NCBI RefSeq assembly: GCF_023699475.1
Contig: NZ_JALXFV010000003.1
Location: 612,878-676,877 of the forward strand
Source of the DNA: Halomarina rubra
Lineage (GTDB): Archaea; Halobacteriota; Halobacteria; Halobacteriales; Haloarculaceae
Reading direction: 5' to 3'
DNA: 64,000 nucleotides
Below, piece by piece: positions 1 to 64,000 of this stretch. How positions within the stretch are numbered: the first letter of the stretch is position 1; each line of letters opens with the position of its first letter. The notes below the pieces were generated by a model. That model saw nothing but the letters and a program-made list of their open reading frames with translations. It did no database searches and was not told where the DNA came from. Both the position numbers and the translations under genes were made by a program.

Positions 1-429
1 GGCCGGTCGCTCGAAGGGTTCGCCGCGGCCGCCGTCTACGCGACCTGCCGCGCCGACGACCTCTCGCGGACCGTCGAGGAGGTCGTCGCCGACGCGAAGG
101 CGACCCGCGCCGAACTCCAGGCGGCATACGACGCGCTCAACCGCGAACTCGGCCTGCCGACCGGCCCCATCGACCCCGCGGAGTACCTCGCGCGGTTCGC
201 CAGCGACCTCGACCTCCCGCGCGAGGTCGAACGCGACGCCCGCGAGCACCTCGACACGCTCGGCACGGCGTTCGTCACCGGTCGGAACCCCGGCGGCGTC
301 GCCGCTGGCTGTCTCTACACCGCGGCCCACCAGCGGAGCTACCCGCTCACACAGGCAGAGGCAGCCGACGCTGGGGGCGTGACGCCCGTCACGCTCCGAA
401 CGACGTACGTCGAACTGACCGAGGAGTGA
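1..429 (+). CDS. Transcription initiation factor B (TFB), C-terminal fragment
   Basis: This is the last 142 codons of a TFIIB-family factor, which recruits RNA polymerase to TATA-bound TBP. The 5' end lies outside the window. The visible part starts inside the first cyclin repeat (GRSLEGFAAAAVYATCR) and runs through the linker into the second repeat, which has the family pattern NPGGVAAGCLYTAAH near the end followed by the VTPVTLRTTY recognition helix. Haloarchaea carry many TFB paralogs, so which one this is cannot be told from the fragment. The stop codon lies inside the first unit of a 24-bp tandem repeat. The next gene is convergent. Confidence 0.93.
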   Translation, partial: GRSLEGFAAAAVYATCRADDLSRTVEEVVADAKATRAELQAAYDALNRELGLPTGPIDPAEYLARFASDLDLPREVERDAREHLDTLGTAFVTGRNPGGVAAGCLYTAAHQRSYPLTQAEAADAGGVTPVTLRTTYVELTEE

Positions 430-486
430 TGCCACGCTCTGACCGAGGAGTGACGCCACGCTCTGACCGTGGGGTGACGCCACGTT
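415..486. repeat. 24-bp tandem repeat, three copies, over the TFB stop codon
   Basis: Three head-to-tail units occupy 415-438, 439-462 and 463-486. Units 1 and 2 differ at one base; units 2 and 3 differ at three. The unit is a multiple of three, and each copy carries the same in-frame TGA that ends the TFB gene. The duplication therefore copies the last four codons plus the stop without lengthening the protein. It lies in the convergent space between the TFB gene and the ParA-like gene. Confidence 0.9.
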
Positions 487-519
487 CGAGGCCGCACTGA
501 CACGGGCGAGAACGAGCCC

Positions 520-1176
520 TCACCGCGAGACCGACCGGACGCGACCCGCGAGTTCGCAGAACGCTTCTCCCGCATCGCACTCGACCCGTCCAGCCGGCAG
601 GCCGTTCGCCATCCCCCGCGCGACGGCCGCCCGTTCGGGAACGGCGACGACCGGCGCGCCGAACGTCCGGGCGACGCGGTCGGTCGGCGGTGTCTCTCCC
701 GAGCGGTTGAGCGCGACGGCGACGAGGCCGGCGTCGAGTTCCCGGGCCAGCGCCCGCGCCCGCACCGCGTCGGCCAGCGCCACCTCGTCGGGCGTCGTCA
801 CGAGTACCGACGCCTCGGCGACGAGCAACGGCAGGCCCACGTCGCTGCCCAGGCCCGCCGGACAGTCGAGGACGACCGTTCCGTAGTGGCGCTCGACGGC
901 CTCGACGGCGGCGACCAGGCGACGCGGGTCGGTCGCTCGCGCGCCGGCCAGCGACCGCCCGCACGGGAGGATGTCGACCGGGCCGCCCTCGCGGACCGCC
1001 TCGACGGCCGCCGCGCGGCCCGCCAGCACGTCGTGGAGGTCCGGGCCGCGACCGGCCGGCAGGTCGGCCATACCGAGGTCGGCGTCGACGACGACGGCGT
1101 CGAGTGCCGCCCCGAGGTTGTACGCGACGGTCGACTTCCCGACCCCACCTTTCCCGCCGGTGACGGCGAGTATCAC
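520..1176 (-). CDS. ParA/MinD-family P-loop ATPase
   Basis: The 218-residue protein has the deviant Walker A motif GGKGGVGKST at residues 7-16, including the signature lysine (K9) used in ATP-dependent dimerisation. A switch region follows (VVVDADLGMADL) and then a Walker B-like VVLDCPAG. It is shorter than typical MinD and shows no obvious C-terminal amphipathic membrane-targeting helix. The start is GTG (1174-1176) and overlaps the stop of the upstream gene by four bases (GTGA), which implies translational coupling. It is the last gene of a minus-strand cluster of five. ParA/MinD ATPases position or segregate cellular cargo; the cargo here is unknown. Confidence 0.88.
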   Translation of the reverse strand: MILAVTGGKGGVGKSTVAYNLGAALDAVVVDADLGMADLPAGRGPDLHDVLAGRAAAVEAVREGGPVDILPCGRSLAGARATDPRRLVAAVEAVERHYGTVVLDCPAGLGSDVGLPLLVAEASVLVTTPDEVALADAVRARALARELDAGLVAVALNRSGETPPTDRVARTFGAPVVAVPERAAVARGMANGLPAGRVECDAGEAFCELAGRVRSVSR

Positions 1177-2009
1177 GGCTCCTCGCCCCCGGTTCGAACC
1201 AGGGTCTCGGTCGGAACGTCGACCCGCTCGGCGCGCTCGCGCAGACGCTCTACACGCTCGGCTAGCGCCCGGAGTCGCTCGCGGTCGGCGGTCAGTGCCT
1301 CGTCGAGCGCCCGCACTCCCGCGAGTCCGCCAGCCTCGGCGACGGCCGCGCCCGCTTCGTCGAGGGTCGTCGCACTCGCGAGTCGTTCGGCGAGCGCGAG
1401 TCGTCGGTCGAGCGCCGCGAACTCGTCACCGACGACCGATTCGTCATCGACGACCGATTCGTCGCCGGCCGACCTTCGCTCGCCGTCGTCCTCTCGGCCC
1501 GCGTCGCTCGACGCCGGGTCGTGGCTGGGAGGGCCGACGTCCGGCGTGCCGTGGTCCGGCTCCGTCGCCTCGCATTCGTCGTCCTCGTCACACTCGTGGT
1601 CGCCGGGTCGTCGTGACCGCGTCGTCTCCTCGGCCGCCGGAATCGCGTCGCGCGGCGGGCGTGGGTCCGACAGGTCGCGGACGACGGCGTCGAGGGACGC
1701 ATCGACGCTCGGGACCTCGGGGTGGGTCTCGAACGTCGGGTCGTCGTCGGGCGGACCACGCCACGCGACGCGGACCGGCGGGTCGTCGGGCGTGTCGGAG
1801 ACCGCGAACCCGAGACCGAGCGTGCCGTCGACGACGCCGCTGTACCCCCGTTCGTCCCACCCGGCGTCGGGGACGCCGTCGGTCCGGGGTGGGAGCACCG
1901 TCGCCTCGCCGGTCGGCTCGACGCGGACCTGGCGAGGGCGGTCGGTCGCGAGTCGAATTTCGACGAGCGTCCGCTCGCCACAGCGACGGGTCGTCCACTC
2001 CGCGTTCAT
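1173..2009 (-). CDS. Haloarchaeal protein of unknown function, acidic middle and helical C-terminus
   Basis: I do not recognise a named family. The 278 residues fall into three parts. Residues 1-110 look like a beta-rich domain, starting MNAEWTTRRCGERTLVEIRL. Residues about 130-195 are acidic and low in complexity. Residues about 195-278 are Arg/Glu/Ala-rich and probably form a coiled coil. An 18-bp tandem duplication (1431-1466) encodes a repeated DDESVV in the acidic part. The gene overlaps the ParA-like gene by four bases and lies 85 bp after the next gene upstream. The context suggests a partner of the ATPase, which is inference only. Confidence 0.75.
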   Translation of the reverse strand: MNAEWTTRRCGERTLVEIRLATDRPRQVRVEPTGEATVLPPRTDGVPDAGWDERGYSGVVDGTLGLGFAVSDTPDDPPVRVAWRGPPDDDPTFETHPEVPSVDASLDAVVRDLSDPRPPRDAIPAAEETTRSRRPGDHECDEDDECEATEPDHGTPDVGPPSHDPASSDAGREDDGERRSAGDESVVDDESVVGDEFAALDRRLALAERLASATTLDEAGAAVAEAGGLAGVRALDEALTADRERLRALAERVERLRERAERVDVPTETLVRTGGEEP

Positions 2010-2094
2010 GGCGGGGATGGTCGCCTGTTCGGTGATAAACTCCGGGCGTCGGAGTGGCGACGAGCGCCGACGCGGCGACGTTCGTCGTCGCGAG

Positions 2095-2901
2095 CTACAG
2101 TCGGAGGACGGGGGTACCGAGCCAGTCGGCCGCGGCGCGGGCGTCGGCGAACCGCTCGCAGTCGAGGACGACGGGTGCGTCCGGGTCGCCGACGCGGTAC
2201 AGCGCGAGCGCGGTCGTCACCGGCGGCGCGTCGAACGCGTCGTCGTGGGCGTCCGTCCCGTCGAGCGACGTCACGGCCGCGCGGAACTCGGGAGCGACGC
2301 GCTCGACGAGGTGTCGCCGGGCGGCCCGTTCGAGGTTGGCGAGGCGGTCGTCGAGGCGACGGCGTTCCTCGCGGGCGTCCCGGTGGTCGCGTCGACGGTC
2401 GCGAGCGTGGTCGAGCGCCTGCCGGGCGGCGACGCCGGTGGTCTCCCGCTCGGTGAGGTCGGCGAGCGCTCTCGACAGCTCCGTCTCCGCGTCGCTCGGG
2501 TCGCCGTCGCCCTCTCGGAGCGCCCGGACTCGCCCCTGGAGACGCGCGACCCGCTCGCGAAGTCGGTCGACGTCCGCGCCCGTCTCGGCGACCCGTTCGC
2601 GGAGCGGCGCGGTGTCGACACGCTCGGCGTCCAGGTCGTCGAGGCGAGCACGGAGCCGCCGGACCTCGTCGTCCTGTGGGGCCGCCAGCCCCCGCGACCG
2701 GGCCGCGACGGCGAGCGCGGTCCGGACGCGAACGGTGCCGTCGGGGGCGACGACGCCGACACGGTCGGCCAGCGCGCCGGGGGCGGGGCAGTCCAGCCAG
2801 TCACACTCGCCGCGGACGGCTGCGAGCGCCTCGGCACGCCCGACGCGCCCCCCGAGGTCTGCGGCGTCGGTCTCCCGTGGTTCGACCAGTGCGACTCTCA
2901 T
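2095..2901 (-). CDS. Coiled-coil protein of unknown function in the ParA cluster
   Basis: This 268-residue protein has no family I can name. Residues 1-70 form a compact N-terminal domain. Residues about 78-215 are a long heptad-like, Arg/Glu/Leu-rich coiled coil (LRERVAETGADVDRLRERVA and following). The last 50 residues look globular again (VVLDCERFADARAAADWLGT). The ATG lies one base after the stop of the gene upstream, so the two are almost certainly cotranscribed. A long coiled coil next to a ParA/MinD ATPase is the architecture expected of an adaptor or scaffold; that role is inferred, not shown. Confidence 0.78.
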   Translation of the reverse strand: MRVALVEPRETDAADLGGRVGRAEALAAVRGECDWLDCPAPGALADRVGVVAPDGTVRVRTALAVAARSRGLAAPQDDEVRRLRARLDDLDAERVDTAPLRERVAETGADVDRLRERVARLQGRVRALREGDGDPSDAETELSRALADLTERETTGVAARQALDHARDRRRDHRDAREERRRLDDRLANLERAARRHLVERVAPEFRAAVTSLDGTDAHDDAFDAPPVTTALALYRVGDPDAPVVLDCERFADARAAADWLGTPVLRL

Positions 2902-2902
2902 C

Positions 2903-3241
2903 TCACAGCTCCTCGCCGACCATCGACTCGGGGTCGGGGTAGCCGTTCGCGTCGGCGAACGCCGTGTACGGGAGGCTCGCCTGCTCGCGATCCTCGTAGG
3001 CGCTGGCGGCCTCCCTGACGGCCTCGGGGACCGTCTCGAACTCGTTGAACGGTTCGACGCGTTCGACGCCGACGTCGCCGGGGTGTTTCGCCCGCAACCG
3101 GAGTGCGAGGAACGCCCCGAGTTCGGTGAACTCGAACAGCGCGACGCGTCCGAACCGCCGGACGACGCTCTCCTCGTGGCTCCGGTGGACGTTCCGGAGC
3201 GACGTCCGCGCGGCCCGGGAGTACGCGACGACGAGCAACAC
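2903..3241 (-). CDS. Small conserved haloarchaeal protein in the ParA cluster
   Basis: The gene encodes 112 residues starting from GTG at 3239-3241. The N-terminal part carries an Arg/His-rich segment (AARTSLRNVHRSHEESVVRRFGR) and the C-terminus contains YPDPESMVGEEL. No family is recognised. A TATA-like TTTTAG on the minus strand (around 3266-3272) lies about 27 nt before the GTG, so this start fits a leaderless transcript and could be the main promoter of the 520-3241 genes. The stop is one base from the ATG of the coiled-coil gene. Confidence 0.72.
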   Translation of the reverse strand: MLLVVAYSRAARTSLRNVHRSHEESVVRRFGRVALFEFTELGAFLALRLRAKHPGDVGVERVEPFNEFETVPEAVREAASAYEDREQASLPYTAFADANGYPDPESMVGEEL

Positions 3242-3330
3242 GCGCGGCGTTCACGACTCGCCGCACTAAAATGATGTGTTGTCGACAGCTGAAATCGCGG
3301 GACGTCGGTGTGGGACGTCGGGCCGCCGGC

Positions 3331-3603
3331 TCACTCGACGCGGTCGACGCTCACCGCGTCGCGGGTCACGTCGGCGAGGTCGGCGACGCGTTCGCGGGCC
3401 TCCGACGGCGAGGAGGCGAGGACGACCACGCCGTCGGCGGCCCCGTCGCCGCTGGCACGGTAGGCGTCCTGCTCGGCGAACTCCGTGGCGTACGTTCGGA
3501 GGACGCCCCGGACGCGGCGCTCCATCGACGCGAGGTCGCACTCTCCGGCCTCGAACTCGCTCAACGCCTCCTCGACGTTCCGAAGCGCCGAAATCCGGTC
3601 CAT
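3331..3603 (-). CDS. Small acidic protein of unknown function at the head of the ParA cluster
   Basis: The 90-residue protein begins MDRISALRNVEEALSEFE. An open frame extends further upstream, but those codons read as arginine-rich shadow sequence, so the internal ATG at 3601-3603 is preferred. The protein is mostly helical and acidic. It contains LRTYATEFAEQDAYRASGDG and a short hydrophobic VVVLASS stretch. No family is recognised. It is the first of the five minus-strand genes, with 89 bp to the next, so it may have its own transcript. Confidence 0.7.
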   Translation of the reverse strand: MDRISALRNVEEALSEFEAGECDLASMERRVRGVLRTYATEFAEQDAYRASGDGAADGVVVLASSPSEARERVADLADVTRDAVSVDRVE

Positions 3604-3682
3604 CGACCGACGCTCACGCCCGGCGCACCAAAAGCGCTTCCCGTCGCGGTGGTCGCGTCGTCGTAGTAGCGGCCGCGCCGCG

Positions 3683-3985
3683 CTACGACGGCCCGGCCCG
3701 ACTCTGGACCGCCCAGCCGCCCTCGAAGTCACAGCCCGTGCGTTCGACGTACTCGATGTCGGTCTCACGGGTCACCGCGCCGCTGCCCTCGACGTTCTCG
3801 ACGACGAACGGGATGTGCAGGGCGTCGCCACAGCAGCCGACGTCGGCGAACTCCTCGAACCGGTCGCCCTCCTCGAACGTCTCGTGGGTGCGTCTGAGCC
3901 ACGCGAGGAAGTGGGTCGTCGATATCTGCTGCCGGCCCCACGTGCTCAACTCGTCGGGGTGTGACAGCACGACGCGAGTTATCAT
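3683..3985 (-). CDS. Conserved haloarchaeal protein of unknown function (100 aa)
   Basis: The start chosen is the ATG at 3983-3985 (MITRVVLSHPDELSTWGRQQ), because the longer open frame upstream runs through the divergent SDR gene. The protein has a compact alpha/beta look. It includes a Trp/His-rich segment (FLAWLRRTHETFEEGDRFEEF) and two adjacent cysteines in VGCCGDALHIPF. No family is recognised. It lies 79 bp upstream of the ParA cluster on the same strand, and is divergent from the SDR gene across 106 bp. Confidence 0.68.
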   Translation of the reverse strand: MITRVVLSHPDELSTWGRQQISTTHFLAWLRRTHETFEEGDRFEEFADVGCCGDALHIPFVVENVEGSGAVTRETDIEYVERTGCDFEGGWAVQSRAGPS

Positions 3986-4091
3986 GGGGTGGCGTAGACG
4001 GCCGGTACGGTTAGCCCTTCGGCCGTCGGGCGACACCGGCAATCGCCCCCGCCTCGCCCGGCGTTTTCCGTCCGACGCCCCTCCGTCGGGT

Positions 4092-4859
4092 ATGGTCGAC
4101 GTCTCACCGACGGACCTCACGGACCGCGTCGCAATCGTCACCGGTGCCTCCTCGGGTATCGGCGAGGCCACCGCCCGGACGCTGGCGAACGAGGGGGCGA
4201 GCGTCGTACTGGCCGCCCGGCGCGAGGACGAACTCCAGTCGCTCGCCGACGACATCGAGTCCGAGGGCGGCGACGCGCTCGTCGTCCCCACGGATGTGGC
4301 CGAGGAAGAACAGACCCAGCGCCTCGTCGACGCGACGGTCGACGAGTACGACCGACTCGACGTCCTCGTCAACAACGCGGGCGTGATGCTCAACGAGCCG
4401 TTCCAGCGCTCCGACGTCGAGCACTACGAGACGATGGTCGAGGTGAACCTGCTGGGGCTGATGAAGGCCACCCGGTTCGCCGTCCCGGTGATGCAGGAGA
4501 CGGGCGACGGGCGGGGCCACGTCGTCCAGATGTCCTCCGTCGCGGGTCGCCACGCGTACAAGAGCCACGCGGCGTACAACGGCACGAAGTTCGGCGTCAA
4601 CGGCTTCACCGAGTCCCTCCGGAAGGACACCTGCGGCGACGGCATCCGTACCACGCTCGTCGAACCGGGCGCGGTCGACACCGAACTCCAACAGCACATC
4701 CCCGACGAGGAGGAGAAGGAGGGCACCGAGGAGATGCTGGCGTCGATGGACGCGCTCGCTCCCGACGACATCGCCGCCGGCGTCACCTACGCCGTCACCC
4801 AACCCGCGAACGTCTCCATCAACGAACTGCTCATCCGCCCGACCGAACAGGAGATGTAG
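4092..4859 (+). CDS. Short-chain dehydrogenase/reductase
   Basis: A classical SDR of 255 residues, probably an NADP(H)-dependent oxidoreductase of unknown substrate. The cofactor motif TGASSGIG is at about residues 17-24 and NNAG at about 94-97. The catalytic serine is in MSSVAGR, and the Tyr-x-x-x-Lys pair is in AAYNGTKFG. The closing segment VSINELLIRPTEQEM is typical of the serine-3-dehydrogenase/YdfG-like branch of SDRs. The ATG at 4092 is the first sensible start; the frame before it is shadow sequence. The gene stands alone between the 3683-3985 gene and a GNAT gene on the same strand. Confidence 0.88.
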   Translation: MVDVSPTDLTDRVAIVTGASSGIGEATARTLANEGASVVLAARREDELQSLADDIESEGGDALVVPTDVAEEEQTQRLVDATVDEYDRLDVLVNNAGVMLNEPFQRSDVEHYETMVEVNLLGLMKATRFAVPVMQETGDGRGHVVQMSSVAGRHAYKSHAAYNGTKFGVNGFTESLRKDTCGDGIRTTLVEPGAVDTELQQHIPDEEEKEGTEEMLASMDALAPDDIAAGVTYAVTQPANVSINELLIRPTEQEM

Positions 4860-4905
4860 CCTCGGCCGCCGGCACAAGTTTCTCCGCTCGGGCGGTGCGT
4901 TCGGT

Positions 4906-5535
4906 ATGCCGCCCCGTTCGATTCGACTCGCTAGCCCCACAGACGCGACTGCGATACAGCGCATCTACGAACCGTACGTCGCGGAGACGGCCGTCTCGTT
5001 CGAACGTGATCCACCATCCGTCACGGAGATGGCCGACCACATCGACGCGACCCTCCCCGACCACCCCTGGCTGGTCGCCGAAGTCGACGGCGAGGTCGTC
5101 GGCTACGCGTACGCCGGCCCGTTCCGCTCCCGGCCGGCCTACCGCTGGGCCGTCGAGTGCTCGGTGTACGTCGCCCCCGACGCTCACCGTTGCGGCGTCG
5201 GGCGGGTACTCTACGGCGCGCTGTTCGCTCTCCTGGACCAGCAGGGCTACCGGACCGCGTACGCGGGGATGACCGTCCCGAACGAAGCGAGCGCGGGCCT
5301 CCACGAGGCGCTGGGGTTCACGCCCGTCGGGACGTTCGAACACGCCGGCTACAAGCAGGATGCGTGGCACGACGTCCAGTGGTGGCAACGACCGGTCGGT
5401 GAGACCCCCGCCGACGCCGACGACCCCCCAGCGGAGCCACGGCCGCTCTCCGACCTCGACGAGGACGCACTCTCGGTGTCGCTGGCGGTCGACGCGGTCG
5501 ACGCGGTCGACGGCTCGGCGGGCGAGGAGGAGTAG
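4906..5535 (+). CDS. GNAT N-acetyltransferase, phosphinothricin-acetyltransferase-like
   Basis: This 209-residue protein matches the PAT/MnaT branch of the GNAT superfamily. Its N-terminus reads IRLASPTDATAIQRIYEPYV. YAYAGPFRSRPAYRWAVECSVYV follows, with the acetyl-CoA motif HRCGVGRVLYGALF, and then the C-terminal signature NEASAGLHEALGF with VGTFEHAGYK. Such enzymes acetylate small amines or amino-acid analogues; the natural substrate is unknown. The last 40 residues are an acidic tail not needed by the fold. A 9-bp unit is perfectly repeated three times at 5485-5511 and encodes AVDAVDAVD there. The gene is convergent with mcm, with 11 bp between the stop codons. Confidence 0.87.
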   Translation: MPPRSIRLASPTDATAIQRIYEPYVAETAVSFERDPPSVTEMADHIDATLPDHPWLVAEVDGEVVGYAYAGPFRSRPAYRWAVECSVYVAPDAHRCGVGRVLYGALFALLDQQGYRTAYAGMTVPNEASAGLHEALGFTPVGTFEHAGYKQDAWHDVQWWQRPVGETPADADDPPAEPRPLSDLDEDALSVSLAVDAVDAVDGSAGEEE

Positions 5536-5546
5536 TCGGCCGCCGT

Positions 5547-7643
5547 TCAGACCGTCCGCAGGTGGTCCTGACTCGGTTCGTAGACGTCGCCCTGGCGACG
5601 CAGTTTCTCGATCTCGTGTTCGGCCTTCGAGCGTTCGATACCCGCCGCCTCGGCCTGGTCGAGCACCTCGTCGACGGGTGCGCCGTCGTCGTACTCCGCC
5701 TCCACGTCGCGGATGATGTCCTTGATGGAGCGCACGCGGTCGCGCTGGGTCTTCGAGCGGCCCGTCTCGACGATGTCGGCGTCGAACTCGCCGGTTTCGG
5801 GGTCCATCCCGATGTCCTCCAGCGACGAGCGGACGATGTCGATGACGCGCTCGGCGTCCTCGACCTCCACGCGGTCCGAGAGGCGGACGCGAGCGGACGC
5901 TTCGGCGAGACGGACCAGCCCTTCGAGTTTCCGGGCGGTGACGGGCACCGGCGAGTCGCCGTCGGTCCCCTGCGAGCGCAGGTCGACGTAGAACTGCTCG
6001 ATCTCGTCTTTGGCCTCGTCGGTCAGTACGGGGAAGCAGGTACGCTTCGAGTACGCGATGTACTTCCGGAGGAAGTCGGCGTCGATGGCCGGTTCGACCG
6101 TCTCGGTTATCTTCTCGACCTCGTCGTCGGAGTAGTTCGACGTGGCGTTCTCGGTGCGGTGGGTGTGGAGTTCGCCCGCGTAGTTCGTCGTGAGGATGTG
6201 GTCGGCGAGGTCGCGGTCGCGGTCGGCGTCCGGCTTGTCCGTGATGGTGAAGATGAGGTCGAACCGCGAGATGAGCGCCGGTTCGAGTTCGATCTGCTCG
6301 GCGATGGGTTCGTACTCGTCGAACCGTCCGTACTTCGGGTTGGCCGCGCCGAGCAGCGAACAGCGCGACTTGAGAGTGGCGTTGATACCCGCCTTCGAGA
6401 TGGAGATGGACTGCTGTTCGAGCGCCTCGTGCATCGCGCTGCGGTCCTCGGGGCGCATCTTGTCGAGTTCGTCCACCGCCGCGATGCCCTGGTCGGCGAG
6501 CACGAGCGCGCCGGCTTCGAGCGACCACTGCTGACCCTCGCCGAAGTCGTCGCGGACGGCCGCGGCCGTGAGACCGGCGGAACTCGACCCCTTCCCGGAG
6601 GTGTAGACGGAGCGCGGCGCGATAGAGCGCACGTACTGGAGCAGTTGGGACTTCCCCGTACCGGGGTCACCGATGAGCAGCATGTGGAAGTCGCCACGAA
6701 TCCGGGAGCCGTCGGGGAGGTGTTTGGTGACGCCCGAAAAGAGCTGGAGGATGATGGCGAGTTTCTCCTCTTCGTACCCCCAGATGGAGGGGGCCATCGA
6801 CCCGATCATCTGCTCGTAGATGCTGTCGTCGTCCGACAGCGCCACGATCTTGCGCTTCTCCTCCTCGGTGATGTCCATCTCCTCGAACTGCTCGTCTTCG
6901 ATCTCGACGGCGATTCCCTCCATGAACACGTCGAACATGGCCGACTTCTTCTGGTTCGACTCCTGCTGTTCGAGGTGGAGGATGCCGGTGACGCTGACGT
7001 GGTCGCCGGCGGTCACCTTCCCGGTGATGTCGTCCTCGATGTGGACGTCGATGTTCTGGGGTGTCTCCCCGCCTCGAAGCCCTTCGGGGGACTCCTGGAC
7101 GCGGATCTTCTGCGCGTCGACGAACTCGGACTGGTCGAAGTTGATGCGGAACGGCCCCTGTCGTTCACAGCCGCCACACTCGTGGGGTTCCTGGAAGTCG
7201 CCGCCGGTCTGGGGGATGCGGGTGAGGGTGCCACAGCGCTGGCACTCGAAGGCCGCCTGCTGTATCTTCGGACGGACGTCGGTCGCCTTCCGGACGATGC
7301 CCTTCACGGCGATGAGTTGGCCGCGGTGGCGCGCCCGGATGTTCCGGATGTCCGTCGCGCGGTCGAGGTCGTGGATACGGACGTGGGCCTGTCCGAGCGA
7401 GACGTCGACCGGGAGGTCGTAGAGTCGCAGCGCCTCCTCGGCGTACTCCTGGAGCTGGCCGGGCTGGTTGCGGTACTGGTCGGCGAGGTCCTGGTCGAAC
7501 CGGTAGAGGTCGTCGAAGGAGATGTAGAGCGAGCGCTGCTCGTTGGGGTACTTCCGCGCGAGTTCACCGATCTCGTTGCGGTAGTAGTTGCGGTAGAACT
7601 CCTCGAAGTCGTCGATGATGTCGGTGTTCTCCGCCTGTGCCAT
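5547..7643 (-). CDS. mcm: Minichromosome maintenance DNA helicase MCM
   Basis: The 698-residue replicative helicase unwinds DNA ahead of the fork as a hexameric ring. The N-terminal domain ends with a zinc site (C134, C137, C156, C159). The AAA+ core has Walker A GDPGTGKS (residues 325-332), Walker B ending in DE (391-392), the sensor-1 asparagine in LGAANP (about 435) and the arginine finger in SRFDL (R460). The C-terminal 70 residues form the winged-helix region. No intein interrupts the usual sites, although haloarchaeal MCMs often carry them. It is divergent from the 7782 gene across 138 bp. Confidence 0.98.
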   Translation of the reverse strand: MAQAENTDIIDDFEEFYRNYYRNEIGELARKYPNEQRSLYISFDDLYRFDQDLADQYRNQPGQLQEYAEEALRLYDLPVDVSLGQAHVRIHDLDRATDIRNIRARHRGQLIAVKGIVRKATDVRPKIQQAAFECQRCGTLTRIPQTGGDFQEPHECGGCERQGPFRINFDQSEFVDAQKIRVQESPEGLRGGETPQNIDVHIEDDITGKVTAGDHVSVTGILHLEQQESNQKKSAMFDVFMEGIAVEIEDEQFEEMDITEEEKRKIVALSDDDSIYEQMIGSMAPSIWGYEEEKLAIILQLFSGVTKHLPDGSRIRGDFHMLLIGDPGTGKSQLLQYVRSIAPRSVYTSGKGSSSAGLTAAAVRDDFGEGQQWSLEAGALVLADQGIAAVDELDKMRPEDRSAMHEALEQQSISISKAGINATLKSRCSLLGAANPKYGRFDEYEPIAEQIELEPALISRFDLIFTITDKPDADRDRDLADHILTTNYAGELHTHRTENATSNYSDDEVEKITETVEPAIDADFLRKYIAYSKRTCFPVLTDEAKDEIEQFYVDLRSQGTDGDSPVPVTARKLEGLVRLAEASARVRLSDRVEVEDAERVIDIVRSSLEDIGMDPETGEFDADIVETGRSKTQRDRVRSIKDIIRDVEAEYDDGAPVDEVLDQAEAAGIERSKAEHEIEKLRRQGDVYEPSQDHLRTV

Positions 7644-7781
7644 TACCGTCGATATCGCCTAACCGGACAAGAAGGTTCGCAAAGAGCGACCCGGAAGTGA
7701 ACGTGAACCGGCGTGACCGACGCCGCCCCGGGATGTGGCTCCGTCGCACAGTTCTTCCTCGTTCGGCCCCTACTGAGCGTG

Positions 7782-8579
7782 ATGGCTACGACCGACGCCC
7801 TCGCCGACGGCGTGCGCTACGTCCGGAACAGAGGGTTCGACGTCACCCGCTCGACCGACCGTGGCGAACCCGACGCGGTGGCGACGCCACGGACCGGTGC
7901 CCGCCTCAGCGACTCGCTGCCGCCAGACGACCGCCCGCTCGCTATCGAGCGTCTCGACGCCGACGCGGCCGGTCGCTCGTCGTCGAGCGGTGCCGCCGAC
8001 CCGACGACCATCCTCGAACGCGTCGCCGGGGCCGCCCGCGAGGGGCGGCGCTGTCTGTTCGTCGCGACGCCCAGCGTCGCCAGCGCCGCTCACGACGTCC
8101 TGACCGACCCGCCGTTCGTCCGACGCGCGGCCGGCGACCATCGCGAGTTCTACCTGTCGCCCGACCGCGTCCGACTCGACGACGGTGGGCTCGCCGCGTG
8201 GCGCGCCTACCGCCCCGACTACCGCTGGGAGGAGGTGCCCGTCGGGCAGGGCAACGTCCGACTGGTGTGTTACGACGGCGAGCGAGTCGTCGCCCGTCTC
8301 GACTCGACGGAGACCCTCCGCAACCCGCCCGCGGACGTCTTCCCGTACTCCTACCGTCGCGCGGCGGACAAACGCCTCCACGTCACCGACGCGGCGGGGC
8401 AACTGCTGGGCGTCTACGGGAGCTACCGCGCGATGCGCCGGGCGGGGTTCGACCCCATCCCCGCACCGCTCGTCCCCGAACACGTCGTCGGCGACGTCGC
8501 CCTCGGCGATGCCTGGGCCATCGCCGTCGACGACGGCGAGCGCATCACCCGCGTCGTCACGCCCGGAACCGACGCCTGA
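7782..8579 (+). CDS. Conserved haloarchaeal protein of unknown function (265 aa)
   Basis: The start chosen is the ATG at 7782 (MATTDALADGVRYVRNRGFD), because the 23 codons before it look like leader sequence. The protein is alpha/beta throughout, with no membrane segments. Notable segments are AAREGRRCLFVATPSVASAA in the first half, REFYLSPDRVRLDDGGLAAWRAYRP in the middle, and FPYSYRRAADKRLHVTDAAG towards the end. I do not recognise a family. It is divergent from mcm and followed by a Tat lipoprotein gene 63 bp downstream. Confidence 0.72.
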   Translation: MATTDALADGVRYVRNRGFDVTRSTDRGEPDAVATPRTGARLSDSLPPDDRPLAIERLDADAAGRSSSSGAADPTTILERVAGAAREGRRCLFVATPSVASAAHDVLTDPPFVRRAAGDHREFYLSPDRVRLDDGGLAAWRAYRPDYRWEEVPVGQGNVRLVCYDGERVVARLDSTETLRNPPADVFPYSYRRAADKRLHVTDAAGQLLGVYGSYRAMRRAGFDPIPAPLVPEHVVGDVALGDAWAIAVDDGERITRVVTPGTDA

Positions 8580-8642
8580 CGTCCGGTTTCGCGCCGACTG
8601 GTCGGCACGAAGACATATGCCGTGGGTCGTGGAAGCGCCGGT

Positions 8643-9125
8643 ATGAACCGCCGAGCGTTCCTCCGTTCTGCCACCCCGCTCGCGCTGGTTGGACTCGCCG
8701 GTTGTAGTGGACTGGCCGCGTCTCCGAACGGTGCGGACTCCTCGTTCGTCGACGACTGGGACTGTGCGTTCACCGAGGGCGGCGACATGTGCCGACGGCT
8801 CGAACAGACCGAGGTCGACCACTTCGTCTACCTCGTCAGGGAGAACACGATTCGAATCGAGGGCTGTTACAGCTACGGCCCCTCGGACTGCGACGACCCG
8901 GCCGTCCTCGGCGTCGGGTACGACGCGGACGCCGACGAACTGGTCGCCCGGTTCGGCGCGAAAGACGGGAAGAACGCGGTCGAGGAGTACTTCCACCCGG
9001 GCTGCAACGGTGCCTCCGCTATCGTCGGGTACTCGATGACCGTCAGAACGACCGGCCTCCCGGAGACGGTTCGCGTCGTCGAAGCCGGGAGCGGCGAGGA
9101 GCGTTCGGCGACGTACCGACCCTGA
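8643..9125 (+). CDS. Tat-exported lipoprotein of unknown function
   Basis: The 160-residue product starts MNRRAFLRSATPLALVGLAGC. This is a twin-arginine signal (RRAFLR) followed by a hydrophobic core and a lipobox (LAGC, Cys 21), so it is expected on the outer face of the membrane, anchored by lipid. The mature part has several more cysteines (WDCAF, DMCRRLE, GCYSYGPSDCDD, PGCNGAS), unusual for a halophile surface protein, so disulfides are likely. A more upstream in-frame ATG (8622) exists, but the signal peptide fits the 8643 start. It ends ten bases before the convergent dehydrogenase gene. Confidence 0.8.
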   Translation: MNRRAFLRSATPLALVGLAGCSGLAASPNGADSSFVDDWDCAFTEGGDMCRRLEQTEVDHFVYLVRENTIRIEGCYSYGPSDCDDPAVLGVGYDADADELVARFGAKDGKNAVEEYFHPGCNGASAIVGYSMTVRTTGLPETVRVVEAGSGEERSATYRP

Positions 9126-9134
9126 GTCCTCTGC

Positions 9135-10163
9135 TCACTCCCGATTCGGGTACACCATCTTCTTCAGCCCCTCGGTCGCCTCCATCTGCTCGAAGGCGCG
9201 TTCGAGGCCCTCCAGACCGAACTCGTCGGTGACGAGCGCGTCCGTGTCGAGTCGCCCGTTCCGGAGCATCGTCACCGCCCGTGCGAACGTCCCCGGCGTG
9301 AGCGAGTAGGTGCCGACGACCTCGCGTTCGCCGTAGAAGACGTCGAACGGCGAGAGTTCGACCGTCGCGTCCTCGGGCGGGACGCCGAAGACGAGCGTCC
9401 GCCCGCCCGGCCCGGTCAGCGAGTGGGCCTGCTCGATGGTCTGCGGGAGACCGACCGCCTCGATAGCCACGTCGACGTCGCCGACGAGGTCCGCGACGGT
9501 CTCGCGGAGGTCGACCGCGGTCGGGTCGAGGGCGTGGTCCGCACCGACCGAGAGCGCGGCGCTCCGGCGCTCTTCGACGGGTTCCGAGACGACGATGGGT
9601 CCCGCGCCGCTCGCCCGGAGCAACTGGACGAGCAGGAGACCGATGGCCCCGGCCCCGACGACGACGACCGTCTCGCCGCTCGTCAGTCGAACTCGGTCGA
9701 GACCGTTGATGCAACAGCCGAGCGGTTCGGCGAAGGCGGCGGTTCGGTAGTCGAGGTCCCCGATGGGTTCGACGTTCCCCACCGGGATGCGGACGTACTC
9801 CGCGAACGCTCCGTCGACGACGTGTGTCGCCGCGCCGCCGATGGACGTGAGGTCACGACAGAGGTTCTCGCGACCGGCTTTGCAGGGCCGACACTCGTGA
9901 CACGGGATGGAGGGGTTGATGGCGACGCGGTCGCCGGGGTCGTAGCGCTCGACCCCGCCGCCGACGGCGACGACCTCGCCGGCGCTCTCGTGGCCGGGCA
10001 CCATCGGGTAGTCGACCGTGAGTCCGCCGCGGTACATGTGGAGGTCGGTCGCACACACCCCACAGGCCACGACTTCGACCTGTAGCTCGTCTTCTGCCGG
10101 CTCTGGAGTCGGCCGCTCGGTGACCTCGACGGTCCGCTCGCCGGTGAGAGTCGCAGTTCGCAT
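9135..10163 (-). CDS. Zinc-dependent medium-chain alcohol/polyol dehydrogenase
   Basis: The 342-residue MDR-family enzyme oxidises or reduces an alcohol with NAD(P). The catalytic zinc ligands are in CGVCATDLHMY and GHESAGEV. The structural zinc cysteines lie in CHECRPCKAGRENLC. The nucleotide-binding motif is VVGAGAIGLLLVQLLRASGA, and SEPVEERRSAALSVGAD follows it. The overall pattern resembles sorbitol/threonine dehydrogenase-type enzymes rather than ethanol dehydrogenases, but the substrate is unknown. The ATG at 10163 is preferred over a GTG six codons upstream because the fold starts at MRTATLTGERTVEV. It is followed convergently by the lipoprotein gene. Confidence 0.9.
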   Translation of the reverse strand: MRTATLTGERTVEVTERPTPEPAEDELQVEVVACGVCATDLHMYRGGLTVDYPMVPGHESAGEVVAVGGGVERYDPGDRVAINPSIPCHECRPCKAGRENLCRDLTSIGGAATHVVDGAFAEYVRIPVGNVEPIGDLDYRTAAFAEPLGCCINGLDRVRLTSGETVVVVGAGAIGLLLVQLLRASGAGPIVVSEPVEERRSAALSVGADHALDPTAVDLRETVADLVGDVDVAIEAVGLPQTIEQAHSLTGPGGRTLVFGVPPEDATVELSPFDVFYGEREVVGTYSLTPGTFARAVTMLRNGRLDTDALVTDEFGLEGLERAFEQMEATEGLKKMVYPNRE

Positions 10164-10263
10164 CGTTCGGGTCGAACCCACTCCGATGACGGCGATAAGT
10201 GTTCGTCCCGCACTCGCGGTCCCGCACTCTGGCGGCGACTACGACGTCCCGACCCCTTCGGGA

Positions 10264-10938
10264 CTACCGCGGCGGCACACGTCCGACGCCGGCCGTCGGT
10301 CGCAGGTCGTGGGGGACGGATTCCCGTGCGTCGACCTCCTCGGTGAACGCGCCCCGGTAGCTGAGGACGTGACCCGCCAGCGCGTTCTCGACGACCGCGT
10401 GGACGTGGAACCGCTCGTCGGCGTCGTCGTAGCGGTCCTGGACCTCGACGCTCGCCGCGAGCGGCCCCGGCAGTTCGACGTATCGGCCGGCGAGGCGGCC
10501 CCACTGCCGGCCGCTCTCGACGACGAGCGCGCCCGCCTCGACGCGCGGGTGGAGCTCCGTCACGAGGTGGCCGCCGGTCCCGAGGAAGTCGAGCAACCGG
10601 TCGGCGTTCGCGTCCCAGAGCGTCAGCGAGTCGAACCGCCGTCGCGTCTCGCCGAACTCGAACTCTCGAACCGTCGCGAGCACCTCGTGGCCCGCCTCGT
10701 CGCGGAAGCCCGCGGTCCGCACGGAGAACGGGACGTCCCGCCCGGCTTCGGGGAACAGGAGGTTCAGCCGCGGCATCGCCACCAGCGCGGGCAGGACGTG
10801 TGTCCCGCGACTGATGTGCATTCGCCCCCGACCGACGCAGACACGGTCGTCCTCGGAACTGAGGTCGTAGCGCTCGTAGACCTCCGGGTGGAGGTCCGAC
10901 GCCGCGTCACCGAGCGCACGCTCGTAGACGCCCGTCAT
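10264..10938 (-). CDS. DUF4166 domain protein
   Basis: The 224-residue protein fits the DUF4166 pattern: an N-terminal LHPEVYERYDL, a GRGRMHISRG turn, a central RRFDSLTLW, and a C-terminal DRYDDADERFHVHAVVENALAGHVLSYRGAF split by loops. The function of DUF4166 is not established. In other organisms the domain also occurs fused to SDR-type proteins. No membrane segment or signal peptide is visible. It lies 100 bp upstream of the zinc dehydrogenase on the same strand. Confidence 0.75.
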   Translation of the reverse strand: MTGVYERALGDAASDLHPEVYERYDLSSEDDRVCVGRGRMHISRGTHVLPALVAMPRLNLLFPEAGRDVPFSVRTAGFRDEAGHEVLATVREFEFGETRRRFDSLTLWDANADRLLDFLGTGGHLVTELHPRVEAGALVVESGRQWGRLAGRYVELPGPLAASVEVQDRYDDADERFHVHAVVENALAGHVLSYRGAFTEEVDARESVPHDLRPTAGVGRVPPR

Positions 10939-11022
10939 TCGTTCACTCGTGGCTGGCGGAGAGTCGACTCGTCGTACATCGGTTCGATGGTACTCGGGGA
11001 GCGCGCAAGAGTGTTGATCGGC

Positions 11023-11082
11023 GTTCGCGGTGCTCGTCGTCGAGTTCTCGTGGGAACGGAGACCGCCCGGGTTCGAACCTCG
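11023..11082. repeat. Degenerate copy of the tRNA-Pro 3' end and downstream flank
   Basis: This stretch aligns with 12068-12124, the last part of the tRNA-Pro gene and its 3' flank, in the same orientation. The first 17 bases are identical (TTCGCGGTGCTCGTCGT). The tRNA part shares GACCGCCCGG and then GAACC with two substitutions between. It is not a whole tRNA: the T-stem halves do not pair and there is no anticodon arm. I read it as an att-like duplication left by an integrative element, or as a drifted repeat of the tRNA tail. Confidence 0.6.
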
Positions 11083-11128
11083 GCGAGACCGTCTCCGGGC
11101 AGCGAAGTGACGCGTCCCTGTTCGGCCG

Positions 11129-11524
11129 TTAAATCTCCTGTCCGTCGACTTTGACTACGACGTCCTCGGAGTCGTGGAAGCCATACGGCTCGATATCGTA
11201 TATCGTAATCTCTTCGTCGACCTGAAGTTCGTCCCAGCCCGGCGCCAAGAAACCACTCGATACACTCCCACTAACCTCTATCGCGCTGCCTGGCGAGTCC
11301 TGGATGACGCCGTCGCCCGACTCCTTGTTCGTCCATTCCCAGTCGTAAAACGACCCTCGAACGAAGAAGTCGTACGACCCTCCGGGGTCTGCCTCCATCC
11401 GAATCACCGAGCCGCTCGCTGCGTTCACGGAACCAACGAGTCCGAGTCCGGTGACAGAGGCTGCAACGGCACCGGCACCGCGTTTGAGAACGTTACGTCG
11501 CGTCGTGTGGTCACTTTCGACCAT
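11129..11524 (-). CDS. Small Tat-exported protein of unknown function
   Basis: The 131-residue protein begins with a twin-arginine signal (TTRRNVLKRG at residues 7-16, then a hydrophobic stretch to VNAASG near 38) with no lipobox cysteine, so it is probably released outside the cell. The mature 95 residues have no cysteine and look beta-rich (YDFFVRGSFYDWEW, EITIYDIEPYGFHD). No family is recognised. Base composition is visibly lower in GC than the neighbouring genes, and its upstream region is the most AT-rich stretch in the window. It sits between tRNA-Pro-derived repeats, which suggests it arrived by horizontal transfer. Confidence 0.78.
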   Translation of the reverse strand: MVESDHTTRRNVLKRGAGAVAASVTGLGLVGSVNAASGSVIRMEADPGGSYDFFVRGSFYDWEWTNKESGDGVIQDSPGSAIEVSGSVSSGFLAPGWDELQVDEEITIYDIEPYGFHDSEDVVVKVDGQEI

Positions 11525-11544
11525 AACAAATTGACATTACTGAT

Positions 11545-11560
11545 ACAACTTATAATTATT
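11545..11560 (-). promoter_or_regulatory. Probable TATA box of the Tat-exported protein gene
   Basis: On the minus strand AATAATTATAAG-like sequence is centred about 29 nt upstream of the ATG at 11522-11524. That spacing fits a leaderless haloarchaeal transcript. Confidence 0.55.
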
Positions 11561-11913
11561 CATGATAAGATAGTTTAGCACTAATATTTTACCTCAGACT
11601 TGTTAATATTAAACGTGTCATTAGTACAGGGTGGAGTCACAATCGTCACCACTCGAAAACAGCTTCAAAAAGTCGGGCCAACATCAGATGAAGACTCGAG
11701 CCACAGAGTTCACAGACTGGACAGTCGACCTCGACGACGCGGCTCACCGAGACCACCTCCCACGACAGACAGTCGAACCTGTCGGAGTGGCGACTCGAAC
11801 ACTCGACACCGACTTCGAGGATGGAATCACCCGGATTTGAACTGCAGTCTGCGGTCGTCAAGCACGCTGTGCCGCGACGAGTGTCACGAGTCGCGGCCTC
11901 TTTTTGGTCCAGA

Positions 11914-11958
11914 TTTTTGCGAGGAGCGGTGCGCGAAGCGCACCCGACGAAGCAAAAA
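11914..11958. repeat. Nested inverted repeat (possible terminator-like hairpin)
   Basis: The outer arms TTTTTGC (11914-11920) and GCAAAAA (11952-11958) enclose inner arms GGTGCGC (11928-11934) and GCGCACC (11938-11944) around a GAA loop. On either strand the RNA would form a bulged hairpin ending in a run of U. It could end transcription downstream of tRNA-Pro (minus strand), or it could be part of the integrated material. Confidence 0.55.
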
Positions 11959-11965
11959 GGTGGAA

Positions 11966-11987
11966 TGGGACCGCCCGGATTTGAACC
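11966..11987 (-). repeat. Exact 22-bp copy of the tRNA-Pro 3' end
   Basis: These 22 bases are identical to 12101-12122, that is from the T-loop to the discriminator base of tRNA-Pro, in the same orientation 135 bp away. The sequence after the match diverges at once, so no second tRNA is formed. A break in the T-loop is where many archaeal integrases recombine, which makes this a good att-site candidate. Confidence 0.8.
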
Positions 11988-12100
11988 TCGGTCGCTCGTT
12001 CCACTCGCTCCCTGTTTCAAATCCGTGGCCGTCCACACACCGCGGACTCGTGAGTACTCGCACACGCTTCGCGGTGCTCGTCGTGGAGTCCGCGTAGAAG

Positions 12101-12173
12101 TGGGACCGCCCGGATTTGAACCGGGGTCACGGGCACCCAAGGCCCGAAGTATACCAGGCTAACCCACGGTCCC
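12101..12173 (-). tRNA. tRNA-Pro (anticodon UGG)
   Basis: A complete 73-nt cloverleaf is readable on the minus strand. A perfect 7-bp acceptor stem (GGGACCG with CGGTCCC) and discriminator A are present. The D-arm has A14, G18 and G19. The anticodon stem is CGGGC/GCCCG around loop CTTGGGT (anticodon at 12137-12139), and the T-arm is CCCGG-TTCAAAT-CCGGG. The 3' CCA is not encoded, as is usual in haloarchaea, and there is no intron. It decodes CCA and, by wobble, other proline codons. Its 3' half is duplicated downstream at 11966-11987. Confidence 0.95.
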
Positions 12174-12220
12174 GCGAGTGAACCAAAGCGCATCCCACGT
12201 AAACGGGTTTCGTTCCGCGT

Positions 12221-12856
12221 TCACTCGACGGCGAGCACCGACCCGACGACGAGCAGGCCTGCACCGGCCGCCAGTCCCAGAATCGCCTGCTCGACGACGA
12301 CGACGCCGACCACGAGGACGCTCGCGCCGCCGAGCAGCGCGACGGCAGCGGCGACCCGCCGAGTCCGACGCACGAGCAGTCGCCGCTCGCGGAGGTACCA
12401 GACGGTCCCGCCGGCGACGGCCGTGGTCGCGGCGCTCCCCGCGAGCGGTGCGTCCGAGACGAGTGCGACCAGCGCGAGCGCGGTGACACCGAGCACGCTG
12501 CTGGCGAGCAGCGTCGACAGCGCGACCCCGTCGGCTGCGTAGCGGGCGTGGTAGGCGAGCGCCGGGCCGACGGCGAGCGCACAGACGAGCAGTCCAGCGG
12601 GGACCGCCGCGAACTGGAGGGCGAGGCCGAGTACACCCAGCGCGAGCAGACACGCGCCACCGAGGACGCCGCGCGGTGGGAGCAACGACGGTGGGTGGGG
12701 GTCGGCGGTCACCGCGTAGGTGGCGAACGGGAGGGACAGCGCGAGCGCGACGGCGAGGGCGGCGACGGGGCCGTCGAAGACGCCGACGTACAGCGCCGCG
12801 GGGAGTGCGAGCACGCCGCCGACGGCCAGCGACGCGACGGAGAGCCTGCGGTCCAT
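12221..12856 (-). CDS. Polytopic membrane protein of unknown function
   Basis: The 211-residue protein starts at the ATG 12854-12856 (MDRRLSVASLAVGGVLALPA). Codons of the open frame upstream of this are shadow sequence. I count about six to seven hydrophobic segments, made mainly of Ala, Leu and Val, with short polar loops such as TADPHPPSLLPPRG and YLRERRLLVRRTRR. No catalytic motif or known family is visible. It ends 48 bp before the tRNA-Pro gene on the same strand, and is divergent from the TRAM gene. Confidence 0.72.
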   Translation of the reverse strand: MDRRLSVASLAVGGVLALPAALYVGVFDGPVAALAVALALSLPFATYAVTADPHPPSLLPPRGVLGGACLLALGVLGLALQFAAVPAGLLVCALAVGPALAYHARYAADGVALSTLLASSVLGVTALALVALVSDAPLAGSAATTAVAGGTVWYLRERRLLVRRTRRVAAAVALLGGASVLVVGVVVVEQAILGLAAGAGLLVVGSVLAVE

Positions 12857-12994
12857 GTGTTCGTGGAGTCGGCGAGCGCCGATAACGATACGGTCGGTCG
12901 CGGTGCCGTCCGTCGTACGGGTCGGCGTGTGAACCCCGGCTGTGGAGTGGCTACGACCCACAAGCGTTTAATCTGCAGACTCTGTAGCGCGAGT

Positions 12995-13462
12995 ATGCCC
13001 GACTGTCCGCTCGCCGACGAGTGCCCCAGTTTCTCCGAGCGTATCGAGGGGATGGGCTGTCAACACTACACCAGCCGTAGCGGCACGGAGTGGTGCCAGC
13101 ACTACAGTCAGCCCATTCGCGACCTGAAGTCCCAGCCGGTGAAACCCGGCGAGGAGGTGGTCGTCGAGGTGACGGACATCCACCGGAGCGGTGCGGGCGT
13201 CGGTCGGACCGACGACGGGTTCATCATCCTCGTCGACGGCATCCTCCCGGACGCCCGCGCCCGCGTGAAGGTGACGAAGGTCCGCTCGAACCACGCGCAG
13301 GGCGAGGAGGTCGAACGCCTCCCGATGGAGGACGAGGAGGACGACGGGAGCGACGAGACCGACGAGGAGGCGACCGCGGACGACGACGACGACGAGGACG
13401 ACGGGCCGAGACGCCCGCGCCGCGAGCGACTGGGCAGTCGCGACAACTTCTGGGGCTCGTAA
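12995..13462 (+). CDS. TRAM domain protein with cysteine-rich N-terminus
   Basis: The 155-residue protein has four cysteines in the first 35 residues (C4, C10, C22, C34, in CPLADECPSF, GMGCQHY and EWCQHY), which could bind zinc. A TRAM domain follows at about residues 52-112, with the typical GEEVVVEVTDIHRSGAGVGR and GILPDARARVKVTKV. TRAM domains bind RNA and occur in tRNA- and rRNA-modifying enzymes; here no enzyme domain is attached. The C-terminal 45 residues are very acidic (TADDDDDEDD). A TATA-like TTTAAT at 12967-12972 lies about 26 nt before the ATG, so the transcript is probably leaderless. Confidence 0.88.
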   Translation: MPDCPLADECPSFSERIEGMGCQHYTSRSGTEWCQHYSQPIRDLKSQPVKPGEEVVVEVTDIHRSGAGVGRTDDGFIILVDGILPDARARVKVTKVRSNHAQGEEVERLPMEDEEDDGSDETDEEATADDDDDEDDGPRRPRRERLGSRDNFWGS

Positions 13463-13570
13463 CCCGGCCGACCCGCGAGCGGACCGCGATACTTCTCCAC
13501 TCTCTCCGGAGTGTCTCCGCGCCCGGAGGGCCGCCGACGAGGCTAATGCCACCGCGAGCGTACTCGCTGC

Positions 13571-15538
13571 GTGAAAACTGGGCCGAGCGCTCGCGCGTCC
13601 ACGGGGACGCCACAGTCGCCGGGGTCGTCGACCGACGGCGAGGAGTCGACCGTCGAGCTACTCGGCGGGCTCGACATCGAGACGACCGCCGACATCGAGG
13701 TGCCCGACCGACTCATCGACCAGGTCATCGGGCAGGACCGCGCCCGCGACGTCGTCCTGAAGGCAGCCCAACAGCGCCGTCACGTCATGATGATCGGCAC
13801 CCCGGGGACGGGGAAGTCGATGCTCGCGAAGGCCATGAGTCAGCTCCTCCCTCGCGAGGAACTTCGGGACGTCCTCGTCTCCCACAACCCGAACGACGGC
13901 AACCGGCCGACTATCCGGACGGTGCCCGCGGGCGAGGGGCAAGCCATCATCGAGCAACACCGCGTCGAGGCGCGCAAACGCGGTCAGCTCCGGACGATGG
14001 TGATGTGGCTCGTCCTCGTCGCCATCCTCGCGTACGCCTTCCTCGTCGCCGGCGAACCGCTGCTGGGCGTCCTGGCGGCCGTCGTCGTCTTCTACATCTT
14101 CCGCGTCAGCGGCCGCACCCAGCGCGCGAGCGTTCCGAAGATACTCGTCAGCAACGCCGACCGCCACGTCGCACCGTTCGAGGACGCGACGGGCGCACAC
14201 GCCGGCGCGCTGCTCGGCGACGTCCGCCACGACCCCTACCAGTCGGGCGGTCTCGCGACGCCGAGTCACGACCGGGTCGAGGCCGGGGCCATCCACAAGG
14301 CCAGCAACGGCGTGCTGTTCGTCGACGAGATCAACACACTCGGCGTCCGCTCCCAGCAGAAGCTGATGACGGCCATCCAGGAAGGGGAGTTCTCCATCAC
14401 CGGCCAGTCCGAACAGTCCTCGGGGGCGATGGTGAAGACCGACCCCGTGCCGACGGACTTCGTGATGATCGCCGCGGGCAACATGGACGCGATGGGGAAC
14501 ATGCACCCCGCCCTGCGCTCGCGAATCAAGGGGTACGGCTACGAGGTGTACATGGACGACACCATCGAGGACACGCCCGAGACCCGCCGGAAGTACGCCC
14601 GGTTCGTCGCCCAGGAGGTCGAGAACGACGGCCGCCTGCCCCACTTCGAGGCCGACGCGGTCGCCGAAATCGTCCTCGAAGCCCGACGGCGGGCGGGCCG
14701 GAAGGGTCACCTCACCCTGGCGTTCCGCAACCTCGGTGGGCTGGTCCGCGTCGCGGGCGACATCGCGCGCGACGAGGGTGCACCGGTGACGACCCGCGCA
14801 CACGTGCTGGCGGCGAAACGCCGGGCGCGCTCCATCGAGCAGCAGTTGGCCGACGAGTACATCGAGCGCCGCAAGGACTACGACCTCTCGCTGGTCGAGG
14901 GGAGCGTCGTCGGTCGGGTCAACGGTCTCGCGGTGATGGGCGAGGACTCGGGCATCGTCCTGCCCGTCATCGCCGAGGTGACGCAGTCACAGGGGGCCGG
15001 TGGGGTCATCGCCACCGGGGGACTCCAGGAGGTCGCCACCGAGGCGGTCCAGAACGTCTCGGCGGTCGTCAAGAAGTACGCCAGCGTCGACTTGGACGAG
15101 ATGGACGTCCACGTCCAGTTCGTCGGCGCGGGGGCCGGCGGCGTCGACGGCGACTCCGCGAGCGTCACCGTCGCGACGGCCGTCGTCAGCGCGCTCGAAG
15201 CCATCCCGGTCGACCAGTCGGTCGCGATGACCGGGTCGCTGTCGGTGCGCGGGGACGTCCTCCCAGTCGGCGGGGTCACCTACAAGATCGAGGCCGCCGC
15301 GAAGGCCGGTCTGGAGACCATCGTCATCCCCGCCGCGAACGAACAGGACGTGCTCGTCGAGTCGGAGTACCGCGACCGGGTCCGTATCGTCCCCGTGAGC
15401 CACATCAGCGAGGTGCTCGACGTGGCGCTCGTCGACGCCGTCGAGAAGGAGTCGCTGCTCGACCGCCTCTCGTCGTACGCGCCGGGACCGGGCCGTGACC
15501 GCAACCGGGGACCGGGGCCGACGCCCGCCCCGCAGTGA
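13571..15538 (+). CDS. lonB: Membrane-bound ATP-dependent protease LonB
   Basis: The 655-residue archaeal LonB degrades proteins at the membrane and is a major regulatory protease in haloarchaea. An AAA+ module has Walker A GTPGTGKS (residues 76-83) and Walker B LFVDE (249-253). Two transmembrane helices (about 143-160 and 163-178) are inserted between the Walker A and B motifs, as in all LonB. The C-terminal serine protease domain has the Ser-Lys dyad: S529 in GDSAS and K572 in GVTYKIEAAAK. The start is a GTG. The last 20 residues are Pro/Gly/Arg-rich and not conserved. The gene is preceded by the TRAM gene and followed by a Tfx gene on the same strand. Confidence 0.97.
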   Translation: MKTGPSARASTGTPQSPGSSTDGEESTVELLGGLDIETTADIEVPDRLIDQVIGQDRARDVVLKAAQQRRHVMMIGTPGTGKSMLAKAMSQLLPREELRDVLVSHNPNDGNRPTIRTVPAGEGQAIIEQHRVEARKRGQLRTMVMWLVLVAILAYAFLVAGEPLLGVLAAVVVFYIFRVSGRTQRASVPKILVSNADRHVAPFEDATGAHAGALLGDVRHDPYQSGGLATPSHDRVEAGAIHKASNGVLFVDEINTLGVRSQQKLMTAIQEGEFSITGQSEQSSGAMVKTDPVPTDFVMIAAGNMDAMGNMHPALRSRIKGYGYEVYMDDTIEDTPETRRKYARFVAQEVENDGRLPHFEADAVAEIVLEARRRAGRKGHLTLAFRNLGGLVRVAGDIARDEGAPVTTRAHVLAAKRRARSIEQQLADEYIERRKDYDLSLVEGSVVGRVNGLAVMGEDSGIVLPVIAEVTQSQGAGGVIATGGLQEVATEAVQNVSAVVKKYASVDLDEMDVHVQFVGAGAGGVDGDSASVTVATAVVSALEAIPVDQSVAMTGSLSVRGDVLPVGGVTYKIEAAAKAGLETIVIPAANEQDVLVESEYRDRVRIVPVSHISEVLDVALVDAVEKESLLDRLSSYAPGPGRDRNRGPGPTPAPQ

Positions 15539-15614
15539 CCGGACGCTCGGTCGCGAACCGACGGTTCGCTGCTGAACCACGGGCTACAAGCGCCTGCCAC
15601 GCCAACCGTCGCTC

Positions 15615-16076
15615 GTGACCGACCCCGCCGACGTCGACGACATCCTCGGCCGCACCGGGTTCGACCCAGAGACGAGCGTGCTCACCCGGCGGCAGGCCGA
15701 GGTGCTCGCCCTCCGCGAGCACGGGTTGGCGCAGGCGGCCATCGCCGAGTGGCTCGGCACCTCTCGGGCCAACGTCTCTTCCATCGAGGCCAGCGCCCGC
15801 GAGAACGTTGCGAAGGCCCGCGAGACGCTCGCGTTCGCCGAGGCGCTCCGTGCGCCCGTCAGACTGACCGTCGAGACGGGGACAGACCTCTACGACGTCC
15901 CCCAGCGCGTCTACTCGGCGTGTGACGATGCGGGAGTGAAGGTCAACTACGCGGCTCCGGAGCTGATGAAACTCGTCAGCGACGCTGCCGGCGACGCGGT
16001 CCGCGGGCGCGAGGTACGCCGCGACCTGCTCGTCGGCGTCACGAGCGAGGGCCAGGTCCGGGTTCGGACGTCGTAA
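15615..16076 (+). CDS. Tfx family DNA-binding protein
   Basis: The 153-residue protein begins from GTG at 15615. An N-terminal helix-turn-helix reads LTRRQAEVLALREHGLAQAAI, then AEWLGTSRANVSSIEASARENV, which is the Tfx/sigma-70 region 4-like pattern. The C-terminal 80 residues are the Tfx domain. Tfx was named for a methanogen protein that binds near the molybdenum formylmethanofuran dehydrogenase promoter, a pathway absent from haloarchaea, so the target here is unknown. It starts 76 bp after lonB on the same strand. Confidence 0.9.
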   Translation: MTDPADVDDILGRTGFDPETSVLTRRQAEVLALREHGLAQAAIAEWLGTSRANVSSIEASARENVAKARETLAFAEALRAPVRLTVETGTDLYDVPQRVYSACDDAGVKVNYAAPELMKLVSDAAGDAVRGREVRRDLLVGVTSEGQVRVRTS

Positions 16077-16279
16077 GGCCGGTGTTCGACACGGCCGGAA
16101 GCCACTGCAACCGTGATTCTACGTCGACTCCGGACTGGCGAGCTTTCCGAGCGTCCCGTCCCTGTGAGCGACGTAGGCATCGCCATCGACCGCTTCGACC
16201 CTGCCGGCCCGTCGCTCCGACGGCCGACCACACTCGCCGGCGCAGTGAGCTATTTCACCCCGCCGTGTGAGCGACGGGC

Positions 16280-17062
16280 ATGGACCTCGGACTCGCCGGT
16301 GACGCCGCACTCGTCACCGCCGGTACCAGCGGACTGGGTCGCGCCAGCGCGGAAGCACTCGCCCGGGAGGGCGCGGACGTCGCCGTCTGCGGGCAGACCC
16401 CGGAGCACATCGACGACACGCGCGAATCGCTCGCCGCGCTGGGCGACGGCGACGTGCTCGCCGTCGAAGCGGACATCACCGACCGCGACGCTGTCGAGGG
16501 GTTCGTCGCCGACACGGTGGACGCCTTCGACGGGCTGGACCACGTCGTGACGAGCGCGGGCGGCCCCCCGAGCGGGTCGTTCCTCGACACCGACGACGCC
16601 GACTGGTACGACGCCTACGACCTGCTGGTGATGAGCGCGGTCTGGACGACGCGGGCGGCCCACCCCCACCTCGCGGACGGCGGCGGGAGCATCACCGCCA
16701 TCACCTCGCGGTCGGTCGAGGAGGCCATCGACGGGCTCGTCCTCTCGAACTCGGTGCGCCGGGGGGTGATCGGACTCGTCCAGACGCTCTCGACGGAGTA
16801 CGCCCCCGAGATTCGCACGAACGCCGTCCTGCCGGGCACCCACGAGACCAGCCGCATCGAGGAACTCATCGAGCAGGGCATCGAGCGCGGCGAGTACGAC
16901 GACTACGAGGCCGCTCGCGAGGAGTGGGGAGCGGGCATCCCGCTCCAGCGCATCGGCCGGCCCGAGGAACTGGGCGACGTGGTCGCGTTCCTCGCCAGCG
17001 ACCGTGCCAGCTTCGTCAACGGGACGTGCATCCCAATCGACGGCGGTCAGACGCGCTCGTAG
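16280..17062 (+). CDS. SDR-family protein lacking the usual Tyr-x-x-x-Lys
   Basis: The 260-residue protein folds as an SDR. The cofactor region reads ALVTAGTSGLGRASAEALAREGADVAV, with a G-T-S-G-L-G turn. TSAGG stands where NNAG is normal, and the protein ends NGTCIPIDGGQTRS, the standard SDR close. The catalytic segment reads ITSRSVEEAIDGLVLSNSVRRG, so the expected Tyr and Lys are replaced (by Leu and Val in my alignment). This is the trait of the 3-oxoacyl-ACP reductase-like SDRs with an incomplete tetrad. The protein may use other residues or act as a binding protein. It stands alone, 203 bp after the Tfx gene. Confidence 0.86.
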   Translation: MDLGLAGDAALVTAGTSGLGRASAEALAREGADVAVCGQTPEHIDDTRESLAALGDGDVLAVEADITDRDAVEGFVADTVDAFDGLDHVVTSAGGPPSGSFLDTDDADWYDAYDLLVMSAVWTTRAAHPHLADGGGSITAITSRSVEEAIDGLVLSNSVRRGVIGLVQTLSTEYAPEIRTNAVLPGTHETSRIEELIEQGIERGEYDDYEAAREEWGAGIPLQRIGRPEELGDVVAFLASDRASFVNGTCIPIDGGQTRS

Positions 17063-17141
17063 CGCCGCCGTGTCCCGATTTCTGTCGATGGCGAGGTCGT
17101 CACTGCAACGGTTATGTGCTGGAACGTCGTTCGGTCCCGAC

Positions 17142-17315
17142 ATGGAACGGCTCGTGTGGGGGCTGGCCGTGACGTACCTGCTGGTCACCGTCGGTCTGCT
17201 CTACGCGCTCGCGAGCGGCTCGAACGAGCTGTTTCTCGCGCTCACGTACGTCCTGAACCTCTCGATGGTACCCCTCGCGTACCTCGTCTACCGGCGGCAG
17301 CTCCGGCTCACGTGA
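17142..17315 (+). CDS. Small two-helix membrane protein
   Basis: The 57-residue protein starts MERLVWGLAVTYLLVTVGLL and has two hydrophobic segments (about residues 4-22 and 29-48). It ends with the basic tail YRRQLRLT, which should face the cytoplasm. No family is recognised. The gene is short, but start, hydrophobic pattern and codon use are all gene-like. It is convergent with the guanylyltransferase gene. Confidence 0.6.
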   Translation: MERLVWGLAVTYLLVTVGLLYALASGSNELFLALTYVLNLSMVPLAYLVYRRQLRLT

Positions 17316-17363
17316 GTGCGGCCGTCCCGGCTCGCCCCCCGACTCCCCGGTCCCGTGTTCTCG

Positions 17364-18377
17364 TCACTCCTCGCGCAGTCGCGAGACGACCTCGCGGACC
17401 CGCTGAGCCTCGCGGGTCGGGACCACGAGCACGTTCCCGTCGTAGGCCGCGACGGTGAGGTCCGAGACGCCGACGGCGCTGACGTGCTGGCCCTCGCCTG
17501 CGGCGACGACGCAGTTCTCGGTGTCCATCGTGAGCGCGTCGCCCAGCACGACGTTCCCGTCGTCGTCGGCCGCGTCGGCGAACACCCGGACGAGCGCGTC
17601 CCACGCCCCGAGGTCGTCCCACCCGAAAGTGGCGGGGACGACGGTGACGTTCCGGGCGTCCTCCAGGACGGCGTAGTCGACGCTCACCGACTCGGCGAGG
17701 CGAAACGCGCTCTCGGCGTTTCCGGCTTCGACGCCCTTCACGAGCTGTTCGAGCTGGCCGCGTCGCGCCTCGTCGAGGAAGGCGTCGGGCGTCCACGCGA
17801 ACATCCCGGCGTTCCAGAGGAAGCCGTTGTAGCGGTAGCGCTCGGCGACGCCGGGGTCGGGTTTCTCGAAGAAGCCGGCGGCCGTGTGGTAGTCGCCGTG
17901 GTCCTCGCCGGGTTTGATGTAGCCGTAGCCGACGGCGGGACGGTCCGGTTCGACGCCGAGGGTGACCAGTGCGCCCGTGTCGGCGGCCACCTCGCAGGCG
18001 CGCTCGGCGACGCTCGCGAAGTCGCCCTCGACGTGGTGGTCGCTCGGGAGACAGAGCATGACGGTGTCGTCGTTGCCGGCCTCCTGCTCACGGCTCCGCA
18101 CTTCGTGTGCCGCGTAGACGAGCGCCGGGCCGGTGTCGCGGGCGGCGGGTTCGGTCAGCACCTCGGCGTCGGGAGCGTGGTCGGGAACCGCGCCGGCGTA
18201 CGCCGGGCGCGTGAGGACGTACACCGAGTCGGCCACCTCGCGGGCGCGCTCGACGGTCCGGGTCAGCAGCGACGGCCCGTCGCCGAACGAGAGGAACTGT
18301 TTCGGGCGCTGTTCGGAACTCGCGGGGTACATCCGGGTGCCGGTCCCGCCGGCGAGGACGACTGCCGAGACGTGCAT
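17364..18377 (-). CDS. Mannose-1-phosphate guanylyltransferase
   Basis: The 337-residue nucleotidyltransferase makes GDP-mannose from mannose 1-phosphate and GTP, feeding glycosylation and surface polysaccharides. The signature LAGGTGTRMYPASSEQRPKQ occupies residues 8-27. TEPAARDTGPALVYAA, LPSDHHV, GYGYIKPGE and FFEKPDPGVAERY follow, with the closing TFGWDDLGAWDAL. All are characteristic of the ManC family. The C-terminal cupin (phosphomannose isomerase) domain of bifunctional bacterial ManC is absent. It is followed on the same strand by nothing related; sugar-polymer genes occur much later (57275-58780). Confidence 0.92.
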   Translation of the reverse strand: MHVSAVVLAGGTGTRMYPASSEQRPKQFLSFGDGPSLLTRTVERAREVADSVYVLTRPAYAGAVPDHAPDAEVLTEPAARDTGPALVYAAHEVRSREQEAGNDDTVMLCLPSDHHVEGDFASVAERACEVAADTGALVTLGVEPDRPAVGYGYIKPGEDHGDYHTAAGFFEKPDPGVAERYRYNGFLWNAGMFAWTPDAFLDEARRGQLEQLVKGVEAGNAESAFRLAESVSVDYAVLEDARNVTVVPATFGWDDLGAWDALVRVFADAADDDGNVVLGDALTMDTENCVVAAGEGQHVSAVGVSDLTVAAYDGNVLVVPTREAQRVREVVSRLREE

Positions 18378-18429
18378 GGCGCGGGCTTCGACGCCCCGTG
18401 ACTAATCGCTGTTGTCGGCACCGCTCCGT

Positions 18430-18729
18430 TCAGTCGTTCTCGCCGTCCCAGGTCTGAATGCGTCCTTCGCGGATGTCCTCGACACAGCCGACGCAGTCCT
18501 GGTGGTCGGGGTCGAAACAGTCCGGGCGGAAGCCGTTGTCGAGGTCGACGGCGCGCTTCTCGGCGTAGCGCCGACAGACGATGCGGACCTTCCCGTCGTC
18601 GTCGACCTCGAGGTCGGCGGCGGTCGCCTCGCGGGCGGTCGTGTAGGCGTGCTTCGCCGCCCCGACCTGCCGGCCCGCCTCTCGGACCTTCGTTCGGAGG
18701 ATGCGTTCCAGCCGACGCCGGTTGCTCAT
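18430..18729 (-). CDS. Small conserved haloarchaeal protein (99 aa), cysteine-containing
   Basis: The protein starts MSNRRRLERILRTKVREAGR from the ATG at 18727-18729. The N-terminal 40 residues are basic and helical, followed by DDDGKVRIVCRRYAEKRAVDL. A cysteine-rich C-terminus follows, with RPDCFDPDHQDCVGCVEDIREG; three or four cysteines could bind a metal. No function is known to me. On the minus strand TATA-like sequence GGTACTTTG lies about 28 nt before the start, which suggests a leaderless transcript. Confidence 0.72.
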   Translation of the reverse strand: MSNRRRLERILRTKVREAGRQVGAAKHAYTTAREATAADLEVDDDGKVRIVCRRYAEKRAVDLDNGFRPDCFDPDHQDCVGCVEDIREGRIQTWDGEND

Positions 18730-18906
18730 ACCCGACAGACGGTCGCGGCCCCCAAAGTACCGTCGGGTGGTCGTTCGGAGCGCCAGCGGGGCGACCACGA
18801 CACCACCGCGCGTCCCGACCAACGTCCCCGCTCGCACGACGAAGTCGCTGGACGGAACCTGCCACCGAGGCGTACAGTTTTGCCACCGTGGCTGAAACGG
18901 TGGCGC

Positions 18907-19752
18907 ATGACACGAACGGACGAGTTCGTCACGGCCGACGGGATGGAACTGCACTACTCGGCGTGGGGTGAGTCGGACGACCCACCGGTGGTCTGTGTCC
19001 ACGGCCTCTCGCGGGTCGGCCGGGACTTCGACGCCCTCGCCCGCCGCCTCGCCGAGGAGTACTACGTCGTCTGCCCGGACATGCCCGGGCGGGGCCTCAG
19101 CGAGTGGGCCGACGACCCCGACGCGTACACCGGGACCGCGCTGGGCGAGCGCTGTGTCGCGTTCTGTGACGCGCTCGGGTTCGAGGAACTGCGCTGGGTC
19201 GGCACGTCGATGGGGGGCCAACTCGGGATGGGCCTCGCGGCGGGACCGCTCGCCGACCGCATGACCCACCTCGTGATGAACGACGTCGGGCCGGCCCCCG
19301 CCGAGGACGAGGACGCCGCCGAGGGTATCGAGCGCATCATCGACTACCTCTCCGACCCGCCGGCGTTCGACCGTCTGACCGGGCTGGAGGGGTTCTACCG
19401 CGAGAGCTACGCCACGTTCAGCGACATGGACGACGAGGAGTGGCGGACGTTCACCGTCACCTCCGCGCGCCGGACCGACGACGGGCAGTTCGCCCCCGCC
19501 TACGACCCCGCTATCGTCGAACCGCTGCTCACCGAGGACCTGGAGACCGACCCGTGGGGCGTGTGGGAGGCCATCGACGTGCCGACGCTCGTCTACCGCG
19601 GTGAGACCTCCGACATCCTCGCCGAGTCGACGTTCGACGAGATGGAAGCGCGCCGGCCGGGCATCGAGACGAAGACGTTCGAGTGTGGGCACGCCCCCGT
19701 GCTCAACGTCCCCGAACAGACCACGCCCATCGAGCGGTTCCTCGCCGAGTAA
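18907..19752 (+). CDS. Alpha/beta hydrolase
   Basis: The 281-residue enzyme has the standard alpha/beta-hydrolase plan. The oxyanion segment is VCVHGLSRVGRDFD and the nucleophile elbow is VGTSMGGQLG (Ser in G-T-S-M-G). VPTLVYRGETSDIL carries the probable acid, and the catalytic His is in FECGHAPVLNVPEQ. The cap region (about residues 125-205) is short and acidic. The substrate cannot be predicted; such enzymes are esterases, lactonases or C-C hydrolases. It is divergent from the 99-residue gene across 177 bp. Confidence 0.88.
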   Translation: MTRTDEFVTADGMELHYSAWGESDDPPVVCVHGLSRVGRDFDALARRLAEEYYVVCPDMPGRGLSEWADDPDAYTGTALGERCVAFCDALGFEELRWVGTSMGGQLGMGLAAGPLADRMTHLVMNDVGPAPAEDEDAAEGIERIIDYLSDPPAFDRLTGLEGFYRESYATFSDMDDEEWRTFTVTSARRTDDGQFAPAYDPAIVEPLLTEDLETDPWGVWEAIDVPTLVYRGETSDILAESTFDEMEARRPGIETKTFECGHAPVLNVPEQTTPIERFLAE

Positions 19753-19810
19753 CCGACCGTCTCGGGTGTGTGAACTGCTCGAATCTTCACTTTCACCCCA
19801 CTAGCGAGGA

Positions 19811-19818
19811 TTTAATTA
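19811..19818 (+). promoter_or_regulatory. Probable TATA box of the rpa3 operon
   Basis: TTTAATTA lies 61-68 nt before the rpa3 ATG in an otherwise GC-rich intergenic region. This spacing leaves a leader of roughly 35-40 nt, unlike the leaderless promoters elsewhere in the window. Confidence 0.5.
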
Positions 19819-19878
19819 CCGGCAAGAACCAACCGGCGTACGTCTCCCACCGAACACACGCGGAGACGGAGCAACCCA

Positions 19879-20811
19879 ATGGCTGATCTACGACAGCACG
19901 CGGAAAGCATACACGCGCAGTTCGAGGACACGCTCGACGTGTCCGTCGAGGAAATCGAGGAGCGGATGGAGACGCTCGTCGACGAGTACAAGGTCCCCGC
20001 CGAGGAGGCTCGCCGTTCCATCGTGTCGAGCTACCTCGACGAGGCCGGCATGGACCGCGACGAACTCGGCGGCGGCGGCGGTGGCAACGACCTCGTCCAG
20101 GCCGCCGACGTCGACGAGGACGAACAGTGGGTCGACCTCCGGGTCAAGCTGGTCGACCTCTGGGAACCCCGCAGCGACGCCATCTCGCAGGTCGGTCTGC
20201 TCGGCGACGAGTCGGGCACCATCAAGTTCGTCTCGTTCACGACGAGCGAACTCCCGACGCTGGAGGAGGGCAAATCCTACTCCCTCGGCAACGTCGTCAC
20301 CGACGAGTACGAGGGGCGGTACTCGGTCAAACTCAACCGCACCACGAGCATCCAGGAACTCGACGAGGACATCGAGGTGGGCGACGACTCGACGGAGGTC
20401 GAGGGCGCGCTCATCGACGTCCAGCGCGGGTCGGGGCTCATCAAGCGCTGTCCCGAGGAGGACTGCACGCGCGTCCTCCAGAACGGTCGGTGTAGCGAAC
20501 ACGGCGAGGTCGACGGCGAGTTCGACCTCCGCATCAAGGCCGTCCTCGACGACGGCGAGCAGGTCCACGAGGTCATCTTCGACCAGGAGGCGACCGAGGA
20601 GCTGACCGGCGTCGAACTGGAGGAGGCGAAACAGATGGCGATGGACGCCCTCGACACGAGCGTCGTCGCCGACGAGATGAAAGCCGAGATTCTCGGTCTG
20701 TACTACCGCGTGCGCGGGCCGACGTTCGGTCGGTACGTGCTCGCGGACGAGTTCGAGCGCCTCGGGCCGGTCGACGCCGGCGACGCGCTCATCAAAGCGA
20801 GGTCGATGTAG
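19879..20811 (+). CDS. rpa3: Replication protein A-type single-stranded DNA-binding protein Rpa3
   Basis: The 310-residue protein binds single-stranded DNA during replication and repair. Residues 1-62 are helical. A glycine linker (GGGGGG, 64-69) leads to one OB fold at about 80-165 (WVDLRVKLVDLWEPRS through YSVKLNRTTSIQE). A zinc finger follows, with C191, C196, C205 and H208. The length, single OB fold and fused order with the next gene match the haloarchaeal rpa3-rpap3 pair studied in Haloferax volcanii, rather than rpa1 or the four-OB rpa2. The stop codon directly abuts the next ATG. Confidence 0.9.
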   Translation: MADLRQHAESIHAQFEDTLDVSVEEIEERMETLVDEYKVPAEEARRSIVSSYLDEAGMDRDELGGGGGGNDLVQAADVDEDEQWVDLRVKLVDLWEPRSDAISQVGLLGDESGTIKFVSFTTSELPTLEEGKSYSLGNVVTDEYEGRYSVKLNRTTSIQELDEDIEVGDDSTEVEGALIDVQRGSGLIKRCPEEDCTRVLQNGRCSEHGEVDGEFDLRIKAVLDDGEQVHEVIFDQEATEELTGVELEEAKQMAMDALDTSVVADEMKAEILGLYYRVRGPTFGRYVLADEFERLGPVDAGDALIKARSM

Positions 20812-21435
20812 ATGTCCGGAGCACCCACCCGCGAAGTCGCCCGACGGGTCTTCGCCACCGAGTTCAACGACGCACAGTACACGTTCAAGGAGTCCGACGA
20901 GGAGCGCGCGCCCGTCTACGCGCTGCTCCCGACCGGCGAGCGCGCCAACCGCGTGTTCGTCGTCGGGACGCTGACCGAGACCGAGGACGTCGGTTCGGAC
21001 TCGGAGTACTGGCAGGGCCGCGTCGTCGACCCCTCGGGGACGTTCTTCATGTACGCCGGCCAGTACCAGCCCGAAGCCGCGAGCTTCCTGCGCGAGGCCG
21101 AACCGCCGGTGTACGTCGCTGTCGCGGGCAAACCGCGCACCTTCGAGACCGACGACGGCGAGATCAACGTCTCGCTGCGCCCCGAGTCCGTCACCGCGGT
21201 CGACGCCGACACGCGCGACCGCTGGGTCGTCGAGACCGCCACTCGCACCCTCGAACGCATCCAGGCCGTCGAGAGCGAGGAGGCCACGGACGACGAGTAC
21301 GTCTCGATGGCACGCGAACAGTACGGCGACGAGGAGGGGACGCTGAACCTCGACCAGTACCGTCGCGCCGCCCTCGGCGCGCTCGAAGAACTGGACGAGG
21401 AGGAGTCCGAGACCGAAGCCCAGCCGCCGGCGTAA
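20812..21435 (+). CDS. rpap3: RPA-associated protein Rpap3
   Basis: The 207-residue partner of Rpa3 begins immediately after the rpa3 stop (TAG-ATG, no gap). It contains an OB-like fold, visible in REVARRVFATEFNDAQYTFK, RVFVVGTLTETEDVG, the turn WQGRVVDPSGTFFMYAGQYQPEA, and PVYVAVAGKPRTFETDDGE. In Haloferax the RPA-associated proteins act only with their cognate RPA and are needed for DNA repair. The C-terminal 60 residues are helical and acidic. A T-rich CTCGTCTTTTCG at 21455-21466 just downstream may end the transcript. Confidence 0.88.
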   Translation: MSGAPTREVARRVFATEFNDAQYTFKESDEERAPVYALLPTGERANRVFVVGTLTETEDVGSDSEYWQGRVVDPSGTFFMYAGQYQPEAASFLREAEPPVYVAVAGKPRTFETDDGEINVSLRPESVTAVDADTRDRWVVETATRTLERIQAVESEEATDDEYVSMAREQYGDEEGTLNLDQYRRAALGALEELDEEESETEAQPPA

Positions 21436-21656
21436 CCCACGTCGACCCTCGATTCTCGTCTTTTCGACCCCCGTGAGCGACGGTGACACCGGTCGGTCCA
21501 TTCGTCGGGTCCCACCCCGAAGACAGTCGCGGCCGTGGAACCGGGGTGAGCGACCGTTCCGGGTCGACCAGCGTCGGCCGCTCGTCTCGGTGGGGCGCGT
21601 TCGGGCGGCCCACGCCACAGCGTTTTGGTCACCGGCGCGGTAGCCCGAGAGACGAG

Positions 21657-21941
21657 ATGAGCGACGACGCTACCGGCGAGTTCGACGAGCTACGGAACCG
21701 AGCGGCCGAGGCCATCGCCGGCGACGACGTCCAGTCGCTGTACGTCGGTCTGGTCCACGAGAACGGAGCGAAGGAGTACTACTTCGGCAACACGGTCGAC
21801 GAGGAGGAGCTCGGACAGGTCGCGGCCGTCCAGCTGGGGATGATGATGCGCGTCCTCTCCACGCAGTCGGCAACGACCCCCGAGGACCTCGCCGACATCG
21901 CGGTCGAACAGGCGGCGTCGATAGACATCCACCCGGAGTGA
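21657..21941 (+). CDS. Small acidic haloarchaeal protein of unknown function (94 aa)
   Basis: The start chosen is the ATG at 21657 (MSDDATGEFDELRNRAAEAI). The protein is acidic, with VQSLYVGLVHENGAKEYYFG in the middle, then an amphipathic helical half with VQLGMMMRVLSTQ. There are no membrane segments or cysteines. The family is not recognised. It is convergent with hutH, with 20 bp between the stop codons. Confidence 0.68.
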   Translation: MSDDATGEFDELRNRAAEAIAGDDVQSLYVGLVHENGAKEYYFGNTVDEEELGQVAAVQLGMMMRVLSTQSATTPEDLADIAVEQAASIDIHPE

Positions 21942-21961
21942 CGCGACACTCGCGTCCCGAC

Positions 21962-23605
21962 TCACTGACCCGCCGACCGGTTCCCTTCGTCCGACGACAG
22001 TACGCCGTCTAGCGCCTGCTGAAGCGCGCCCGTCGCCACCAGCGCGTCGACGGCCTCCATCTCCGGCGCGAGCGGTCGGTCGTCGTCCAGCGGGGGGACG
22101 ACCTCGCGGACCGCGCGATAGGTCACGCCCGTCCCGACGCCGTGTTCCAAGTTGGAGTCGACGAACTCGGCGGCCTGTGCGCCACAGAGCAGTTCGACGG
22201 CGACGACCTGGCGGGCGTTCCGCAGGGTTCGACGAGCGGCGTGGGCCGCGGTCGCCGACATCGAGACGTGGTCCTCCTGGTTGCCGCTGACGGGCGTGTT
22301 GTCCGTCGCCGTGCGTCCGACCGCGCGACACTCCGAGACGAGCGACGCAGCGGTGTACTGCGCGATCATGTACCCCGAGCGCAGGCCGCTCTCCGGAGTC
22401 AAGAACGGCGGCAGGTGGGCCTCCTGGACGTGGGGGTTGAGCATCCGGTCGGTCCGTCGCTCTGAGATGGCGGCGAGTTCGGTGAGCGCGCTCACGAGGT
22501 AGTCCAGACGGAGCGCGAGCGGTTCGCCGTGGAAGTTCCCGCCCGACACCACGTCGGCGGCGTCCGTCCCCGACGAGCGACGGTCGACCTCGCCGACCGG
22601 GAACACGAGCGGGTTGTCGGTCGCGCTGTTCAACTCGACCTCGACGGCCTCGCGGAGATGGGCCACCGAATCGCGGACCGCGCCGTGGACCTGCGGGAGA
22701 CAGCGCAGCGAGTAGGCATCCTGCACCCGGTCGCAGTTGCGGTGGGACTCGACGATACCCGAGCCTTCGCAGTGGGCCTTGACGCGCCGTGCGCTGACGG
22801 TCTGGCCGACGTGGGGGCGGACGCGCTGGATGGCGGCGTCACACGCCGCGGTGGTGCCCATCGTCACCTCGACGGTGAGCGCGCCGGCGGCGTCGGCAGC
22901 CTCACAGAGGCGCTCGGCGTCGCAGACGAGCAGTGCGGCGAGACCGACCGACAGTTGGGTGCCGTTGATGAGCGCCAGCCCCTCCTTCGCGCGGAGAGTA
23001 AGCGGCTCACGGTCGATACGGGCGAGCGCCGTCGCGCCCGAGAGCCGTTCGGTGAGCGCGTCGGTCTCGTCGCCAGGCTCGACGTCGGCTTCGCCCTCGC
23101 CGAGCAGGACGAGCGCCATGTGTGCGAGCGGCGCGAGGTCACCGCTCGCGCCGAGACTGCCCCGCGACTTCACGACGGGGTGGACGCGCTCGTTGAGCAG
23201 GGCGACGAGGTGGTCGACGACGACCTCGCGAACGCCGGAGTAGCCCTTGACGAGTGCGTTGACGCGGGTGAGCATCAGCGCGCGGACCTCCTCGCGGTCG
23301 AGTTCGCGACCCGCCCCCGCGGCGTGACTGCGAACCAGGTTCGTCGGCAACTCGTCGACCTGCTCGGCGGGGATGCGCGTGTCGACGAGGTCGCCGAAGC
23401 CCGTGTTGATACCGTAGACGGCCTCGCCGCTCTCGACGATGTCCTCGACGCGCTCGCGGGCCTCGCGGACCTGCTCGCGGGCGTCGTCGGTGACGACCAC
23501 GGGGGCGTCGTGGCGCGCGACTCGCTCGACTGCCTCGGGAGTCAGCGTCTCGCCGTCGAGGGTGACCGGCGTGGGGCCGTCGGCGGCGTCGCCGGACTCA
23601 CTCAC
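21962..23605 (-). CDS. hutH: Histidine ammonia-lyase
   Basis: The 547-residue enzyme converts histidine to urocanate and ammonia, the first step of histidine breakdown. The Ala-Ser-Gly triad that cyclises into the MIO cofactor is at residues 153-155, in the context GSLGASGDLAPLAH. The YGINTGFG segment (64-71) and the C-terminal GNFHGEPLAL are also conserved. It is the last gene of the hutU-G-I-H operon, and its ATG lies inside the end of hutI (8-bp overlap). The length is a little above the usual 500-520 residues because of N-terminal and C-terminal acidic extensions. Confidence 0.96.
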   Translation of the reverse strand: MSESGDAADGPTPVTLDGETLTPEAVERVARHDAPVVVTDDAREQVREARERVEDIVESGEAVYGINTGFGDLVDTRIPAEQVDELPTNLVRSHAAGAGRELDREEVRALMLTRVNALVKGYSGVREVVVDHLVALLNERVHPVVKSRGSLGASGDLAPLAHMALVLLGEGEADVEPGDETDALTERLSGATALARIDREPLTLRAKEGLALINGTQLSVGLAALLVCDAERLCEAADAAGALTVEVTMGTTAACDAAIQRVRPHVGQTVSARRVKAHCEGSGIVESHRNCDRVQDAYSLRCLPQVHGAVRDSVAHLREAVEVELNSATDNPLVFPVGEVDRRSSGTDAADVVSGGNFHGEPLALRLDYLVSALTELAAISERRTDRMLNPHVQEAHLPPFLTPESGLRSGYMIAQYTAASLVSECRAVGRTATDNTPVSGNQEDHVSMSATAAHAARRTLRNARQVVAVELLCGAQAAEFVDSNLEHGVGTGVTYRAVREVVPPLDDDRPLAPEMEAVDALVATGALQQALDGVLSSDEGNRSAGQ

Positions 23606-24851
23606 GGCGGACCACCCCCGACTCGGCCACCAGCGTGCCGCCTTTCACGACCGTCTCGACGACGTTCTGGCCGAAGCGGTAGGGGACGTGGACGTGCGAG
23701 GGGGCGTCGACGACGAGCAGGTCGCCACGCCGGCCCTCGCTCAGCGTCCCGCGGTCGGCGCGGTCCATCGCCAGCGCGCCGCCGTGGGTCGCGGCCCGAA
23801 CGGCCTCGGCGGGTGGCATCCGCATCCCGACGCAGGCGAGCGTCGTCGCGAACCCCATGCTCGGCGCGTAGCAGTTCGGGTTGAAGTCGCTCGCGATGGC
23901 GACGGTCGCACCCGCCTCCTGGAAGGCGGTGTGGTCGGCGTACTCCGCACCGAGGCCGAACGCAGTGCCGGGGAGGAAGACGGGGACGACGCCCGCCTCG
24001 GCGATGGCGCGGGCGTCCTCGCCAGTCGCGTGCAGCAGGTGGTCGGCACTGGTCGCCCCCACTTCGGCGGCCAGTTGCGCGCCCCCGAGTCGGACGAACT
24101 CCTCGGCGTGGACCTTCGGCGTGAGTCCGTGGTCGACACCCGCCTCCAGAACCCGGAGAGACTGCTCGACCGAGAACACGCCCTCCTCGCAGAACACGTC
24201 GCAGAACTCCGCGACGCCCTGCTCGGCGACGGCGGGCAGTTGCTCTTCGACGACCCGATCGGTGTACGTCTCGGCGTCGCTGTCCTCCGGAATCGCGTGC
24301 GCGCCCATGAACGTCGGTACGACGTCGACGGGGTGGGCAGCGTCGGCCCTCGCCAGCACGTCGAGCATCCGGAGTTCGGTCTCGGTGTCGAGACCGTACC
24401 CCGACTTCACCTCGACGGTCGTCGTCCCGTGGGCGCACATCGCGTCGAGACGCTCCAGCATCGCGTCCAGCAGGTCGTCGTCGCTCGCCTCGCGAACCGC
24501 ACGGACGGTCCGGAGGATGCCACCTCCTTCGGCGAGGATGTCCTGATACGCCTTCCCGCGCAGTTTCGCGGCGAACTCGTCGGAGCGGTCGCCCGCGAAC
24601 AGCGCGTGGGTGTGCGAGTCGGCGAATCCGGGCATCACGGTCCTCCCCGTCGCGTCGATGGCCTGGCGAGCGCTCTCCACCGGGTACTCCCGGGTCACCG
24701 CTTCGGTGGGGCCGACGGCGACGACGTCGCCGTCCGCGACGACGACCGCTCCGTTCTCGATAGGGTCGGCTCCCGGTTCCCCCGTGAACACCTCGCTCGC
24801 GCCGTGGACGACGAGGGTACCGTCGCCGGTCGGCGGTTCGTCGGCGCTCAT
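23598..24851 (-). CDS. hutI: Imidazolonepropionase
   Basis: The 417-residue amidohydrolase opens the imidazolone ring of imidazolonepropionate to give N-formimidoyl-glutamate. Metal-binding motifs of the fold are visible: DSHTHALFAGDR after MPGFA, KVHAEEF with its histidine in the middle, and TVAIASDFNPNC near the end with the final aspartate. The KSGYGLD segment is typical of HutI. The ATG overlaps the hutG stop by four bases (ATGA), and the gene overlaps hutH by eight, so translation is coupled along the operon. Confidence 0.95.
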   Translation of the reverse strand: MSADEPPTGDGTLVVHGASEVFTGEPGADPIENGAVVVADGDVVAVGPTEAVTREYPVESARQAIDATGRTVMPGFADSHTHALFAGDRSDEFAAKLRGKAYQDILAEGGGILRTVRAVREASDDDLLDAMLERLDAMCAHGTTTVEVKSGYGLDTETELRMLDVLARADAAHPVDVVPTFMGAHAIPEDSDAETYTDRVVEEQLPAVAEQGVAEFCDVFCEEGVFSVEQSLRVLEAGVDHGLTPKVHAEEFVRLGGAQLAAEVGATSADHLLHATGEDARAIAEAGVVPVFLPGTAFGLGAEYADHTAFQEAGATVAIASDFNPNCYAPSMGFATTLACVGMRMPPAEAVRAATHGGALAMDRADRGTLSEGRRGDLLVVDAPSHVHVPYRFGQNVVETVVKGGTLVAESGVVRRE

Positions 24852-25822
24852 CGCTCCACCCCCGAGGCGTCGGGGAGGGTGCCTTCCTTCCGCCCGGCGA
24901 GCAGGTGGGCGATGGCCCGTGCCCCGGCCCGCGCGGTCATCGCGTCGCGGTCCAGCGGCGGGGCGCACTCGACGACCTCGAAGCCGGCGAGACGCTCGTC
25001 CGCGCCGACTCGTCGTAGCAGTTCGAACAGCTCTCGCGTGGTCAGACCACCGGGTGTCGGCGCGCTCACGCCCGGCGCGTGGGCCGCGTCGAGCACGTCG
25101 AGGTCGACGCTGACGTACAGGCTGTCGACGCCGCCCATCGCCGCCAGCGCGCGGTCGAGCGCGTCGTCGAGGTCCGCGCTGACCGCCTCGCTCGTGACGA
25201 CAGCACCGCCGCACTCGTCGACGAACGCGGCGTACTCGCCGGTCGTCTCGAAGTGTCGCGCCCCGACGCAGGCGTAGGCGTCCAGTCCATCGTCGAGCAG
25301 TTGGCGGTACGGCGTCCCACTGGTCGGTTCGTCGCGGACCGCACGCACGTCGAGGTGGGCGTCGAAGTTGAGGACGCCGACGCTGCCCGCCTCCAGCAGC
25401 GGCGCGACGTTCGGGTAGGTCAGGGAGTTGTCGCCGCCGAGGAAGACGGGGAAGGTGTCGCTGTCGTGGAGCAGTCGCGCGACGCCTTCGACCCGCTCCT
25501 GGAGGCTCGCGACGGTCGCGCCGGCCTCGTCGTCGCGGACCACGTCGCCGACGTCGACGCACTCGCCGACCGGTCCGTTCGCGAAGTGGTGGGTCTTGAC
25601 CGACGCCAGTTCCTCGCGGAGTGCGTCGGGGCCGTGGCGTGCGCCTCTCCGCCCGACGACGGCGTCGTCGAACGGTTCGCCGAGGAGGGCGACGTCGGCG
25701 CTGGCGAGCATTGCCGTCAGGTCGCCGTCGCGCGAGCGGACGACGTCGCCGAACTGCTCGTCGGCCGGGTCCGCGGAGGTGCCCGTCCACGCCGGCGCGT
25801 CGGTGAGGTCGTGGTCGCTCAC
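24848..25822 (-). CDS. hutG: Formimidoylglutamase
   Basis: The 324-residue arginase/ureohydrolase-family enzyme splits N-formimidoyl-glutamate to glutamate and formamide. Manganese ligands are in NFDAHLDVR and [14 protein letters not shown]. The first ligand motif reads GGDNSLT, with Asn where GGDH is the arginase rule. The gene starts from GTG (25820-25822) overlapping the hutU stop by four bases (GTGA). It is the second gene of the operon; the direct HutG route means no formimidoylglutamate deiminase is needed. Confidence 0.93.
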
Positions 25823-27627
25823 TCGCCGCCCGCCTCCTGTGGGTCGCGGTCCCGCATCGGGACGGCCACGTTCGAACGGTCGGCCTCGTCGATGGCCTCC
25901 TCGTAGCCCGCGTCGGCGTGGCGTATCACGCCCATCCCTGGGTCGGTGGTGAACACGCGCCGGGCCTTCTCGGCGGCCAGTTCGGAGCCGTCGAGGACGA
26001 CGTGGTTGTTCGTGTGTATCGAGTTGCCGATGCCGACGCCGCCGCCGTCGTGGACGCTCACGACGTCCGCCCCTGCGGCGCAGTTGAGCAGGGCGTTGAG
26101 AATCGGCCAGTCGGCCACGGCGTCGCTCCCGTCGCGCATCGCCTCGGTCTCGCGGTGCGGCGAGGCGACGCTGCCCGCGTCGAGGTGGTCGCGCGTGACG
26201 ACGACGGGAGCCGAAATCTCGCCCTCCGCGACGAGTTCGTTGATTCGGAGGGCGAACCGCGCACGCTCGGTGAGGCCCTCCGGGTCGTCCTCGGAGGAGT
26301 ACCCCAACCAGCACACCCGGCTCGGCAGGCCCTGGAACTGGACCTGCTCGCGAGCGAGGTCGATCCAGCGCCGGAGGTGCTCTTTCTCGGGGAACAGTTC
26401 GAGCACCGCGTCGTCGGTGCGGTGGATGTCGGCGGGGTCGCCCGACAGCGCCGCCCACCGGAACGGCCCCTTCCCCCGGCAGAACAGCGGCCGGATGTAC
26501 GCCGGGACGAACCCGGGGAACGCGAACGGGTCGGGGACCGTCTCGGAGCGGTACTCCTGGACTTGCCCGCGGATGTTGTTGCCGTACTCGAACGTCGTCG
26601 CGCCCGCCTCCTGGAGGTCGAGCATCGCCTGGACGTGGCGCGCCATCGTGTCGAGGCTCGCCTCGCGGTAGCCTTCGGGGTCGTCCTCGCGCAACTGGTC
26701 GGCCTCGGCGACGCTCGTGCCCGCGGGGTAGTACCCCTCCAGTTCGTCGTGGGCGCTCGTCTGGTCGGTGAGAAAGTCGGGGACGAACTCGCGCTCCACC
26801 ATCCCTTCGAGCATCTCGGCGGCGTTCGCGTGGAGCGCGATGGAGAACGCTTCGCCCGCTGCGGCGGCCTTCTTCGCCTGTTCGATGGCGTCGTCGAGGT
26901 CGTCGGTCTTGGCCATGCAGTAGCCCGTCTCGATACGTCGGTCGATGCGGGACTCGTCGACCTCCGCGGCGATGCAGACGCCGCCGTTCATCGTCACCGC
27001 GAGCGGCTGTGCGCCGCCCATCCCACCGAGACCGGCGGTGACGGTAATCGTGCCCCGAAGCCCGTCGCGGTCGGGGAACTGCTGCCGACCCGCCTCCGCG
27101 AGCGTCTCGTAGGTGCCCTGGAGGATGCCCTGCGTGCCGATGTACGCCCACGACCCGGCGGTCATCTGGCCGTACATGATGAGTCCCTCCGCTTCGAGTT
27201 CGTGGAAGTGCTGCCAGTCGTCCCACTTCCCGACGAGGTTGGAGTTGGCGATGAGCACCCGCGGCGCGCGTTCGTGGGTCGTGAACCGGCCGACGGGTTT
27301 CCCCGACTGCACCAGCAGCGTCTCGTCGTCGGCCAGTTCGCGCAACTCGGCGAGGATGGCGTCGTAGGCGTCCCAACTGCGTGCAGCACGGCCGGTCCCG
27401 CCGTAGACGACCAGTTCCTCGGGTTTCTCGGCGACTTCGGGGTCGAGGTTGTTGTTCAACATCCGGAGGGCGGCCTCCTGTCGCCACCCCTCGCACTCGA
27501 TGTCGGTGCCGGTCGGCGCGCCCTGGTACTCGCGCCACTGCTCGCTCGGTTCGCCGACGTCGTGGCCTCCCTTCGAGGCCCGGTCCGTCTGCTCGCTTCG
27601 CTTAGACGGTTCGGACGGTTCGGTCAT
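25819..27627 (-). CDS. hutU: Urocanate hydratase (urocanase)
   Basis: The 602-residue enzyme hydrates urocanate to imidazolonepropionate using a tightly bound NAD+ as electrophile. Conserved segments are [33 protein letters not shown] (dinucleotide-binding), [25 protein letters not shown], and [13 protein letters not shown] with the cysteine near the active site. [14 protein letters not shown] lies near the end. The N-terminal 25 residues are a hydrophilic extension rich in Ser/Glu/Lys. It leads the operon, 59 bp from the divergent regulator. Confidence 0.97.
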
Positions 27628-27686
27628 GTGTCGAAGCTAGCTAGCGTGTCGCAAATACTTTCGACCCCGCGTGCGGTGGGGGATTC
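27628..27686. promoter_or_regulatory. Divergent hutU/regulator promoter with palindrome
   Basis: The 59-bp space holds one AT-rich core, GCAAATACTTTCG (27651-27663). It reads as a TATA-like AGTATTTG about 28 nt before the hutU ATG on the minus strand, and as AAATACTT about 30 nt before the regulator ATG on the plus strand, so the two core promoters overlap and both transcripts would be leaderless. A perfect palindrome GCTAGCTAGC (27636-27645) lies between the TATA box and the hutU start. It would be a natural operator for blocking hutU transcription. Confidence 0.6.
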
Positions 27687-28325
27687 ATGTACGAGGCGAC
27701 GTTCCGCATCGGCGACGCGGGTGGGTTGGCGGCGCTGACCGCCGACACCGACGCCCGCGTCGAGCTGTGGTGCAACGACCACTGCGACCTGCTGTCGGTG
27801 ACGGGGGGTGACGAGTCGACGCTGGCCCGTCTCGAATCGCGCGTCGGCGTCCGAGAGTCGGTCGAACGCGACGGACAGGTGGTAGTCGTCACCGAGCGCT
27901 GTCTGCGCGAGGCGGGGACGACCGTCGACGAGTATCTGGAGCGGCACGGCTGTCTGCTGGTCCCGCCGCTGCGCTACGTCGACGGGGCGACGGTGTGTCG
28001 TCTCCTCGCGCTCGACTCGGCGGACCTCTCGGCGTGTTTCCGTGACCTGGTCGACGACGGTGTTCGCGTCACCGTCGACCAGAAGCGTTCGGCGGGGACG
28101 GTGACGCCGGGGTCGCCGCTGGGCGTCGACGAGTTGCTCCCGGACCTCACCGCGCGCCAGCGAGCGGCGTTCGTCACGGCGTACGAGCAGGGCTACTACG
28201 AGATTCCCCGGCAGACCTCGACCGAGGCCATCGCCGAGGTGCTGGGTGTCGAGCGCCGGACCGCCGAAGAACACCTCCGGCGGGCGGAGAACAAACTGGC
28301 GGCGGTGCTCGTGGCGCACCTGTGA
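27687..28325 (+). CDS. Bat-type (HTH_10) transcriptional regulator, probable hut regulator
   Basis: The 212-residue protein has the bacterio-opsin-activator type C-terminal helix-turn-helix at about 150-210: LTARQRAAFVTAYEQGYYEI, the characteristic PR-x-TS step, then EAIAEVLGVERRTAEEHLRR. The N-terminal 145 residues are a compact sensing domain with two cysteine-containing turns (NDHCDLLSV, VVTERCLREAG). There is no PAS or GAF domain, unlike Bat itself. Its divergent placement over a shared promoter makes it the likely regulator of hutUGIH; activation or repression, and the ligand, are not evident. Confidence 0.85.
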   Translation: MYEATFRIGDAGGLAALTADTDARVELWCNDHCDLLSVTGGDESTLARLESRVGVRESVERDGQVVVVTERCLREAGTTVDEYLERHGCLLVPPLRYVDGATVCRLLALDSADLSACFRDLVDDGVRVTVDQKRSAGTVTPGSPLGVDELLPDLTARQRAAFVTAYEQGYYEIPRQTSTEAIAEVLGVERRTAEEHLRRAENKLAAVLVAHL

Positions 28326-28380
28326 CGAGGTGATGTGTGAGTGTGACAGCGAACACCACACACAAGCTACTTGCTCGTTC

Positions 28381-28653
28381 ATGTCGGGTGACAGACCGAT
28401 GCAGGCAGTCACGCTGCTCACCACACTGACCCTCCTGCTCGTCCTGTTCGCGCGGGCCGACAGACGGTTCGACCGACGGCTACTCGGGGTCTGTATCGCT
28501 GCGTTCGCTGGCGTGCTTCTCGTCACGAGCGTTCCCGGTGTCCCTCACGCCGTCGTCGTGGCCGTCACCCTCGTCGGGGTCGGGTCTCTCGTCGCCGCGT
28601 CATTGGGCGTCGTCGTCGACCGGTATCTGGCTAGAAACGAACGGATAGCGTGA
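28381..28653 (+). CDS. Small membrane protein (90 aa)
   Basis: The protein has three hydrophobic segments at about residues 8-23, 33-50 and 54-77, with a basic loop RADRRFDRR between the first two. It ends YLARNERIA. The ATG at 28381 is used; an alternative ATG six codons downstream (MQAVTLLTTL) would give an 84-residue protein and is equally plausible. No family is recognised. It follows the Bat-type regulator by 55 bp on the same strand. Confidence 0.6.
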   Translation: MSGDRPMQAVTLLTTLTLLLVLFARADRRFDRRLLGVCIAAFAGVLLVTSVPGVPHAVVVAVTLVGVGSLVAASLGVVVDRYLARNERIA

Positions 28654-28727
28654 CTGTCGCCGTGCTCTCGTGCCACGCCAACGACCGGTCGCAGCGGTGC
28701 GAGCACCGTGTGCTCGTCTGACGAACG

Positions 28728-28736
28728 GTTAAGTAT
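28728..28736 (+). promoter_or_regulatory. Probable TATA box of the ribbon-helix-helix gene
   Basis: GTTAAGTAT is centred about 30 nt before the ATG at 28762, the spacing of a leaderless transcript. It also supports 28762 as the start rather than the longer frame that would begin at 28708. Confidence 0.5.
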
Positions 28737-28761
28737 CAGGAGTCGTAACCTTCGAGAAGAC

Positions 28762-29169
28762 ATGGGCAACAAGAACAAGACCATCTCGTTTCGCGTCAAC
28801 GAAGACGTGTTCGAGACCCTGCGGGACATCGCCGAGGAGCGCGACATCTCGCTGTCCGCCGTGTTCCGCGACTACGTCGACACCCTCGTTGCCCACGACG
28901 GTCAGGTCCGCGTCGTCCCGGAACACGAGTACGACGAACCCGCCCGCCAGGAGAGCTTCCCTCCGAAGGTCGAGGTGCCCAAGAGCTTCATCCGCGAACA
29001 CGAGCGCCTCGAACTGGAGGCCGAACACCTCCGCGACCAACTCGACGAGTACAAGCGCTACGTGACGAAACTCAGCCAGCGCGTCGAGGAGGCCGACGAG
29101 GAGGAGGTCATCCAACTGGAGGACCTCGACCCCGCCGACGACGACGACCACACGTTCCGCCTGGGCTGA
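28762..29169 (+). CDS. Ribbon-helix-helix protein with C-terminal coiled coil
   Basis: The 135-residue protein begins MGNKNKTISFRVNEDVFETL. The beta strand KTISFRV and the following two helices (FETLRDIAEERDISLSAVFRDYV) form a CopG/Arc-type DNA-binding unit, which dimerises. Residues about 75-115 form a Glu/Leu-rich coiled coil (HERLELEAEHLRDQLDEYK), and the tail is acidic. The combination suggests a DNA-binding dimer that also bundles or recruits a partner. The targets are unknown. Confidence 0.8.
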   Translation: MGNKNKTISFRVNEDVFETLRDIAEERDISLSAVFRDYVDTLVAHDGQVRVVPEHEYDEPARQESFPPKVEVPKSFIREHERLELEAEHLRDQLDEYKRYVTKLSQRVEEADEEEVIQLEDLDPADDDDHTFRLG

Positions 29170-29223
29170 CCCGCACACTCCGCGACCTACTTCTCTCGAC
29201 GCGACGTCCCGCCGAGCGACCGC

Positions 29224-29724
29224 TCACCGCGACGCGCCGAGCGTGAACGACCCAGGGTTCGACGTGCCGGAGACGAAGTACCCGAGATCGCCGTCCTCGT
29301 AAACGCGTCCACCGAGCACCCGGCCAGTGTCCCAGTCTGGCGGTGCCGGATTGTACGCCGTCCGCCCGGAGTCGTTGTCGGGGTCCTCGCCGTCGACCGT
29401 GAATCGGACTCCGTACCAGACGGGGTAGGCGAACACGTCCTCGTACGTCCGGGACTCGCCGGCGTCGAGGGCCACGCTCGCGGTCAGTTCGCGTTGGCGT
29501 TCCGGAACGACGGCGTCGGCGTCGCCGGTGACCGACCCCGGCCCGTCGTCGCCCGGTTCGGCCCCGACGGCCGTCACCTCGAACCCGACGGTGTGAGGGA
29601 GGTCGTCGTCGTTGACGAACCGGAGCGTTCCGGCGGGGAGGTCGGCGTCCCCGAACGTCGAACAGCCCGCGAGCGTCGACGCGCCGAGCGCACCGACCAT
29701 CGCGAGGAGGGCACGGCGGTTCAT
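29224..29724 (-). CDS. Tat-exported lipoprotein of unknown function
   Basis: The 166-residue product starts MNRRALLAMVGALGASTLAGC, a twin-arginine signal with lipobox LAGC (Cys 21), so it should be lipid-anchored outside the membrane. The mature part is acidic and beta-rich: LRFVNDDDLPHTVGFEVTAV, SVALDAGESRTYEDVFAYPV, WYGVRFTVDGED. This resembles an immunoglobulin-like or cupredoxin-like sandwich without copper ligands. The family is not recognised. It follows the winged-helix gene on the same strand by 61 bp. Confidence 0.78.
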   Translation of the reverse strand: MNRRALLAMVGALGASTLAGCSTFGDADLPAGTLRFVNDDDLPHTVGFEVTAVGAEPGDDGPGSVTGDADAVVPERQRELTASVALDAGESRTYEDVFAYPVWYGVRFTVDGEDPDNDSGRTAYNPAPPDWDTGRVLGGRVYEDGDLGYFVSGTSNPGSFTLGASR

Positions 29725-29785
29725 GTGAAAAGTGGCGGTCGAGCGAACAAGTCGGTTTCGGGGAGTGTCAGACCCGAGTGATTGG

Positions 29786-30133
29786 TCAGAACGCCGCGTC
29801 CGGGAGTTTCTCCGCGTTCTCGGCGAGCAGGTCGAGACCGGGTTCGACCGCCGCGAACGCCGGGCCGCGCGTGACGGTCCGACGTTCGCGGTTCCACTCG
29901 ACGACGCCCGCAGCCTCCAGTTTCGGGAGGTGGACGTGGTACAACCGGACGTCGTCGACCCCACTCCCGGAGTGCGACCGCGCCCCGGACTCCCCGTCGA
30001 CCGGCCGGTCCGCCGGGCGTTCGCCGACCAACTCGTCGGGGACTCGGAGCGAATCGCTCCCACGGAGCGCGAGGAGCACCTGCCGTCGGGGGCCGGCGGC
30101 CAACAGGTCGAAGAACGTGGATGTGTCTGACAT
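29786..30133 (-). CDS. Winged-helix DNA-binding protein (haloarchaeal HTH)
   Basis: The 115-residue protein begins MSDTSTFFDLLAAGPRRQVLLAL. Its pattern is that of the winged-helix domain common in haloarchaeal regulators: a recognition region DDVRLYHVHLPKLEAAGVVEWNRERRTVTRG and a C-terminal helix. The L-Y-H-V-H-L-P-K-L-E segment is diagnostic for this group. The ATG at 30133 is preferred over a TTG two codons upstream. TATA-like TATAAATTT (30158-30166) is centred about 28 nt before it on the minus strand. Confidence 0.82.
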   Translation of the reverse strand: MSDTSTFFDLLAAGPRRQVLLALRGSDSLRVPDELVGERPADRPVDGESGARSHSGSGVDDVRLYHVHLPKLEAAGVVEWNRERRTVTRGPAFAAVEPGLDLLAENAEKLPDAAF

Positions 30134-30157
30134 ACGCAAGACATCTGTAAACTAGAC

Positions 30158-30166
30158 TATAAATTT
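30158..30166 (-). promoter_or_regulatory. Probable TATA box of the winged-helix gene
   Basis: AAATTTATA on the minus strand is centred about 28 nt upstream of the ATG at 30131-30133. It is the clearest TATA element in the 136-bp space between this gene and the divergent DsbA-like gene. Confidence 0.55.
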
Positions 30167-30269
30167 AACCCGGGCGTGTGCGACACCGCCGGACCGGGCG
30201 ACGGGCGCGTGTGAGCGCTCCGCGCACGACCGAGCAACACCGATTCCCGGAACCGACGGAGTAGTTGTG

Positions 30270-30941
30270 ATGAATCATCGACGGGTCGGTCGACGGGAGG
30301 TGCTCGCCGGACTCGCCGGCGGTGGCGTGGCCGCGCTCGCCGGCTGTCTCGGCGTCGGCGGCTCCGACACCAGTCCGCTCGCCGACCACCCCGTCGCTGA
30401 GGGACTCGCCGACCAGCCCACGCAGGGGCCGGCGGTCGGCGACGCGACGGCGACCGTCGTCGCCTTCGAGGACCCCTCCTGCGTGCGCTGTGCGGCGTTC
30501 CACCGCGACACCGTCCCGCGTCTTCGTTCGGAACTCGTCGACCCCGGAACCGTGAGCTACGTCCTCCGACCCTACCCGGTCGTCTTCGAGTGGGGCGAGG
30601 CTGCGACGCGGGCGCTGTGGGCGACCTACGAACGCGACGCGGCGGCGTTCTGGGGACTGCTCGACCACTACTTCACCGACCAGGACGCGTTCTCGTCGGG
30701 AAACGTCCTCGACCTGACCGAGGCGTGGCTGACCGCCGAGACGAGCGTCGACGCTGCCGCGGTCCGCGAGGCGGCCGCCGCCGACGGCTTCCCCGCGCCC
30801 GTCCAGAGGAACCTCGACGTGGGTGAGGCCGCGGACGTCACCGGCACGCCGACGGTGTTCCTGTTCCGCGACGGCGAGTACCGGACCAGCGCGAGCGGCA
30901 GCGTGAGCTACGAGTTCGTCACGAGCGCCTTAGAGCTATGA
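30270..30941 (+). CDS. DsbA-like thioredoxin-fold lipoprotein
   Basis: The 223-residue protein begins with a Tat signal (RRVGRREVLAGLAG) and lipobox LAGC (Cys 26), so it is anchored outside the membrane. The thioredoxin fold starts at ATVVAFEDPSCVRCAAFHRD, with the active-site pair C71-V-R-C74. The cis-proline is in VTGTPTVFLF (P194), and the insert has the helical DsbA/FrnE pattern. It probably exchanges disulfides in exported proteins. ATG 30270 is used; a GTG one codon earlier is possible. Its stop overlaps the next ATG (ATGA), so it is made with a membrane protein carrying a CxxC pair. Confidence 0.88.
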   Translation: MNHRRVGRREVLAGLAGGGVAALAGCLGVGGSDTSPLADHPVAEGLADQPTQGPAVGDATATVVAFEDPSCVRCAAFHRDTVPRLRSELVDPGTVSYVLRPYPVVFEWGEAATRALWATYERDAAAFWGLLDHYFTDQDAFSSGNVLDLTEAWLTAETSVDAAAVREAAAADGFPAPVQRNLDVGEAADVTGTPTVFLFRDGEYRTSASGSVSYEFVTSALEL

Positions 30942-31567
30942 GCGGGGCGAACCGCGTTCGACGAGCGCTCGGTGGCGTCTCGTTACCCACTCGGCTCGAC
31001 GACTGGCGACTCGCCGCCCGGACCGCGCGGCTGGTGCTCACGGTCCCCCTCTACGCCGTCGTCGCGCTGGTCGCGGCGGTGCTGGCGCTCTCGGTGTTCG
31101 TGCTCGCACAGAACCTCACGGTCGTCGGCGACGTGGTCGGGGGCGGTCTGAGCGGTCTCCCGGTCGCGACGCGCCTCGAGATTCTCGCGGAGCTGTACCC
31201 GTTCGTCGGCACGTCGTTCGACCCGCTGGCGGGCGCGGCGGTGCTCGCGCTCGCCACACTGACGGGCGTCAACCTCGCGATGGTCGCCTACCACGTCCGC
31301 GAACACGGGCTGACGGTGTCGGGGAGCGGCGGTGGCCTCGCCGCCGTCGTCCTCGGGACGCTCGGGGCCGGCTGTGCGGCCTGCGGCACGGCGGTGCTCG
31401 CTGGCGTGCTCTCGCTGGTGGGCGTCGGCGGGTTGAGCTTCCTCCCGCTGGAGGGTCTGGAGTTCGCGCTGGTCGGCCTGCTCGCGGTGCTCCTCTCGAC
31501 GTACTGGCTGGCCGACGGGATGCGCGGCGGCGAGATCAACGGCTGTCCGGTCGACGTCTACCGCTGA
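30938..31567 (+). CDS. Membrane protein with CAAC motif, candidate redox partner of the DsbA-like protein
   Basis: The 209-residue protein has about four to five transmembrane segments (near 33-58, 97-118, 132-155, 156-170 and 175-192). The pair C146-A-A-C149 lies in or next to a membrane segment in the sequence GTLGAGCAACGTAVLAG, with a further Cys near the C-terminus (C203). It is translationally coupled to the DsbA-like gene. A membrane CxxC next to a DsbA-like protein recalls DsbB, VKOR or CcdA, but the sequence is not one of these as far as I can tell. Its 3' end overlaps the convergent gene by 10 bp. Confidence 0.8.
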   Translation: MSGANRVRRALGGVSLPTRLDDWRLAARTARLVLTVPLYAVVALVAAVLALSVFVLAQNLTVVGDVVGGGLSGLPVATRLEILAELYPFVGTSFDPLAGAAVLALATLTGVNLAMVAYHVREHGLTVSGSGGGLAAVVLGTLGAGCAACGTAVLAGVLSLVGVGGLSFLPLEGLEFALVGLLAVLLSTYWLADGMRGGEINGCPVDVYR

Positions 31568-32823
31568 CCGCGCGCTCGGTCGAGCGCGGCGAACAGTTCA
31601 CAGTAGTCCGCGAGCAGTCGCGGGAGCAAGAACTGCCGGCGGACGGTCTCGCGGCCCGCCGTTCCCAGTCGGTCGGCTAGCGTCTCGTCTTCGAGCAGTC
31701 GTCGACAGCGGTCGGCGGTCGCGTCGATGTCCCGCGGTTCGACGAGGTAGCCGTTCTCGCCGTCGACCACCTGGAGTGGGATGCCGCCAACGTTCGCGCC
31801 GACGACCGGAGTCTCCTTCCACAGCGCCTCCGACACCGTGAGCGCGAACCCCTCGCGCAGCGACTTCTGGAGCACGACGTCGGCGGCGCGTTGCATCGCG
31901 TTGACGCCCGCGTCGGGGAGGTCCGTCAGCAGGTGGACCGACGGGTCGTCGTCGGTCTCGGCGTCGACCGCCTCGAACACCTCCACGCCCTCGGGGTCGT
32001 CGTCGGGCATCCCGCCGACGAACGCGAGTTGCACGTCCGGCACCGACTCGCGGACCTGCCGGTAGGCGTCGACGACCCCCAGCGGGTCCTTCCAGGGGTC
32101 GAACCGCGACACCTGCACCAACAGCGGTCGGTCGGGGTCGACGGGGTAACGGTCCAGGTCGGCGGCCGCCGCCGCGTCGCCCGACAGGTCGTCGAGCGGG
32201 CGGTTCTTCGGCGCGAGCGGGTCGATGGCGGGGTGGACGACGGTCGTCTCCGCGTCGGAGAGCGGGAGCGCGTCGGCGTACGCCGGGCGACTCACGACGG
32301 CGTGGTCGACCGCCGCGAGGTCCTCGGCGAAGAACTCCAGATAGGCGGGCGACGGGTCGGTGAGGTCGATGTGACACCGCCAGACGAACGCGGTGTCGGG
32401 ATGTCGCTCGGCTAGCGACCCGATCATCCCGAGCGTCTGGGGGTCGTGGAGGACCACGACGTCGGCGTCGCCGTCGAACGCGGCCGCGTTCTCGGCGACG
32501 GTCTCGCGGTAGGTCGCCCGCATCGCGTCGGTCAGCGGGTCGCCGTCGCCCTGCAACCCGTTGTGGATGGCCTTCGTCACCTCGTAGAACGCGTCGGGAG
32601 CGGTGAGCACCTGCCAGTCGGCGTCGAGTCCGAGGTCGTTCGACAGCGCGACGAGCGGGTGGAGCATCTCCGCGACCCCGCCGCCGTCGGCCGTCGAGTT
32701 GACGTGGACGACGCGCAGGCACTCGACGCCACCGGCGGCGTCACGGACCGCCGCGCTCGTCTCGGCGTCGAGCACCGCGGCGTACGACTCGAACGTCCGG
32801 GCGGTCGTGGTGACGGACTGCAT
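31558..32823 (-). CDS. treT: Trehalose glycosyltransferring synthase (TreT-like, GT4)
   Basis: The 421-residue GT4 glycosyltransferase matches TreT, which makes trehalose from a nucleoside diphosphate glucose and glucose, reversibly. Diagnostic segments are STADGGGVAEMLHPL near residue 45, HDPQTLGMIGSL, WRCHIDLTDPSPAYLEFF, VQVSRFDPWKDPLGVVDAYR, and the C-terminal KSLREGFALTVSEALWK with the GT4 E-x7-E pair. Trehalose is a compatible solute and a carbon source in haloarchaea. The start is the ATG at 32821-32823. No trehalose phosphatase or OtsAB gene is nearby. It is convergent with the CAAC membrane gene. Confidence 0.85.
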   Translation of the reverse strand: MQSVTTTARTFESYAAVLDAETSAAVRDAAGGVECLRVVHVNSTADGGGVAEMLHPLVALSNDLGLDADWQVLTAPDAFYEVTKAIHNGLQGDGDPLTDAMRATYRETVAENAAAFDGDADVVVLHDPQTLGMIGSLAERHPDTAFVWRCHIDLTDPSPAYLEFFAEDLAAVDHAVVSRPAYADALPLSDAETTVVHPAIDPLAPKNRPLDDLSGDAAAAADLDRYPVDPDRPLLVQVSRFDPWKDPLGVVDAYRQVRESVPDVQLAFVGGMPDDDPEGVEVFEAVDAETDDDPSVHLLTDLPDAGVNAMQRAADVVLQKSLREGFALTVSEALWKETPVVGANVGGIPLQVVDGENGYLVEPRDIDATADRCRRLLEDETLADRLGTAGRETVRRQFLLPRLLADYCELFAALDRARGQR

Positions 32824-32942
32824 TCGTTGCCCTACCGTTTCGAGCGCTGGTATGTCAGTGTATCTCTCACTGGCAGGCGGTCGCGGCGCGGTCGCGGCGG
32901 TCCGGCGTGGCGAGACGTCGCGGTGCGGGTCGTACGCACCGG

Positions 32943-33395
32943 TCAGGAGAGGCGTCGTTTGCGGTCGTGGGCGTCGTCGGCCGCCTCGCGGTTCCCCTCG
33001 ACCTCGGCGAGTTCCTCGACGGCTTCGAGGGTGCGGACCGACTGGTCGAGGAACGACAGGACGTCGCCGGAGTAGGCGTACAGCATGTAGTCGTCGCCCA
33101 TCACGTCGACGATGGCGTCGGGGCCGAGCCCCTGCTCGCGCAGTTCCAGCAGGTAGCGCATGAACTTGCGCTCGGGGTGGCCACAGTGGGGGTTGGACTC
33201 GCAGTCGCAGTCGAGGAAGTCCGTCGCGAAGTCCAGCACCCGGTCCTGGGTCGCGTCGTCGAGGTTCGCGAGGTTCTCGCTCTGGAACAGCAGGTCGAGC
33301 GTCGCCCCCGAGAACGCGCTCTTCGGGAGATTCGTCTCCAGTTGCGAGGAGAGCTGACGGTGGTTCTTCAGGTATATCTTGTCCGTGATGGCCAC
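32943..33395 (-). CDS. Conserved haloarchaeal protein with cysteine cluster (possibly DUF5814-type)
   Basis: The 150-residue protein starts from GTG at 33393-33395 (VAITDKIYLKNHRQLSSQLE). It has a tight cysteine/histidine group, DCDCESNPHCGHPERKF (about residues 58-74), that probably binds zinc. A helical region LRYLLELREQGLGPDAIVDVMGDDYMLYAY-like segment follows in two parts. A similar module occurs, as I recall, at the end of an archaeal Ski2-like helicase, where it was named DUF5814; here it stands alone. The longer open frame upstream is not gene-like. It lies 119 bp upstream of treT on the same strand. Confidence 0.72.
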   Translation of the reverse strand: MAITDKIYLKNHRQLSSQLETNLPKSAFSGATLDLLFQSENLANLDDATQDRVLDFATDFLDCDCESNPHCGHPERKFMRYLLELREQGLGPDAIVDVMGDDYMLYAYSGDVLSFLDQSVRTLEAVEELAEVEGNREAADDAHDRKRRLS

Positions 33396-33508
33396 GGTTG
33401 GCGGAGTGTCGGCGGTCCGCGAGCAAAAGTTCGGCGGTCGCGCGGTCACGCTCTCGCGGGCGTGACCTCCCTGCACAGCTTTAACTCGATGCCGTGGTAG
33501 TAGGGCGC

Positions 33509-33958
33509 ATGGCTCTCGAAACCGTACTCGTCGCGGTCGGAAAGAGCGACGAAGACCGCATCGAGTCGCTCGCGGCGACCGCCATCGACATCGCTGGGCC
33601 GGCGGGGGCGACGGTGAAACTCGCCCACGTGTTCTCGAAGGAGTCGTACCGGGAGACTCGAGACACGCTCGACTTCACGCGCGACGCGGAGGTGACGCCG
33701 GACGTCGTCGCGAAACGCTACGTCACCATCCGGGAACTCGGCGACGCGATGGACGCCGCCGACGTCGCGTTCACCAGCCACGGCGCGGTCGGCGAGGAGG
33801 GCGAGACCATCGTCGAGTTGGCCGAGCGTTTGGACGCGGACCTCGTCATCGTCGGCGGGCGCAAACGCTCGCCGACCGGGAAGGCGGTGTTCGGTTCGAC
33901 CGCTCAGGAGGTCATCCTGAACGCCCCGTGTCCGGTGACGTTCGTCCGCGGAGACTGA
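33509..33958 (+). CDS. Universal stress protein (UspA family)
   Basis: The 149-residue protein starts MALETVLVAVGKSDEDRIES. The C-terminal ATP-binding signature of the UspA family is present: DLVIVGGRKRSPTGKAVFGSTAQEV, with the G-x2-G-x9-G-S/T spacing, and PCPVTFVRG at the end. Haloarchaea encode dozens of these, with roles mostly unknown. A TATA-like TTTAA at 33480-33484 lies about 27 nt before the ATG, so the transcript is probably leaderless. It is divergent from the 32943-33395 gene. Confidence 0.92.
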   Translation: MALETVLVAVGKSDEDRIESLAATAIDIAGPAGATVKLAHVFSKESYRETRDTLDFTRDAEVTPDVVAKRYVTIRELGDAMDAADVAFTSHGAVGEEGETIVELAERLDADLVIVGGRKRSPTGKAVFGSTAQEVILNAPCPVTFVRGD

Positions 33959-34010
33959 CGCAGGGCCTGGCCCACGCTCGCCGTGACCGGGGAGCGGAGG
34001 TGACGCCGAC

Positions 34011-35378
34011 TCACTCGACCAGCGCCGCCTCCAGCAGTTCGAGCGGGTGGCGAATCTCGTAGCCGGTGCCGTGTTCCATCTGCATCGCACAGGTCGGACA
34101 CTCGGTCATCCCCGTCTCGCCCTCGACGCCCTCCATGTGCTCGAACATCTCCTCGCCGATGGCCATCGACACGTCGTAGTGTTCGGTCTTCCAGCCGTAG
34201 GTGCCCGAGATGCCCGAACAGGAGTCGCCGACGTCGTCGACGGCGACGCCGTCGAGGTCGCCGAACAACTCGACGGCCTGCCGGTCGAGCCCCTGATTGC
34301 GGGCGTGACACGGCGCGTGGTACGCCAAATCGGGGAAATCGGCGTCGGCGGCCGCCACGTCCTCGCGGACGGACTCGTGGACGCGGAGGTACTCCAGGGC
34401 CTCGTAGGTGTGGGCGGCGACGGTGTCGGTCCCCTCGAAGTCGAACAGTTCGGGGTACTCCTGGCGGAGCGCCATCGAACACGACGTACACGAACAGACC
34501 ACGTCGTAGCCGTCCTCGACGAGCGCGTGGAACGTCTCGACGTTGAACTTCGCGGCCCGGCGCGCGTCGTCGAGCATCCCGTTGGCGAACATCGGCGTGC
34601 CCGAACAGCGCTGGTCGGGCACCGCCACCTCGTAGCCGTAGGACTCGAACACCCGGACCATCGCCTTGGCCACCTCGGGCGTGTTGACGTTCGAGTAGTC
34701 GCCGTGGAAGTACGCGACCCGTTTCGGGTCGTTCGGGTCACTGTCCGCTCGGCGCTCGCGAACCTGCCGCGCCCGTCGTCGCGACTCCTCGTCGCCGCCA
34801 CGGTCGTCCCACCACGAACGGAACGTCTCGGTGGCGAACTCGGGGAACTCGCGTTCGCCCGTGATGCCGAACAGGCGGTCGTTGAGGAACCGGGTGAGCC
34901 GCGACCCCATCACGAAGTTCGTGAGGCGTGGCACCTTCGAGCCGATTCTGGCGAGCGTCCCGTAGTTCGCGAGCACGCGGTTGCGCCAGTACTCGACCGA
35001 GGTCTTGCTGAGGTGTTCGGCGACGTACTCCGCGCGGGCGGTGTTGTGCATCTGGCTCAGCGGCACGCCCGATGGACACGCCGAGTCACAGCGCATGCAG
35101 TTCGAACAGTCCATCACCGACGGATCGATGTCCGTGTCGTCCTGCCGTTTCAGCCGCCACTGCTCCGGTCCCTGGAACTTCGGGCCGGGGAAGTCGTCGT
35201 CGACTTCGGCGACGGGACACGACGTATCACACGACGAACATTTGTAACAGGAGTCGGCACCCGGTCTGAGGTCCGACTCACCGACGAGGTCGCCGTGCTC
35301 GCCGAAGACGTACGTCCAGTCGTCGTCCGATGCGCCCGCCGCGGTCGTGTCCTCCGGTGGTTCCGATGGTGTACTCAT
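34011..35378 (-). CDS. glpC: Anaerobic-type glycerol-3-phosphate dehydrogenase subunit C
   Basis: The 455-residue iron-sulfur subunit passes electrons from GlpAB towards the membrane. Two [4Fe-4S] ferredoxin motifs lie in CYKCSSCDTSCP and CSNCMRCDSACP in the first 110 residues. Two CCG domains follow, seen in CSCTSCSMAL, YHAPCHARNQG, CSGISGTYGWK and CPTCAMQM. The two N-terminal motifs are separated by an insert that includes the VTG-like linker FPGPKFQGPEQWRLKRQ. The gene overlaps glpB by four bases (ATGA). It is the third gene of the glpABC operon on the minus strand. Confidence 0.94.
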   Translation of the reverse strand: MSTPSEPPEDTTAAGASDDDWTYVFGEHGDLVGESDLRPGADSCYKCSSCDTSCPVAEVDDDFPGPKFQGPEQWRLKRQDDTDIDPSVMDCSNCMRCDSACPSGVPLSQMHNTARAEYVAEHLSKTSVEYWRNRVLANYGTLARIGSKVPRLTNFVMGSRLTRFLNDRLFGITGEREFPEFATETFRSWWDDRGGDEESRRRARQVRERRADSDPNDPKRVAYFHGDYSNVNTPEVAKAMVRVFESYGYEVAVPDQRCSGTPMFANGMLDDARRAAKFNVETFHALVEDGYDVVCSCTSCSMALRQEYPELFDFEGTDTVAAHTYEALEYLRVHESVREDVAAADADFPDLAYHAPCHARNQGLDRQAVELFGDLDGVAVDDVGDSCSGISGTYGWKTEHYDVSMAIGEEMFEHMEGVEGETGMTECPTCAMQMEHGTGYEIRHPLELLEAALVE

Positions 35379-36637
35379 GTGACTTCCTCGCCGGCCCGTC
35401 GGCCGGCAACGTATCCGGTCGCCAGCGAGACGCCGCTGGCGGACTTCTCGGCGGCCACGTCCGCGCCGCCGACCACACTCCCCGCCGCTCGCAGGTTCTC
35501 GTACTCGGGGTCGCCGTCCGCGTCCTGCGGTCGGCCCTCCGCGTCGATGCGGACGCCGAACCGGGCGAACGCGTGGTCGCCGTACGCACCCGCCGCCGAC
35601 CAGTCGTAGCGGTCGGCGGGGTGGGGGACGTGGCAGTCGAACACCCGCTCGCGGACCGCCTCGCGGTTCGAGACGATGCCCTTCCCGACGAGACCCCCCG
35701 TCGCCAGCACGTACTGCTCGGCAGCGTAGGGAACTCGCGTGTGAGTGCGCTCGACGGTCACCTCCCGAACCCGCTCGCCGTCGCTCGTCACGTCGACGAC
35801 CGGGTTACCCGTCTCGACGCCGACGCCCGCGTCGTCGAGCGCGGCGTACAGGCGTTCTGCGAGGCGCATCCCCAGCAACGAGGGCGGTCCCATCGGCACC
35901 TCGAAGACGTCGACGCCGAGACGGTCGCTCAGTTCCGCGCGGACCGCCTCGCGCTCTTCGAACCCCAGCAGTGCCGGGAACCCGACGCGTTCGGCCCCCG
36001 AGCAGTGGGGTTTGACACGCTCGACCAGCGCGGTACGGGCGTCGACGCGCCCGCCGTCGACGGTCGTCGCCTCGTCGAGCAGGTCGGCGTAGCGAGTGAT
36101 TGCCGCGTCGGCCCGCAGGTCGCCGGGGAACGGGAGGGTGACGCCCCGAACTTCGAACGGGACGCCGGCGCGGTCGAGGTGGGCGGCCGCCTGCGGCGCG
36201 TCGAAGTCCGGGAGCGTCTCGAAGCCGACGAGCAGCGTCGAGCGTGCGTCGCTCGCGAGTCCCGGCGCGACCGACACGGGGTAGCGCGCGGTCGGTTTCA
36301 CCGTCCCGCCGTGGGTCGGGACCAGCGCGTTGGCGTCGGTGTGGCTCCCCTCGTAGTCGGCCACCGAGTCGAACAGGTCGAGTCCCGCTCGGAGTGCGTC
36401 GGTGCCGACGGTTCGGTACGGGTGGCTCTCGGGCAGGCGCTCGACCGCTTCGAACGGGTTCGTGACGAGGTCGCCGTCGACGACGCCGAGCGCGTCGACC
36501 ACCCCCGACGCCTGTCGGAGCGTGCTCTCCTTGTGCGAGACAAGGCGGACCCGTGCCCCCTCGCGGGCGGCGGCGAGCGCGGCCGTGACGCCCGCGAGAC
36601 CGCCACCGACGACGAGGACGTCGTCCTCAATCGCCAC
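35375..36637 (-). CDS. glpB: Anaerobic-type glycerol-3-phosphate dehydrogenase subunit B
   Basis: The 420-residue flavoprotein-like subunit begins [20 protein letters not shown] from a GTG at 36635-36637. A GTG 15 codons upstream would also be open, but the fold starts at the chosen site. The start lies 11 bases inside the end of glpA. The Rossmann motif GGGLAG is at residues 10-15, and the C-terminal [13 protein letters not shown] is typical of FAD-type reductases. It bridges GlpA and GlpC in the membrane-associated complex. Confidence 0.9.
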
Positions 36638-38366
36638 CGTTCCCTCCGTCGGTGTCGTCGCGGTGTACGCCGCCGCGTCCACCGTCCGCGACCGGTCGGT
36701 CCCCGGCGTCGAACGCGTCCCAGTCCACGTCGCCCTCGGCGGCCGCGGGGTCGGCGTCGCGGTTCATCGTCGTCGCCTGGAGCGTGTACTTCAGCGCGGC
36801 CTGCGAGAGCTGTTGGCCCCACAGCGCGTGGCGTTCGCCCTTCCAGCGCTCCTCGACCAACTCGGCGAGCGCGTCGTCGACCGTCGGTTCGTCGTACGTC
36901 GGGTGGAGTTCGCTCGCGATGCGGTGGGCACAGAAGCCGCCCTGGCAGTTGCCCATCGACGCCCGTGTCCGCAGGCGGACCGCGTTGAGGTCCGTCCCGG
37001 CTTGGTCGACGGCGTCGCGGACCTCGGCGCGGGAGACGGCCTCGCAGGGACAGAGCACGGGGTTCGGGTCACACCGCGAGAGCACCGATTCGGTGCGCGA
37101 ACCGAGCCGTTGTGAGGAGCGTCGAGCGACCGGCGAGCGGAGACCGAACCGCTGCATGGCGTCGTCGAGGACAGCGTGGTCCTCGCTGCCCGGGAGCGGT
37201 TCGTCGGCCGTCCGGCACGTCGCGGCGACGCCGAAGCGGTCACAGACGTGGTCGGCGATGGACTCGGCCATCATCCGGTAGGTGGTGAGCTTCCCGCCGA
37301 CGATGCTCGTCATCCCCGGCAGGTCGTCGCGCTCGTCGTGGTCGAGCAGGAAGAAGTCGCGCGTGATGTCGGTCGGGTCGGTGCTGCCGACCTCCGGCGG
37401 TTCGTACAGCGGGCGGACGCCCCAGAACGAGCGGATCGTCCGAGCCTCCCCGAGCAACGGGACGAGCTTCGACAGTTCGTCGATGAGCAGGTCGACCTCC
37501 CACTGCTCCTCGGGGTACTCCTCGGGGTCACGGACCTCCTCGTCGGTCGTCCCGAGGATGCAGGCGGTCTCGTGGGGGACGATGATGTCGGCGTCGCCCT
37601 TCGGCCGACAGCGGTTGACGACGGTGTCGACCTGTCGCGTGTTCATCACCGTCATCACGCCCTTCGAGGGGCGGACCTCGACGTCGACGCCCGCCAGCGC
37701 GCCGATACGGCCCGCCCACGCGCCCGTCGCGTTGACGACGTGGTCGGTCTCGATGCGTTCGGTACTCCCCGGCGACCCGTGGACGCGCTTGCCCGGCCCG
37801 GAGTCGTGGCGAATCTCGACGCCGACGACCTCGCCCCCCTCGACGAGGACGTCCGTGACCTCGGCGTGGGTCTCGACGCGCGCGCCGTGGCGCTCGGCGT
37901 CGAGCGCGTTCGAGACGCAGAGTCGGAACGGGTCGATGGCGGCGTCGGGGACGCTGATGGCCTTGTCGACGTCGCTGGCGAGGTGTGGCTCCACCTCGCG
38001 GGCTTCCGCGCCGGTGAGCACCTCGACGGGGATGTCGCAGTCCCGACAGCCCTGCAGTTTCTCCTCGAAGTACGCCTCGGTGTCCTCGGGTCGTTTGACG
38101 AACAGCCCACCGGTCTCTTCGACGCAGTGGCTCGCGATATCCCGGAGGACGAAGTTCTCCTCGACACACTCGCGGGCGGACTTCTGGTCGGAGACGGCGT
38201 AGCGCCCGCCGGAGTGGAGCAGGCCGTGCATCCGCCCGGTCGTCCCGTGGGTGAGGTTGCCCTTCTCGACGAGCGTCACGTCGAGGCCCCGCATCGCGAG
38301 GTCCCGGGCGATACCCGTTCCGGTCGACCCACCCCCGACGACCGTGATGTGTGGTACCGATGCCAT
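36627..38366 (-). CDS. glpA: Anaerobic-type glycerol-3-phosphate dehydrogenase subunit A
   Basis: The 579-residue catalytic subunit oxidises sn-glycerol 3-phosphate to dihydroxyacetone phosphate. The FAD motif [19 protein letters not shown] is at residues 9-27, followed by [13 protein letters not shown]. The C-terminal BFD-like [2Fe-2S] region has [11 protein letters not shown] and [12 protein letters not shown] (around residues 455-515). The start is the ATG at 38364-38366 ([10 protein letters not shown]); upstream frame is shadow sequence. The last 60 residues are an acidic tail. It is divergent from glpK over 474 bp. Confidence 0.95.
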
Positions 38367-38840
38367 TCGTGGAAACCCTTCGAAGTGCAGCCTCTTTGTT
38401 TCACCGGTGGTGTGGGTGCGACAGTAACTTATCCCCGGACGGGGAGTCTCGGGTCCCCCGACGCCCGGCACCATCGGTGACGCCCCCGTCCGCCTGCCCC
38501 GACACCGACGTCCTCCAGACGGACACGTAGTGGTGAAATTCGGCAGTATAGGGCGGTTACGGACGGACATTCGTCGTCGTGGCTGCCCGCCGAAGGAACT
38601 CCCGTGACGAACGCCCGGCCGAGCAGCGGACGGGGGTTTACGACGTTCAGTTCGTCGCGGTGTGTCGAGCGAGCGCTCGAATCGGCAAAGTGCCTCTGAA
38701 TTCGGTCGCTGGCCCGTCTCGGAGGCGTCCTGTTTCTTTATTAGAGATAGCGAGACGTGGGTAAAATTTATTATTCTTCATTACAATGTTCACCAGAACG
38801 GCGGTACCGGTGACGACCGTACTGTCGACGGAGCAGATCC
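38367..38840. promoter_or_regulatory. glpA/glpK divergent regulatory region (474 bp, no gene)
   Basis: No credible gene lies here. Near glpA the minus strand has AAACAAAGAGG, 26-36 nt before the ATG, as a weak TATA. The glpK side is markedly AT-rich at 38728-38790, with TTTATTAGAG and AAAATTTATTATTC as TATA candidates (38763-38776), leaving a 5' leader of about 40 nt. A short dyad GTTC-ACCA-GAAC (38788-38799) follows. GGAG about 10 nt before the glpK ATG may act as a ribosome binding site. The regulator (GlpR in other haloarchaea) is not in this window. Confidence 0.6.
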
Positions 38841-40373
38841 ATGGAAGACACATACATCGGTGCGATCGACCAGGGAACGACCGGGACGCGGTTCATGGTG
38901 TTCGACCACGCTGGACAGGTCGTCACCAACGCGTACGAGAAACACGAACAGATCTATCCGGAGCCGGGGTGGGTCGAACACGACCCCATCGAAATCTGGG
39001 AGAACACACAGAGCGTCGTTCTGGCGGCGCTCGAACAGGGGGGCATCGACCCCACCCAGCTCGAAGCTATCGGCATCACCAACCAACGCGAGACGACGCT
39101 CGTCTGGGACGCCGACACCGGCAAGCCGGTCCACAACGCGCTGGTCTGGCAGGACCGCCGGACGACCGACCGCGTCGAGGACCTGGAAGCGGCAGGGAAA
39201 GTCGAGTGGATCCGCGAGAAGACCGGCCTGGAGGCCGACGCGTACTTCTCGGCGACGAAGACCGAGTGGATTCTCGACAACGCCGAACCGCTCAAACTCT
39301 CCACCAGTCGGACGCGTGACCTTCGCGAGCGCGCCCGCGACGGCGAACTGCTGATGGGCACCATCGACGCCTGGCTCATCTACAACCTGACGGGCAACCA
39401 CATCACCGACGTCACCAACGCTTCGCGGACGATGCTCTACGACATCCGGGAGCTCTCGTGGGACGCCGAGCTCCTCGAGGAGTTCGACGTCCCCGAGGCG
39501 ATGCTGCCGGAGGTCCGGCCCTCCTCGGACGCCGACTTCTACGGCCACACCGACCCCGACGGGTTCCTCGGGGCCGAGGTGCCCATCGCGGGCGCGCTCG
39601 GCGACCAGCAGGCGGCCCTGTTCGGTCAGACCTGTTTCGACACCGGCGACGCGAAGAACACCTACGGCACCGGCAGCTTCTACCTGATGAACACCGGCTC
39701 CGAGGCCGTCTCCAGCGACCACGGGCTGTTGACGACCATCGGCTTCCAGATGTCGGGCGAACCCGTCCAGTACGCCCTGGAGGGCTCAATCTTCGTCACC
39801 GGCGCGGCCATCGAGTGGCTGGAGGACGTCGACCTCATCAACAACGCCGCACAGACGGCCGAACTGGCCCGCTCGGTCGACTCGACCGACGGCGTCTACA
39901 TGGTGCCGGCGTTCACCGGCCTGGGTGCGCCCCACTGGGACGGGCGCGCACGCGGCACCATCGTCGGGATGACCCGCGGCACCCGGAAGGCCCACATCGT
40001 GCGGGCGACGTTGGAGGCAATCGCCTACCAGACCCGCGACATCGCCGAGGCGATGGAGGCCGACTCGGGGGTGACGACGACGTCGCTCCGCGTCGACGGC
40101 GGCGCGGTGAAGAACGACTTCCTCTGTCAGCTTCAGTCGGACATCATCCAGACCGACATCGTCCGGCCGGAGGTCGACGAGACGACGGCGCTGGGGTCGG
40201 CGTACGCCGCGGGCCTCGCCGTCGGCTACTGGGACACCATCGACGAACTCCGGGACAACTGGCAGATCGACCGCGAGTTCGAACCGGGGCTGTCGGCCGC
40301 CGACGCCGACCGGATGTACAGCCGGTGGGACGACGCCGTCGAGCGCTCGCTGAACTGGGCGACGGAGGAGTGA
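38841..40373 (+). CDS. glpK: Glycerol kinase
   Basis: The 510-residue FGGY-family kinase phosphorylates glycerol with ATP, the entry step for glycerol, a main carbon source in hypersaline water. The phosphate-binding loop GAIDQGTTGTRFMVFD is at residues 6-21. GITNQRETTLVWD, the SRTMLYDIRELSWD segment, GDQQAALFGQ, and FTGLGAPHWDGRARG with the second ATP site GGAVKNDFLCQ follow. Length and motifs are normal. It is divergent from glpABC and three bases from the membrane protein gene downstream. Confidence 0.97.
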   Translation: MEDTYIGAIDQGTTGTRFMVFDHAGQVVTNAYEKHEQIYPEPGWVEHDPIEIWENTQSVVLAALEQGGIDPTQLEAIGITNQRETTLVWDADTGKPVHNALVWQDRRTTDRVEDLEAAGKVEWIREKTGLEADAYFSATKTEWILDNAEPLKLSTSRTRDLRERARDGELLMGTIDAWLIYNLTGNHITDVTNASRTMLYDIRELSWDAELLEEFDVPEAMLPEVRPSSDADFYGHTDPDGFLGAEVPIAGALGDQQAALFGQTCFDTGDAKNTYGTGSFYLMNTGSEAVSSDHGLLTTIGFQMSGEPVQYALEGSIFVTGAAIEWLEDVDLINNAAQTAELARSVDSTDGVYMVPAFTGLGAPHWDGRARGTIVGMTRGTRKAHIVRATLEAIAYQTRDIAEAMEADSGVTTTSLRVDGGAVKNDFLCQLQSDIIQTDIVRPEVDETTALGSAYAAGLAVGYWDTIDELRDNWQIDREFEPGLSAADADRMYSRWDDAVERSLNWATEE

Positions 40374-40376
40374 TAC

Positions 40377-41456
40377 ATGCAGGACATCCTGCTCCAAATC
40401 CCCCTCCTCGACGTAAGCGTCGAGGAGTTCGCGCTCCTGTTCATCACGGCGCTCGCAGGCGGTGCCTTCGGTGCTGCGCTCGGAGCGCTCCCCGCGTTCG
40501 TCTTCACCGGCTTCGTCGTCTTCCTCGGTGAGGGTCTCGCCATCCTCGAAGGGAACCTCGGCGAGGCCGGTGTCGCCGCGTCGGGAGACATCGCGACCGG
40601 CGTGACCGGTGCCATCGGGTTCGGTGCCGTCACCGGCCCACACATCGCCTTCGCGGGTGGTGTCGCCGCGACGGCCTACGCCGGCAGGCGGTATCCCGAG
40701 ATGGGTGGCGACGGCGAGGGCTACCACTTCGGGAAGGAGATAACCTACGCGTTCGGGACGAAACCCGACATCCTCGCCGTCGGAGCGCTCTTCGGCGTGC
40801 TCGGCATGCTCATCACGGAGGTCGCGGGGGCAATCGGCGTCCCGACGGACAACATCGCGCTGTCGGTGTTCCTGACGGCGATGCTCGCACGCGTCGTCTT
40901 CGGCTACCCGCTCGTCGGCAAGGCCGCGGGTGGGAGCCTCTTCGACATGTCGCCGTTCGAACGCGGCGAGGAACGAGTGGCCGCCGACGGCGGCGCTGGG
41001 CGAGTCAGACCCGCGACCGAACCGTGGCTCCCCCACCAGTACAAGTGGTCGGGCGTGACCGTCATCGGTCTCGTCGGTGGGCTTCTCGGCGGCTACATCT
41101 GGATCCAGACGGGGAGCATCTTCATGGGCTACGCCATCTCGGCGATGAGTCTGCTGTTCCTCAACCTCGGCGTCGAGAAGATTCCCGTCACCCACCACAT
41201 CACGCTGATCGGGGCTGCGGGTGCCGTCGTCGTCTCCGCGATGTTCGGGAACCCGGTCGTCACGCTGCTGGCCGCCGGCGTCTTCGGGATTCTCAGCGGC
41301 ATCCTCGGCGAGGTGACCCAGCGCATCTTCTACTCGCACTCGGGGACCCACGTCGACCCCCCGGCGATGGCCATCGCGCTGGCGATGCTCGTCCTCGGGG
41401 TGCTCTTCCTCGTGGGCCTGATTCCCAACGCGGGCTACCTCGACCTCGCGGCCTGA
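40377..41456 (+). CDS. Polytopic membrane protein coupled to glycerol kinase
   Basis: The 359-residue protein has about eight to nine transmembrane segments, rich in Gly and Ala. It is not an aquaporin-type glycerol facilitator: no NPA motifs are present. A homologous gene follows glpK in Haloferax volcanii and, as I recall, has been proposed as a glycerol facilitator under the name glpX (not the bacterial fructose bisphosphatase of that name). The three-base gap from glpK supports a role in glycerol uptake, which remains inference. The loop EPWLPHQYKW and the STIFM-like segments carry few charges. Confidence 0.8.
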   Translation: MQDILLQIPLLDVSVEEFALLFITALAGGAFGAALGALPAFVFTGFVVFLGEGLAILEGNLGEAGVAASGDIATGVTGAIGFGAVTGPHIAFAGGVAATAYAGRRYPEMGGDGEGYHFGKEITYAFGTKPDILAVGALFGVLGMLITEVAGAIGVPTDNIALSVFLTAMLARVVFGYPLVGKAAGGSLFDMSPFERGEERVAADGGAGRVRPATEPWLPHQYKWSGVTVIGLVGGLLGGYIWIQTGSIFMGYAISAMSLLFLNLGVEKIPVTHHITLIGAAGAVVVSAMFGNPVVTLLAAGVFGILSGILGEVTQRIFYSHSGTHVDPPAMAIALAMLVLGVLFLVGLIPNAGYLDLAA

Positions 41457-41609
41457 GGTCCCCGCGATGGCAACGCTCTCGGTGGTCGACCGGCCTCGTC
41501 GTTTCGCACCGCTCTGCAGCGGTCGCTCCGCCTCGTCGGTCGCTCGGACAATCGTGGTTGTTTTGACGACCTGCGGAGAAGTTCCGGTGAACAGAGCCGT
41601 GGAACACCG

Positions 41610-42785
41610 ATGGACTTAGACGAGCGAATCCAGCGTCGACAGCGCCGTGGCGACGAGCCACGCCTGGTTCGTGAGTACGAGTCACTGTCGCCGGTCGCGC
41701 ACGTCGCCGAACCCTCCGACCGGGGACCCGTCTTCGAGCGGTTGCTCGACCACCTCGAGCCGGTGTTCGACGGGAACCTCCCACCGAACGCCTACCTCTA
41801 CGGCCCGTTCGGCTGTGGAAAGTCGGCCGTCGTCACGGCGCTGTTCGCGCGGTTGGCTCGCCTCCCGACGGAGACGCGTCCGGTCATCCACACGAGCACG
41901 CGGGCCGCCGAACCGACCTCGCCGGGGTTCGTCTACTTGGACATGCGCGCGACGACGAGCGAGTTCGCCTTCTACCGAAGCGTCCTCGACGCGCTCGTTG
42001 AGGAGTCGATTCCGAAAGACGGCATCAGCACCGAGGAGGTCCGGGCCCGACTCCACCGTCGCCTCGGCTCCTCGCGAACCGGCATCGTCGTCGCCGTCGA
42101 CCACGTCACCGACCCGGGGAGCATCGACACCGACGACCTGGTCGCCCTGTTCGCGGGCCTCCCGAGCAACGTGAGTTGGCTCGCCATCGGGCGGGCCGAC
42201 CCGTCGGCGACACGACTCGTCGAGTACACGGCGACGTCGATTCACGTCGAGCGCTACCGCCGCCAGCCGTTGGTCGACGTCCTGATGCAGCGGTCGTCGA
42301 TGGGGCTGGCTCCACAGGCTCTCGAACACACACTCGCCCGGCAGATAGCCGAGTGGGCCGCCGGCAACGCACACGACGCGCTGGCCGTCCTGTTCGTCGC
42401 CGCCGACCGGGCGAGCGACGAGGGTCGGACGCGACTGACCGAGGGCGACGTCGCCGCGGCCACCGCCGAGATGCCACGACCCGCCATCTCGCTGGGCCGC
42501 GTGCTGGCGCTGCCCGCGAACGAGCAGTTGGTCCTCCGGGCGCTGACGGAGCTTCGTCCCGAGGACCGCGTCTCGGTCGGCCGGACGACCGAGGCGGTCA
42601 GCGCCGCCCCAACGGTCGACCTCTCGCCGGGGACGGTCAGGCGGTTCCTCTACGAGATGGCCGAGGCGGGCATCGTCGAACGCGTCCAGACCGACGGCAA
42701 CGACGGCCGCGGCCGACCGCCGAGCCGAATCGAGTTCCCGTTCCCGCCGACCGTCTTCCGTCGACTGTACGACCTCGACCGGTGA
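41610..42785 (+). CDS. Divergent Cdc6/Orc1-family ATPase
   Basis: The 391-residue protein has the plan of archaeal Orc1/Cdc6: AAA+ core then winged-helix domain. The N-terminal segment [13 protein letters not shown] and Walker A GPFGCGKS (65-72) are intact. The Walker B position reads VVAVDHV, with His where the catalytic Glu should be (D164-H165), and sensor 1 reads AIGRAD, where ISND-type Asn is usual. [17 protein letters not shown] corresponds to the FPPY-type hinge. ATP hydrolysis is therefore doubtful. No origin repeats are seen beside it. A short inverted pair GTTCC/GGAAC (41581-41605) lies just before the start. Confidence 0.82.
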
Positions 42786-42882
42786 CCCGGGCGGGACCGA
42801 CGCGTCCACCGGGGCGCTCCCGTCGTCCGGGGTCGGTCGCCGCGCGCTGAAGCTTCATATCGACGCCACGCCGAGACGGTCC

Positions 42883-43248
42883 ATGCGAATCGCGCTCATC
42901 GCACACGACGAGGAGAAGCCGGCGCTCGTGGCGTTCGTCCGTGAACACCGCGAGACGCTCGCCGCCGCCGAACTGATCGCGACCGGGACGACCGGGAGAC
43001 GCATCGTCGAGGAGACCGGCCTGCCCGTCGAGCGGAAGCGCTCGGGACCACACGGCGGCGACCTTCAGATCGGTGCGGAGGTCGCAGACGAGACCTGCGA
43101 CGCGGTCGTCTTCCTGCGTGACCCGCTCACCGCACAACCCCACGAACCCGACATCTCCGCGCTGATGCGTATCTGTGACGTCCACGACGTCCCGTTGGCG
43201 ACCAACCACGCGAGCGCGGAGGCGCTGCTCGCGATGCTCGCCGACTGA
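42883..43248 (+). CDS. mgsA: Methylglyoxal synthase
   Basis: The 121-residue enzyme converts dihydroxyacetone phosphate to methylglyoxal and phosphate. The family is clear from [20 protein letters not shown] at the start, [20 protein letters not shown], the phosphate site [14 protein letters not shown], and [15 protein letters not shown]. The protein ends with [16 protein letters not shown] is the product of GlpABC in the same window, so this gene offers a phosphate-releasing bypass when glycerol phosphate accumulates. It is convergent with the zinc-ribbon membrane gene. Confidence 0.93.
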
Positions 43249-43250
43249 GG

Positions 43251-44099
43251 TCAGGACTCGTAGACGACGAGGCTGACCCGGCAGTTCGGGCACGCCAGCA
43301 CCGGGTCGGGCTTCGACAGCGGCGTCGTGTGCCCGCCACAGCACGAGGCGGTCGTCGACTCCCGCAGCGGCGTCCCGCAGTCCGGGCAGTCGGTGAGGAA
43401 CGTCCGCAGGGGACTCGCGGCCCGTCGCGCCACGGCGTCGGGCACCCGCCCGTCGAGCGCGCGCACGGCGGCCACCTCGGCGACCGCGACCGGCCGCGAC
43501 AGCCACACCTCGCCGTCGTCCGGTCCCGTCACGTCCTCCCCGGCAGAGACGACCACCCAGTCGCCGTCGAGTCCCTCGACGACCGTCGCCGTCAGGGCCG
43601 GGACCGTCTCGCCGACCGCCGCCGCGAGTGCCGCCGTGTCGCGACCGGCGAGCGGGGCCATCTCCGCGCGCCACGTCTCCGCGAACGCCGGGTCGAGGTC
43701 GACGCCGTCCTCCTCGACGCTCACGACGCCCGCCTCGACCAGCGCCCCGAGCACCGCCTCGCCGTCGAGCGCCGCTCCGTTCGAATCGGGCGTCCCCAGA
43801 CTCCCCGTCCGGTGACGGTCGGGGGCGTCCGCGTCGAAGCGGTCGCGGTGGAACCACGCGTCGGGCAGCGGCGAGGCGGCGACGAGGCGCGGGGCGAACG
43901 CCGGCGTGTAGGGGACGACGTACCCGCGGAGCCAGACGAGCGTCCCCCCGACGACGGCGAGGAGGGTGGCGAGTCGCCGGCGGCGGCGGGCGAGGACCAG
44001 CGAGACGGCGGCGACGACCAGCGCGTTGACGAGCGTGCAGGGCCAGCACCGCCGTTCGCCCGTGTGCTCGGGGCGACGGAGGCTGTCGAGGAGTGTCAT
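43251..44099 (-). CDS. Membrane-anchored protein with C-terminal zinc ribbon
   Basis: The 282-residue protein starts MTLLDSLRRPEHTGERRCWP. It has a short CPCT-like cysteine turn (CWPCT) and one or two membrane segments within residues 20-65 (LVNALVVAAVSLVLA, LATLLAVVGGTLVW). A soluble middle follows, and then a C-terminal four-cysteine group: FLTDCPDCGTPLRE and SCCGG with VLACPNCRVSLVV. The zinc-ribbon end resembles those of nucleic-acid- or protein-binding adaptors. No family is named with confidence. It is divergent from the aldo/keto reductase gene. Confidence 0.72.
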   Translation of the reverse strand: MTLLDSLRRPEHTGERRCWPCTLVNALVVAAVSLVLARRRRRLATLLAVVGGTLVWLRGYVVPYTPAFAPRLVAASPLPDAWFHRDRFDADAPDRHRTGSLGTPDSNGAALDGEAVLGALVEAGVVSVEEDGVDLDPAFAETWRAEMAPLAGRDTAALAAAVGETVPALTATVVEGLDGDWVVVSAGEDVTGPDDGEVWLSRPVAVAEVAAVRALDGRVPDAVARRAASPLRTFLTDCPDCGTPLRESTTASCCGGHTTPLSKPDPVLACPNCRVSLVVYES

Positions 44100-44173
44100 G
44101 GCGAGCGGTTTCGCCGCGGGGGGAAAGAGCGTTCCGCCGGTAGGGCTTTCGCCCCGTCGTGCGTCGCGGGGGC

Positions 44174-45163
44174 ATGGGGACCGACATGGCGTACACACGA
44201 CTCGGCTCGACGGGGCTGGAGGTGTCCCGGCTCTGTCTCGGCTGTATGAACTTCGGGAGCGGCCAGCCCTGGATGATGAACGACGAGGCGGCGAGTCGGG
44301 ACCTGCTCGACGCGGCGCTCGACGCGGGCATCAACTTCCTCGACACCGCCAACGTCTATTCCCAAGGGGAGAGCGAGCGCATCGTCGGCGAGGCCATCGC
44401 CGACCGCGACCGCTCGAAACTCGTCGTCGCGACGAAGGTGTTCTTCGAGATGGGCGACGGCCCCAATCAGTCGGGGCTGTCGCGAAAGCACGTCCTCGAC
44501 CAGTGTCGGGCCTCCCTCGACCGACTGGGGCTGGACTACGTCGACCTCTACCAGATCCACCGGTTCGACGACGACGTACCCCTCGGCGAGACGCTCCGGG
44601 CGCTCGACTGGCTCGTCGAGGAGGGTCTCGTGCGGTACGTCGGCGCGAGCACGATGCCCGCCTGGAAGTTCACCAGAGCGCTGTACGAGGCCGACGCCGA
44701 CAACCTCGAACGGTTCGTCACGATGCAACCGGAGTACAACGCCGTCGACCGCCACGAGGAGGCGAACGTCCTCCCGGCGTGCGAGGCGGAGGGCGTCGGC
44801 GTCGTCCCGTGGTCGCCGCTCGCGGGCGGTTTCCTCAGCGGGAAGTACGAACGCGACAGCGCGCCCGAGGAGGGGCGGGCGGCCACCGATGAGTACACCG
44901 AGGCGCGGTTCACCGAGGAGAACTGGGCGGTGCTCGACGAGGTTCGCGCCATCGCCGACGAGAAGGGCGCGACCCCCGCTCAGGTGAGTCTGGCGTGGCT
45001 GCTCCACAAACCGGTCGTCGACGCACCCATCGTCGGGCCGCGGACGAAGGCCCACCTGGAGGACAATTTGGGGGCGCTCGACGTCTCGCTCACCGACGAC
45101 GACCTCGAACGAATCGAGGCGCCCATCACGCCGCGCTGGCCGGCCCCCGGGAAGGACGCCTGA
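44174..45163 (+). CDS. Aldo/keto reductase
   Basis: The 329-residue NADPH-dependent reductase has the standard AKR barrel. The catalytic tetrad is visible in FLDTANVYSQGESE (Asp, Tyr), VVATKVFF (Lys) and LYQIHRFD (His). The cofactor-binding end IVGPRTKAHLEDNLGALDVSL is typical. The start is MGTDMAYTRLGSTGLEVSRL at 44174; the ATG four codons later (44186) is nearly as good. Its substrate is unknown. AKRs of this branch can reduce methylglyoxal, and mgsA lies 0.9 kb away, but this link is speculative. Confidence 0.9.
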   Translation: MGTDMAYTRLGSTGLEVSRLCLGCMNFGSGQPWMMNDEAASRDLLDAALDAGINFLDTANVYSQGESERIVGEAIADRDRSKLVVATKVFFEMGDGPNQSGLSRKHVLDQCRASLDRLGLDYVDLYQIHRFDDDVPLGETLRALDWLVEEGLVRYVGASTMPAWKFTRALYEADADNLERFVTMQPEYNAVDRHEEANVLPACEAEGVGVVPWSPLAGGFLSGKYERDSAPEEGRAATDEYTEARFTEENWAVLDEVRAIADEKGATPAQVSLAWLLHKPVVDAPIVGPRTKAHLEDNLGALDVSLTDDDLERIEAPITPRWPAPGKDA

Positions 45164-45276
45164 CCGGCCGACTCGCTCGCCTTCCCCGACGCTCCGACCG
45201 CAAACTCCCTCGAACCGCCCGACGCCAGTCACACGAGCGGCGAGGTTTAACGTTCGCCCGCCGTCCAACCCCCCGT

Positions 45277-46377
45277 ATGGATACCGAGGAGCTCATCGAG
45301 ACGTTCGAGGCGGCGGGGCTCTCGCCGTACCAGGCACACGCCTACGTCGCCTTGCTCGACCTCGGCGCGGCGTCCGCGACCGAACTCGCCGAGGCCAGCG
45401 GCGTCCCGAAACCCCGCATCTACGACGTCCTCGACGCTCTGGAGGGCCACGGCTTCGTCGAGACCTACGAGAACGACGCGCTCTGCGCGCAGGCCCACAG
45501 CCCCGACGAGGTATTGGCGGCTCTCAGGGACCGCGCGGGGCGACTGGAGGCGGCGGCGACCGAGGTCGAAGAGCGCTGGGAGGAACCGGACCTGGAGAAC
45601 AACCGCGCGAGCATCGTCAAGCAGTTCACGACCGTGCTCAACCGCGCCGAGGAGTTCGTCCAGGGGGCCACCCACCAGATTCAGCTCTCGGCGACCCCCG
45701 ACGACTTCGAACGGCTCCGCCCCGCGCTCCGAGACGCCCACGAACGGGGCGTCTCGACGCGCGTCTCCATCCACACCCTACCCGACGAAGAACCCCCGTC
45801 GGTCGACCGGTTCGAGGGCGTCTGTATCGAGGCGCGCCACCGCCCGCTCCCCGCCCCGTTCGTCGTCCTCGTCGACCGTCAGCAGACCTGCTTCGCCCAC
45901 CACCCCGGTTCGTTCGAACAGTACGGCGTCCTCGTCGACGACCGCACTCACACCTACGTGTTCCACTGGTACTTCATGACCTGCCTCTGGGAGCACTGGG
46001 AGACCGTCTACTCGCTCCCCACCGACGAACCGCCCGTCGAGTACGTCGACATCCGCTACTGCGTCAGCGACCTCAACGCCCTGCTGGCCGACGACGCGAC
46101 CGTCACCGTCCGGGTCGAGGGCTACGACCTGGAGACGGGCGAGGAGGTCGTGTTCACCGGGCGCGTCGCGGACACCCACTACGCGCCGGGGCCGCCCGAC
46201 GGGGACGCCACCCGCATCCTCCAACTTGCCGGCCAGGTGACAGTAGTCGTCGAGACCGACCGCGGCGAGGTCAGCGTCGGCGGCTGGGGCGCGGTCGTCG
46301 AGGACGTCGAAGCGACCCGTATCACCGTGGAGTCGGTCACCTACCCCGACCGCCCCGACCGGCGGAGTGAACGGTAG
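45277..46377 (+). CDS. TrmB-family sugar-sensing transcriptional regulator
   Basis: The 366-residue protein has an N-terminal winged helix (residues 1-75: LSPYQAHAYVALLDLGAASA, then ELAEASGVPKPRIYDVLDAL). A short linker coiled coil follows, and then the C-terminal TrmB sugar-binding domain from about 115 (HQIQLSATPDDFERLRPALR, FAHHPGSFEQYGVLVDD). TrmB proteins bind sugars and control sugar transport and central metabolism. It lies 132 bp upstream of the ABC importer genes and probably controls them. A TATA-like TTTAA (45246-45250) about 28 nt before the ATG suggests a leaderless transcript. Confidence 0.9.
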   Translation: MDTEELIETFEAAGLSPYQAHAYVALLDLGAASATELAEASGVPKPRIYDVLDALEGHGFVETYENDALCAQAHSPDEVLAALRDRAGRLEAAATEVEERWEEPDLENNRASIVKQFTTVLNRAEEFVQGATHQIQLSATPDDFERLRPALRDAHERGVSTRVSIHTLPDEEPPSVDRFEGVCIEARHRPLPAPFVVLVDRQQTCFAHHPGSFEQYGVLVDDRTHTYVFHWYFMTCLWEHWETVYSLPTDEPPVEYVDIRYCVSDLNALLADDATVTVRVEGYDLETGEEVVFTGRVADTHYAPGPPDGDATRILQLAGQVTVVVETDRGEVSVGGWGAVVEDVEATRITVESVTYPDRPDRRSER

Positions 46378-46452
46378 ACGTCCTCTCTCAGTATCACATC
46401 ATCGACCGTGACTGTTGTCGGCTCGACTTCCAATTCGTGCGAAAGCAGCGTT

Positions 46453-46487
46453 TACAACAGCCGTTGTACCGACAGTAGGTATATACT
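46453..46487 (+). promoter_or_regulatory. Sugar ABC importer promoter with dyad upstream of TATA
   Basis: A perfect inverted repeat TACAAC-AGCC-GTTGTA (46453-46468) lies just before the TATA element TATATACT (46480-46487). The TATA is centred about 27 nt before the ATG of the solute-binding protein, so the transcript is probably leaderless; the GGTGG just before the ATG is too close to act as a ribosome site. A site upstream of TATA is the position from which a TrmB-type regulator activates. The match to known TrmB sites is only general. Confidence 0.6.
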
Positions 46488-46509
46488 CTTACCGATGACA
46501 TAAGGTGGT

Positions 46510-48042
46510 ATGCCCGACAAGGGTTCGCATACCGGAGGCGAGGACAGCTCGAGTGTCTCCCGTCGGACGTTCGTGAAAGCGGCTGGCGCTGGCGGTGCGA
46601 TGGCCGGCCTCGCCGGTTGTATCTACGGCGACAGCGGCGGCAACGGCGGTGGCGGCGGGAACGGGAGCGGCGGGAACGGGAGCGGCAACGGCAGTGGCGG
46701 CGGCAGTGGTGGAACCGTCCGCTTCGGGTTCGACCCCGTCGCCGCCCAGGAGAACGGCGACGCCATCGTCCAGGCGCTCTACGACAACGGTCTCTCGCAG
46801 GACATCAACGTGCAACTCGTCCCGGGGGCGCAGGACACGGGAACGCGCCGGGACAACTACAACCGCGCGCTGCGGGCCAACGAGAACCAACCCGACATGT
46901 TCCTGATGGACAACGGGTGGGTGAACATCTTCATCCAGCGGGACCTGCTCCAGAACCTCTCGCAGGAGGCTCCGAGCGAGGTAGTCGACAGCGTCAACAA
47001 CAACTACTTCGAGGGGTTCACCGCGACGGCGCGCGCTCCCGAGTCGAACGACCTGTACGGCGTCCCGGTGTTCCCGGACTTCCCGACGATGCAGTACCGC
47101 AAGGACTTCGCGCGGGAGGCGGGCTACGGCGACTCCGACTTCGAGACGTGGGCGACCGAACCGATGACCTGGCAGGAGTGGTCACAGCTCACGAAGGAGA
47201 TTCAGGACGCCACGGGCACGCAGTACGGCTTCGTCACCCAGTGGGACGTCTACGAGGGCACCGCCTGCTGTACGTTCAACGAGGCGCTCTCCTCGTGGGG
47301 CGGGGCGTACTTCGGCGGTCGGGACAACCTGTTCGGTCCGGTCGGCGAGCGGCCGGTCACCATCAACGAACAGCCGGTCGTCGACTCGCTGCGGATGATG
47401 CGGACGTTCGTCGAGGGGTCGAACTACAACGAGGCGCTCGACGGCTACGCCGGCGGCATCATGCCCAACGCCGTCACCGGCTGGAAGGAGGAGGACGCCC
47501 GAACCGCCATCCTCGAAGGTCAGGCCGTGATGCAGCGCAACTGGCCGTACGCCATCGCGCTCAACGCCGCCGAGGACGAGTTGGGAACCGACGCCTACGG
47601 CGCGATGCCGATTCCGTACGCCGTCACCGAGAGCGAGGCGTCCCAGCAGGGCACCGGCGGCACCACCGCCGCGCTCGGCGGGTGGCACGCGACGGTCAAC
47701 CCCAACTCGAACAATCTGGAGGCGGTCTACCAGGTGCTGACGGCGATGACCCAGGACGACTTCCAGTTGACGCTGCTGGAGGTTCAGGGCTGGCTCCCGC
47801 CGAAACCGGCGCTGTTCGACTCCCAGGAAGCCCAGGACGTGCCGGTGCTCGGCGAGTACATGAACACGATGAAGGTGGCCGGGGAGAACACGATGCCCCG
47901 CCCCGTGACGCCGGTCTGGCCCCAGCAGGCCTCGACCATCGCCCAAGAGGCGAACAACGTGGTGTCGGGGTCGAAGAGCGCGAGTCAGGCGATGAGCGAC
48001 CTGCAGGGTGCCATCGAACAGATCGAGAACCAGGGCGCCTGA
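46510..48042 (+). CDS. Sugar ABC transporter, solute-binding lipoprotein
   Basis: The 510-residue binding protein begins with a Tat signal (SRRTFVKAAGAGGAMAGLAGC) and lipobox LAGC, then a Gly/Asn/Ser linker of about 35 residues that lifts the domain from the membrane. The mature part is a cluster-1 (maltose/trehalose-type) sugar-binding protein, with YDNGLSQDINVQLVPGAQDT, QPDMFLMDNGW, TWQEWSQLTKEI and ILEGQAVMQRNWPYA. The nearest characterised group is trehalose/maltose binding proteins, but the actual sugar is unknown. It leads a five-gene operon with only four bases before the permease. Confidence 0.92.
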   Translation: MPDKGSHTGGEDSSSVSRRTFVKAAGAGGAMAGLAGCIYGDSGGNGGGGGNGSGGNGSGNGSGGGSGGTVRFGFDPVAAQENGDAIVQALYDNGLSQDINVQLVPGAQDTGTRRDNYNRALRANENQPDMFLMDNGWVNIFIQRDLLQNLSQEAPSEVVDSVNNNYFEGFTATARAPESNDLYGVPVFPDFPTMQYRKDFAREAGYGDSDFETWATEPMTWQEWSQLTKEIQDATGTQYGFVTQWDVYEGTACCTFNEALSSWGGAYFGGRDNLFGPVGERPVTINEQPVVDSLRMMRTFVEGSNYNEALDGYAGGIMPNAVTGWKEEDARTAILEGQAVMQRNWPYAIALNAAEDELGTDAYGAMPIPYAVTESEASQQGTGGTTAALGGWHATVNPNSNNLEAVYQVLTAMTQDDFQLTLLEVQGWLPPKPALFDSQEAQDVPVLGEYMNTMKVAGENTMPRPVTPVWPQQASTIAQEANNVVSGSKSASQAMSDLQGAIEQIENQGA

Positions 48043-48046
48043 CGCC

Positions 48047-49033
48047 ATGAGTGCCGACACCGTCTCCGAAGGCAGGCGAGAGGGAGGGCGCACCAGCGCG
48101 TTCTCCGGCGTCGTCCGCTGGGTCGAGAACCTCGGCGAGACGGCGTTCGCCTACCTGTTGTTGACGCCGGTGTTCGTCCTGCTGGGAGCCATCGCGTTCT
48201 ACCCGCTGTTGCGGACGCTCGAACTGTCGATGTACTCCGACCCGTACGTCGACCCGCAGTTCATCGGCCTCGACAACTACGTCGCACTGTTCGAGGGGAA
48301 CCTCAACGGGTTCCTCCCGGGGACGACGACGTTCCTCCCCGATTCGCTCTCGTTCGCCGACGTCCTCCGGAGTTCGCTGATGGTGACGCTCGTGTTCACG
48401 GTCGTCACCGTGCTGTTCGAGACGCTCATCGGGCTCGGGCAGGCGCTCGTGCTCGACCAGGAGTTCCGGGGCCGCCGGTGGGTCCGCGTCGCCATCATCA
48501 TCCCGTGGGCCGTGCCCATCGTCATCCAGGGGATGATCTTCCTGTTGATGTTCCACCCGCAGATCGGGTTCGCGACGCCGTTCCTGGCGGACCTCGGCAT
48601 CATCACCGGGCAGAACACGCTCAACGACCCGTGGAGTTCGCTGTTCATCGTGATGCTCGCCGACATCTGGAAGACGTCGGCGTTCATGGCGCTGCTCATC
48701 CTCGCGGGTCTCCAGAGCATCGACCGCTCGCTGTACGACGTCGCGAAGGTGTCGGGGGCCTCGAAGTGGCAGCAGTTCAAGCTCATCACCTTCCCGCTGG
48801 TGTTGCCGACCATCGGCGTCGCCATCCTGTTCCGGACGGTGGCGGCGATGCGCGTCTACGGTATCATCGACACCACCTCGAAGTGCGAGATCGTGCCGTC
48901 GCTGTCGTGTATGGTCGTCGCGAACCTCGGGTTGAACACCGGGGTCGCGGCGGTCATCGCGTTCGTGACGGCCATCATCATCGCGGCGGTCGTGAGCGTC
49001 ATCATCTACCAGCAGTACCGGGAGGGGTTCTGA
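48047..49033 (+). CDS. Sugar ABC transporter permease (MalF type)
   Basis: The 328-residue permease has six transmembrane segments after a cytoplasmic N-terminus of about 35 residues. The EAA loop is in LYDVAKVSGASKWQQFKLIT, where it contacts the ATPase. WVRVAIIIPWAVPIVIQGMI precedes it. It forms the heterodimeric channel with the next gene, and the one-base gap between the stop and the next ATG supports coupled translation. Confidence 0.92.
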   Translation: MSADTVSEGRREGGRTSAFSGVVRWVENLGETAFAYLLLTPVFVLLGAIAFYPLLRTLELSMYSDPYVDPQFIGLDNYVALFEGNLNGFLPGTTTFLPDSLSFADVLRSSLMVTLVFTVVTVLFETLIGLGQALVLDQEFRGRRWVRVAIIIPWAVPIVIQGMIFLLMFHPQIGFATPFLADLGIITGQNTLNDPWSSLFIVMLADIWKTSAFMALLILAGLQSIDRSLYDVAKVSGASKWQQFKLITFPLVLPTIGVAILFRTVAAMRVYGIIDTTSKCEIVPSLSCMVVANLGLNTGVAAVIAFVTAIIIAAVVSVIIYQQYREGF

Positions 49034-49034
49034 G

Positions 49035-49991
49035 ATGTCGACACAGAGCGACGGACCGCTCTCGCGGTGGGCCGACCGGTCGATGAAGAACCCCGGCCAG
49101 GTGTACCGCGCGATGTTCTACGTCGCCGCGTTCTTCTTCATCGTGACGACGCTGTTCCCGTTCTACTGGCTGGTCGTCCTCGCGCTGACGCCCAATCAGG
49201 AGATCCTCAACGGGTTCGCCGCGCCGGTGCCCGAGGGGTTCAACGTCGCCGCGTTCGCCCAAGTGTTCGAACAGGTGCCGTTCCACCTCTACATGTTCAA
49301 CAGCTTCGTGCTCGCGACGTCGACGACCATCATCGTCCTGCTCATCGCGAGCCTCGCGGGCTACGTCTTCGGGCGACTGGAGTTCCCCGGTCGGGGCGTG
49401 TTGATGCTCGCCATCCTCGCCATCAGCTACTTCCCGCCGGCGGCGTTCGTCGTCCCGCTGTTCGACATCTTCACCGGCGGGTCGCCGGTGGTGGTGCCGT
49501 TCTCCGAACTGGTGTTCGGCAGTCCGGTCAACCTGTTCACGCCGCCGCGACTGGTGAACACGCCGGGGGCGATGATACTGCCGTTCAGCGCGCTGTTCTT
49601 ACCCCTCTCGATATTCGTCCTCACGACGTTCTACGGCCAGATTCCGGACGGTCTGGAGGACGCCGCCCGCGTCGAGGGGACGACCCGAATCGGCGCGCTG
49701 TTCCGGGTCATCATCCCGCTGTCGGCCCCCGGCGTGGCGACCGCAGGGGTGCTAACGTTTATCAGCGTGTACAACGAGTACTTCTTCTCGCAGATCATGG
49801 CGCTGGGCAACCAGCCCCAACAGTGGTCGCCACTGGTCGGTGGGATTCTGAGCTACCAGACCCAGTACACCACGTCGTTCAACCTGTTCGCCGCGGCGAG
49901 CATCATCGGCGTCCTGCCGGTGGCAATCCTCGTCGTCGTCGCCCAAGAACGCATCGTCAGCGGACTGACCGCAGGAGCACTGAAAGAATAA
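49035..49991 (+). CDS. Sugar ABC transporter permease (MalG type)
   Basis: The 318-residue partner permease has six transmembrane segments (first at about 28-50, FYVAAFFFIVTTLFPFYWLVV). The EAA loop is LEDAARVEGTTRIGALFRVI, followed by the typical PLSAPGVATAGVLTFISVYNEYF. An extended external loop (about 140-170, with GGSPVVVPFSELVFGSPVN) is longer than in MalG of bacteria. The stop codon TAA shares one base with the ATG of the ATPase gene. Confidence 0.92.
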   Translation: MSTQSDGPLSRWADRSMKNPGQVYRAMFYVAAFFFIVTTLFPFYWLVVLALTPNQEILNGFAAPVPEGFNVAAFAQVFEQVPFHLYMFNSFVLATSTTIIVLLIASLAGYVFGRLEFPGRGVLMLAILAISYFPPAAFVVPLFDIFTGGSPVVVPFSELVFGSPVNLFTPPRLVNTPGAMILPFSALFLPLSIFVLTTFYGQIPDGLEDAARVEGTTRIGALFRVIIPLSAPGVATAGVLTFISVYNEYFFSQIMALGNQPQQWSPLVGGILSYQTQYTTSFNLFAAASIIGVLPVAILVVVAQERIVSGLTAGALKE

Positions 49992-51175
49992 TGGCACGAG
50001 TCAAACTCGAACACGTCACGAAACGCTACGAAGACGTCACGGCGGTCGACGACATGAACCTCGACATCAGAGACGGGGAGTTCGTCTGCCTCGTCGGCCC
50101 CTCGGGGTGCGGGAAGTCCACGACGATGGAGACCATCGCGGGACTCACCCTCCCTACCGAGGGCGAGGTGTACATCGGGGACCGCGAGGTCACCCGCCTG
50201 CCGCCGAAAGACCGGGGAATCGCGATGGTGTTCCAGAACATCGCGCTGTTCCCCCACATGAACGTCAAGGACAACATCTCCTTCGGCCTGCGACTGCGCA
50301 AGTACGACAGCGAGGAGATAGACCGGCGCGTCCAGCGCGCTTCGGACATCGTCCAACTGGAGGGGATGCTCGAACGCATGCCCGACGAGATGTCCGGCGG
50401 GCAGCGCCAGCGCGTCGCCATCGCCCGCGCCATCGTCCGGAACCCGGACGTGTTCCTGATGGACGAACCGCTGGCGAACCTGGACGCGAAACTCAGGGTG
50501 CACATGCGCACCGAACTCCAGCGCCTGCACAAGGAGTTGGAGACGACCATCATCTACGTCACCCACGACCAGGCCGAGGCGATGACGATGAGCGACCGTA
50601 TCGCCGTCATCGACTCGGGGGAACTCCAGCAGATCGACCCGCCGCTGGTCTGTTACAACGAACCGGCGAACCTGTTCGTCGCGGGGTTCATCGGCTCGCC
50701 GTCGATGAACTTCACTCCGGGTCGCGTCACGGACGGTGGGTTCACCTCCGAGAGCTACGACATCGAGTTCGACCCGGCGTCGCTGGGGCTGTCGCCGGGC
50801 GACAGCGTCACGCTCGGCGTCCGCCCGGAGGACGTCTACCCGGCCGAACAGCGCGCCTCGGTGAGCGACCCGTCGATGACCATCGAGGCCCGGACGGACG
50901 TCATCGAACCAATGGGCGACGAGATATTCGTCTACGTCGTGACGACCGACGAGATGGAGATGGACTTCGAGGCCGCCGAGGCCGGCCAACTGCTGATGAG
51001 CGTCTCGCCCGACAGCACCATCGACGTCGACCAGGACATCGAGGTCGTCCTCGACCGCTCGAAGGTCCACCTGTTCGACGACGAGACCGGCCAGGCCATC
51101 TGCCACGGTCTCTCGCCGAACGCTCAGACGGGGACGACGACCGAGACGGAGACCGAAGCGGGGGACGACGACTGA
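49991..51175 (+). CDS. Sugar ABC transporter ATPase (MalK/UgpC type)
   Basis: The 394-residue ATPase has Walker A GPSGCGKST near residue 37, the Q-loop in MVFQNIALFPHM, the signature MSGGQRQRVAIARAI, Walker B VFLMDEPLANLDAKLR and the switch histidine in VTHDQAEAM. The C-terminal 150 residues form the OB-type regulatory domain of the MalK group (LGVRPEDVYPAE). An acidic Thr/Glu tail closes it. ATG and stop overlap the neighbouring genes by one base each. Confidence 0.94.
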   Translation: MARVKLEHVTKRYEDVTAVDDMNLDIRDGEFVCLVGPSGCGKSTTMETIAGLTLPTEGEVYIGDREVTRLPPKDRGIAMVFQNIALFPHMNVKDNISFGLRLRKYDSEEIDRRVQRASDIVQLEGMLERMPDEMSGGQRQRVAIARAIVRNPDVFLMDEPLANLDAKLRVHMRTELQRLHKELETTIIYVTHDQAEAMTMSDRIAVIDSGELQQIDPPLVCYNEPANLFVAGFIGSPSMNFTPGRVTDGGFTSESYDIEFDPASLGLSPGDSVTLGVRPEDVYPAEQRASVSDPSMTIEARTDVIEPMGDEIFVYVVTTDEMEMDFEAAEAGQLLMSVSPDSTIDVDQDIEVVLDRSKVHLFDDETGQAICHGLSPNAQTGTTTETETEAGDDD

Positions 51176-51375
51176 TGAACGAAGCGGCCCTGCTGTACTA
51201 CGGCGGTGGCACCCTGCTGTTCTTCTTCTGGGTGTACGGCATCGCCGCGTTCGTCCGCGACGTTCGAGGGCGGTACCTGCCGGCGCTCAGACGGTACCGG
51301 CGCGGCCGCGAGGAGCAGCGGGCGGAGGCAGACCGCCGCGAGGAGCGCGAGGAGCGCGAGCAACAGCTCTACTGA
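51175..51375 (+). CDS. Microprotein with one membrane helix, last gene of the ABC importer operon
   Basis: The 66-residue protein starts MNEAALLYYGGGTLLFFFWV. One hydrophobic helix spans about residues 5-28. From there on the chain is a highly charged amphipathic helix, with arginines before residue 50 and then RREEREEREQQLY. The ATG shares one base with the stop of the ATPase gene, so it is translationally coupled. The likely topology is N-out with the charged helix in the cytoplasm, where it could touch the ATPase. The family is not known to me. Confidence 0.75.
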   Translation: MNEAALLYYGGGTLLFFFWVYGIAAFVRDVRGRYLPALRRYRRGREEQRAEADRREEREEREQQLY

Positions 51376-51472
51376 CTATCGCAGTCGTGTAACTGTCTCG
51401 ATAGTATGTTTTTCATGAGTGTTGAGGTACGCTTTTCGGTGGACTCGTTGTAGGGGGGAGCGAGCACTACGA

Positions 51473-52609
51473 ATGGGGCACACGACAGAACCTACAGACG
51501 GAGCGGCTGCGGTCCGAATCGGCCTCGTCGGCCTCGGCAACATCGGTCGTCACCACGCGACCCAGCTGCAGGCCATCGCGATGGACGACCCCGGCGTCTC
51601 GCTGGCCGGCGGGATGGACATCGACCCGGCGGCCCGGGAGGCGTTCGAGACGGAGTTCGGCGTGCCGACCCACGACGACCACGAACGGCTGTTCGAGACC
51701 GTCGACGCCGTCGTCGTCACGACGCCCAACTGCTTCCACGAGGAGTACGTCGTCGCCGCCCTCGACGCCGGTGTCGACGTGCTGGTCGAGAAGCCGCTGG
51801 CCCACGACCTCGCGAGCGCCGAGCGTATCGCGGCGGCCGCCCGCGACGCCGAGGGCTTCTGCATGGTCGGGTTCCACAACCGGTTCGCCGCACCCGCCCG
51901 CGTCCTCCAGAACGCCATCGACGAGGGGCGCTTCGGCGACCTCTACCACGTCGAGGCGAACTACGTCCGCCGACGGGGCATCCCCGGCCGCGGGTCGTGG
52001 TTCACCGACCGGGCGGTCGCCGGCGGCGGCGCGCTCGTCGACATCGGCACCCACGCCATCGACTTCGCGCTCCACGTCCTCGACTACCCGCAGGTCGTCG
52101 AGGTGTCCGGCGTGACGCGCAACGAGTTCGGTCGCCACGAGGACTACACCTACCTCGAACAGTGGGGCACCGACGGCGAGGGGGTCGTCGACGTCGAGGA
52201 CTCCGCGAGCGCGATGCTGCGCTGTGCGGACGGCCGGACCGTCTCGCTGGAGGTCGCGTGGGCCTCGAACCGCCCCGAGAACAACGAGATCGTCGTCCGC
52301 GGCAGCGACGCCGGGGCGACGTTCGACCACGAGGCCGGCGAGTTGACGATGTACGAGACCGACGACACCGGGGCCGCCCACTTCGCGGACACGCAGGTCC
52401 GGACCCGGGACGACCCCGCCCACCGGGCCGAACAGCGCCGATTCGTCGAGGCCGTCCGGAACGGTGGCCCCGCCCCGGTGTCGATCGGCGAGGGCCTGGC
52501 CGTCCAGCGCGTCATCGACGCCATCTACCGCTCCTCGGAGGAGGGCCGGGCGATTCGACTCGACGGGACTATCGAGCAGGCCACCCCCATCCAGCAGACG
52601 ACCGACTGA
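51473..52609 (+). CDS. Gfo/Idh/MocA-family oxidoreductase
   Basis: The 378-residue NAD(P)-dependent dehydrogenase has the Rossmann motif GLVGLGNIGRHHATQL (residues 17-32), EKPLAHDLASAERI (about 105-118) with the conserved Lys-Pro, and DIGTHAIDFALHVLDYP containing the His typical of the active site. It acts on a sugar, inositol or related polyol; the exact substrate is open. It has its own leader (97 bp after the ABC operon, with AT-rich CGATAGTATGTTTTTC at 51400-51415), so it may be transcribed separately. Confidence 0.9.
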   Translation: MGHTTEPTDGAAAVRIGLVGLGNIGRHHATQLQAIAMDDPGVSLAGGMDIDPAAREAFETEFGVPTHDDHERLFETVDAVVVTTPNCFHEEYVVAALDAGVDVLVEKPLAHDLASAERIAAAARDAEGFCMVGFHNRFAAPARVLQNAIDEGRFGDLYHVEANYVRRRGIPGRGSWFTDRAVAGGGALVDIGTHAIDFALHVLDYPQVVEVSGVTRNEFGRHEDYTYLEQWGTDGEGVVDVEDSASAMLRCADGRTVSLEVAWASNRPENNEIVVRGSDAGATFDHEAGELTMYETDDTGAAHFADTQVRTRDDPAHRAEQRRFVEAVRNGGPAPVSIGEGLAVQRVIDAIYRSSEEGRAIRLDGTIEQATPIQQTTD

Positions 52610-52633
52610 ACGTCGGTTCGCGCCGTTCTCCCG

Positions 52634-53596
52634 CTATCGCTCCGCGCGGAACGAGCGGACGCGCTCGCGGTCCGGGAGCGCCGTCATCGCGCCCTCGGCG
52701 GTCGTCGTCACCGCGGCGACGGCGTTGGCGAACGCGAGCACCGGTTCGAGCGACTCCCCGTCGGCGAGCGCCGCGAGCGCCCCGGCGGTGAACGCGTCGC
52801 CCGCACCCGTCGTGTCGACCGTCTCGACGCGGTAGCCGGGGTGGGCGACCGTCGCCGCCCCCCACGGCGCGTCGGCGGTCGCGGACGCTACTGCCCCGGC
52901 CGCCCCGCGGGTCAGGAGGACGGTGTGAGGGCCGGCGTCGTGGACGGCGGCGGCTAGCCCCGCGCCGTCGTGCTCCTCGCCACCGTCGTCGAACCCGGCG
53001 GCCGCGAGGTCCTCGGATGTCGCCTTCACCACGTCCGCGCGTTCGAACGCGCGGGCGGCGACCGTCTCGAAGTCGTCGGTCCACAGTTCGGGGCGGGCGT
53101 TCGGGTCGAACACGACCGTCGCGCCCCGCTCGCGGGCGCGCTCGGCGAGGTCGAACGTCGCGCTCCGGGCCGGTTCCGAGGCGAGGGCGACGCCGCCGAC
53201 GTACACCCACCCGACCGACGCGAGCACGTCGTCGGGGACGGTCCCCGGTTCGAGGCGGGTGTCGGCGGTCCCCTCGCGGTAGAAGGTGAACGCGCGGTCG
53301 GCGTCGGCGGCGTGCTCGACGAACGCGAGCGTCGTCTTCGCCTCGGGGTCGCGTTCGACGAACCGGTCGGGGACGGCGTGGTCGGCGAGCGTCTCGACGA
53401 GGACGTCCCCGAACGGGTCCTCGCCGACGCGCGTCCAGAACCACGGCGCTCGGCCGAGCGTGGCGAGGCCGACGGCGACGTTCGCGGGCGCACCCCCCGG
53501 TCGGCGGCGGAACCGCTCGACGGTCGCGAGCGGTCCGGCGGTCGCCGGCAGGAAGTCGATGAGCGTCTCACCGGCGACGAGCACGTCGGGGTCCAT
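52634..53596 (-). CDS. PfkB-family carbohydrate kinase
   Basis: The 320-residue ribokinase-like kinase begins MDPDVLVAGETLIDFLPATA. The first PfkB signature is in RRPGGAPANVAVGLATLGR, and the second, with the catalytic base, is in VDTTGAGDAFTAGALAAL near residue 265-282. FDPNARPELW is typical of the fructokinase branch. The substrate may be fructose, 2-keto-3-deoxygluconate or a related sugar. It is convergent with the Gfo/Idh/MocA gene and precedes none of its own strand closely; the GH13 gene lies 50 bp upstream on the same strand. Confidence 0.88.
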   Translation of the reverse strand: MDPDVLVAGETLIDFLPATAGPLATVERFRRRPGGAPANVAVGLATLGRAPWFWTRVGEDPFGDVLVETLADHAVPDRFVERDPEAKTTLAFVEHAADADRAFTFYREGTADTRLEPGTVPDDVLASVGWVYVGGVALASEPARSATFDLAERARERGATVVFDPNARPELWTDDFETVAARAFERADVVKATSEDLAAAGFDDGGEEHDGAGLAAAVHDAGPHTVLLTRGAAGAVASATADAPWGAATVAHPGYRVETVDTTGAGDAFTAGALAALADGESLEPVLAFANAVAAVTTTAEGAMTALPDRERVRSFRAER

Positions 53597-53646
53597 ACGA
53601 CTGCTGAGCCGTCGGCCACACTAAATCCGACGCTCGTCGCTCGCCG

Positions 53647-55305
53647 TCAGCGCCGGTAGACGCGTGCCTCGTATGGTCGCAGTCGCCGCTCGTCGTCGGC
53701 CGGGGTGTCGTAGTTACCGATTAGCAGGTCTGCGTCCGGGCCGGCCAGGTCGTCGTCGAGCGCGACCGGTTCCGAACCGACGTCGAGCACGACGACCAGC
53801 GTCTCGTCGTCGAGCGTCCGCGTGTAGGCGAACACCTGCTCGTGGTCGGCCAGTCGTAGTTCGTAGTCGCCGTAGACGAGCGTCTCGCTGTCGTGGCGCA
53901 GGTCGACGAGCCGTCGGTAGTAGTCGAGCACCGACCCCTCCTCGGCGCGCTGGCGGGCGGCGTTCACCTCGGCGTAGTTCGGGTTGACCGGCAGCCACGG
54001 GTCGCCGGTGGTGAACCCGGCGTGCTCGCTGTCGTCCCACTGCATCGGCGTGCGGGCGTTGTCCCGCGAGCGCTCGCGGACCAGCCCTTTCACGTCCTCG
54101 AACCCGTCGATACGGCCCGAGGCGACGCCCGCCTCGATGTGGCCGAGCGTCTCGGCGTCCCGTATCTCGTCGAGGCTCTCGAAGGGGTAGTTCGTCAGGC
54201 CGAGTTCGTCGCCCTGGTACAGGTACGGCGTCCCCCGTAGTGTCAGGAGGAGGGTGGCGAACAGCGTCGCGGACTCGTAGCGGTGAGCGTCGTCGCCGAA
54301 CCGCGAGACGACGCGCGGCCAGTCGTGGTTCCCGAGGTAGACGGCGTCCCAGCCGTCGCCGAGACCGGTCTGCCAGCGCGTGAGTATCTCCTTGAGTTCG
54401 CGCAGGTTCCACTCTCTGACCTGCCACCAGCCCTCCTCCTCGTGCATGTCGAGGGTGATGTGCTCGAAGTGGAACACCATGTCCAGCGGGGCGTCCGGAC
54501 CGGTGACCCGCCGGACCTGTTCGAGCGTCGCGTTGGGCATCTCGCCGACGGTCATCACGTCGTAGCGGTCGAACGTCTCGGCGGCCATCTCCGCGAGGAA
54601 CTCGTCGAGACGCGGCCCGTCCGACACCTGGTCGATGCCCGTCCAGTCGATGGTCGGGTCGCCGTCGGGCAGCCCGTCGGGTTTGGAGATGACGTTGACG
54701 ACGTCCATCCGGAAGCCGTCGATGCCCTGGTCGAGCCACCAGCGCATCATCTCGTAAATCTCCTCGCGGACGGCGGGGTTCTCCCAGTTCAGGTCCGGTT
54801 GGTGCTCGTCGAACAGGTGGAGGTAGTACTCGCCGCTGGCCTCGTCGTAGGTCCAGGCTGGCCCGCCGAAACACGACTCCCAGTTGTTCGGCGGGTCGCC
54901 GGGGTCGCCCTCGCGCCAGACGTAGTAGTCGCGGTACTCGCTGTCGGGGTCCTCGCGGGCGCGGCGGAACCACTCGTGCTCGTCGGAGGTGTGGTTGACG
55001 ACGAGGTCCATGATGAGCTTCATCCCGCGGTCGTGGGTCGCGTCGAGCAGCCGTCGCCAGTCGTCGAGGTCGCCGTACGCCTCGCGGATGGCCCGGTAGT
55101 CGCGCACGTCGTAGCCGTCGTCGTGGTGCGGCGAGTCGTACACCGGGTTGAGCCACAGCACGTCGACGCCCAACTCCTCGAGGTAGTCGAGTCGCTCGGT
55201 GATGCCCCGCAGGTCGCCGATGCCGTCGCCGTCGCTGTCGTCGAAGCTCTGTGGGTAGATCTGGTAGACGACCGCCTCCTTCCACCACGTTCGTTGTTCG
55301 GTCAT
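53647..55305 (-). CDS. GH13 alpha-glucosidase (oligo-1,6-glucosidase type)
   Basis: The 552-residue glycoside hydrolase is a complete cytoplasmic GH13 enzyme, with no signal peptide. The catalytic nucleophile is D201 (GFRMDVVNVISK), the acid/base is E255 (TVGEMPN) and the third acid is D328 (LGNHDWPR). A calcium-type turn DSDGDGIGD lies at 23-31. The residue after the nucleophile is Val, which in this subgroup marks alpha-1,6 specificity rather than alpha-1,4. The start is the ATG at 55305; a GTG three codons earlier is less likely. With the importer it would split imported isomalto-type or related oligosaccharides. Confidence 0.93.
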   Translation of the reverse strand: MTEQRTWWKEAVVYQIYPQSFDDSDGDGIGDLRGITERLDYLEELGVDVLWLNPVYDSPHHDDGYDVRDYRAIREAYGDLDDWRRLLDATHDRGMKLIMDLVVNHTSDEHEWFRRAREDPDSEYRDYYVWREGDPGDPPNNWESCFGGPAWTYDEASGEYYLHLFDEHQPDLNWENPAVREEIYEMMRWWLDQGIDGFRMDVVNVISKPDGLPDGDPTIDWTGIDQVSDGPRLDEFLAEMAAETFDRYDVMTVGEMPNATLEQVRRVTGPDAPLDMVFHFEHITLDMHEEEGWWQVREWNLRELKEILTRWQTGLGDGWDAVYLGNHDWPRVVSRFGDDAHRYESATLFATLLLTLRGTPYLYQGDELGLTNYPFESLDEIRDAETLGHIEAGVASGRIDGFEDVKGLVRERSRDNARTPMQWDDSEHAGFTTGDPWLPVNPNYAEVNAARQRAEEGSVLDYYRRLVDLRHDSETLVYGDYELRLADHEQVFAYTRTLDDETLVVVLDVGSEPVALDDDLAGPDADLLIGNYDTPADDERRLRPYEARVYRR

Positions 55306-55422
55306 GGATGTCACGTGTATCGCGAGCGTCGCGAGGGCCGACCGCGCCCGTCGCTCGGCACTGTCGTCCGGTAGCGCACCACGTGGCGAATAACTATCGT
55401 CGTCGCTCGCCCCCGTCGCGGC

Positions 55423-56607
55423 TCAGGTGCGCAGGCGGACGGTCCCGAGCAGGACCGTCGCCGCCAGCGTCGTCGCTCCGAGCAGGCCCCATGCGAGGTC
55501 GTAGCCGCCGGTCTCGACGAGCAGACCGAACAGCGGCGGGGTGAGCAGGCCGCCGACGTTGATGGCCGTCTGGCCGCCGGCGGTCGCCCCGCCGATGTCG
55601 TCGTCGTCGACGAGCGCCGACAGACAGGAGTAGAACACGCCCGTCGAGCCGTGGATGGAGAGGCCCAGACCGACGAACAGGACGGCGACGACCGGGAGCG
55701 ACCAGTCGCCGGTCGCGAGCGCGCCGAACAGCACGACGGCGAGCGCCATCTGGCCGAGCGCGACCGTCGCCGCGCCCCTCGCGCCACCGAGGCGGTCGGC
55801 GAGGCTCCCCGCGCCGATGCGCCCGACGCTGCCTGTCACCTGCGTCAGCGCGAGGACGGCCCCGCCGACGGCGGCGCTCCCCCCGACCACGTCCTCGACG
55901 TAGAGGACGGTGTAGCCGAGCATCGAGAAGATGGACGCGCCGACGAACAGCCCCGCCGCGACCAACAGGAGGAACGGGCGGTTCGCCCGGAGGCCGTCGA
56001 GGTCGGGCAGCGACAGTTCCCCGGTGCCCCGCGACCCGTCGTACAGCGCGAGGAAGCCGAGCGCGTACCCCCCCGCGAGCGCCGCGACGACCCAGAACCC
56101 CAACTGCCACGCCGCGACGGCGGCGATACCGGTGACGAGCACCGAGGCGACGCCGCTCCCGGCGGTGACGCCGACCTGCTTCAGCCCCATCGCGAGGCCC
56201 TGACGACCGGGCGGCGAACTGGCGACGATGGCGCGGTTCGAGGCGGGCATCGCCGTCGAGTACGCCGCTCCGAGCAGGCCGCCCGCCCCGAGCAGGAGGC
56301 CGTAGGAGGGGGCGAGCGAGACGCCGACGGCGGCGACGGCGAGCGCCGCGAGACCGACGACCATCGTCCGTTTCTCGCCGAAGCCGTCGACGGCGGCCCC
56401 GCTGGGGAACAGGCCGAGCGTGTAGCCGAGTAGCGCCGCCGTCAGGAAGACGCCGACCAGCGACTCGCTGAGACCGAACTCTTCGCGGATGATGCCCGTC
56501 GCGGCGAACACGGTGTAGTAACAGAGACTCGCGGCGGTCTGCCACCCGGCGACCGTCGCCACCGATGTCCAGTTCCTCGTCGCGCCGGCGTCGGTTGCCA
56601 CGACCAT
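55423..56607 (-). CDS. MFS transporter
   Basis: The 394-residue carrier has twelve predicted transmembrane segments. The MFS loop 2-3 motif is recognisable as GAAVDGFGEKRTMVVGLAA, and its second-half copy as GSLADRLGGARGAATVA. The start MVVATDAGATRNW (56607) is chosen over longer frames that would run into the palindromic promoter region. The substrate is unknown. It lies 117 bp upstream of the GH13 gene on the same strand. Confidence 0.87.
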   Translation of the reverse strand: MVVATDAGATRNWTSVATVAGWQTAASLCYYTVFAATGIIREEFGLSESLVGVFLTAALLGYTLGLFPSGAAVDGFGEKRTMVVGLAALAVAAVGVSLAPSYGLLLGAGGLLGAAYSTAMPASNRAIVASSPPGRQGLAMGLKQVGVTAGSGVASVLVTGIAAVAAWQLGFWVVAALAGGYALGFLALYDGSRGTGELSLPDLDGLRANRPFLLLVAAGLFVGASIFSMLGYTVLYVEDVVGGSAAVGGAVLALTQVTGSVGRIGAGSLADRLGGARGAATVALGQMALAVVLFGALATGDWSLPVVAVLFVGLGLSIHGSTGVFYSCLSALVDDDDIGGATAGGQTAINVGGLLTPPLFGLLVETGGYDLAWGLLGATTLAATVLLGTVRLRT

Positions 56608-56714
56608 CGTTCGGACCGTTGCCCGTGTAAGCGTAGCGAGACCGGCCGCGCGTTCCGCTTCCACTGGTCGACCGGCGAGGCGGGTCCTCGAACGATGGAA
56701 CCGTGGGGGAGGGA

Positions 56715-56738
56715 CGGAGGGTCGGAGGGTCGGAGGGT
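56715..56738. repeat. 8-bp tandem repeat, three copies
   Basis: CGGAGGGT is repeated exactly three times head to tail in the space between the divergent MFS and NUDIX genes. It is GC-rich, close to the palindrome-rich promoter region, and has no obvious function. Confidence 0.75.
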
Positions 56739-56766
56739 CCCGCTCTCCGAGTCCGGCTCGACTCGG

Positions 56767-56813
56767 GTGTTTAAACACACCCGAACTCATTAATGTGTGC
56801 ACTTATGACACAC
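56767..56813 (+). promoter_or_regulatory. Palindrome-rich promoter of the NUDIX gene
   Basis: Three symmetric elements follow one another: a perfect 12-bp palindrome GTGTTTAAACAC (56767-56778), a perfect 8-bp palindrome CATTAATG (56788-56795), and GTGTG-N9-CACAC (56795-56813). The AT-rich CTTATGA inside the last one lies about 28-30 nt before the NUDIX ATG at 56834 and may be the TATA element. The spacing would let a dimeric regulator cover the core promoter. Confidence 0.55.
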
Positions 56814-56833
56814 GAGGTCCTCGATGGAGTAAC

Positions 56834-57262
56834 ATGTCCTCCCAGACCGTCACGTACGTCGAGAAAGCCTGCGCGTACATCACCCGCGAGGACGGCGCAC
56901 TGCTCGTCTTCCGGAGTGCGGAGGACGACCGTCTCCAGGTCCCGAAGGGAACCATCGAAGCGGGCGAGTCGCCGTCGAACGCCGTGCTGCGCGAGATAGA
57001 GGAGGAGAGCGGTCTGGCGGCCGTCGGCGACACGACCCACCTCGCGACGGACGTGTGGAACCGTCGCGACTCGCCGCCGAAACGCTACGTCCGGCACTTC
57101 TTCCACACGACGGTCCACGAACCGCGCGAGCGGTGGACCCACGTCGTCACCGGCGAGGGTGCGGAGCGCGGCATGGCGTTCGAGTACTCCTGGCTCGACC
57201 TGCCGGCGGCCGCCGAGTTCGCGCTGGAACTCGACGACTACCTCCACCTGCTGGACGCCTGA
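56834..57262 (+). CDS. NUDIX hydrolase
   Basis: The 142-residue enzyme hydrolyses a nucleoside diphosphate linked to another group. The NUDIX box is GTIEAGESPSNAVLREIEEE plus SGL, at about residues 41-63, with the metal-binding REIEEE glutamates. The start MSSQTVTYVEKACAYITRED (56834) is chosen over an upstream in-frame ATG (56795) because it begins at the fold. DRLQVPKGT just before the box recalls diadenosine-polyphosphate and dihydroneopterin-type NUDIX enzymes. It is convergent with the flippase gene, 12 bp apart. Confidence 0.9.
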   Translation: MSSQTVTYVEKACAYITREDGALLVFRSAEDDRLQVPKGTIEAGESPSNAVLREIEEESGLAAVGDTTHLATDVWNRRDSPPKRYVRHFFHTTVHEPRERWTHVVTGEGAERGMAFEYSWLDLPAAAEFALELDDYLHLLDA

Positions 57263-57274
57263 GGTCGTCGCGAG

Positions 57275-58780
57275 CTACGAGCGACGCGCTCTCGCGAGAA
57301 TCGCCGCGACCCGCGTCCGGTACCGCCCGGCGAGTCGTCTCGCCAACCGACGGTCCTGTCGTGGCACGCCCGCGAGCGAGAGGGAACGTGCGTACACGAG
57401 GAGGCCGAGCGTCGTCCCGCCGACGAGCAGCGCGGTCCCCGAAAGCAGACGGCTGGTACCGAGGAGTGCGAGCGCCATCGCCGTGCCCGCGAGGAGCGGG
57501 GCGGTGAACGTCCGGTCGTACGGCCAGACGTCTTCGAGCCAGTACAGCTGTGCGAGGCGGACGAGGTTCGAGACGGCGACCGACCCCGCGGTGGCGAGCG
57601 CCGCGCCGACGAGACCGACGTGCGTGACGAGCAGGTAGCTGCCGACGAGGTTGACGACGGCGACCGCCCAGTCGTTCGCGAGCTGGAGGTACTGGTGGTC
57701 GGTCATCGACAGCAGCCAGCCGGTCGCGCCGACAGCGTTGCCGACGAGTCGGCCACAGACGAACGCGAGCAGCACCGTCGACCCGCGGGTGAACTCGGGG
57801 CCGAACAGCGCGAGCAGCTCCGTCCGGTAGAGCGCCATCGGGAGCGCGAGCGGTATCGTCAACGTGAGCGTCAGCCGGGTACAGCGCCGGTAGACGGCGT
57901 TCAGTCGGTCGGTCGCGCCGTCTGCGTGGTGCCGGGCGGCGATGGCGGGCAGGAGTTGGTTGAACGCGAACAGCGGGATGCCGACGACGAACACCAGCGT
58001 CAGCGCGACGCTGTAAGCACTCACGGCCGTCGACCCGAGGACGAGGCCGACGAGTACGACGTCGATGCGGCTCTGGAACAGGTGACCGACACGCGAGAGC
58101 GCCTCGGGGACGGCGTGAGCGAGGAACGCGCGGGCGTCGACTCCCGCCCCGGCGAGCGTGGGGGCGATCGCGGTGCGGCGGACGAACAGTCCGGCCCCAC
58201 CGAGTGCGACGGCAGCGGTCGCGACCGCTCCGGCGAGGACGACGGCGAGCGGGTCGTGCCACAGCCACACCGCCCCCGCGAACGCCAGGAGTTCGACCGC
58301 CGGCCGGACGACCCGCGTGAGCAGGGCCTGCGTCCCGGCATCCTCCAGCGCGCGGAACGCGCCCGCGACCAGCGCGAGCACCGACCGCGCAGGCAGGAGG
58401 AGGGCGAACGCCCGGAGCAGCGCCGGGAACTGCGGGTGCTGGACAGTGTGTCGGTTCAGGAGGTCCGCGCCGACGAACAGCGCCGCGCCGATGGCGACGC
58501 TGGCGACGGCCGTCGTCGCGGTCGCCAGTCCGAGGAGCCGTCGTCGTCGCTCCTGGTCGCTGCTTGGGAGGTACCGGACGAGCGCGTTCCCCGACCCGAA
58601 CGTGCCGAACGCGAGCGCCATCCCGACGAGTCGGCGGCCGAACTCGAACAGGCCGTACAGGACGACGCCGAGTTCGTCGGCGAGGACGTACGCGACCAGC
58701 GCCGCACAGCCCTGTGCGAACAGCATCCCGCAGAACGTGAGCACCGCGCCGTGGGCCGCGGACTCGACGTCCTCGGTCAC
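57275..58780 (-). CDS. Polysaccharide/oligosaccharide flippase (MOP superfamily)
   Basis: The 501-residue protein has about 14 transmembrane segments and the pattern of Wzx-type lipid-linked oligosaccharide flippases: KAY-like opening AHGAVLTFCGMLFAQGCAALVAY, FEFGRRLVGMALAFGTFGSGNALVRY, and the characteristic LFQSRIDVVLVGLVLGSTAVSAYS in the middle. It would move surface-glycan precursors across the membrane. It starts from a GTG at 58778-58780. No glycosyltransferase gene lies next to it, which is unusual for a flippase. Confidence 0.86.
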   Translation of the reverse strand: MTEDVESAAHGAVLTFCGMLFAQGCAALVAYVLADELGVVLYGLFEFGRRLVGMALAFGTFGSGNALVRYLPSSDQERRRRLLGLATATTAVASVAIGAALFVGADLLNRHTVQHPQFPALLRAFALLLPARSVLALVAGAFRALEDAGTQALLTRVVRPAVELLAFAGAVWLWHDPLAVVLAGAVATAAVALGGAGLFVRRTAIAPTLAGAGVDARAFLAHAVPEALSRVGHLFQSRIDVVLVGLVLGSTAVSAYSVALTLVFVVGIPLFAFNQLLPAIAARHHADGATDRLNAVYRRCTRLTLTLTIPLALPMALYRTELLALFGPEFTRGSTVLLAFVCGRLVGNAVGATGWLLSMTDHQYLQLANDWAVAVVNLVGSYLLVTHVGLVGAALATAGSVAVSNLVRLAQLYWLEDVWPYDRTFTAPLLAGTAMALALLGTSRLLSGTALLVGGTTLGLLVYARSLSLAGVPRQDRRLARRLAGRYRTRVAAILARARRS

Positions 58781-59309
58781 GGGCGGTCACCCTCGTGTGT
58801 CGTCCGTTCGCCGTCCGGCCGCGTTCCGGGGTGGGCTGTGGGTGGTCCGTGGTCGTGGCGTCGATACTGGTGACGGCGGTACGAGCGGTCGTCGTAGTGT
58901 GCGTGCAAGGGTCTCGTCGGTCGATGGGTGAGAAGCGGGCGAGCGGTGCCCCTGGACAGTGACGACCGGGACGGCCGGCCGATGCACTGCGTACTACCGA
59001 GGGGCGTGTCGCCGGGTGCCGAGCAGCGTGACGGAACCGCGAGTGCGACCGTTCACGGCTCCGGTCGTCTCGCGGGGTGTCCACAGTCGGCGAGCCGGTC
59101 CCGCGGGCGTGTCGAGCCTACGGACGGGACCACGAGCCCTTGTGCAACGTGAGTCGGTCTGGTCGCCGGGTCGACAAGAACGTTGGGACTCGCCTCGCGC
59201 CGGCGACCGCGTGCGGTACGGTTTTGTCGCGAAGGTGGATACTGCCCGGTATGTCCCGCTTCGAGTCCGTCCCGTCTCGCTCACGACCGCCCCGCCGGAC
59301 GGGGTCACG
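58781..59309. other. Gene-free stretch between the flippase and CNNM/CorC-type genes
   Basis: In 529 bases between divergent genes I find no credible coding sequence. A frame stays open into the downstream gene from 58959, but its translation is Arg/Thr/Pro-rich and not protein-like. I see no strong repeats or RNA genes. A TATA-like GGTTTTGTCG near 59220 might serve a leadered transcript of the downstream gene. The space may hold a long leader or be degraded sequence. Confidence 0.5.
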
Positions 59310-60620
59310 ATGCAGGTAGACGTCGTCGCCGCGGGTGGGCGCATCGCGCTCGCGTTGTTCCTCGTCGTCCTCAACGGCTTCTTCGTCGCCGCGGAGTTCT
59401 CGCTCGTCCGCCTGCGCTCGACGACCGTCGACACGATGGTGAGCGAGGGCCGACCGTCGGCGGGCATCGTCAAGGAGGCGACCGACAACCTCGACGACTA
59501 CCTCGCGGTCTGCCAGTTGGGTATCACCCTCGCCTCGCTGGGACTGGGGTGGGCCGGTGAACCCGCCATCGCGGCGCTCATCGACCCGGTGCTCGGCGAG
59601 TACCTCCCCGAGTCCTCGGTCCACACGGCGAGCGTGGCTATCGGCTTCGGCATCATCACCTTCCTCCACGTCGTCTACGGCGAACTGGCACCGAAGACGC
59701 TCGCCATCCAGGAGGCCGAGCGCATCTCGCTGCTCGTCGCCCCGCCGATGAAGTTCTTCTACTACCTCTTCATGCCCGGTATCGTCGTGTTCAACGGTAT
59801 CGCCAACCTCTCGACGCGACTCGTCGGCGTCTCCCCCGCATCGGAGAGCGAGGAGACCCACACCGAAGAGGAGATCCTCGCCATCCTCGCCGAGTCCGGC
59901 GCGGCGGGGGAGGTAGACTCCGAGGAGGTGTTGATGATCCGCGGCGTGTTCGACCTCGACGACACACCGGTCCGCGAGATAATGCGCCCCCGACCGGACG
60001 TGACGAGCATCCCCGCCGACACCCCGCTGCCCGACCTCCGCTCGATGGTCGTCGCCGCCGACTTCACCCGCTTCCCGGTCGTCGAGGGCGACGGCGACGA
60101 GGTCGTCGGCTTCATCGACGTGAAGGACATCCTGCGCATCAGCGAGTCGTTCGACCGCGACGACGACACCGTCACCGCCCGCGACCTCGCGCGAGACATC
60201 GTCATCGTCCCCGAGACGCTGTTCGTCGACGAGTTGCTCGAGGAGTTCCAGGCCGAACGGCGTCAGATGGCCGCCGTCATCGACGAGTGGGGGGCGTTCG
60301 AGGGGCTGGTCACCGTCGAGGACGTCGTCGAGGAGATCGTCGGCGACATCCGCGACCAGTTCGACATCCGGACGGACGAACCGTCCATCGAGCGCCGCGA
60401 AGCGGGCGGCTACACCATCGACGGCGGCGTCTCACTCACCGAGGTCAATGAGACGCTCGGGACCGACTTCGAGAGCGAGGGGTTCGAGACCATCGGCGGC
60501 CTCGTCCTCGACCGCCTCGGCCGCGCGCCCGAAGCCGACGACACCGTCACCGTCGACGGCTACGACCTGCGAGCAACCGTGGTCGACGGCGCGCGCATCG
60601 TCGAGGTCGTCGTCACCTAA
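59310..60620 (+). CDS. Hemolysin family (CNNM/CorC) membrane protein
   Basis: The 436-residue protein has an N-terminal CNNM (DUF21) domain with three to four membrane segments (about 10-165), including LNGFFVAAEFSLVRLRSTTV and LGWAGEPAIA. Paired CBS domains follow at about 210-335 (VREIMRPRPDVTSIPADTPL, FPVVEGDGDEVVGFIDVKDIL, then MAAVIDEWGAFEGLVTVEDV). A CorC/HlyC transporter-associated domain (about 350-430) closes it. Such proteins take part in Mg2+ export or sensing. The ATG at 59310 begins at the fold. The gene is preceded by 529 bp without a gene. Confidence 0.92.
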   Translation: MQVDVVAAGGRIALALFLVVLNGFFVAAEFSLVRLRSTTVDTMVSEGRPSAGIVKEATDNLDDYLAVCQLGITLASLGLGWAGEPAIAALIDPVLGEYLPESSVHTASVAIGFGIITFLHVVYGELAPKTLAIQEAERISLLVAPPMKFFYYLFMPGIVVFNGIANLSTRLVGVSPASESEETHTEEEILAILAESGAAGEVDSEEVLMIRGVFDLDDTPVREIMRPRPDVTSIPADTPLPDLRSMVVAADFTRFPVVEGDGDEVVGFIDVKDILRISESFDRDDDTVTARDLARDIVIVPETLFVDELLEEFQAERRQMAAVIDEWGAFEGLVTVEDVVEEIVGDIRDQFDIRTDEPSIERREAGGYTIDGGVSLTEVNETLGTDFESEGFETIGGLVLDRLGRAPEADDTVTVDGYDLRATVVDGARIVEVVVT

Positions 60621-60717
60621 CCGCGCGAGATCGGCCGGTTCGAGCCCCGAAACGCACGACCGTCCCGCATCGACCACGTGCACGACGCACCGACACTCGC
60701 TTCCGCTGGCAGATATT

Positions 60718-60736
60718 GTGTTATCTTTCTTAACAC
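60718..60736. repeat. Inverted repeat in the AT-rich intergenic space
   Basis: The arms GTGTTA (60718-60723) and TAACAC (60731-60736) pair perfectly around a T-rich 7-base loop. It lies about 100 bp after the CNNM/CorC stop and about 110 bp before the Tat-targeted subunit gene. It could be a terminator for the former or an operator for the latter; the AT-rich run to 60770 probably contains the latter's promoter. Confidence 0.5.
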
Positions 60737-60844
60737 TAGTCGTAATAATTAGGGACAATAGTTAATCAACGATGGCACTGTGTTGTGGTTACGGTTGGCA
60801 CGCAGTTGTTCCAGCCATATTCGACTCTGACGACAGCGACAGCT

Positions 60845-61963
60845 ATGAAAGAGAAACTCACCTCAGTCACACGGCGAGACGTCATGAAGGGCGTCGGGGG
60901 CCTCGCGGCGCTCTCGATGTCGAACGCGACGTTCGCCGAGGCACGGACCGCGATGAACGCCCCGCTCGAGAGCGACCCTCACACGGCGGACACCTACCGG
61001 GCCATCGTCGACGCCATCGTCCCCCGAACGCCCGAACTGGAGGACGAACTCGGCGGCGAACACGTCCCCGGCGGCCTCGATATCGAACTCGAGAAGTTCC
61101 TCATCTGGGACTTCAACCACTTCCAGGAGATTCGCGCCGAGATGGTCTCGGAGAAACTCGACCCGGCGCAACCGCTCATGCCCCGAGCGATGTTCGAGGT
61201 GGACTACGAACTGCCGTTCCTCGGGTCCGCTCTCGACGGCGTCGTCGACCTCATCGACCTCAGCCTGCTCGACCTGCTGGACCTCGGTCTCGACACCGAC
61301 GCCCTCGAGGACGTGTTGACGTTCGGGTCGGTCGAACGCTTCGAGCTATCGGCCGTCGACGCCGACGGGAGCGGTACCGTCGACTTCGACCTCGTCGTCG
61401 AGACGGCCAACGAGACGACCCACCGTGTGCTCCAGAACTACCCCTACGCACCGGTGTTCACGCTCGTCTTCGACATCGTCGCCGCTGAGTTCATCGTCCG
61501 CGGGAACAACGAGGACCCCGTCTCGGCGAACGAGCAGTTCCCCGGTGGCGGGACGTTCACGAAACTGTCCCGTGAGGACCGCCTGCGCTGTCTCTGGACC
61601 ATCGTCGACGGGAGCATTATCGACGACCTCGACGAGTTGCTCTCGCCGTTCGTCCCCGACCTCGGCATCCTGAAGTACGTCGTCATGGCGGTCAACGGCC
61701 TCCACGGCTTCGGCTACTACACCGAGTGGGGAGGGTACGGGACGACCAAGACCGCGACGCCGAACGAACGCGAGATGCAGACGCCCGCCGGCGAGGTCCA
61801 GAGCCGCCAACAGAGCGGCTACCCCGGCCCGGCCGACGGCTACGCCGCCAACTGGCGACACGCCGTCCCCGGCGGGTTCGCCGACCCGCCCGCCGACGAG
61901 TTGAACCTGCCCGACGACCTGACCGGCGACGACGTCATCGACGGTCTCGGGGGTGGGCGATGA
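60845..61963 (+). CDS. Tat-targeted small subunit of a GMC dehydrogenase (gluconate 2-dehydrogenase subunit 3 family)
   Basis: The 372-residue protein starts at the ATG 60845 (MKEKLTSVTRRDVMKGVGGL), with a Tat signal (RRDVMKG and a short hydrophobic stretch) and no lipobox. The family segment is TYRAIVDAIVPRTPELEDELGGEHVPGG, as in subunit 3 of gluconate 2-dehydrogenase, but the chain is much longer than the bacterial subunit (roughly 370 against 200-250). Its ATGA overlap with the GMC gene shows the two are made together. It probably carries the flavin subunit out through Tat, as bacterial small subunits do. Confidence 0.85.
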   Translation: MKEKLTSVTRRDVMKGVGGLAALSMSNATFAEARTAMNAPLESDPHTADTYRAIVDAIVPRTPELEDELGGEHVPGGLDIELEKFLIWDFNHFQEIRAEMVSEKLDPAQPLMPRAMFEVDYELPFLGSALDGVVDLIDLSLLDLLDLGLDTDALEDVLTFGSVERFELSAVDADGSGTVDFDLVVETANETTHRVLQNYPYAPVFTLVFDIVAAEFIVRGNNEDPVSANEQFPGGGTFTKLSREDRLRCLWTIVDGSIIDDLDELLSPFVPDLGILKYVVMAVNGLHGFGYYTEWGGYGTTKTATPNEREMQTPAGEVQSRQQSGYPGPADGYAANWRHAVPGGFADPPADELNLPDDLTGDDVIDGLGGGR

Positions 61964-63714
61964 ACGACCCGGACGTCATCGTCGTCGGTGCCGGTGCGGA
62001 CGGCCCCGCAGCGGCCTCCCGTCTCGCTCGCGAACACGGTCTCGACGTGCTCATCCTCGAAGGCGGCCCGTGGCACGGCAACAGCAAGTGGCCGAAACCC
62101 CACGCCGACGCCGGTGGGACGGTCAGCACCGACCCCGACGACCTCGACGGGAAACTGCTCGACGAGCAGTTCACCCACCGCGAGGCTGACGCCAACGACC
62201 CGACCTGGGGCTACCTGCGTGTGGGACCGGCCGACCACTCGCGCGCGCCGTGGTTCCGCAACCTGCATCAGAACGCGTTCATCTGGCAGGTCGGCGCGGT
62301 CGGCGGCACCTCGCTGCACTACTTCGCGAACCACCCGCGAGCGTACCCCCACGCCATCGACGAACAGCCCCACTGGCCCATCTCCTACGAGGACCTCGTC
62401 CCGTACTACCAGCTCAACGAGGAGGTGACCCACACCCAGCAGGCACCGATGACCGCCAAGGAGGAGGTGTTCATCGAGGGGGCCAAAGGTGCGGGCTACG
62501 ACCGTATCGACACGAAGAACGTCGTCTCGACGGGGTGGCGACCGCAGGCCAACGCCGTCTCCGTCCCCGGCAAGGAGACGTCGAACGGCCAACCGCTCGA
62601 CGCCGACTACGACGGATCGTTCAGCTACGACGACGGCTTCCGTGGCGACACGCTCGTCGGCGACCACTTCCAGGGCTCGTCGACGCCCGTCGACGCGCCG
62701 GTCCGCGAGAAGGCGCGCAAGTCCGCGAACGTCAGTTGGGTGCCGCGAGCGCTCGACACGAACGACGAACCCGACGCCGGGAGCGTCGCCATCCGGCCGA
62801 ATGCGTTCGTCACCGACGTCCACACCGAAGAGGGCGCGGGGACGCTCGAAGCGACCGGTGTGACGTTCCGTGACTCGTGGTCCGGGCAGTCCCAGCGCGT
62901 CTCGGCCGACACCGTCGTGCTCGCCGGTGGCTGTATCGAGACGCCGCGACTCTGGCTCAGTTCGGGCCTCCCGGACGACGGCTGGGTCGGCAAGGGCCTG
63001 ACGACCCACTGGTTCGACTGGGTCGTCGGCGTCTACGACGACGACACCGTCGCGAACATCAACCCCGAGGAAGAGCACATGGACCCGTACATCGGGCAGA
63101 ACTCCGCGGTCAGGTTCGACAAACCCGGCGTCGGCGGGATGGAGGACATCGGGATGTCACCCGGCCTCGTCTCCTACGCCGACTACCTGTTCACCGAGGC
63201 GGGCTACAGTTTCGACACGCCGACCGACCCCGACGAGCCGTGGGACACCCGCGGCTACCTCGTCGGCGAGGAACTCAAACGGAAGATGTCGAACTACCGC
63301 CAGACGAAGGCGCTGCTCATCCTCACCGACGACCTGCCCCGACAGGACAACGGCGTCTCGCTGGACAACACGTTCAGCGACGAACACGGTGCGGTGCCGA
63401 AGGTGAAGTGGGAACCGCACCCCGACGACGACGCCAAGCGCGACGAACTCGCGCGCATCGCCGCCCGCATCCACCGCGAGGCCGGCGCGTCCCACGTCCA
63501 CCGCGCGGAGTGGCCGCCGCTCCTCTTGCACATGCAGTCGTCGATGCGCATGGGGAAGGTGCTCAACGCGAGCGCCGAGGCGAAGAACGTCTCGCGACTG
63601 TTCGTCGCCGACCACTCCGCGATGGCCAACGGCATCGGCGGGCCGAACCCGACGAACACCGGCCAGGCGCTCGCACTCCGAACCGCCGACCAGATCGCCG
63701 CGCGCTACTTCTGA
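61960..63714 (+). CDS. GMC-family flavin oxidoreductase
   Basis: The 584-residue enzyme oxidises an alcohol or sugar with FAD. The N-terminal FAD-binding motif reads VIVVGAGADGPAAASRLA, with GPA in place of the common SGA-type turn. The second motif is VGGTSLHYFANHPRAYP. TVVLAGGCIETPRLWLSSGL is the conserved middle, and the C-terminus has the GMC close LLHMQSSMRMGK and LFVADHSAMANGIGGPNPTNTGQALALR. It has no signal of its own and depends on the preceding Tat-signal subunit if it acts outside. No cytochrome c subunit gene follows. Confidence 0.92.
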   Translation: MNDPDVIVVGAGADGPAAASRLAREHGLDVLILEGGPWHGNSKWPKPHADAGGTVSTDPDDLDGKLLDEQFTHREADANDPTWGYLRVGPADHSRAPWFRNLHQNAFIWQVGAVGGTSLHYFANHPRAYPHAIDEQPHWPISYEDLVPYYQLNEEVTHTQQAPMTAKEEVFIEGAKGAGYDRIDTKNVVSTGWRPQANAVSVPGKETSNGQPLDADYDGSFSYDDGFRGDTLVGDHFQGSSTPVDAPVREKARKSANVSWVPRALDTNDEPDAGSVAIRPNAFVTDVHTEEGAGTLEATGVTFRDSWSGQSQRVSADTVVLAGGCIETPRLWLSSGLPDDGWVGKGLTTHWFDWVVGVYDDDTVANINPEEEHMDPYIGQNSAVRFDKPGVGGMEDIGMSPGLVSYADYLFTEAGYSFDTPTDPDEPWDTRGYLVGEELKRKMSNYRQTKALLILTDDLPRQDNGVSLDNTFSDEHGAVPKVKWEPHPDDDAKRDELARIAARIHREAGASHVHRAEWPPLLLHMQSSMRMGKVLNASAEAKNVSRLFVADHSAMANGIGGPNPTNTGQALALRTADQIAARYF

Positions 63715-63843
63715 GCGCCGGCGTCGGCCGCACTCGACGCGGTCGGTCGGTCTTTCGAGCGTCCCTGCGGAGTCCGCGACGACCGCCGCGGTGCGTCCCG
63801 TTCGTCGACTAGAGTTTTGAGACTGCCGCGAGTGCTGGTCGGT

Positions 63844-64000
63844 ATGGCTGCCGCCGACGAACCATCGGATACGACCGACCAGCGCCGCTCGCTGTCGCGA
63901 CTGGGGAGAGTGTTGCTCGGCCTCGGCCTCGCGTTGCAGGCATCGGAGGACTTCCGGGACATGGACGACACCGTCGAGTACGCCGAATCAGCGGGCGTCC
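63844..64000 (+). CDS. DoxX-like membrane protein, N-terminal fragment
   Basis: Only the first 52 codons are in the window; the gene runs off the right edge. The visible part starts MAAADEPSDTTDQRRSLSRL. It continues GRVLLGLGLALQASEDFRDM, then DDTVEYAESAGV, which is the opening of haloarchaeal DoxX-family proteins as I know them. A TATA-like AGAGTTTTGA (63811-63820) is centred about 28 nt before the ATG, consistent with a leaderless transcript. Confidence 0.65.
   Translation, partial: MAAADEPSDTTDQRRSLSRLGRVLLGLGLALQASEDFRDMDDTVEYAESAGV

Follow-up and report, generated by a model that had tools for sequence, protein, structure and literature searches.

Gene content of the locus

The window, a stretch of 64,000 nucleotides of Halomarina rubra DNA, contains five minus-strand genes in the order DUF7854, DUF7855, DUF7856, DUF7857 and minD1, located between the mcm helicase gene and a convergent tfb gene (Table 1). 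The layout described in the first-pass annotation was recovered, including the neighboring mcm and TFB genes, the 4-bp overlap between the DUF7857 stop and the minD1 start (positions 1173-1176), and the one-base gap that separates DUF7855 from DUF7856. Since all five products match curated families and their order recurs across Halobacteria, the cluster is more than a chance arrangement. TATA-like boxes before DUF7855 and before DUF7857 make the five genes of the window unlike one operon.

Table 1. Genes and features of the minD1 locus, in window positions.
Feature	Position	Strand	Details
TFB (TFIIB) gene, 3' part	1..429	+	PF00382, 87.5 bits; converges on minD1; same place in most loci
MinD1	520..1176	-	MinD-type deviant-Walker ATPase, 218 aa, GTG start
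Deviant Walker A with signature lysine (GKGGVGKST)	1129..1155	-	MinD1 residues 8-16
DUF7857 (PF25256)	1173..2009	-	278 aa; Pfam 78.7 bits
C-terminal helical bundle of DUF7857	1191..1445	-	residues 189-273; pLDDT 91-98 over most
Acidic linker of DUF7857, predicted disordered	1449..1640	-	residues 124-187; pLDDT 44-63
Motif VVRDLSDPRPPRDAI in DUF7857, candidate MinD1-docking element	1641..1685	-	residues 109-123
Beta-sandwich-like N-terminal domain of DUF7857	1761..2006	-	about residues 2-83; AlphaFold2 pLDDT 94-97 over residues 1-80
TATA-like box TTTATC	2034..2039	-	-30 of DUF7857
DUF7856 (PF25254)	2095..2901	-	268 aa; Pfam 235 bits
Coiled-coil stretch of DUF7856	2251..2673	-	residues ~77-217
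DUF7855 (PF25253)	2903..3241	-	112 aa; Pfam 175 bits
TATA-like box TTTTAG	3266..3271	-	-30 of DUF7855
DUF7854 (PF25252)	3331..3603	-	90 aa; Pfam 129 bits
mcm replicative helicase	5547..7643	-	conserved upstream neighbor; same position in most clusters

A MinD-type ATPase at the minD1 locus

Pfam, NCBIfam and solved-structure searches agree with the earlier assignment of the ATPase to the ParA/MinD type and define it as MinD-type. It scores 123.1 bits (E=1e-35) against the NCBIfam model minD_arch (TIGR01969), below the cut-off of 201.75 bits, and is therefore a divergent member or a relative of that subfamily. The nearest solved structure in profile searches is MinD of P. furiosus (1g3q, E=5.5e-24), and the archaeal MinDs are followed among solved relatives by the site-determining proteins FlhG/FleN. 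The top Pfam family is PF10609, named for the NUBPL iron-transfer ATPases. Residues K9, G10, G11, V12, G13, K14 and T16, as well as D31, D33, D104 and P106-G108, are kept in at least 95% of 132 MinD1 sequences, and the nucleotide-binding asparagine N157 is kept as well. All signatures of the ParA/MinD deviant Walker A ATPases (xKGGxxK[ST], DxD and DxPAG) are found, and the ATPase motifs, as judged from sequence, are intact.

By sequence, MinD1 shares its fold family with the archaeal MinDs of P. furiosus (1g3q), P. horikoshii (1ion) and A. fulgidus (MinD-1, 1hyq), together with the signature lysine of the deviant Walker A, a D-P-A-G Walker B and an LHDVLAG segment. In contrast to these proteins, MinD1 of the window is shorter, lacks the C-terminal extension, and is almost invariably paired with DUF7857. 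No amphipathic membrane-targeting tail was seen at its C-terminus, which ends with the last core helix; the stretch after the last conserved aromatic or aliphatic position measures just 8-25 residues (median 13). L212, a paralog encoded in the same genome, instead carries a long acidic linker followed by an amphipathic-looking SALGRLRGLFD tail.

In Haloferax volcanii, mcm is HVO_0220 (PMC3972481), and minD1, a named gene of undescribed function, is HVO_0225 (PMC11588486). Exactly four genes, DUF7854-DUF7857, separate mcm from the ATPase gene in Haloferax loci, and the H. volcanii control genome contains all four families. This agreement with the locus numbering identifies the window as the minD1 locus and its ATPase, by context, as the ortholog of HVO_0225, an assignment that rests on gene order and not on an alignment to HVO_0225. 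The ATPase itself already has a name and belongs to a known family, and no difference is known between the two loci. An H. volcanii strain deleted for all four minD genes showed no detected change in growth or in FtsZ positioning, and its motility defect equaled that of the delta-minD2/4 strain; deletion of minD1 on top of minD2-4 added no detected phenotype (PMC11588486, PMC11621097). The paralogs MinD2 and MinD4, the latter oscillating, affect positioning of the motility machinery, whereas no such effect is known for MinD1. The literature searched contains no mention of HVO_0221-0224 or of the four DUF names, and no description of a MinD1-DUF7857 partnership.

MinD1 could instead be a SIMIBI ATPase with no positioning role that helps to mature, assemble or deliver a complex, comparable to FlhG/FleN, Mrp/NBP35 and the Get3 relatives, with DUF7857 as its client or co-factor. 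Such a role would agree with the NUBPL family as the top Pfam match, with FleN/FlhG among the nearest solved relatives, and with the lack of a known motility, growth or FtsZ phenotype for minD1 (PMC11588486, PMC11621097). We nevertheless consider it unlikely, because archaeal MinD provides both the closest structures and the subfamily model, and because the DUF7857-minD1 pair has no enzyme or client gene as a conserved companion in both of its genomic contexts (see below). Furthermore, the positions conserved in at least 95% of the 132 sequences include a single cysteine, C72, and no CxxC of the Fe-S carriers, and on these grounds an Fe-S carrier of the Mrp/ApbC/NUBPL kind was rejected.

Conservation of the DUF7857-minD1 pair

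MinD1, defined by E<1e-43 with the cut-off set at a gap in the match list, is present in 142 of 194 Halobacteria genomes and missing from about a quarter of them. DUF7857 is located directly upstream, on the same strand, of 143 of the 145 MinD1 copies; the two exceptions are a contig break (G147) and a divergent DUF7857 in the expected position (G129). Counted by genome, 141 have both genes, five have DUF7857 only, one has MinD1 only and 47 have neither, although the 194 genomes share ancestry and are not independent observations, so that the Fisher p-value for this co-occurrence is not to be taken at face value. The 4-bp overlap is exact in 117 of 125 distinct pairs. Of 131 distinct regions upstream of DUF7857, 106 have a TATA-like element at -34..-22, compared with 0/131 for the same pattern at -60..-36 and 0/122 before minD. 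For DUF7855 the count is 68/118 distinct upstream regions, obtained with a strict pattern that misses the window's own variant, TTTTAG.

A partner is generally recognized as a gene that adjoins the ATPase gene and is conserved with it, and both properties are found for DUF7857. The bacterial ParAB, MinDE, McdAB, FlhG and ParC systems have the same arrangement of an ATPase gene next to a small dedicated partner gene, and MinD2 of H. volcanii likewise has a conserved co-transcribed partner, HVO_0596. 

Separability from the upstream genes

Among the 194 genomes, DUF7857 was identified in 146, DUF7855 in 123, and DUF7856 and DUF7854 in 119 each. The genes usually follow one another as mcm, DUF7854, DUF7855, DUF7856, DUF7857, minD1 and convergent tfb; DUF7854 adjoins mcm in most clusters, and in many genomes a gene for the KaiC-like DUF7504 separates DUF7854 from DUF7855. 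This order is kept across Halobacteria, which answers the concern that it might be confined to close relatives.

The pair and DUF7854-7856 are, however, separable in both directions. Thirty-one genomes contain the DUF7857-minD1 pair without DUF7856, and the 27 pair-only loci that were fetched have no DUF7854-7856 genes alongside, except for DUF7855 at one of them. A KaiC-like DUF7125 domain, usually as part of a fusion with a ParA ATPase, is found beside 21 of these 27 loci, and a TrkA_C-domain membrane protein beside 13. Conversely, Natronomonas-type genomes and a few others retain DUF7854-7856 in the absence of MinD1, and in G013, G065, G136 and G142 the two groups of genes are far apart. 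In G029 and G047, DUF7855 is the only one of the three still located beside mcm. The occurrence of each part without the other, the TATA box of DUF7857 and the 4-bp overlap make DUF7857-minD1 an autonomous, translationally coupled bicistron.

The first-pass annotation suggested that the five genes could constitute one positioning or segregation system. A single machine, with DUF7856 as scaffold or cargo and DUF7854 and DUF7855 as accessory proteins, would fit the gene order shared by much of the class and the location of DUF7857 just downstream of 108 of the 119 DUF7856 copies, and in one Natronomonas-like genome DUF7856 and DUF7857 even form a single open frame. That fusion, however, amounts to one stop-codon loss, and the mutual separability of the two gene groups and their separate TATA boxes speak for a smaller unit. 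Of the original proposal we retain DUF7857-minD1 as the tight part, and regard a machine built from all five proteins as unlikely.

The proximity of mcm may also have functional meaning, with the module controlling replication in the way that ParA/Soj acts on DnaA in bacteria, instead of positioning a cargo. mcm is the neighbor in most clusters, and at two loci (L096 and L098) MinD1 and a short DUF7857 are located between mcm and tfb. Yet the other subclade of the MinD1 tree (a tree whose root was not used because distant paralogs form long branches) is located away from mcm, conserved synteny alone says little about function, and the quarter of genomes that lack MinD1 must replicate all the same. 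A regulatory role in replication is thus very improbable.

No credible member of the system was found outside Halobacteria, where the one weak match below the cut-off has an internal stop and no MinD beside it. A plasmid search gave no match to MinD1 or DUF7857, a result of little weight as it had no positive control. A virus-derived origin was rejected, since PHROGs returned only a generic ParA match.

DUF7856 and DUF7855

The coiled coil of about 140 residues noticed in the first pass belongs to DUF7856, which AlphaFold2 predicts (pLDDT 93.1) as a small head and an antiparallel coiled-coil hairpin with helices at residues 98-130 and 136-217. Its best Foldseek matches are heads or pieces of SMC/RecN proteins and are non-significant (E 0.055); with no ABC-type ATPase head in Pfam or NCBIfam, a true SMC/Rad50-type protein was rejected. 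A defense system was also dismissed, the weak PADLOC matches of DUF7856 to JetC and LmuB being judged low-complexity coil matches. DUF7855 is the most conserved of the four DUF proteins, with a mean column identity of 70% in a 42-row alignment.

Domain structure of DUF7857 and a candidate docking motif

The acidic middle and helical end noted for the protein upstream of the ATPase correspond to the linker and C-terminal bundle of DUF7857 (Table 1). In most bare pairs DUF7857 has only ~121 residues, comprising the beta-domain and a short tail without the helical bundle. The beta-domain gave no PDB match at E<=1e-3, only non-significant beta-sandwich matches, and we therefore dropped any fold-based assignment of function. 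Profile searches of solved structures with DUF7857 and with DUF7855 returned no significant match. In Pfam, NCBIfam, Foldseek and solved-structure searches, the partner proteins showed no likeness to an enzyme, and the earlier observation that they look like neither ParB nor MinE was borne out. For DUF7857 in particular, no relation to ParB or MinE was detectable. An obvious MinE-like partner is, as noted in PMC11621097, not known from haloarchaea.

After the beta-domain, DUF7857 contains a motif with the consensus VVRxLGDPRPPRDAV, in a region where a short helix (residues 106-114) is predicted. The motif is present in 86 of 87 long DUF7857 proteins that co-occur with MinD1, a leave-one-out count of scores exceeding the 99% level of shuffled sequences, and in 26 of 39 short ones, compared with none of the nine Natronomonas DUF7857 proteins without MinD1. 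These latter proteins retain both domains, having lost the motif and the acidic linker, which makes the motif the best candidate for a MinD1 docking site. Several observations weigh against this reading: the co-loss comes from one clade, where the motif and MinD1 probably disappeared in one evolutionary event; Haloquadratum (L200), the one counter-example, has the motif without MinD1; and Natronomonas keeps DUF7857 without MinD1, suggesting that DUF7857 has a second role.

In known ParA/MinD partners of the ParB, MinE and McdB type, a disordered, positively charged N-terminus is proposed to contact the ATPase (PMC10241942), whereas the N-terminus of DUF7857 is predicted to be a folded beta-domain. 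If DUF7857 is a partner, it would accordingly be one of another kind.

Discussion

With moderate confidence, we propose that DUF7857 and MinD1 constitute a dedicated two-protein module, in which a MinD-type ATPase and its partner are translationally coupled and expressed from one promoter, and which would act in a ParA/MinD-like manner with docking through the conserved motif. In this model, ATP would drive dimerization of MinD1, and the PPxDxV element that follows the beta-domain of DUF7857 would dock MinD1 and probably regulate it. The beta-domain, together with the C-terminal helical bundle in mcm-linked loci, may then link MinD1 to a scaffold or cargo. Where the module adjoins mcm, the most likely scaffold would be the coiled-coil protein DUF7856, encoded just upstream, which is a plausible candidate for a third component. 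As MinD1 lacks a tail that would target it to membranes, it would use the nucleoid as its matrix or else rely on a membrane or scaffold partner. 

A broader and rather improbable extension of the two-protein module is that DUF7857 founds a new class of ParA/MinD partners, characterized by an Ig-like domain and a proline-rich docking motif and acting with a MinD that has no membrane anchor. Together with DUF7856, which looks SMC-like, such a module might organize the chromosome or replisome, and it might be reused with the KaiC-like ParA fusion and membrane proteins.

In the literature searched we found no description of the near-obligate partnership with DUF7857, of a promoter separate from that of the upstream genes, of the two genomic settings of the pair or of the candidate docking motif. 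Haloarchaea have several MinD paralogs, and this analysis provides one of them, MinD1, with a specific and near-obligate candidate partner. The candidate docking motif offers a target for mutagenesis, and Natronomonas, in which MinD1 and the motif were lost together, represents a natural experiment. The whole locus is present in H. volcanii (HVO_0220 to HVO_0225), for which a genetic system already exists.

Sequence features of MinD1 and its surroundings

The MinD-type ATPase MinD1 carries a near-invariant cysteine, C72, within an LPCGR motif, at a position where general MinD motifs would not lead one to expect it. A MinD paralog encoded in the same Halomarina rubra genome carries an acidic linker, and its C-terminal tail, SALGRLRGLFD, looks amphipathic; MinD1 has no tail of this type. 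The interruption between mcm and DUF7854 in the window is found only in H. rubra and Halomarina oriensis, and is a lineage-specific insertion.

Reading frames are altered in two other genomes. In a Natronomonas-like genome, DUF7856 and DUF7857 share a single open frame because the DUF7856 stop codon is lost. The DUF7857 gene of Haloarcula rara goes out of frame past the beta-domain and runs into the MinD1 frame, a break attributed to a frameshift or a sequencing error. An intein-like insertion was also observed within mcm of a Natronomonas-like genome; inteins are already known in haloarchaeal mcm.

Features of the window and of loci fetched from other places or genomes (L-numbers, coordinates within each locus)
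Feature	Location	Remark
Direct repeats	window 421-485	~3 imperfect copies of GACCGAGGAGTGACGCCACGCTCT between converging tfb and minD1 ends
C72 codon	window 961-963	
100-aa ORF, SDR and GNAT genes	window 3683-5535	mcm-DUF7854 interval; ORF without family
MinD paralog	L212:1486-2529	
MinD-like region	L215:769-2478	
DUF7504 gene	L067:5052-5756	similar loci exist
ParA-DUF7125 order	L103:1-4218	
DUF7856-DUF7857 frame	L054:4203-5864	
DUF7857 frame break	L209:7188-8651	
mcm insertion	L220:9134-12001	

KaiC-like genes in two genomic contexts

Some DUF7857-MinD1 pairs that lack DUF7854-DUF7856 alongside show a repeated operon-like order (L103, L092, L097 and L086), in which a ParA-DUF7125 fusion is followed by a membrane protein, a TrkA_C membrane protein, DUF7857 and MinD1, sometimes with GLUG-repeat and pilin-like (DUF7382-like) genes downstream. 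This arrangement is a second, undescribed system. Directly after another MinD-like region (L215) comes a KaiC-like gene that is not joined to it and is similar to DUF7125; the two look like an unfused version of the fusion. Within the cluster itself, a gene for the KaiC-like DUF7504 lies between DUF7854 and DUF7855 and is present in 53 of the 125 fetched cluster loci; the window cluster has no DUF7504 gene. The pairs outside the cluster adjoin a different KaiC-like domain, DUF7125, and thus KaiC-like proteins occur alongside MinD1 in both contexts.

Follow-up and report, generated by a model that had tools for sequence, protein, structure and literature searches.

A conserved haloarchaeal gene pair of a DsbA-like lipoprotein and a four-helix CxxC membrane protein: a putative thiol-redox unit shared with small-genome bacteria

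To our knowledge, DsbB and VKOR, which are joined by homology, are the only oxidising membrane partners of DsbA in general use, and the main reducing membrane partner of DsbA-type proteins is CcdA/DsbD. In the window (the whole stretch of 64,000 nucleotides of Halomarina rubra DNA analysed here), the gene of a DsbA-like lipoprotein runs directly into that of a membrane protein with a cysteine pair in a membrane segment. Does this pair belong to one of the known systems and, if it does not, which way might electrons move between its two proteins? As described below, the two genes are a real, conserved and self-contained unit. Judged from its sequences, this would be a thiol-redox unit that works like DsbA with a membrane redox partner. 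The features of the locus are listed in Table 1.

Table 1. Features of the two-gene locus, in positions of the window.
Feature	Position	Strand	Observation
DsbA-like lipoprotein gene	30270..30941	+	223 aa, BdbD / alpha-DsbA1-type fold; PF13462, AlphaFold2, Foldseek
C26, putative lipobox cysteine	30345..30347	+	Cys in 62/71 aligned relatives, 4 gaps
C71-V-R-C74, active-site CxxC	30480..30491	+	C71 in 69/71, C74 in 69/71 aligned relatives
T193-P194	30846..30851	+	T in 68/71, P in 70/71 aligned relatives
ATGA stop/start overlap	30938..30941	+	Both genes; same overlap (-4) in many relatives
Unnamed four-helix membrane protein	30938..31567	+	209 aa, predicted N-in/C-in; no family match
C146-A-A-C149 within GAGCAACG of helix 3	31373..31384	+	CxxC in all 131 distinct relatives that have residues at these positions (132 rows in total)
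C203, third conserved cysteine, C-terminal tail (GCPVD)	31544..31546	+	Cys in 124/132 distinct relatives

The two proteins and their relation to known families

The lipoprotein gene was taken to start at its ATG at 30270, and a second in-frame start lies at 30267. Its product matches PF13462 (Thioredoxin_4, E 2.3e-15) and PF13098 (E 7.9e-8), both above the Pfam cut-off, and scores slightly below the cut-off of PF01323 (DSBA; 24.6 bits vs. 25.6). Its AlphaFold2 model has a mean pLDDT of 90.9, and the top Foldseek neighbours of this model are the Wolbachia alpha-DsbA1 (3f4r, E 1.3e-10) and the Bacillus BdbD (3eu4, E 2.9e-10). The protein has the active-site CxxC and a T193-P194 that we take to be the cis-proline position of the thioredoxin fold. 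With profile match, DsbA fold, active-site CxxC and cis-proline all present, the lipoprotein is a member of the DsbA family. By motif, a putative Tat-type lipoprotein signal occupies its N-terminus (RRVGRREVLAGLAGGGVAALAGC). The initial annotation had described a surface-anchored CVRC thioredoxin domain, which agrees with the PF13462 match, the conserved C71 and C74, and the putative lipobox cysteine. The commonest CxxC motifs among the 87 rows of DsbA-like proteins from the window's subfamily are CPTC (26) and CPRC (12), and CPFC is found in 20 of 32 rows of the sister subfamily and in 14 of 19 bacterial rows, with loci assigned to subfamilies by hand for these counts.

For the second protein, AlphaFold2 predicts membrane helices at residues 37-58, 96-122, 134-161 and 173-197. 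This model was built on a 37-row alignment, has a mean pLDDT of 78.5 and is weakest at the CxxC, where residues 146-148 fall below 50. The protein is predicted to be polytopic with C146 and C149 at a membrane segment, as had been annotated, and the pair sits in the middle of helix 3. The mean number of lysines and arginines per segment is 3.87 in the N-terminal tail, 1.77 in outer loop 1 (34 aa), 2.60 in the inner loop (16 aa), 0.27 in outer loop 3 (12 aa) and 2.03 in the C-terminal tail (13 aa). From this distribution both termini, including C203, are predicted to be inside the cell. Alignment A1 used 40 rows, from 45 non-redundant sequences of 72 relatives, and omits L026, L049, L058, L065 and L068, which are frame-broken, truncated or start-ambiguous.

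C146, C149 and C203 are the only conserved cysteines of the membrane protein. Over 132 distinct aligned rows, both cysteines of the CxxC occur in all 131 that have residues there, and C203 occurs in 124. The CxxC pair that had drawn attention in the window is retained in its homologues. The conservation of C203 is new here; this cysteine is absent from 7 of the 132 relatives, two of which end at contig ends. Around the pair, G145, C146, C149 and G150 of a GxGCxxCG motif are invariant in all 30 rows of an alignment that covers haloarchaea and one bacterial phylum.

Pfam and NCBIfam contain no match of weight to the window's membrane protein, and members of its family are labelled 'hypothetical protein' in plasmid records. 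When a 30-row alignment was compared with both libraries, no family was matched by more than one of the 30 members (best E 0.0065), and none of them matched the curated transporter families for mercury or other metals in Pfam and NCBIfam. A profile of the protein found nothing better than E 2 among the sequences of solved structures, and Foldseek found nothing below E 1 for its model among PDB and viral models. The top VIA-align hit, APH-1B (Z 5.2), lies inside the described background of that tool. These fold comparisons list no VKOR chain, but with a model of low certainty at the CxxC we draw no conclusion from the lack of DsbB, VKOR or CcdA hits.

Three membrane partners were considered as candidate families and rejected. 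For DsbB, the protein has no PF02600 match, and hhalign gave 0.2% against haloarchaeal and bacterial DsbB alignments. For VKOR, it has no PF07884 match and reached 0.9%, with the CxxC segments left unaligned. For CcdA/DsbD_TM, it has no PF02683 match and reached 0.6% against a haloarchaeal CcdA alignment of only 4 rows. As the positive control of DsbB against VKOR, with similarly small alignments, gave 78.6%, we do not file the membrane protein under DsbB, VKOR or CcdA. The initial annotation had called it not clearly any of the three, and our profile searches bear this out, finding no known transporter or Dsb membrane protein. At the level of sequence, the protein stands outside every family in the libraries searched.

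Gene pairing and distribution

The two genes overlap by four bases, as was noted before, and the ATGA was seen in the sequence. A divergent DUF7344 gene lies 5' of the pair, and on its 3' side an opposite-strand ORF ends at 31558 against the membrane gene. The pair is therefore a two-gene unit. We then counted the loci at which the stretch with the membrane gene also contains a DsbA-like ORF, in four sets that overlap in species. Such an ORF is present at 30 of 30 loci from the single-sequence search of the host's family and at 42 of 42 GTDB loci, 40 of them on the same strand (L055 and L060 have it on the opposite strand). It is also present at 29 of 30 loci from a 392-genome sample of the phylum, counting the best member per locus (33 rows); 25 of these are on the same strand, L174, L175, L180 and L181 have it on the opposite strand, and L179 lacks it. 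Among 23 bacterial loci, 17 have the DsbA-like ORF, at a distance of 546-622 bases from the membrane gene in L141 and L150. L137, L139, L144, L146, L147 and L148 lack it; at five of these six loci the membrane protein is a divergent cousin whose motif is CPVCG, CPTCG or CATCG. In a first pass with plain tblastn, DsbA-like genes were near the membrane gene at 71 of 72 loci; at the one locus missed, L071, the membrane gene is flanked by DsbA-like genes on either side. The pairing of the two genes holds in two domains, archaea and bacteria.

Around the 42 GTDB loci only the pair itself recurs; the next cluster of genes (9 loci) resembles an opposite-strand shadow ORF. No fusions of DsbA-like and membrane domains were found among the ORFs of all loci examined, and a methanogen-side relative (L182, genome G808) has no DsbA within the 3.7 kb examined. 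With four PF13462 matches in the window's genome, adjacency by chance is estimated at about one in a thousand for a 4-Mb genome. Control loci had a DsbA-like ORF nearby at 1 of 8 haloarchaeal DsbB, 0 of 4 haloarchaeal VKOR, 4 of 6 bacterial VKOR, 1 of 2 bacterial-phylum DsbB and 0 of 4 CcdA genes; these are best-scoring loci only, counted at E 1e-6 vs. 1e-4 in the pairing count, with a DsbA-like profile built from the new family's own partners, which may miss divergent DsbAs beside DsbB. The invariance of GxGCxxCG and the near-universal gene pairing are more than chance.

In the host's family, the membrane protein was found in 69 of 146 genomes by single-sequence search and in 87 of 146 by profile. 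A broader profile found it in 33 genomes of the 392-genome phylum sample, of which 32 belong to the order of the window's genome. The closest relative is given both by a genome of the same genus (G054) and by the Halomarina oriensis record NZ_WSZK01000015.1. One of the 42 GTDB loci, L071, is bacterial ('bacterium isolate WY4.bin90', with a 0.9-Mb genome), and in its phylum, which has very small genomes, relatives occur in 20 of 332 genomes. One such genome carries two copies of the DsbA-membrane pair (L188:3776-6540 and 13295-15984), each next to putative genes of a BlaI-type regulator and of an M56 peptidase. The bacterial cousins at L139, L141, L147 and L148 are of the CPVCG or CPVCS type and continue into a long C-terminal extension, which brings them to about 470-550 aa; they have no adjoining DsbA except one 622 bases off. 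A small membrane protein of the GCPICN...CETC type lies beside the pair at 9 of 26 sister-subfamily loci (L117, L118, L128, L169, L170, L174, L176, L181 and L183); it matches the same profile weakly in some and may be a cousin.

The window's genome has four PF13462 matches: the lipoprotein described here, one at L185, one at L114 and a partial one. At L185, a DsbA gene (CPHC) is followed by DsbB with the same 4-base overlap, which means that the window's unit is arranged like a known redox pair. At L114, the gene after the PF13462 gene encodes a second, divergent member of the membrane family (G000:C10:696052-697325, L114:4053-5326 for the pair), and this second pair combines a CPFC DsbA with ASGCASCG and a tail cysteine. 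The next gene has what we take to be CcdA-like cysteine motifs, and no Pfam model recognises it. Apart from DsbB, the genome has no match to VKOR or PF02683, the latter being uncommon in the host's family (29 of 146 genomes). In several genomes of one genus (g3; e.g., G007:C46, G026:C2 and G031:C6), the contig that carries the pair also carries DsbB, at a distance of about 9-26 kb.

Possible roles of the pair

Whichever the direction of transfer, the membrane protein is probably the redox partner of the DsbA-like protein. The initial annotation had cautiously proposed a disulfide-forming or disulfide-relaying pair, and this is supported by the conserved cysteines, the conserved pairing and the lack of homology to known transporters or Dsb membrane proteins, all of which are features of sequence and point to such a role. 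It had also taken a lipoprotein with several cysteines at 8643-9125 as proof that substrates exist. This lipoprotein-like ORF is real, with five cysteines after its lipobox, but it is 21 kb distant and no link between it and the pair was found, and we do not retain that argument.

As the best explanation, at a probability of roughly 0.45, we propose that the unit is a transmembrane thiol relay with electrons flowing outward. Outside the cell, C146-C149 would exchange with the active site of the DsbA-like protein, and electrons would pass on through C203 on the predicted cytosolic side, so that the membrane protein would act like a CcdA/DsbD-type relay without kinship to CcdA. The outward direction, from a cytosolic thioredoxin to the membrane protein and on to the DsbA-like protein, is the step of which we are least confident; with such a flow the lipoprotein would stay reduced and would serve exported or metal-site proteins as an isomerase or reductase. 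Transfer to the cytosol by a relay is favoured by the predicted inside position of C203, the mid-membrane CxxC and the upstream thioredoxin genes of the sister subfamily. These genes encode WCGPC thioredoxins on the same strand at 7 of 26 sister-subfamily loci, vs. 0 of 42 when the window's subfamily is counted together with L071, where one locus has a thioredoxin downstream. Against a relay, the AlphaFold2 model is least certain at the CxxC, 7 of 132 relatives lack C203, the thioredoxin linkage is confined to the sister subfamily, and a membrane-embedded three-cysteine site could bind metal.

BdbD and alpha-DsbA1 are oxidases, and as the closest folds to the lipoprotein they favour an oxidative direction. 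The membrane protein might then be a quinone-linked oxidase, an analogue of DsbB and VKOR of separate origin that would re-oxidise the lipoprotein and pass its electrons to quinone, with C203 structural or resolving. The gene order of the pair, which is that of the DsbA-DsbB pair in the same genome, also points this way, as do the 24 of 66 good host-family genomes that have the protein and no DsbB, 22 of which also lack VKOR. Neither VKOR nor DsbB is found in 6 of 20 bacterial genomes with the protein. However, the protein coexists with DsbB in 42 of the 66 good genomes, its presence shows no association with DsbB over 146 genomes (Fisher p 0.31), and VKOR is about equally common in bacterial genomes with (12/20) and without it (9/20). 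A phyletic substitute for DsbB or VKOR was therefore rejected as an explanation, as these distributions in host-family and bacterial genomes show neither replacement of nor dependence on either protein. The single mid-helix CxxC and the predicted cytosolic cysteine also differ from the two external or lumenal pairs of DsbB and VKOR, and hhalign finds no sequence kinship to them. We regard an oxidase as rather doubtful and lean towards the relay to the cytosol.

An unlikely role is metal or sulfur handling. The three cysteines would then serve as a binding site for Cu(I) or a similar ion or as a carrier of sulfane sulfur, with donors or acceptors kept reduced by the DsbA-like protein. The CxxC and the tail cysteine would make a plausible soft-metal site; P-type-ATPase-like and cupredoxin-like genes follow the pair at the bacterial loci L071 and L188, and a rhodanese-like gene lies upstream at two sister-subfamily loci of one genus. 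However, the near-obligate partner is a thiol oxidoreductase, Pfam and NCBIfam show no match to metal-transport families, and the surroundings of the 42 loci in the window's subfamily have no metal gene in common. That the protein is a membrane anchor or scaffold for the lipoprotein, with purely structural cysteines, would fit the tight pairing by itself but is highly improbable, as the lipoprotein already has a lipobox and a scaffold does not need an invariant CxxC in a glycine-rich membrane helix.

If the relay is correct, which we consider possible though far from assured, the family would be a third class of DsbA membrane partner in haloarchaea and a small-genome bacterial phylum, unrelated in sequence to DsbB/VKOR and CcdA/DsbD, with a GxGCxxCG pair and one cytosolic cysteine as its relay. 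No description of this pair was found in the literature searched, a library with few subscription papers and preprints, or in passages of PMC4555120. Its recurrence in haloarchaea and distant small-genome bacteria points to an undescribed route of thiol electrons to exported proteins. A further family that is conserved together with its DsbA partner in archaea as well as in bacteria with very small genomes would close a gap in the picture of how haloarchaea treat exported thiols, would offer a simple membrane thiol-transfer system with three conserved cysteines, and would give a name to proteins now annotated as hypothetical.

Comparison with known thiol-redox systems

The lipoprotein shares its fold with BdbD and alpha-DsbA1 and differs from them in its putative Tat-type lipoprotein signal and its CVRC motif, at 16-21% identity. 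As in DsbA-DsbB, the gene of a thioredoxin-fold extracytoplasmic protein lies directly 5' of that of a four-helix CxxC membrane protein. DsbB has four helices and two external cysteine pairs, and the haloarchaeal DsbB alignment has PCxLCW near the N-terminus, whereas the window's protein has its CxxC in the middle of helix 3, one tail cysteine and no second external pair. Both DsbB and VKOR work through two external or lumenal cysteine pairs. The CxxC of VKOR lies in a membrane helix, within GAxCxxCxxSA, and by eye resembles the GAGCAACGSA of the window, but hhalign does not align them. CcdA has two membrane cysteines on separate helices, and these intramembrane cysteines carry thiol electrons across the membrane to an external thioredoxin-fold protein. 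In its alignment the conserved cysteines are divided between two segments, with C15/C16 on one and C129 on the other, unlike the CxxC on one helix and the tail cysteine of the window's protein, and the likeness of the unit to CcdA/DsbD lies in the proposed mechanism only.
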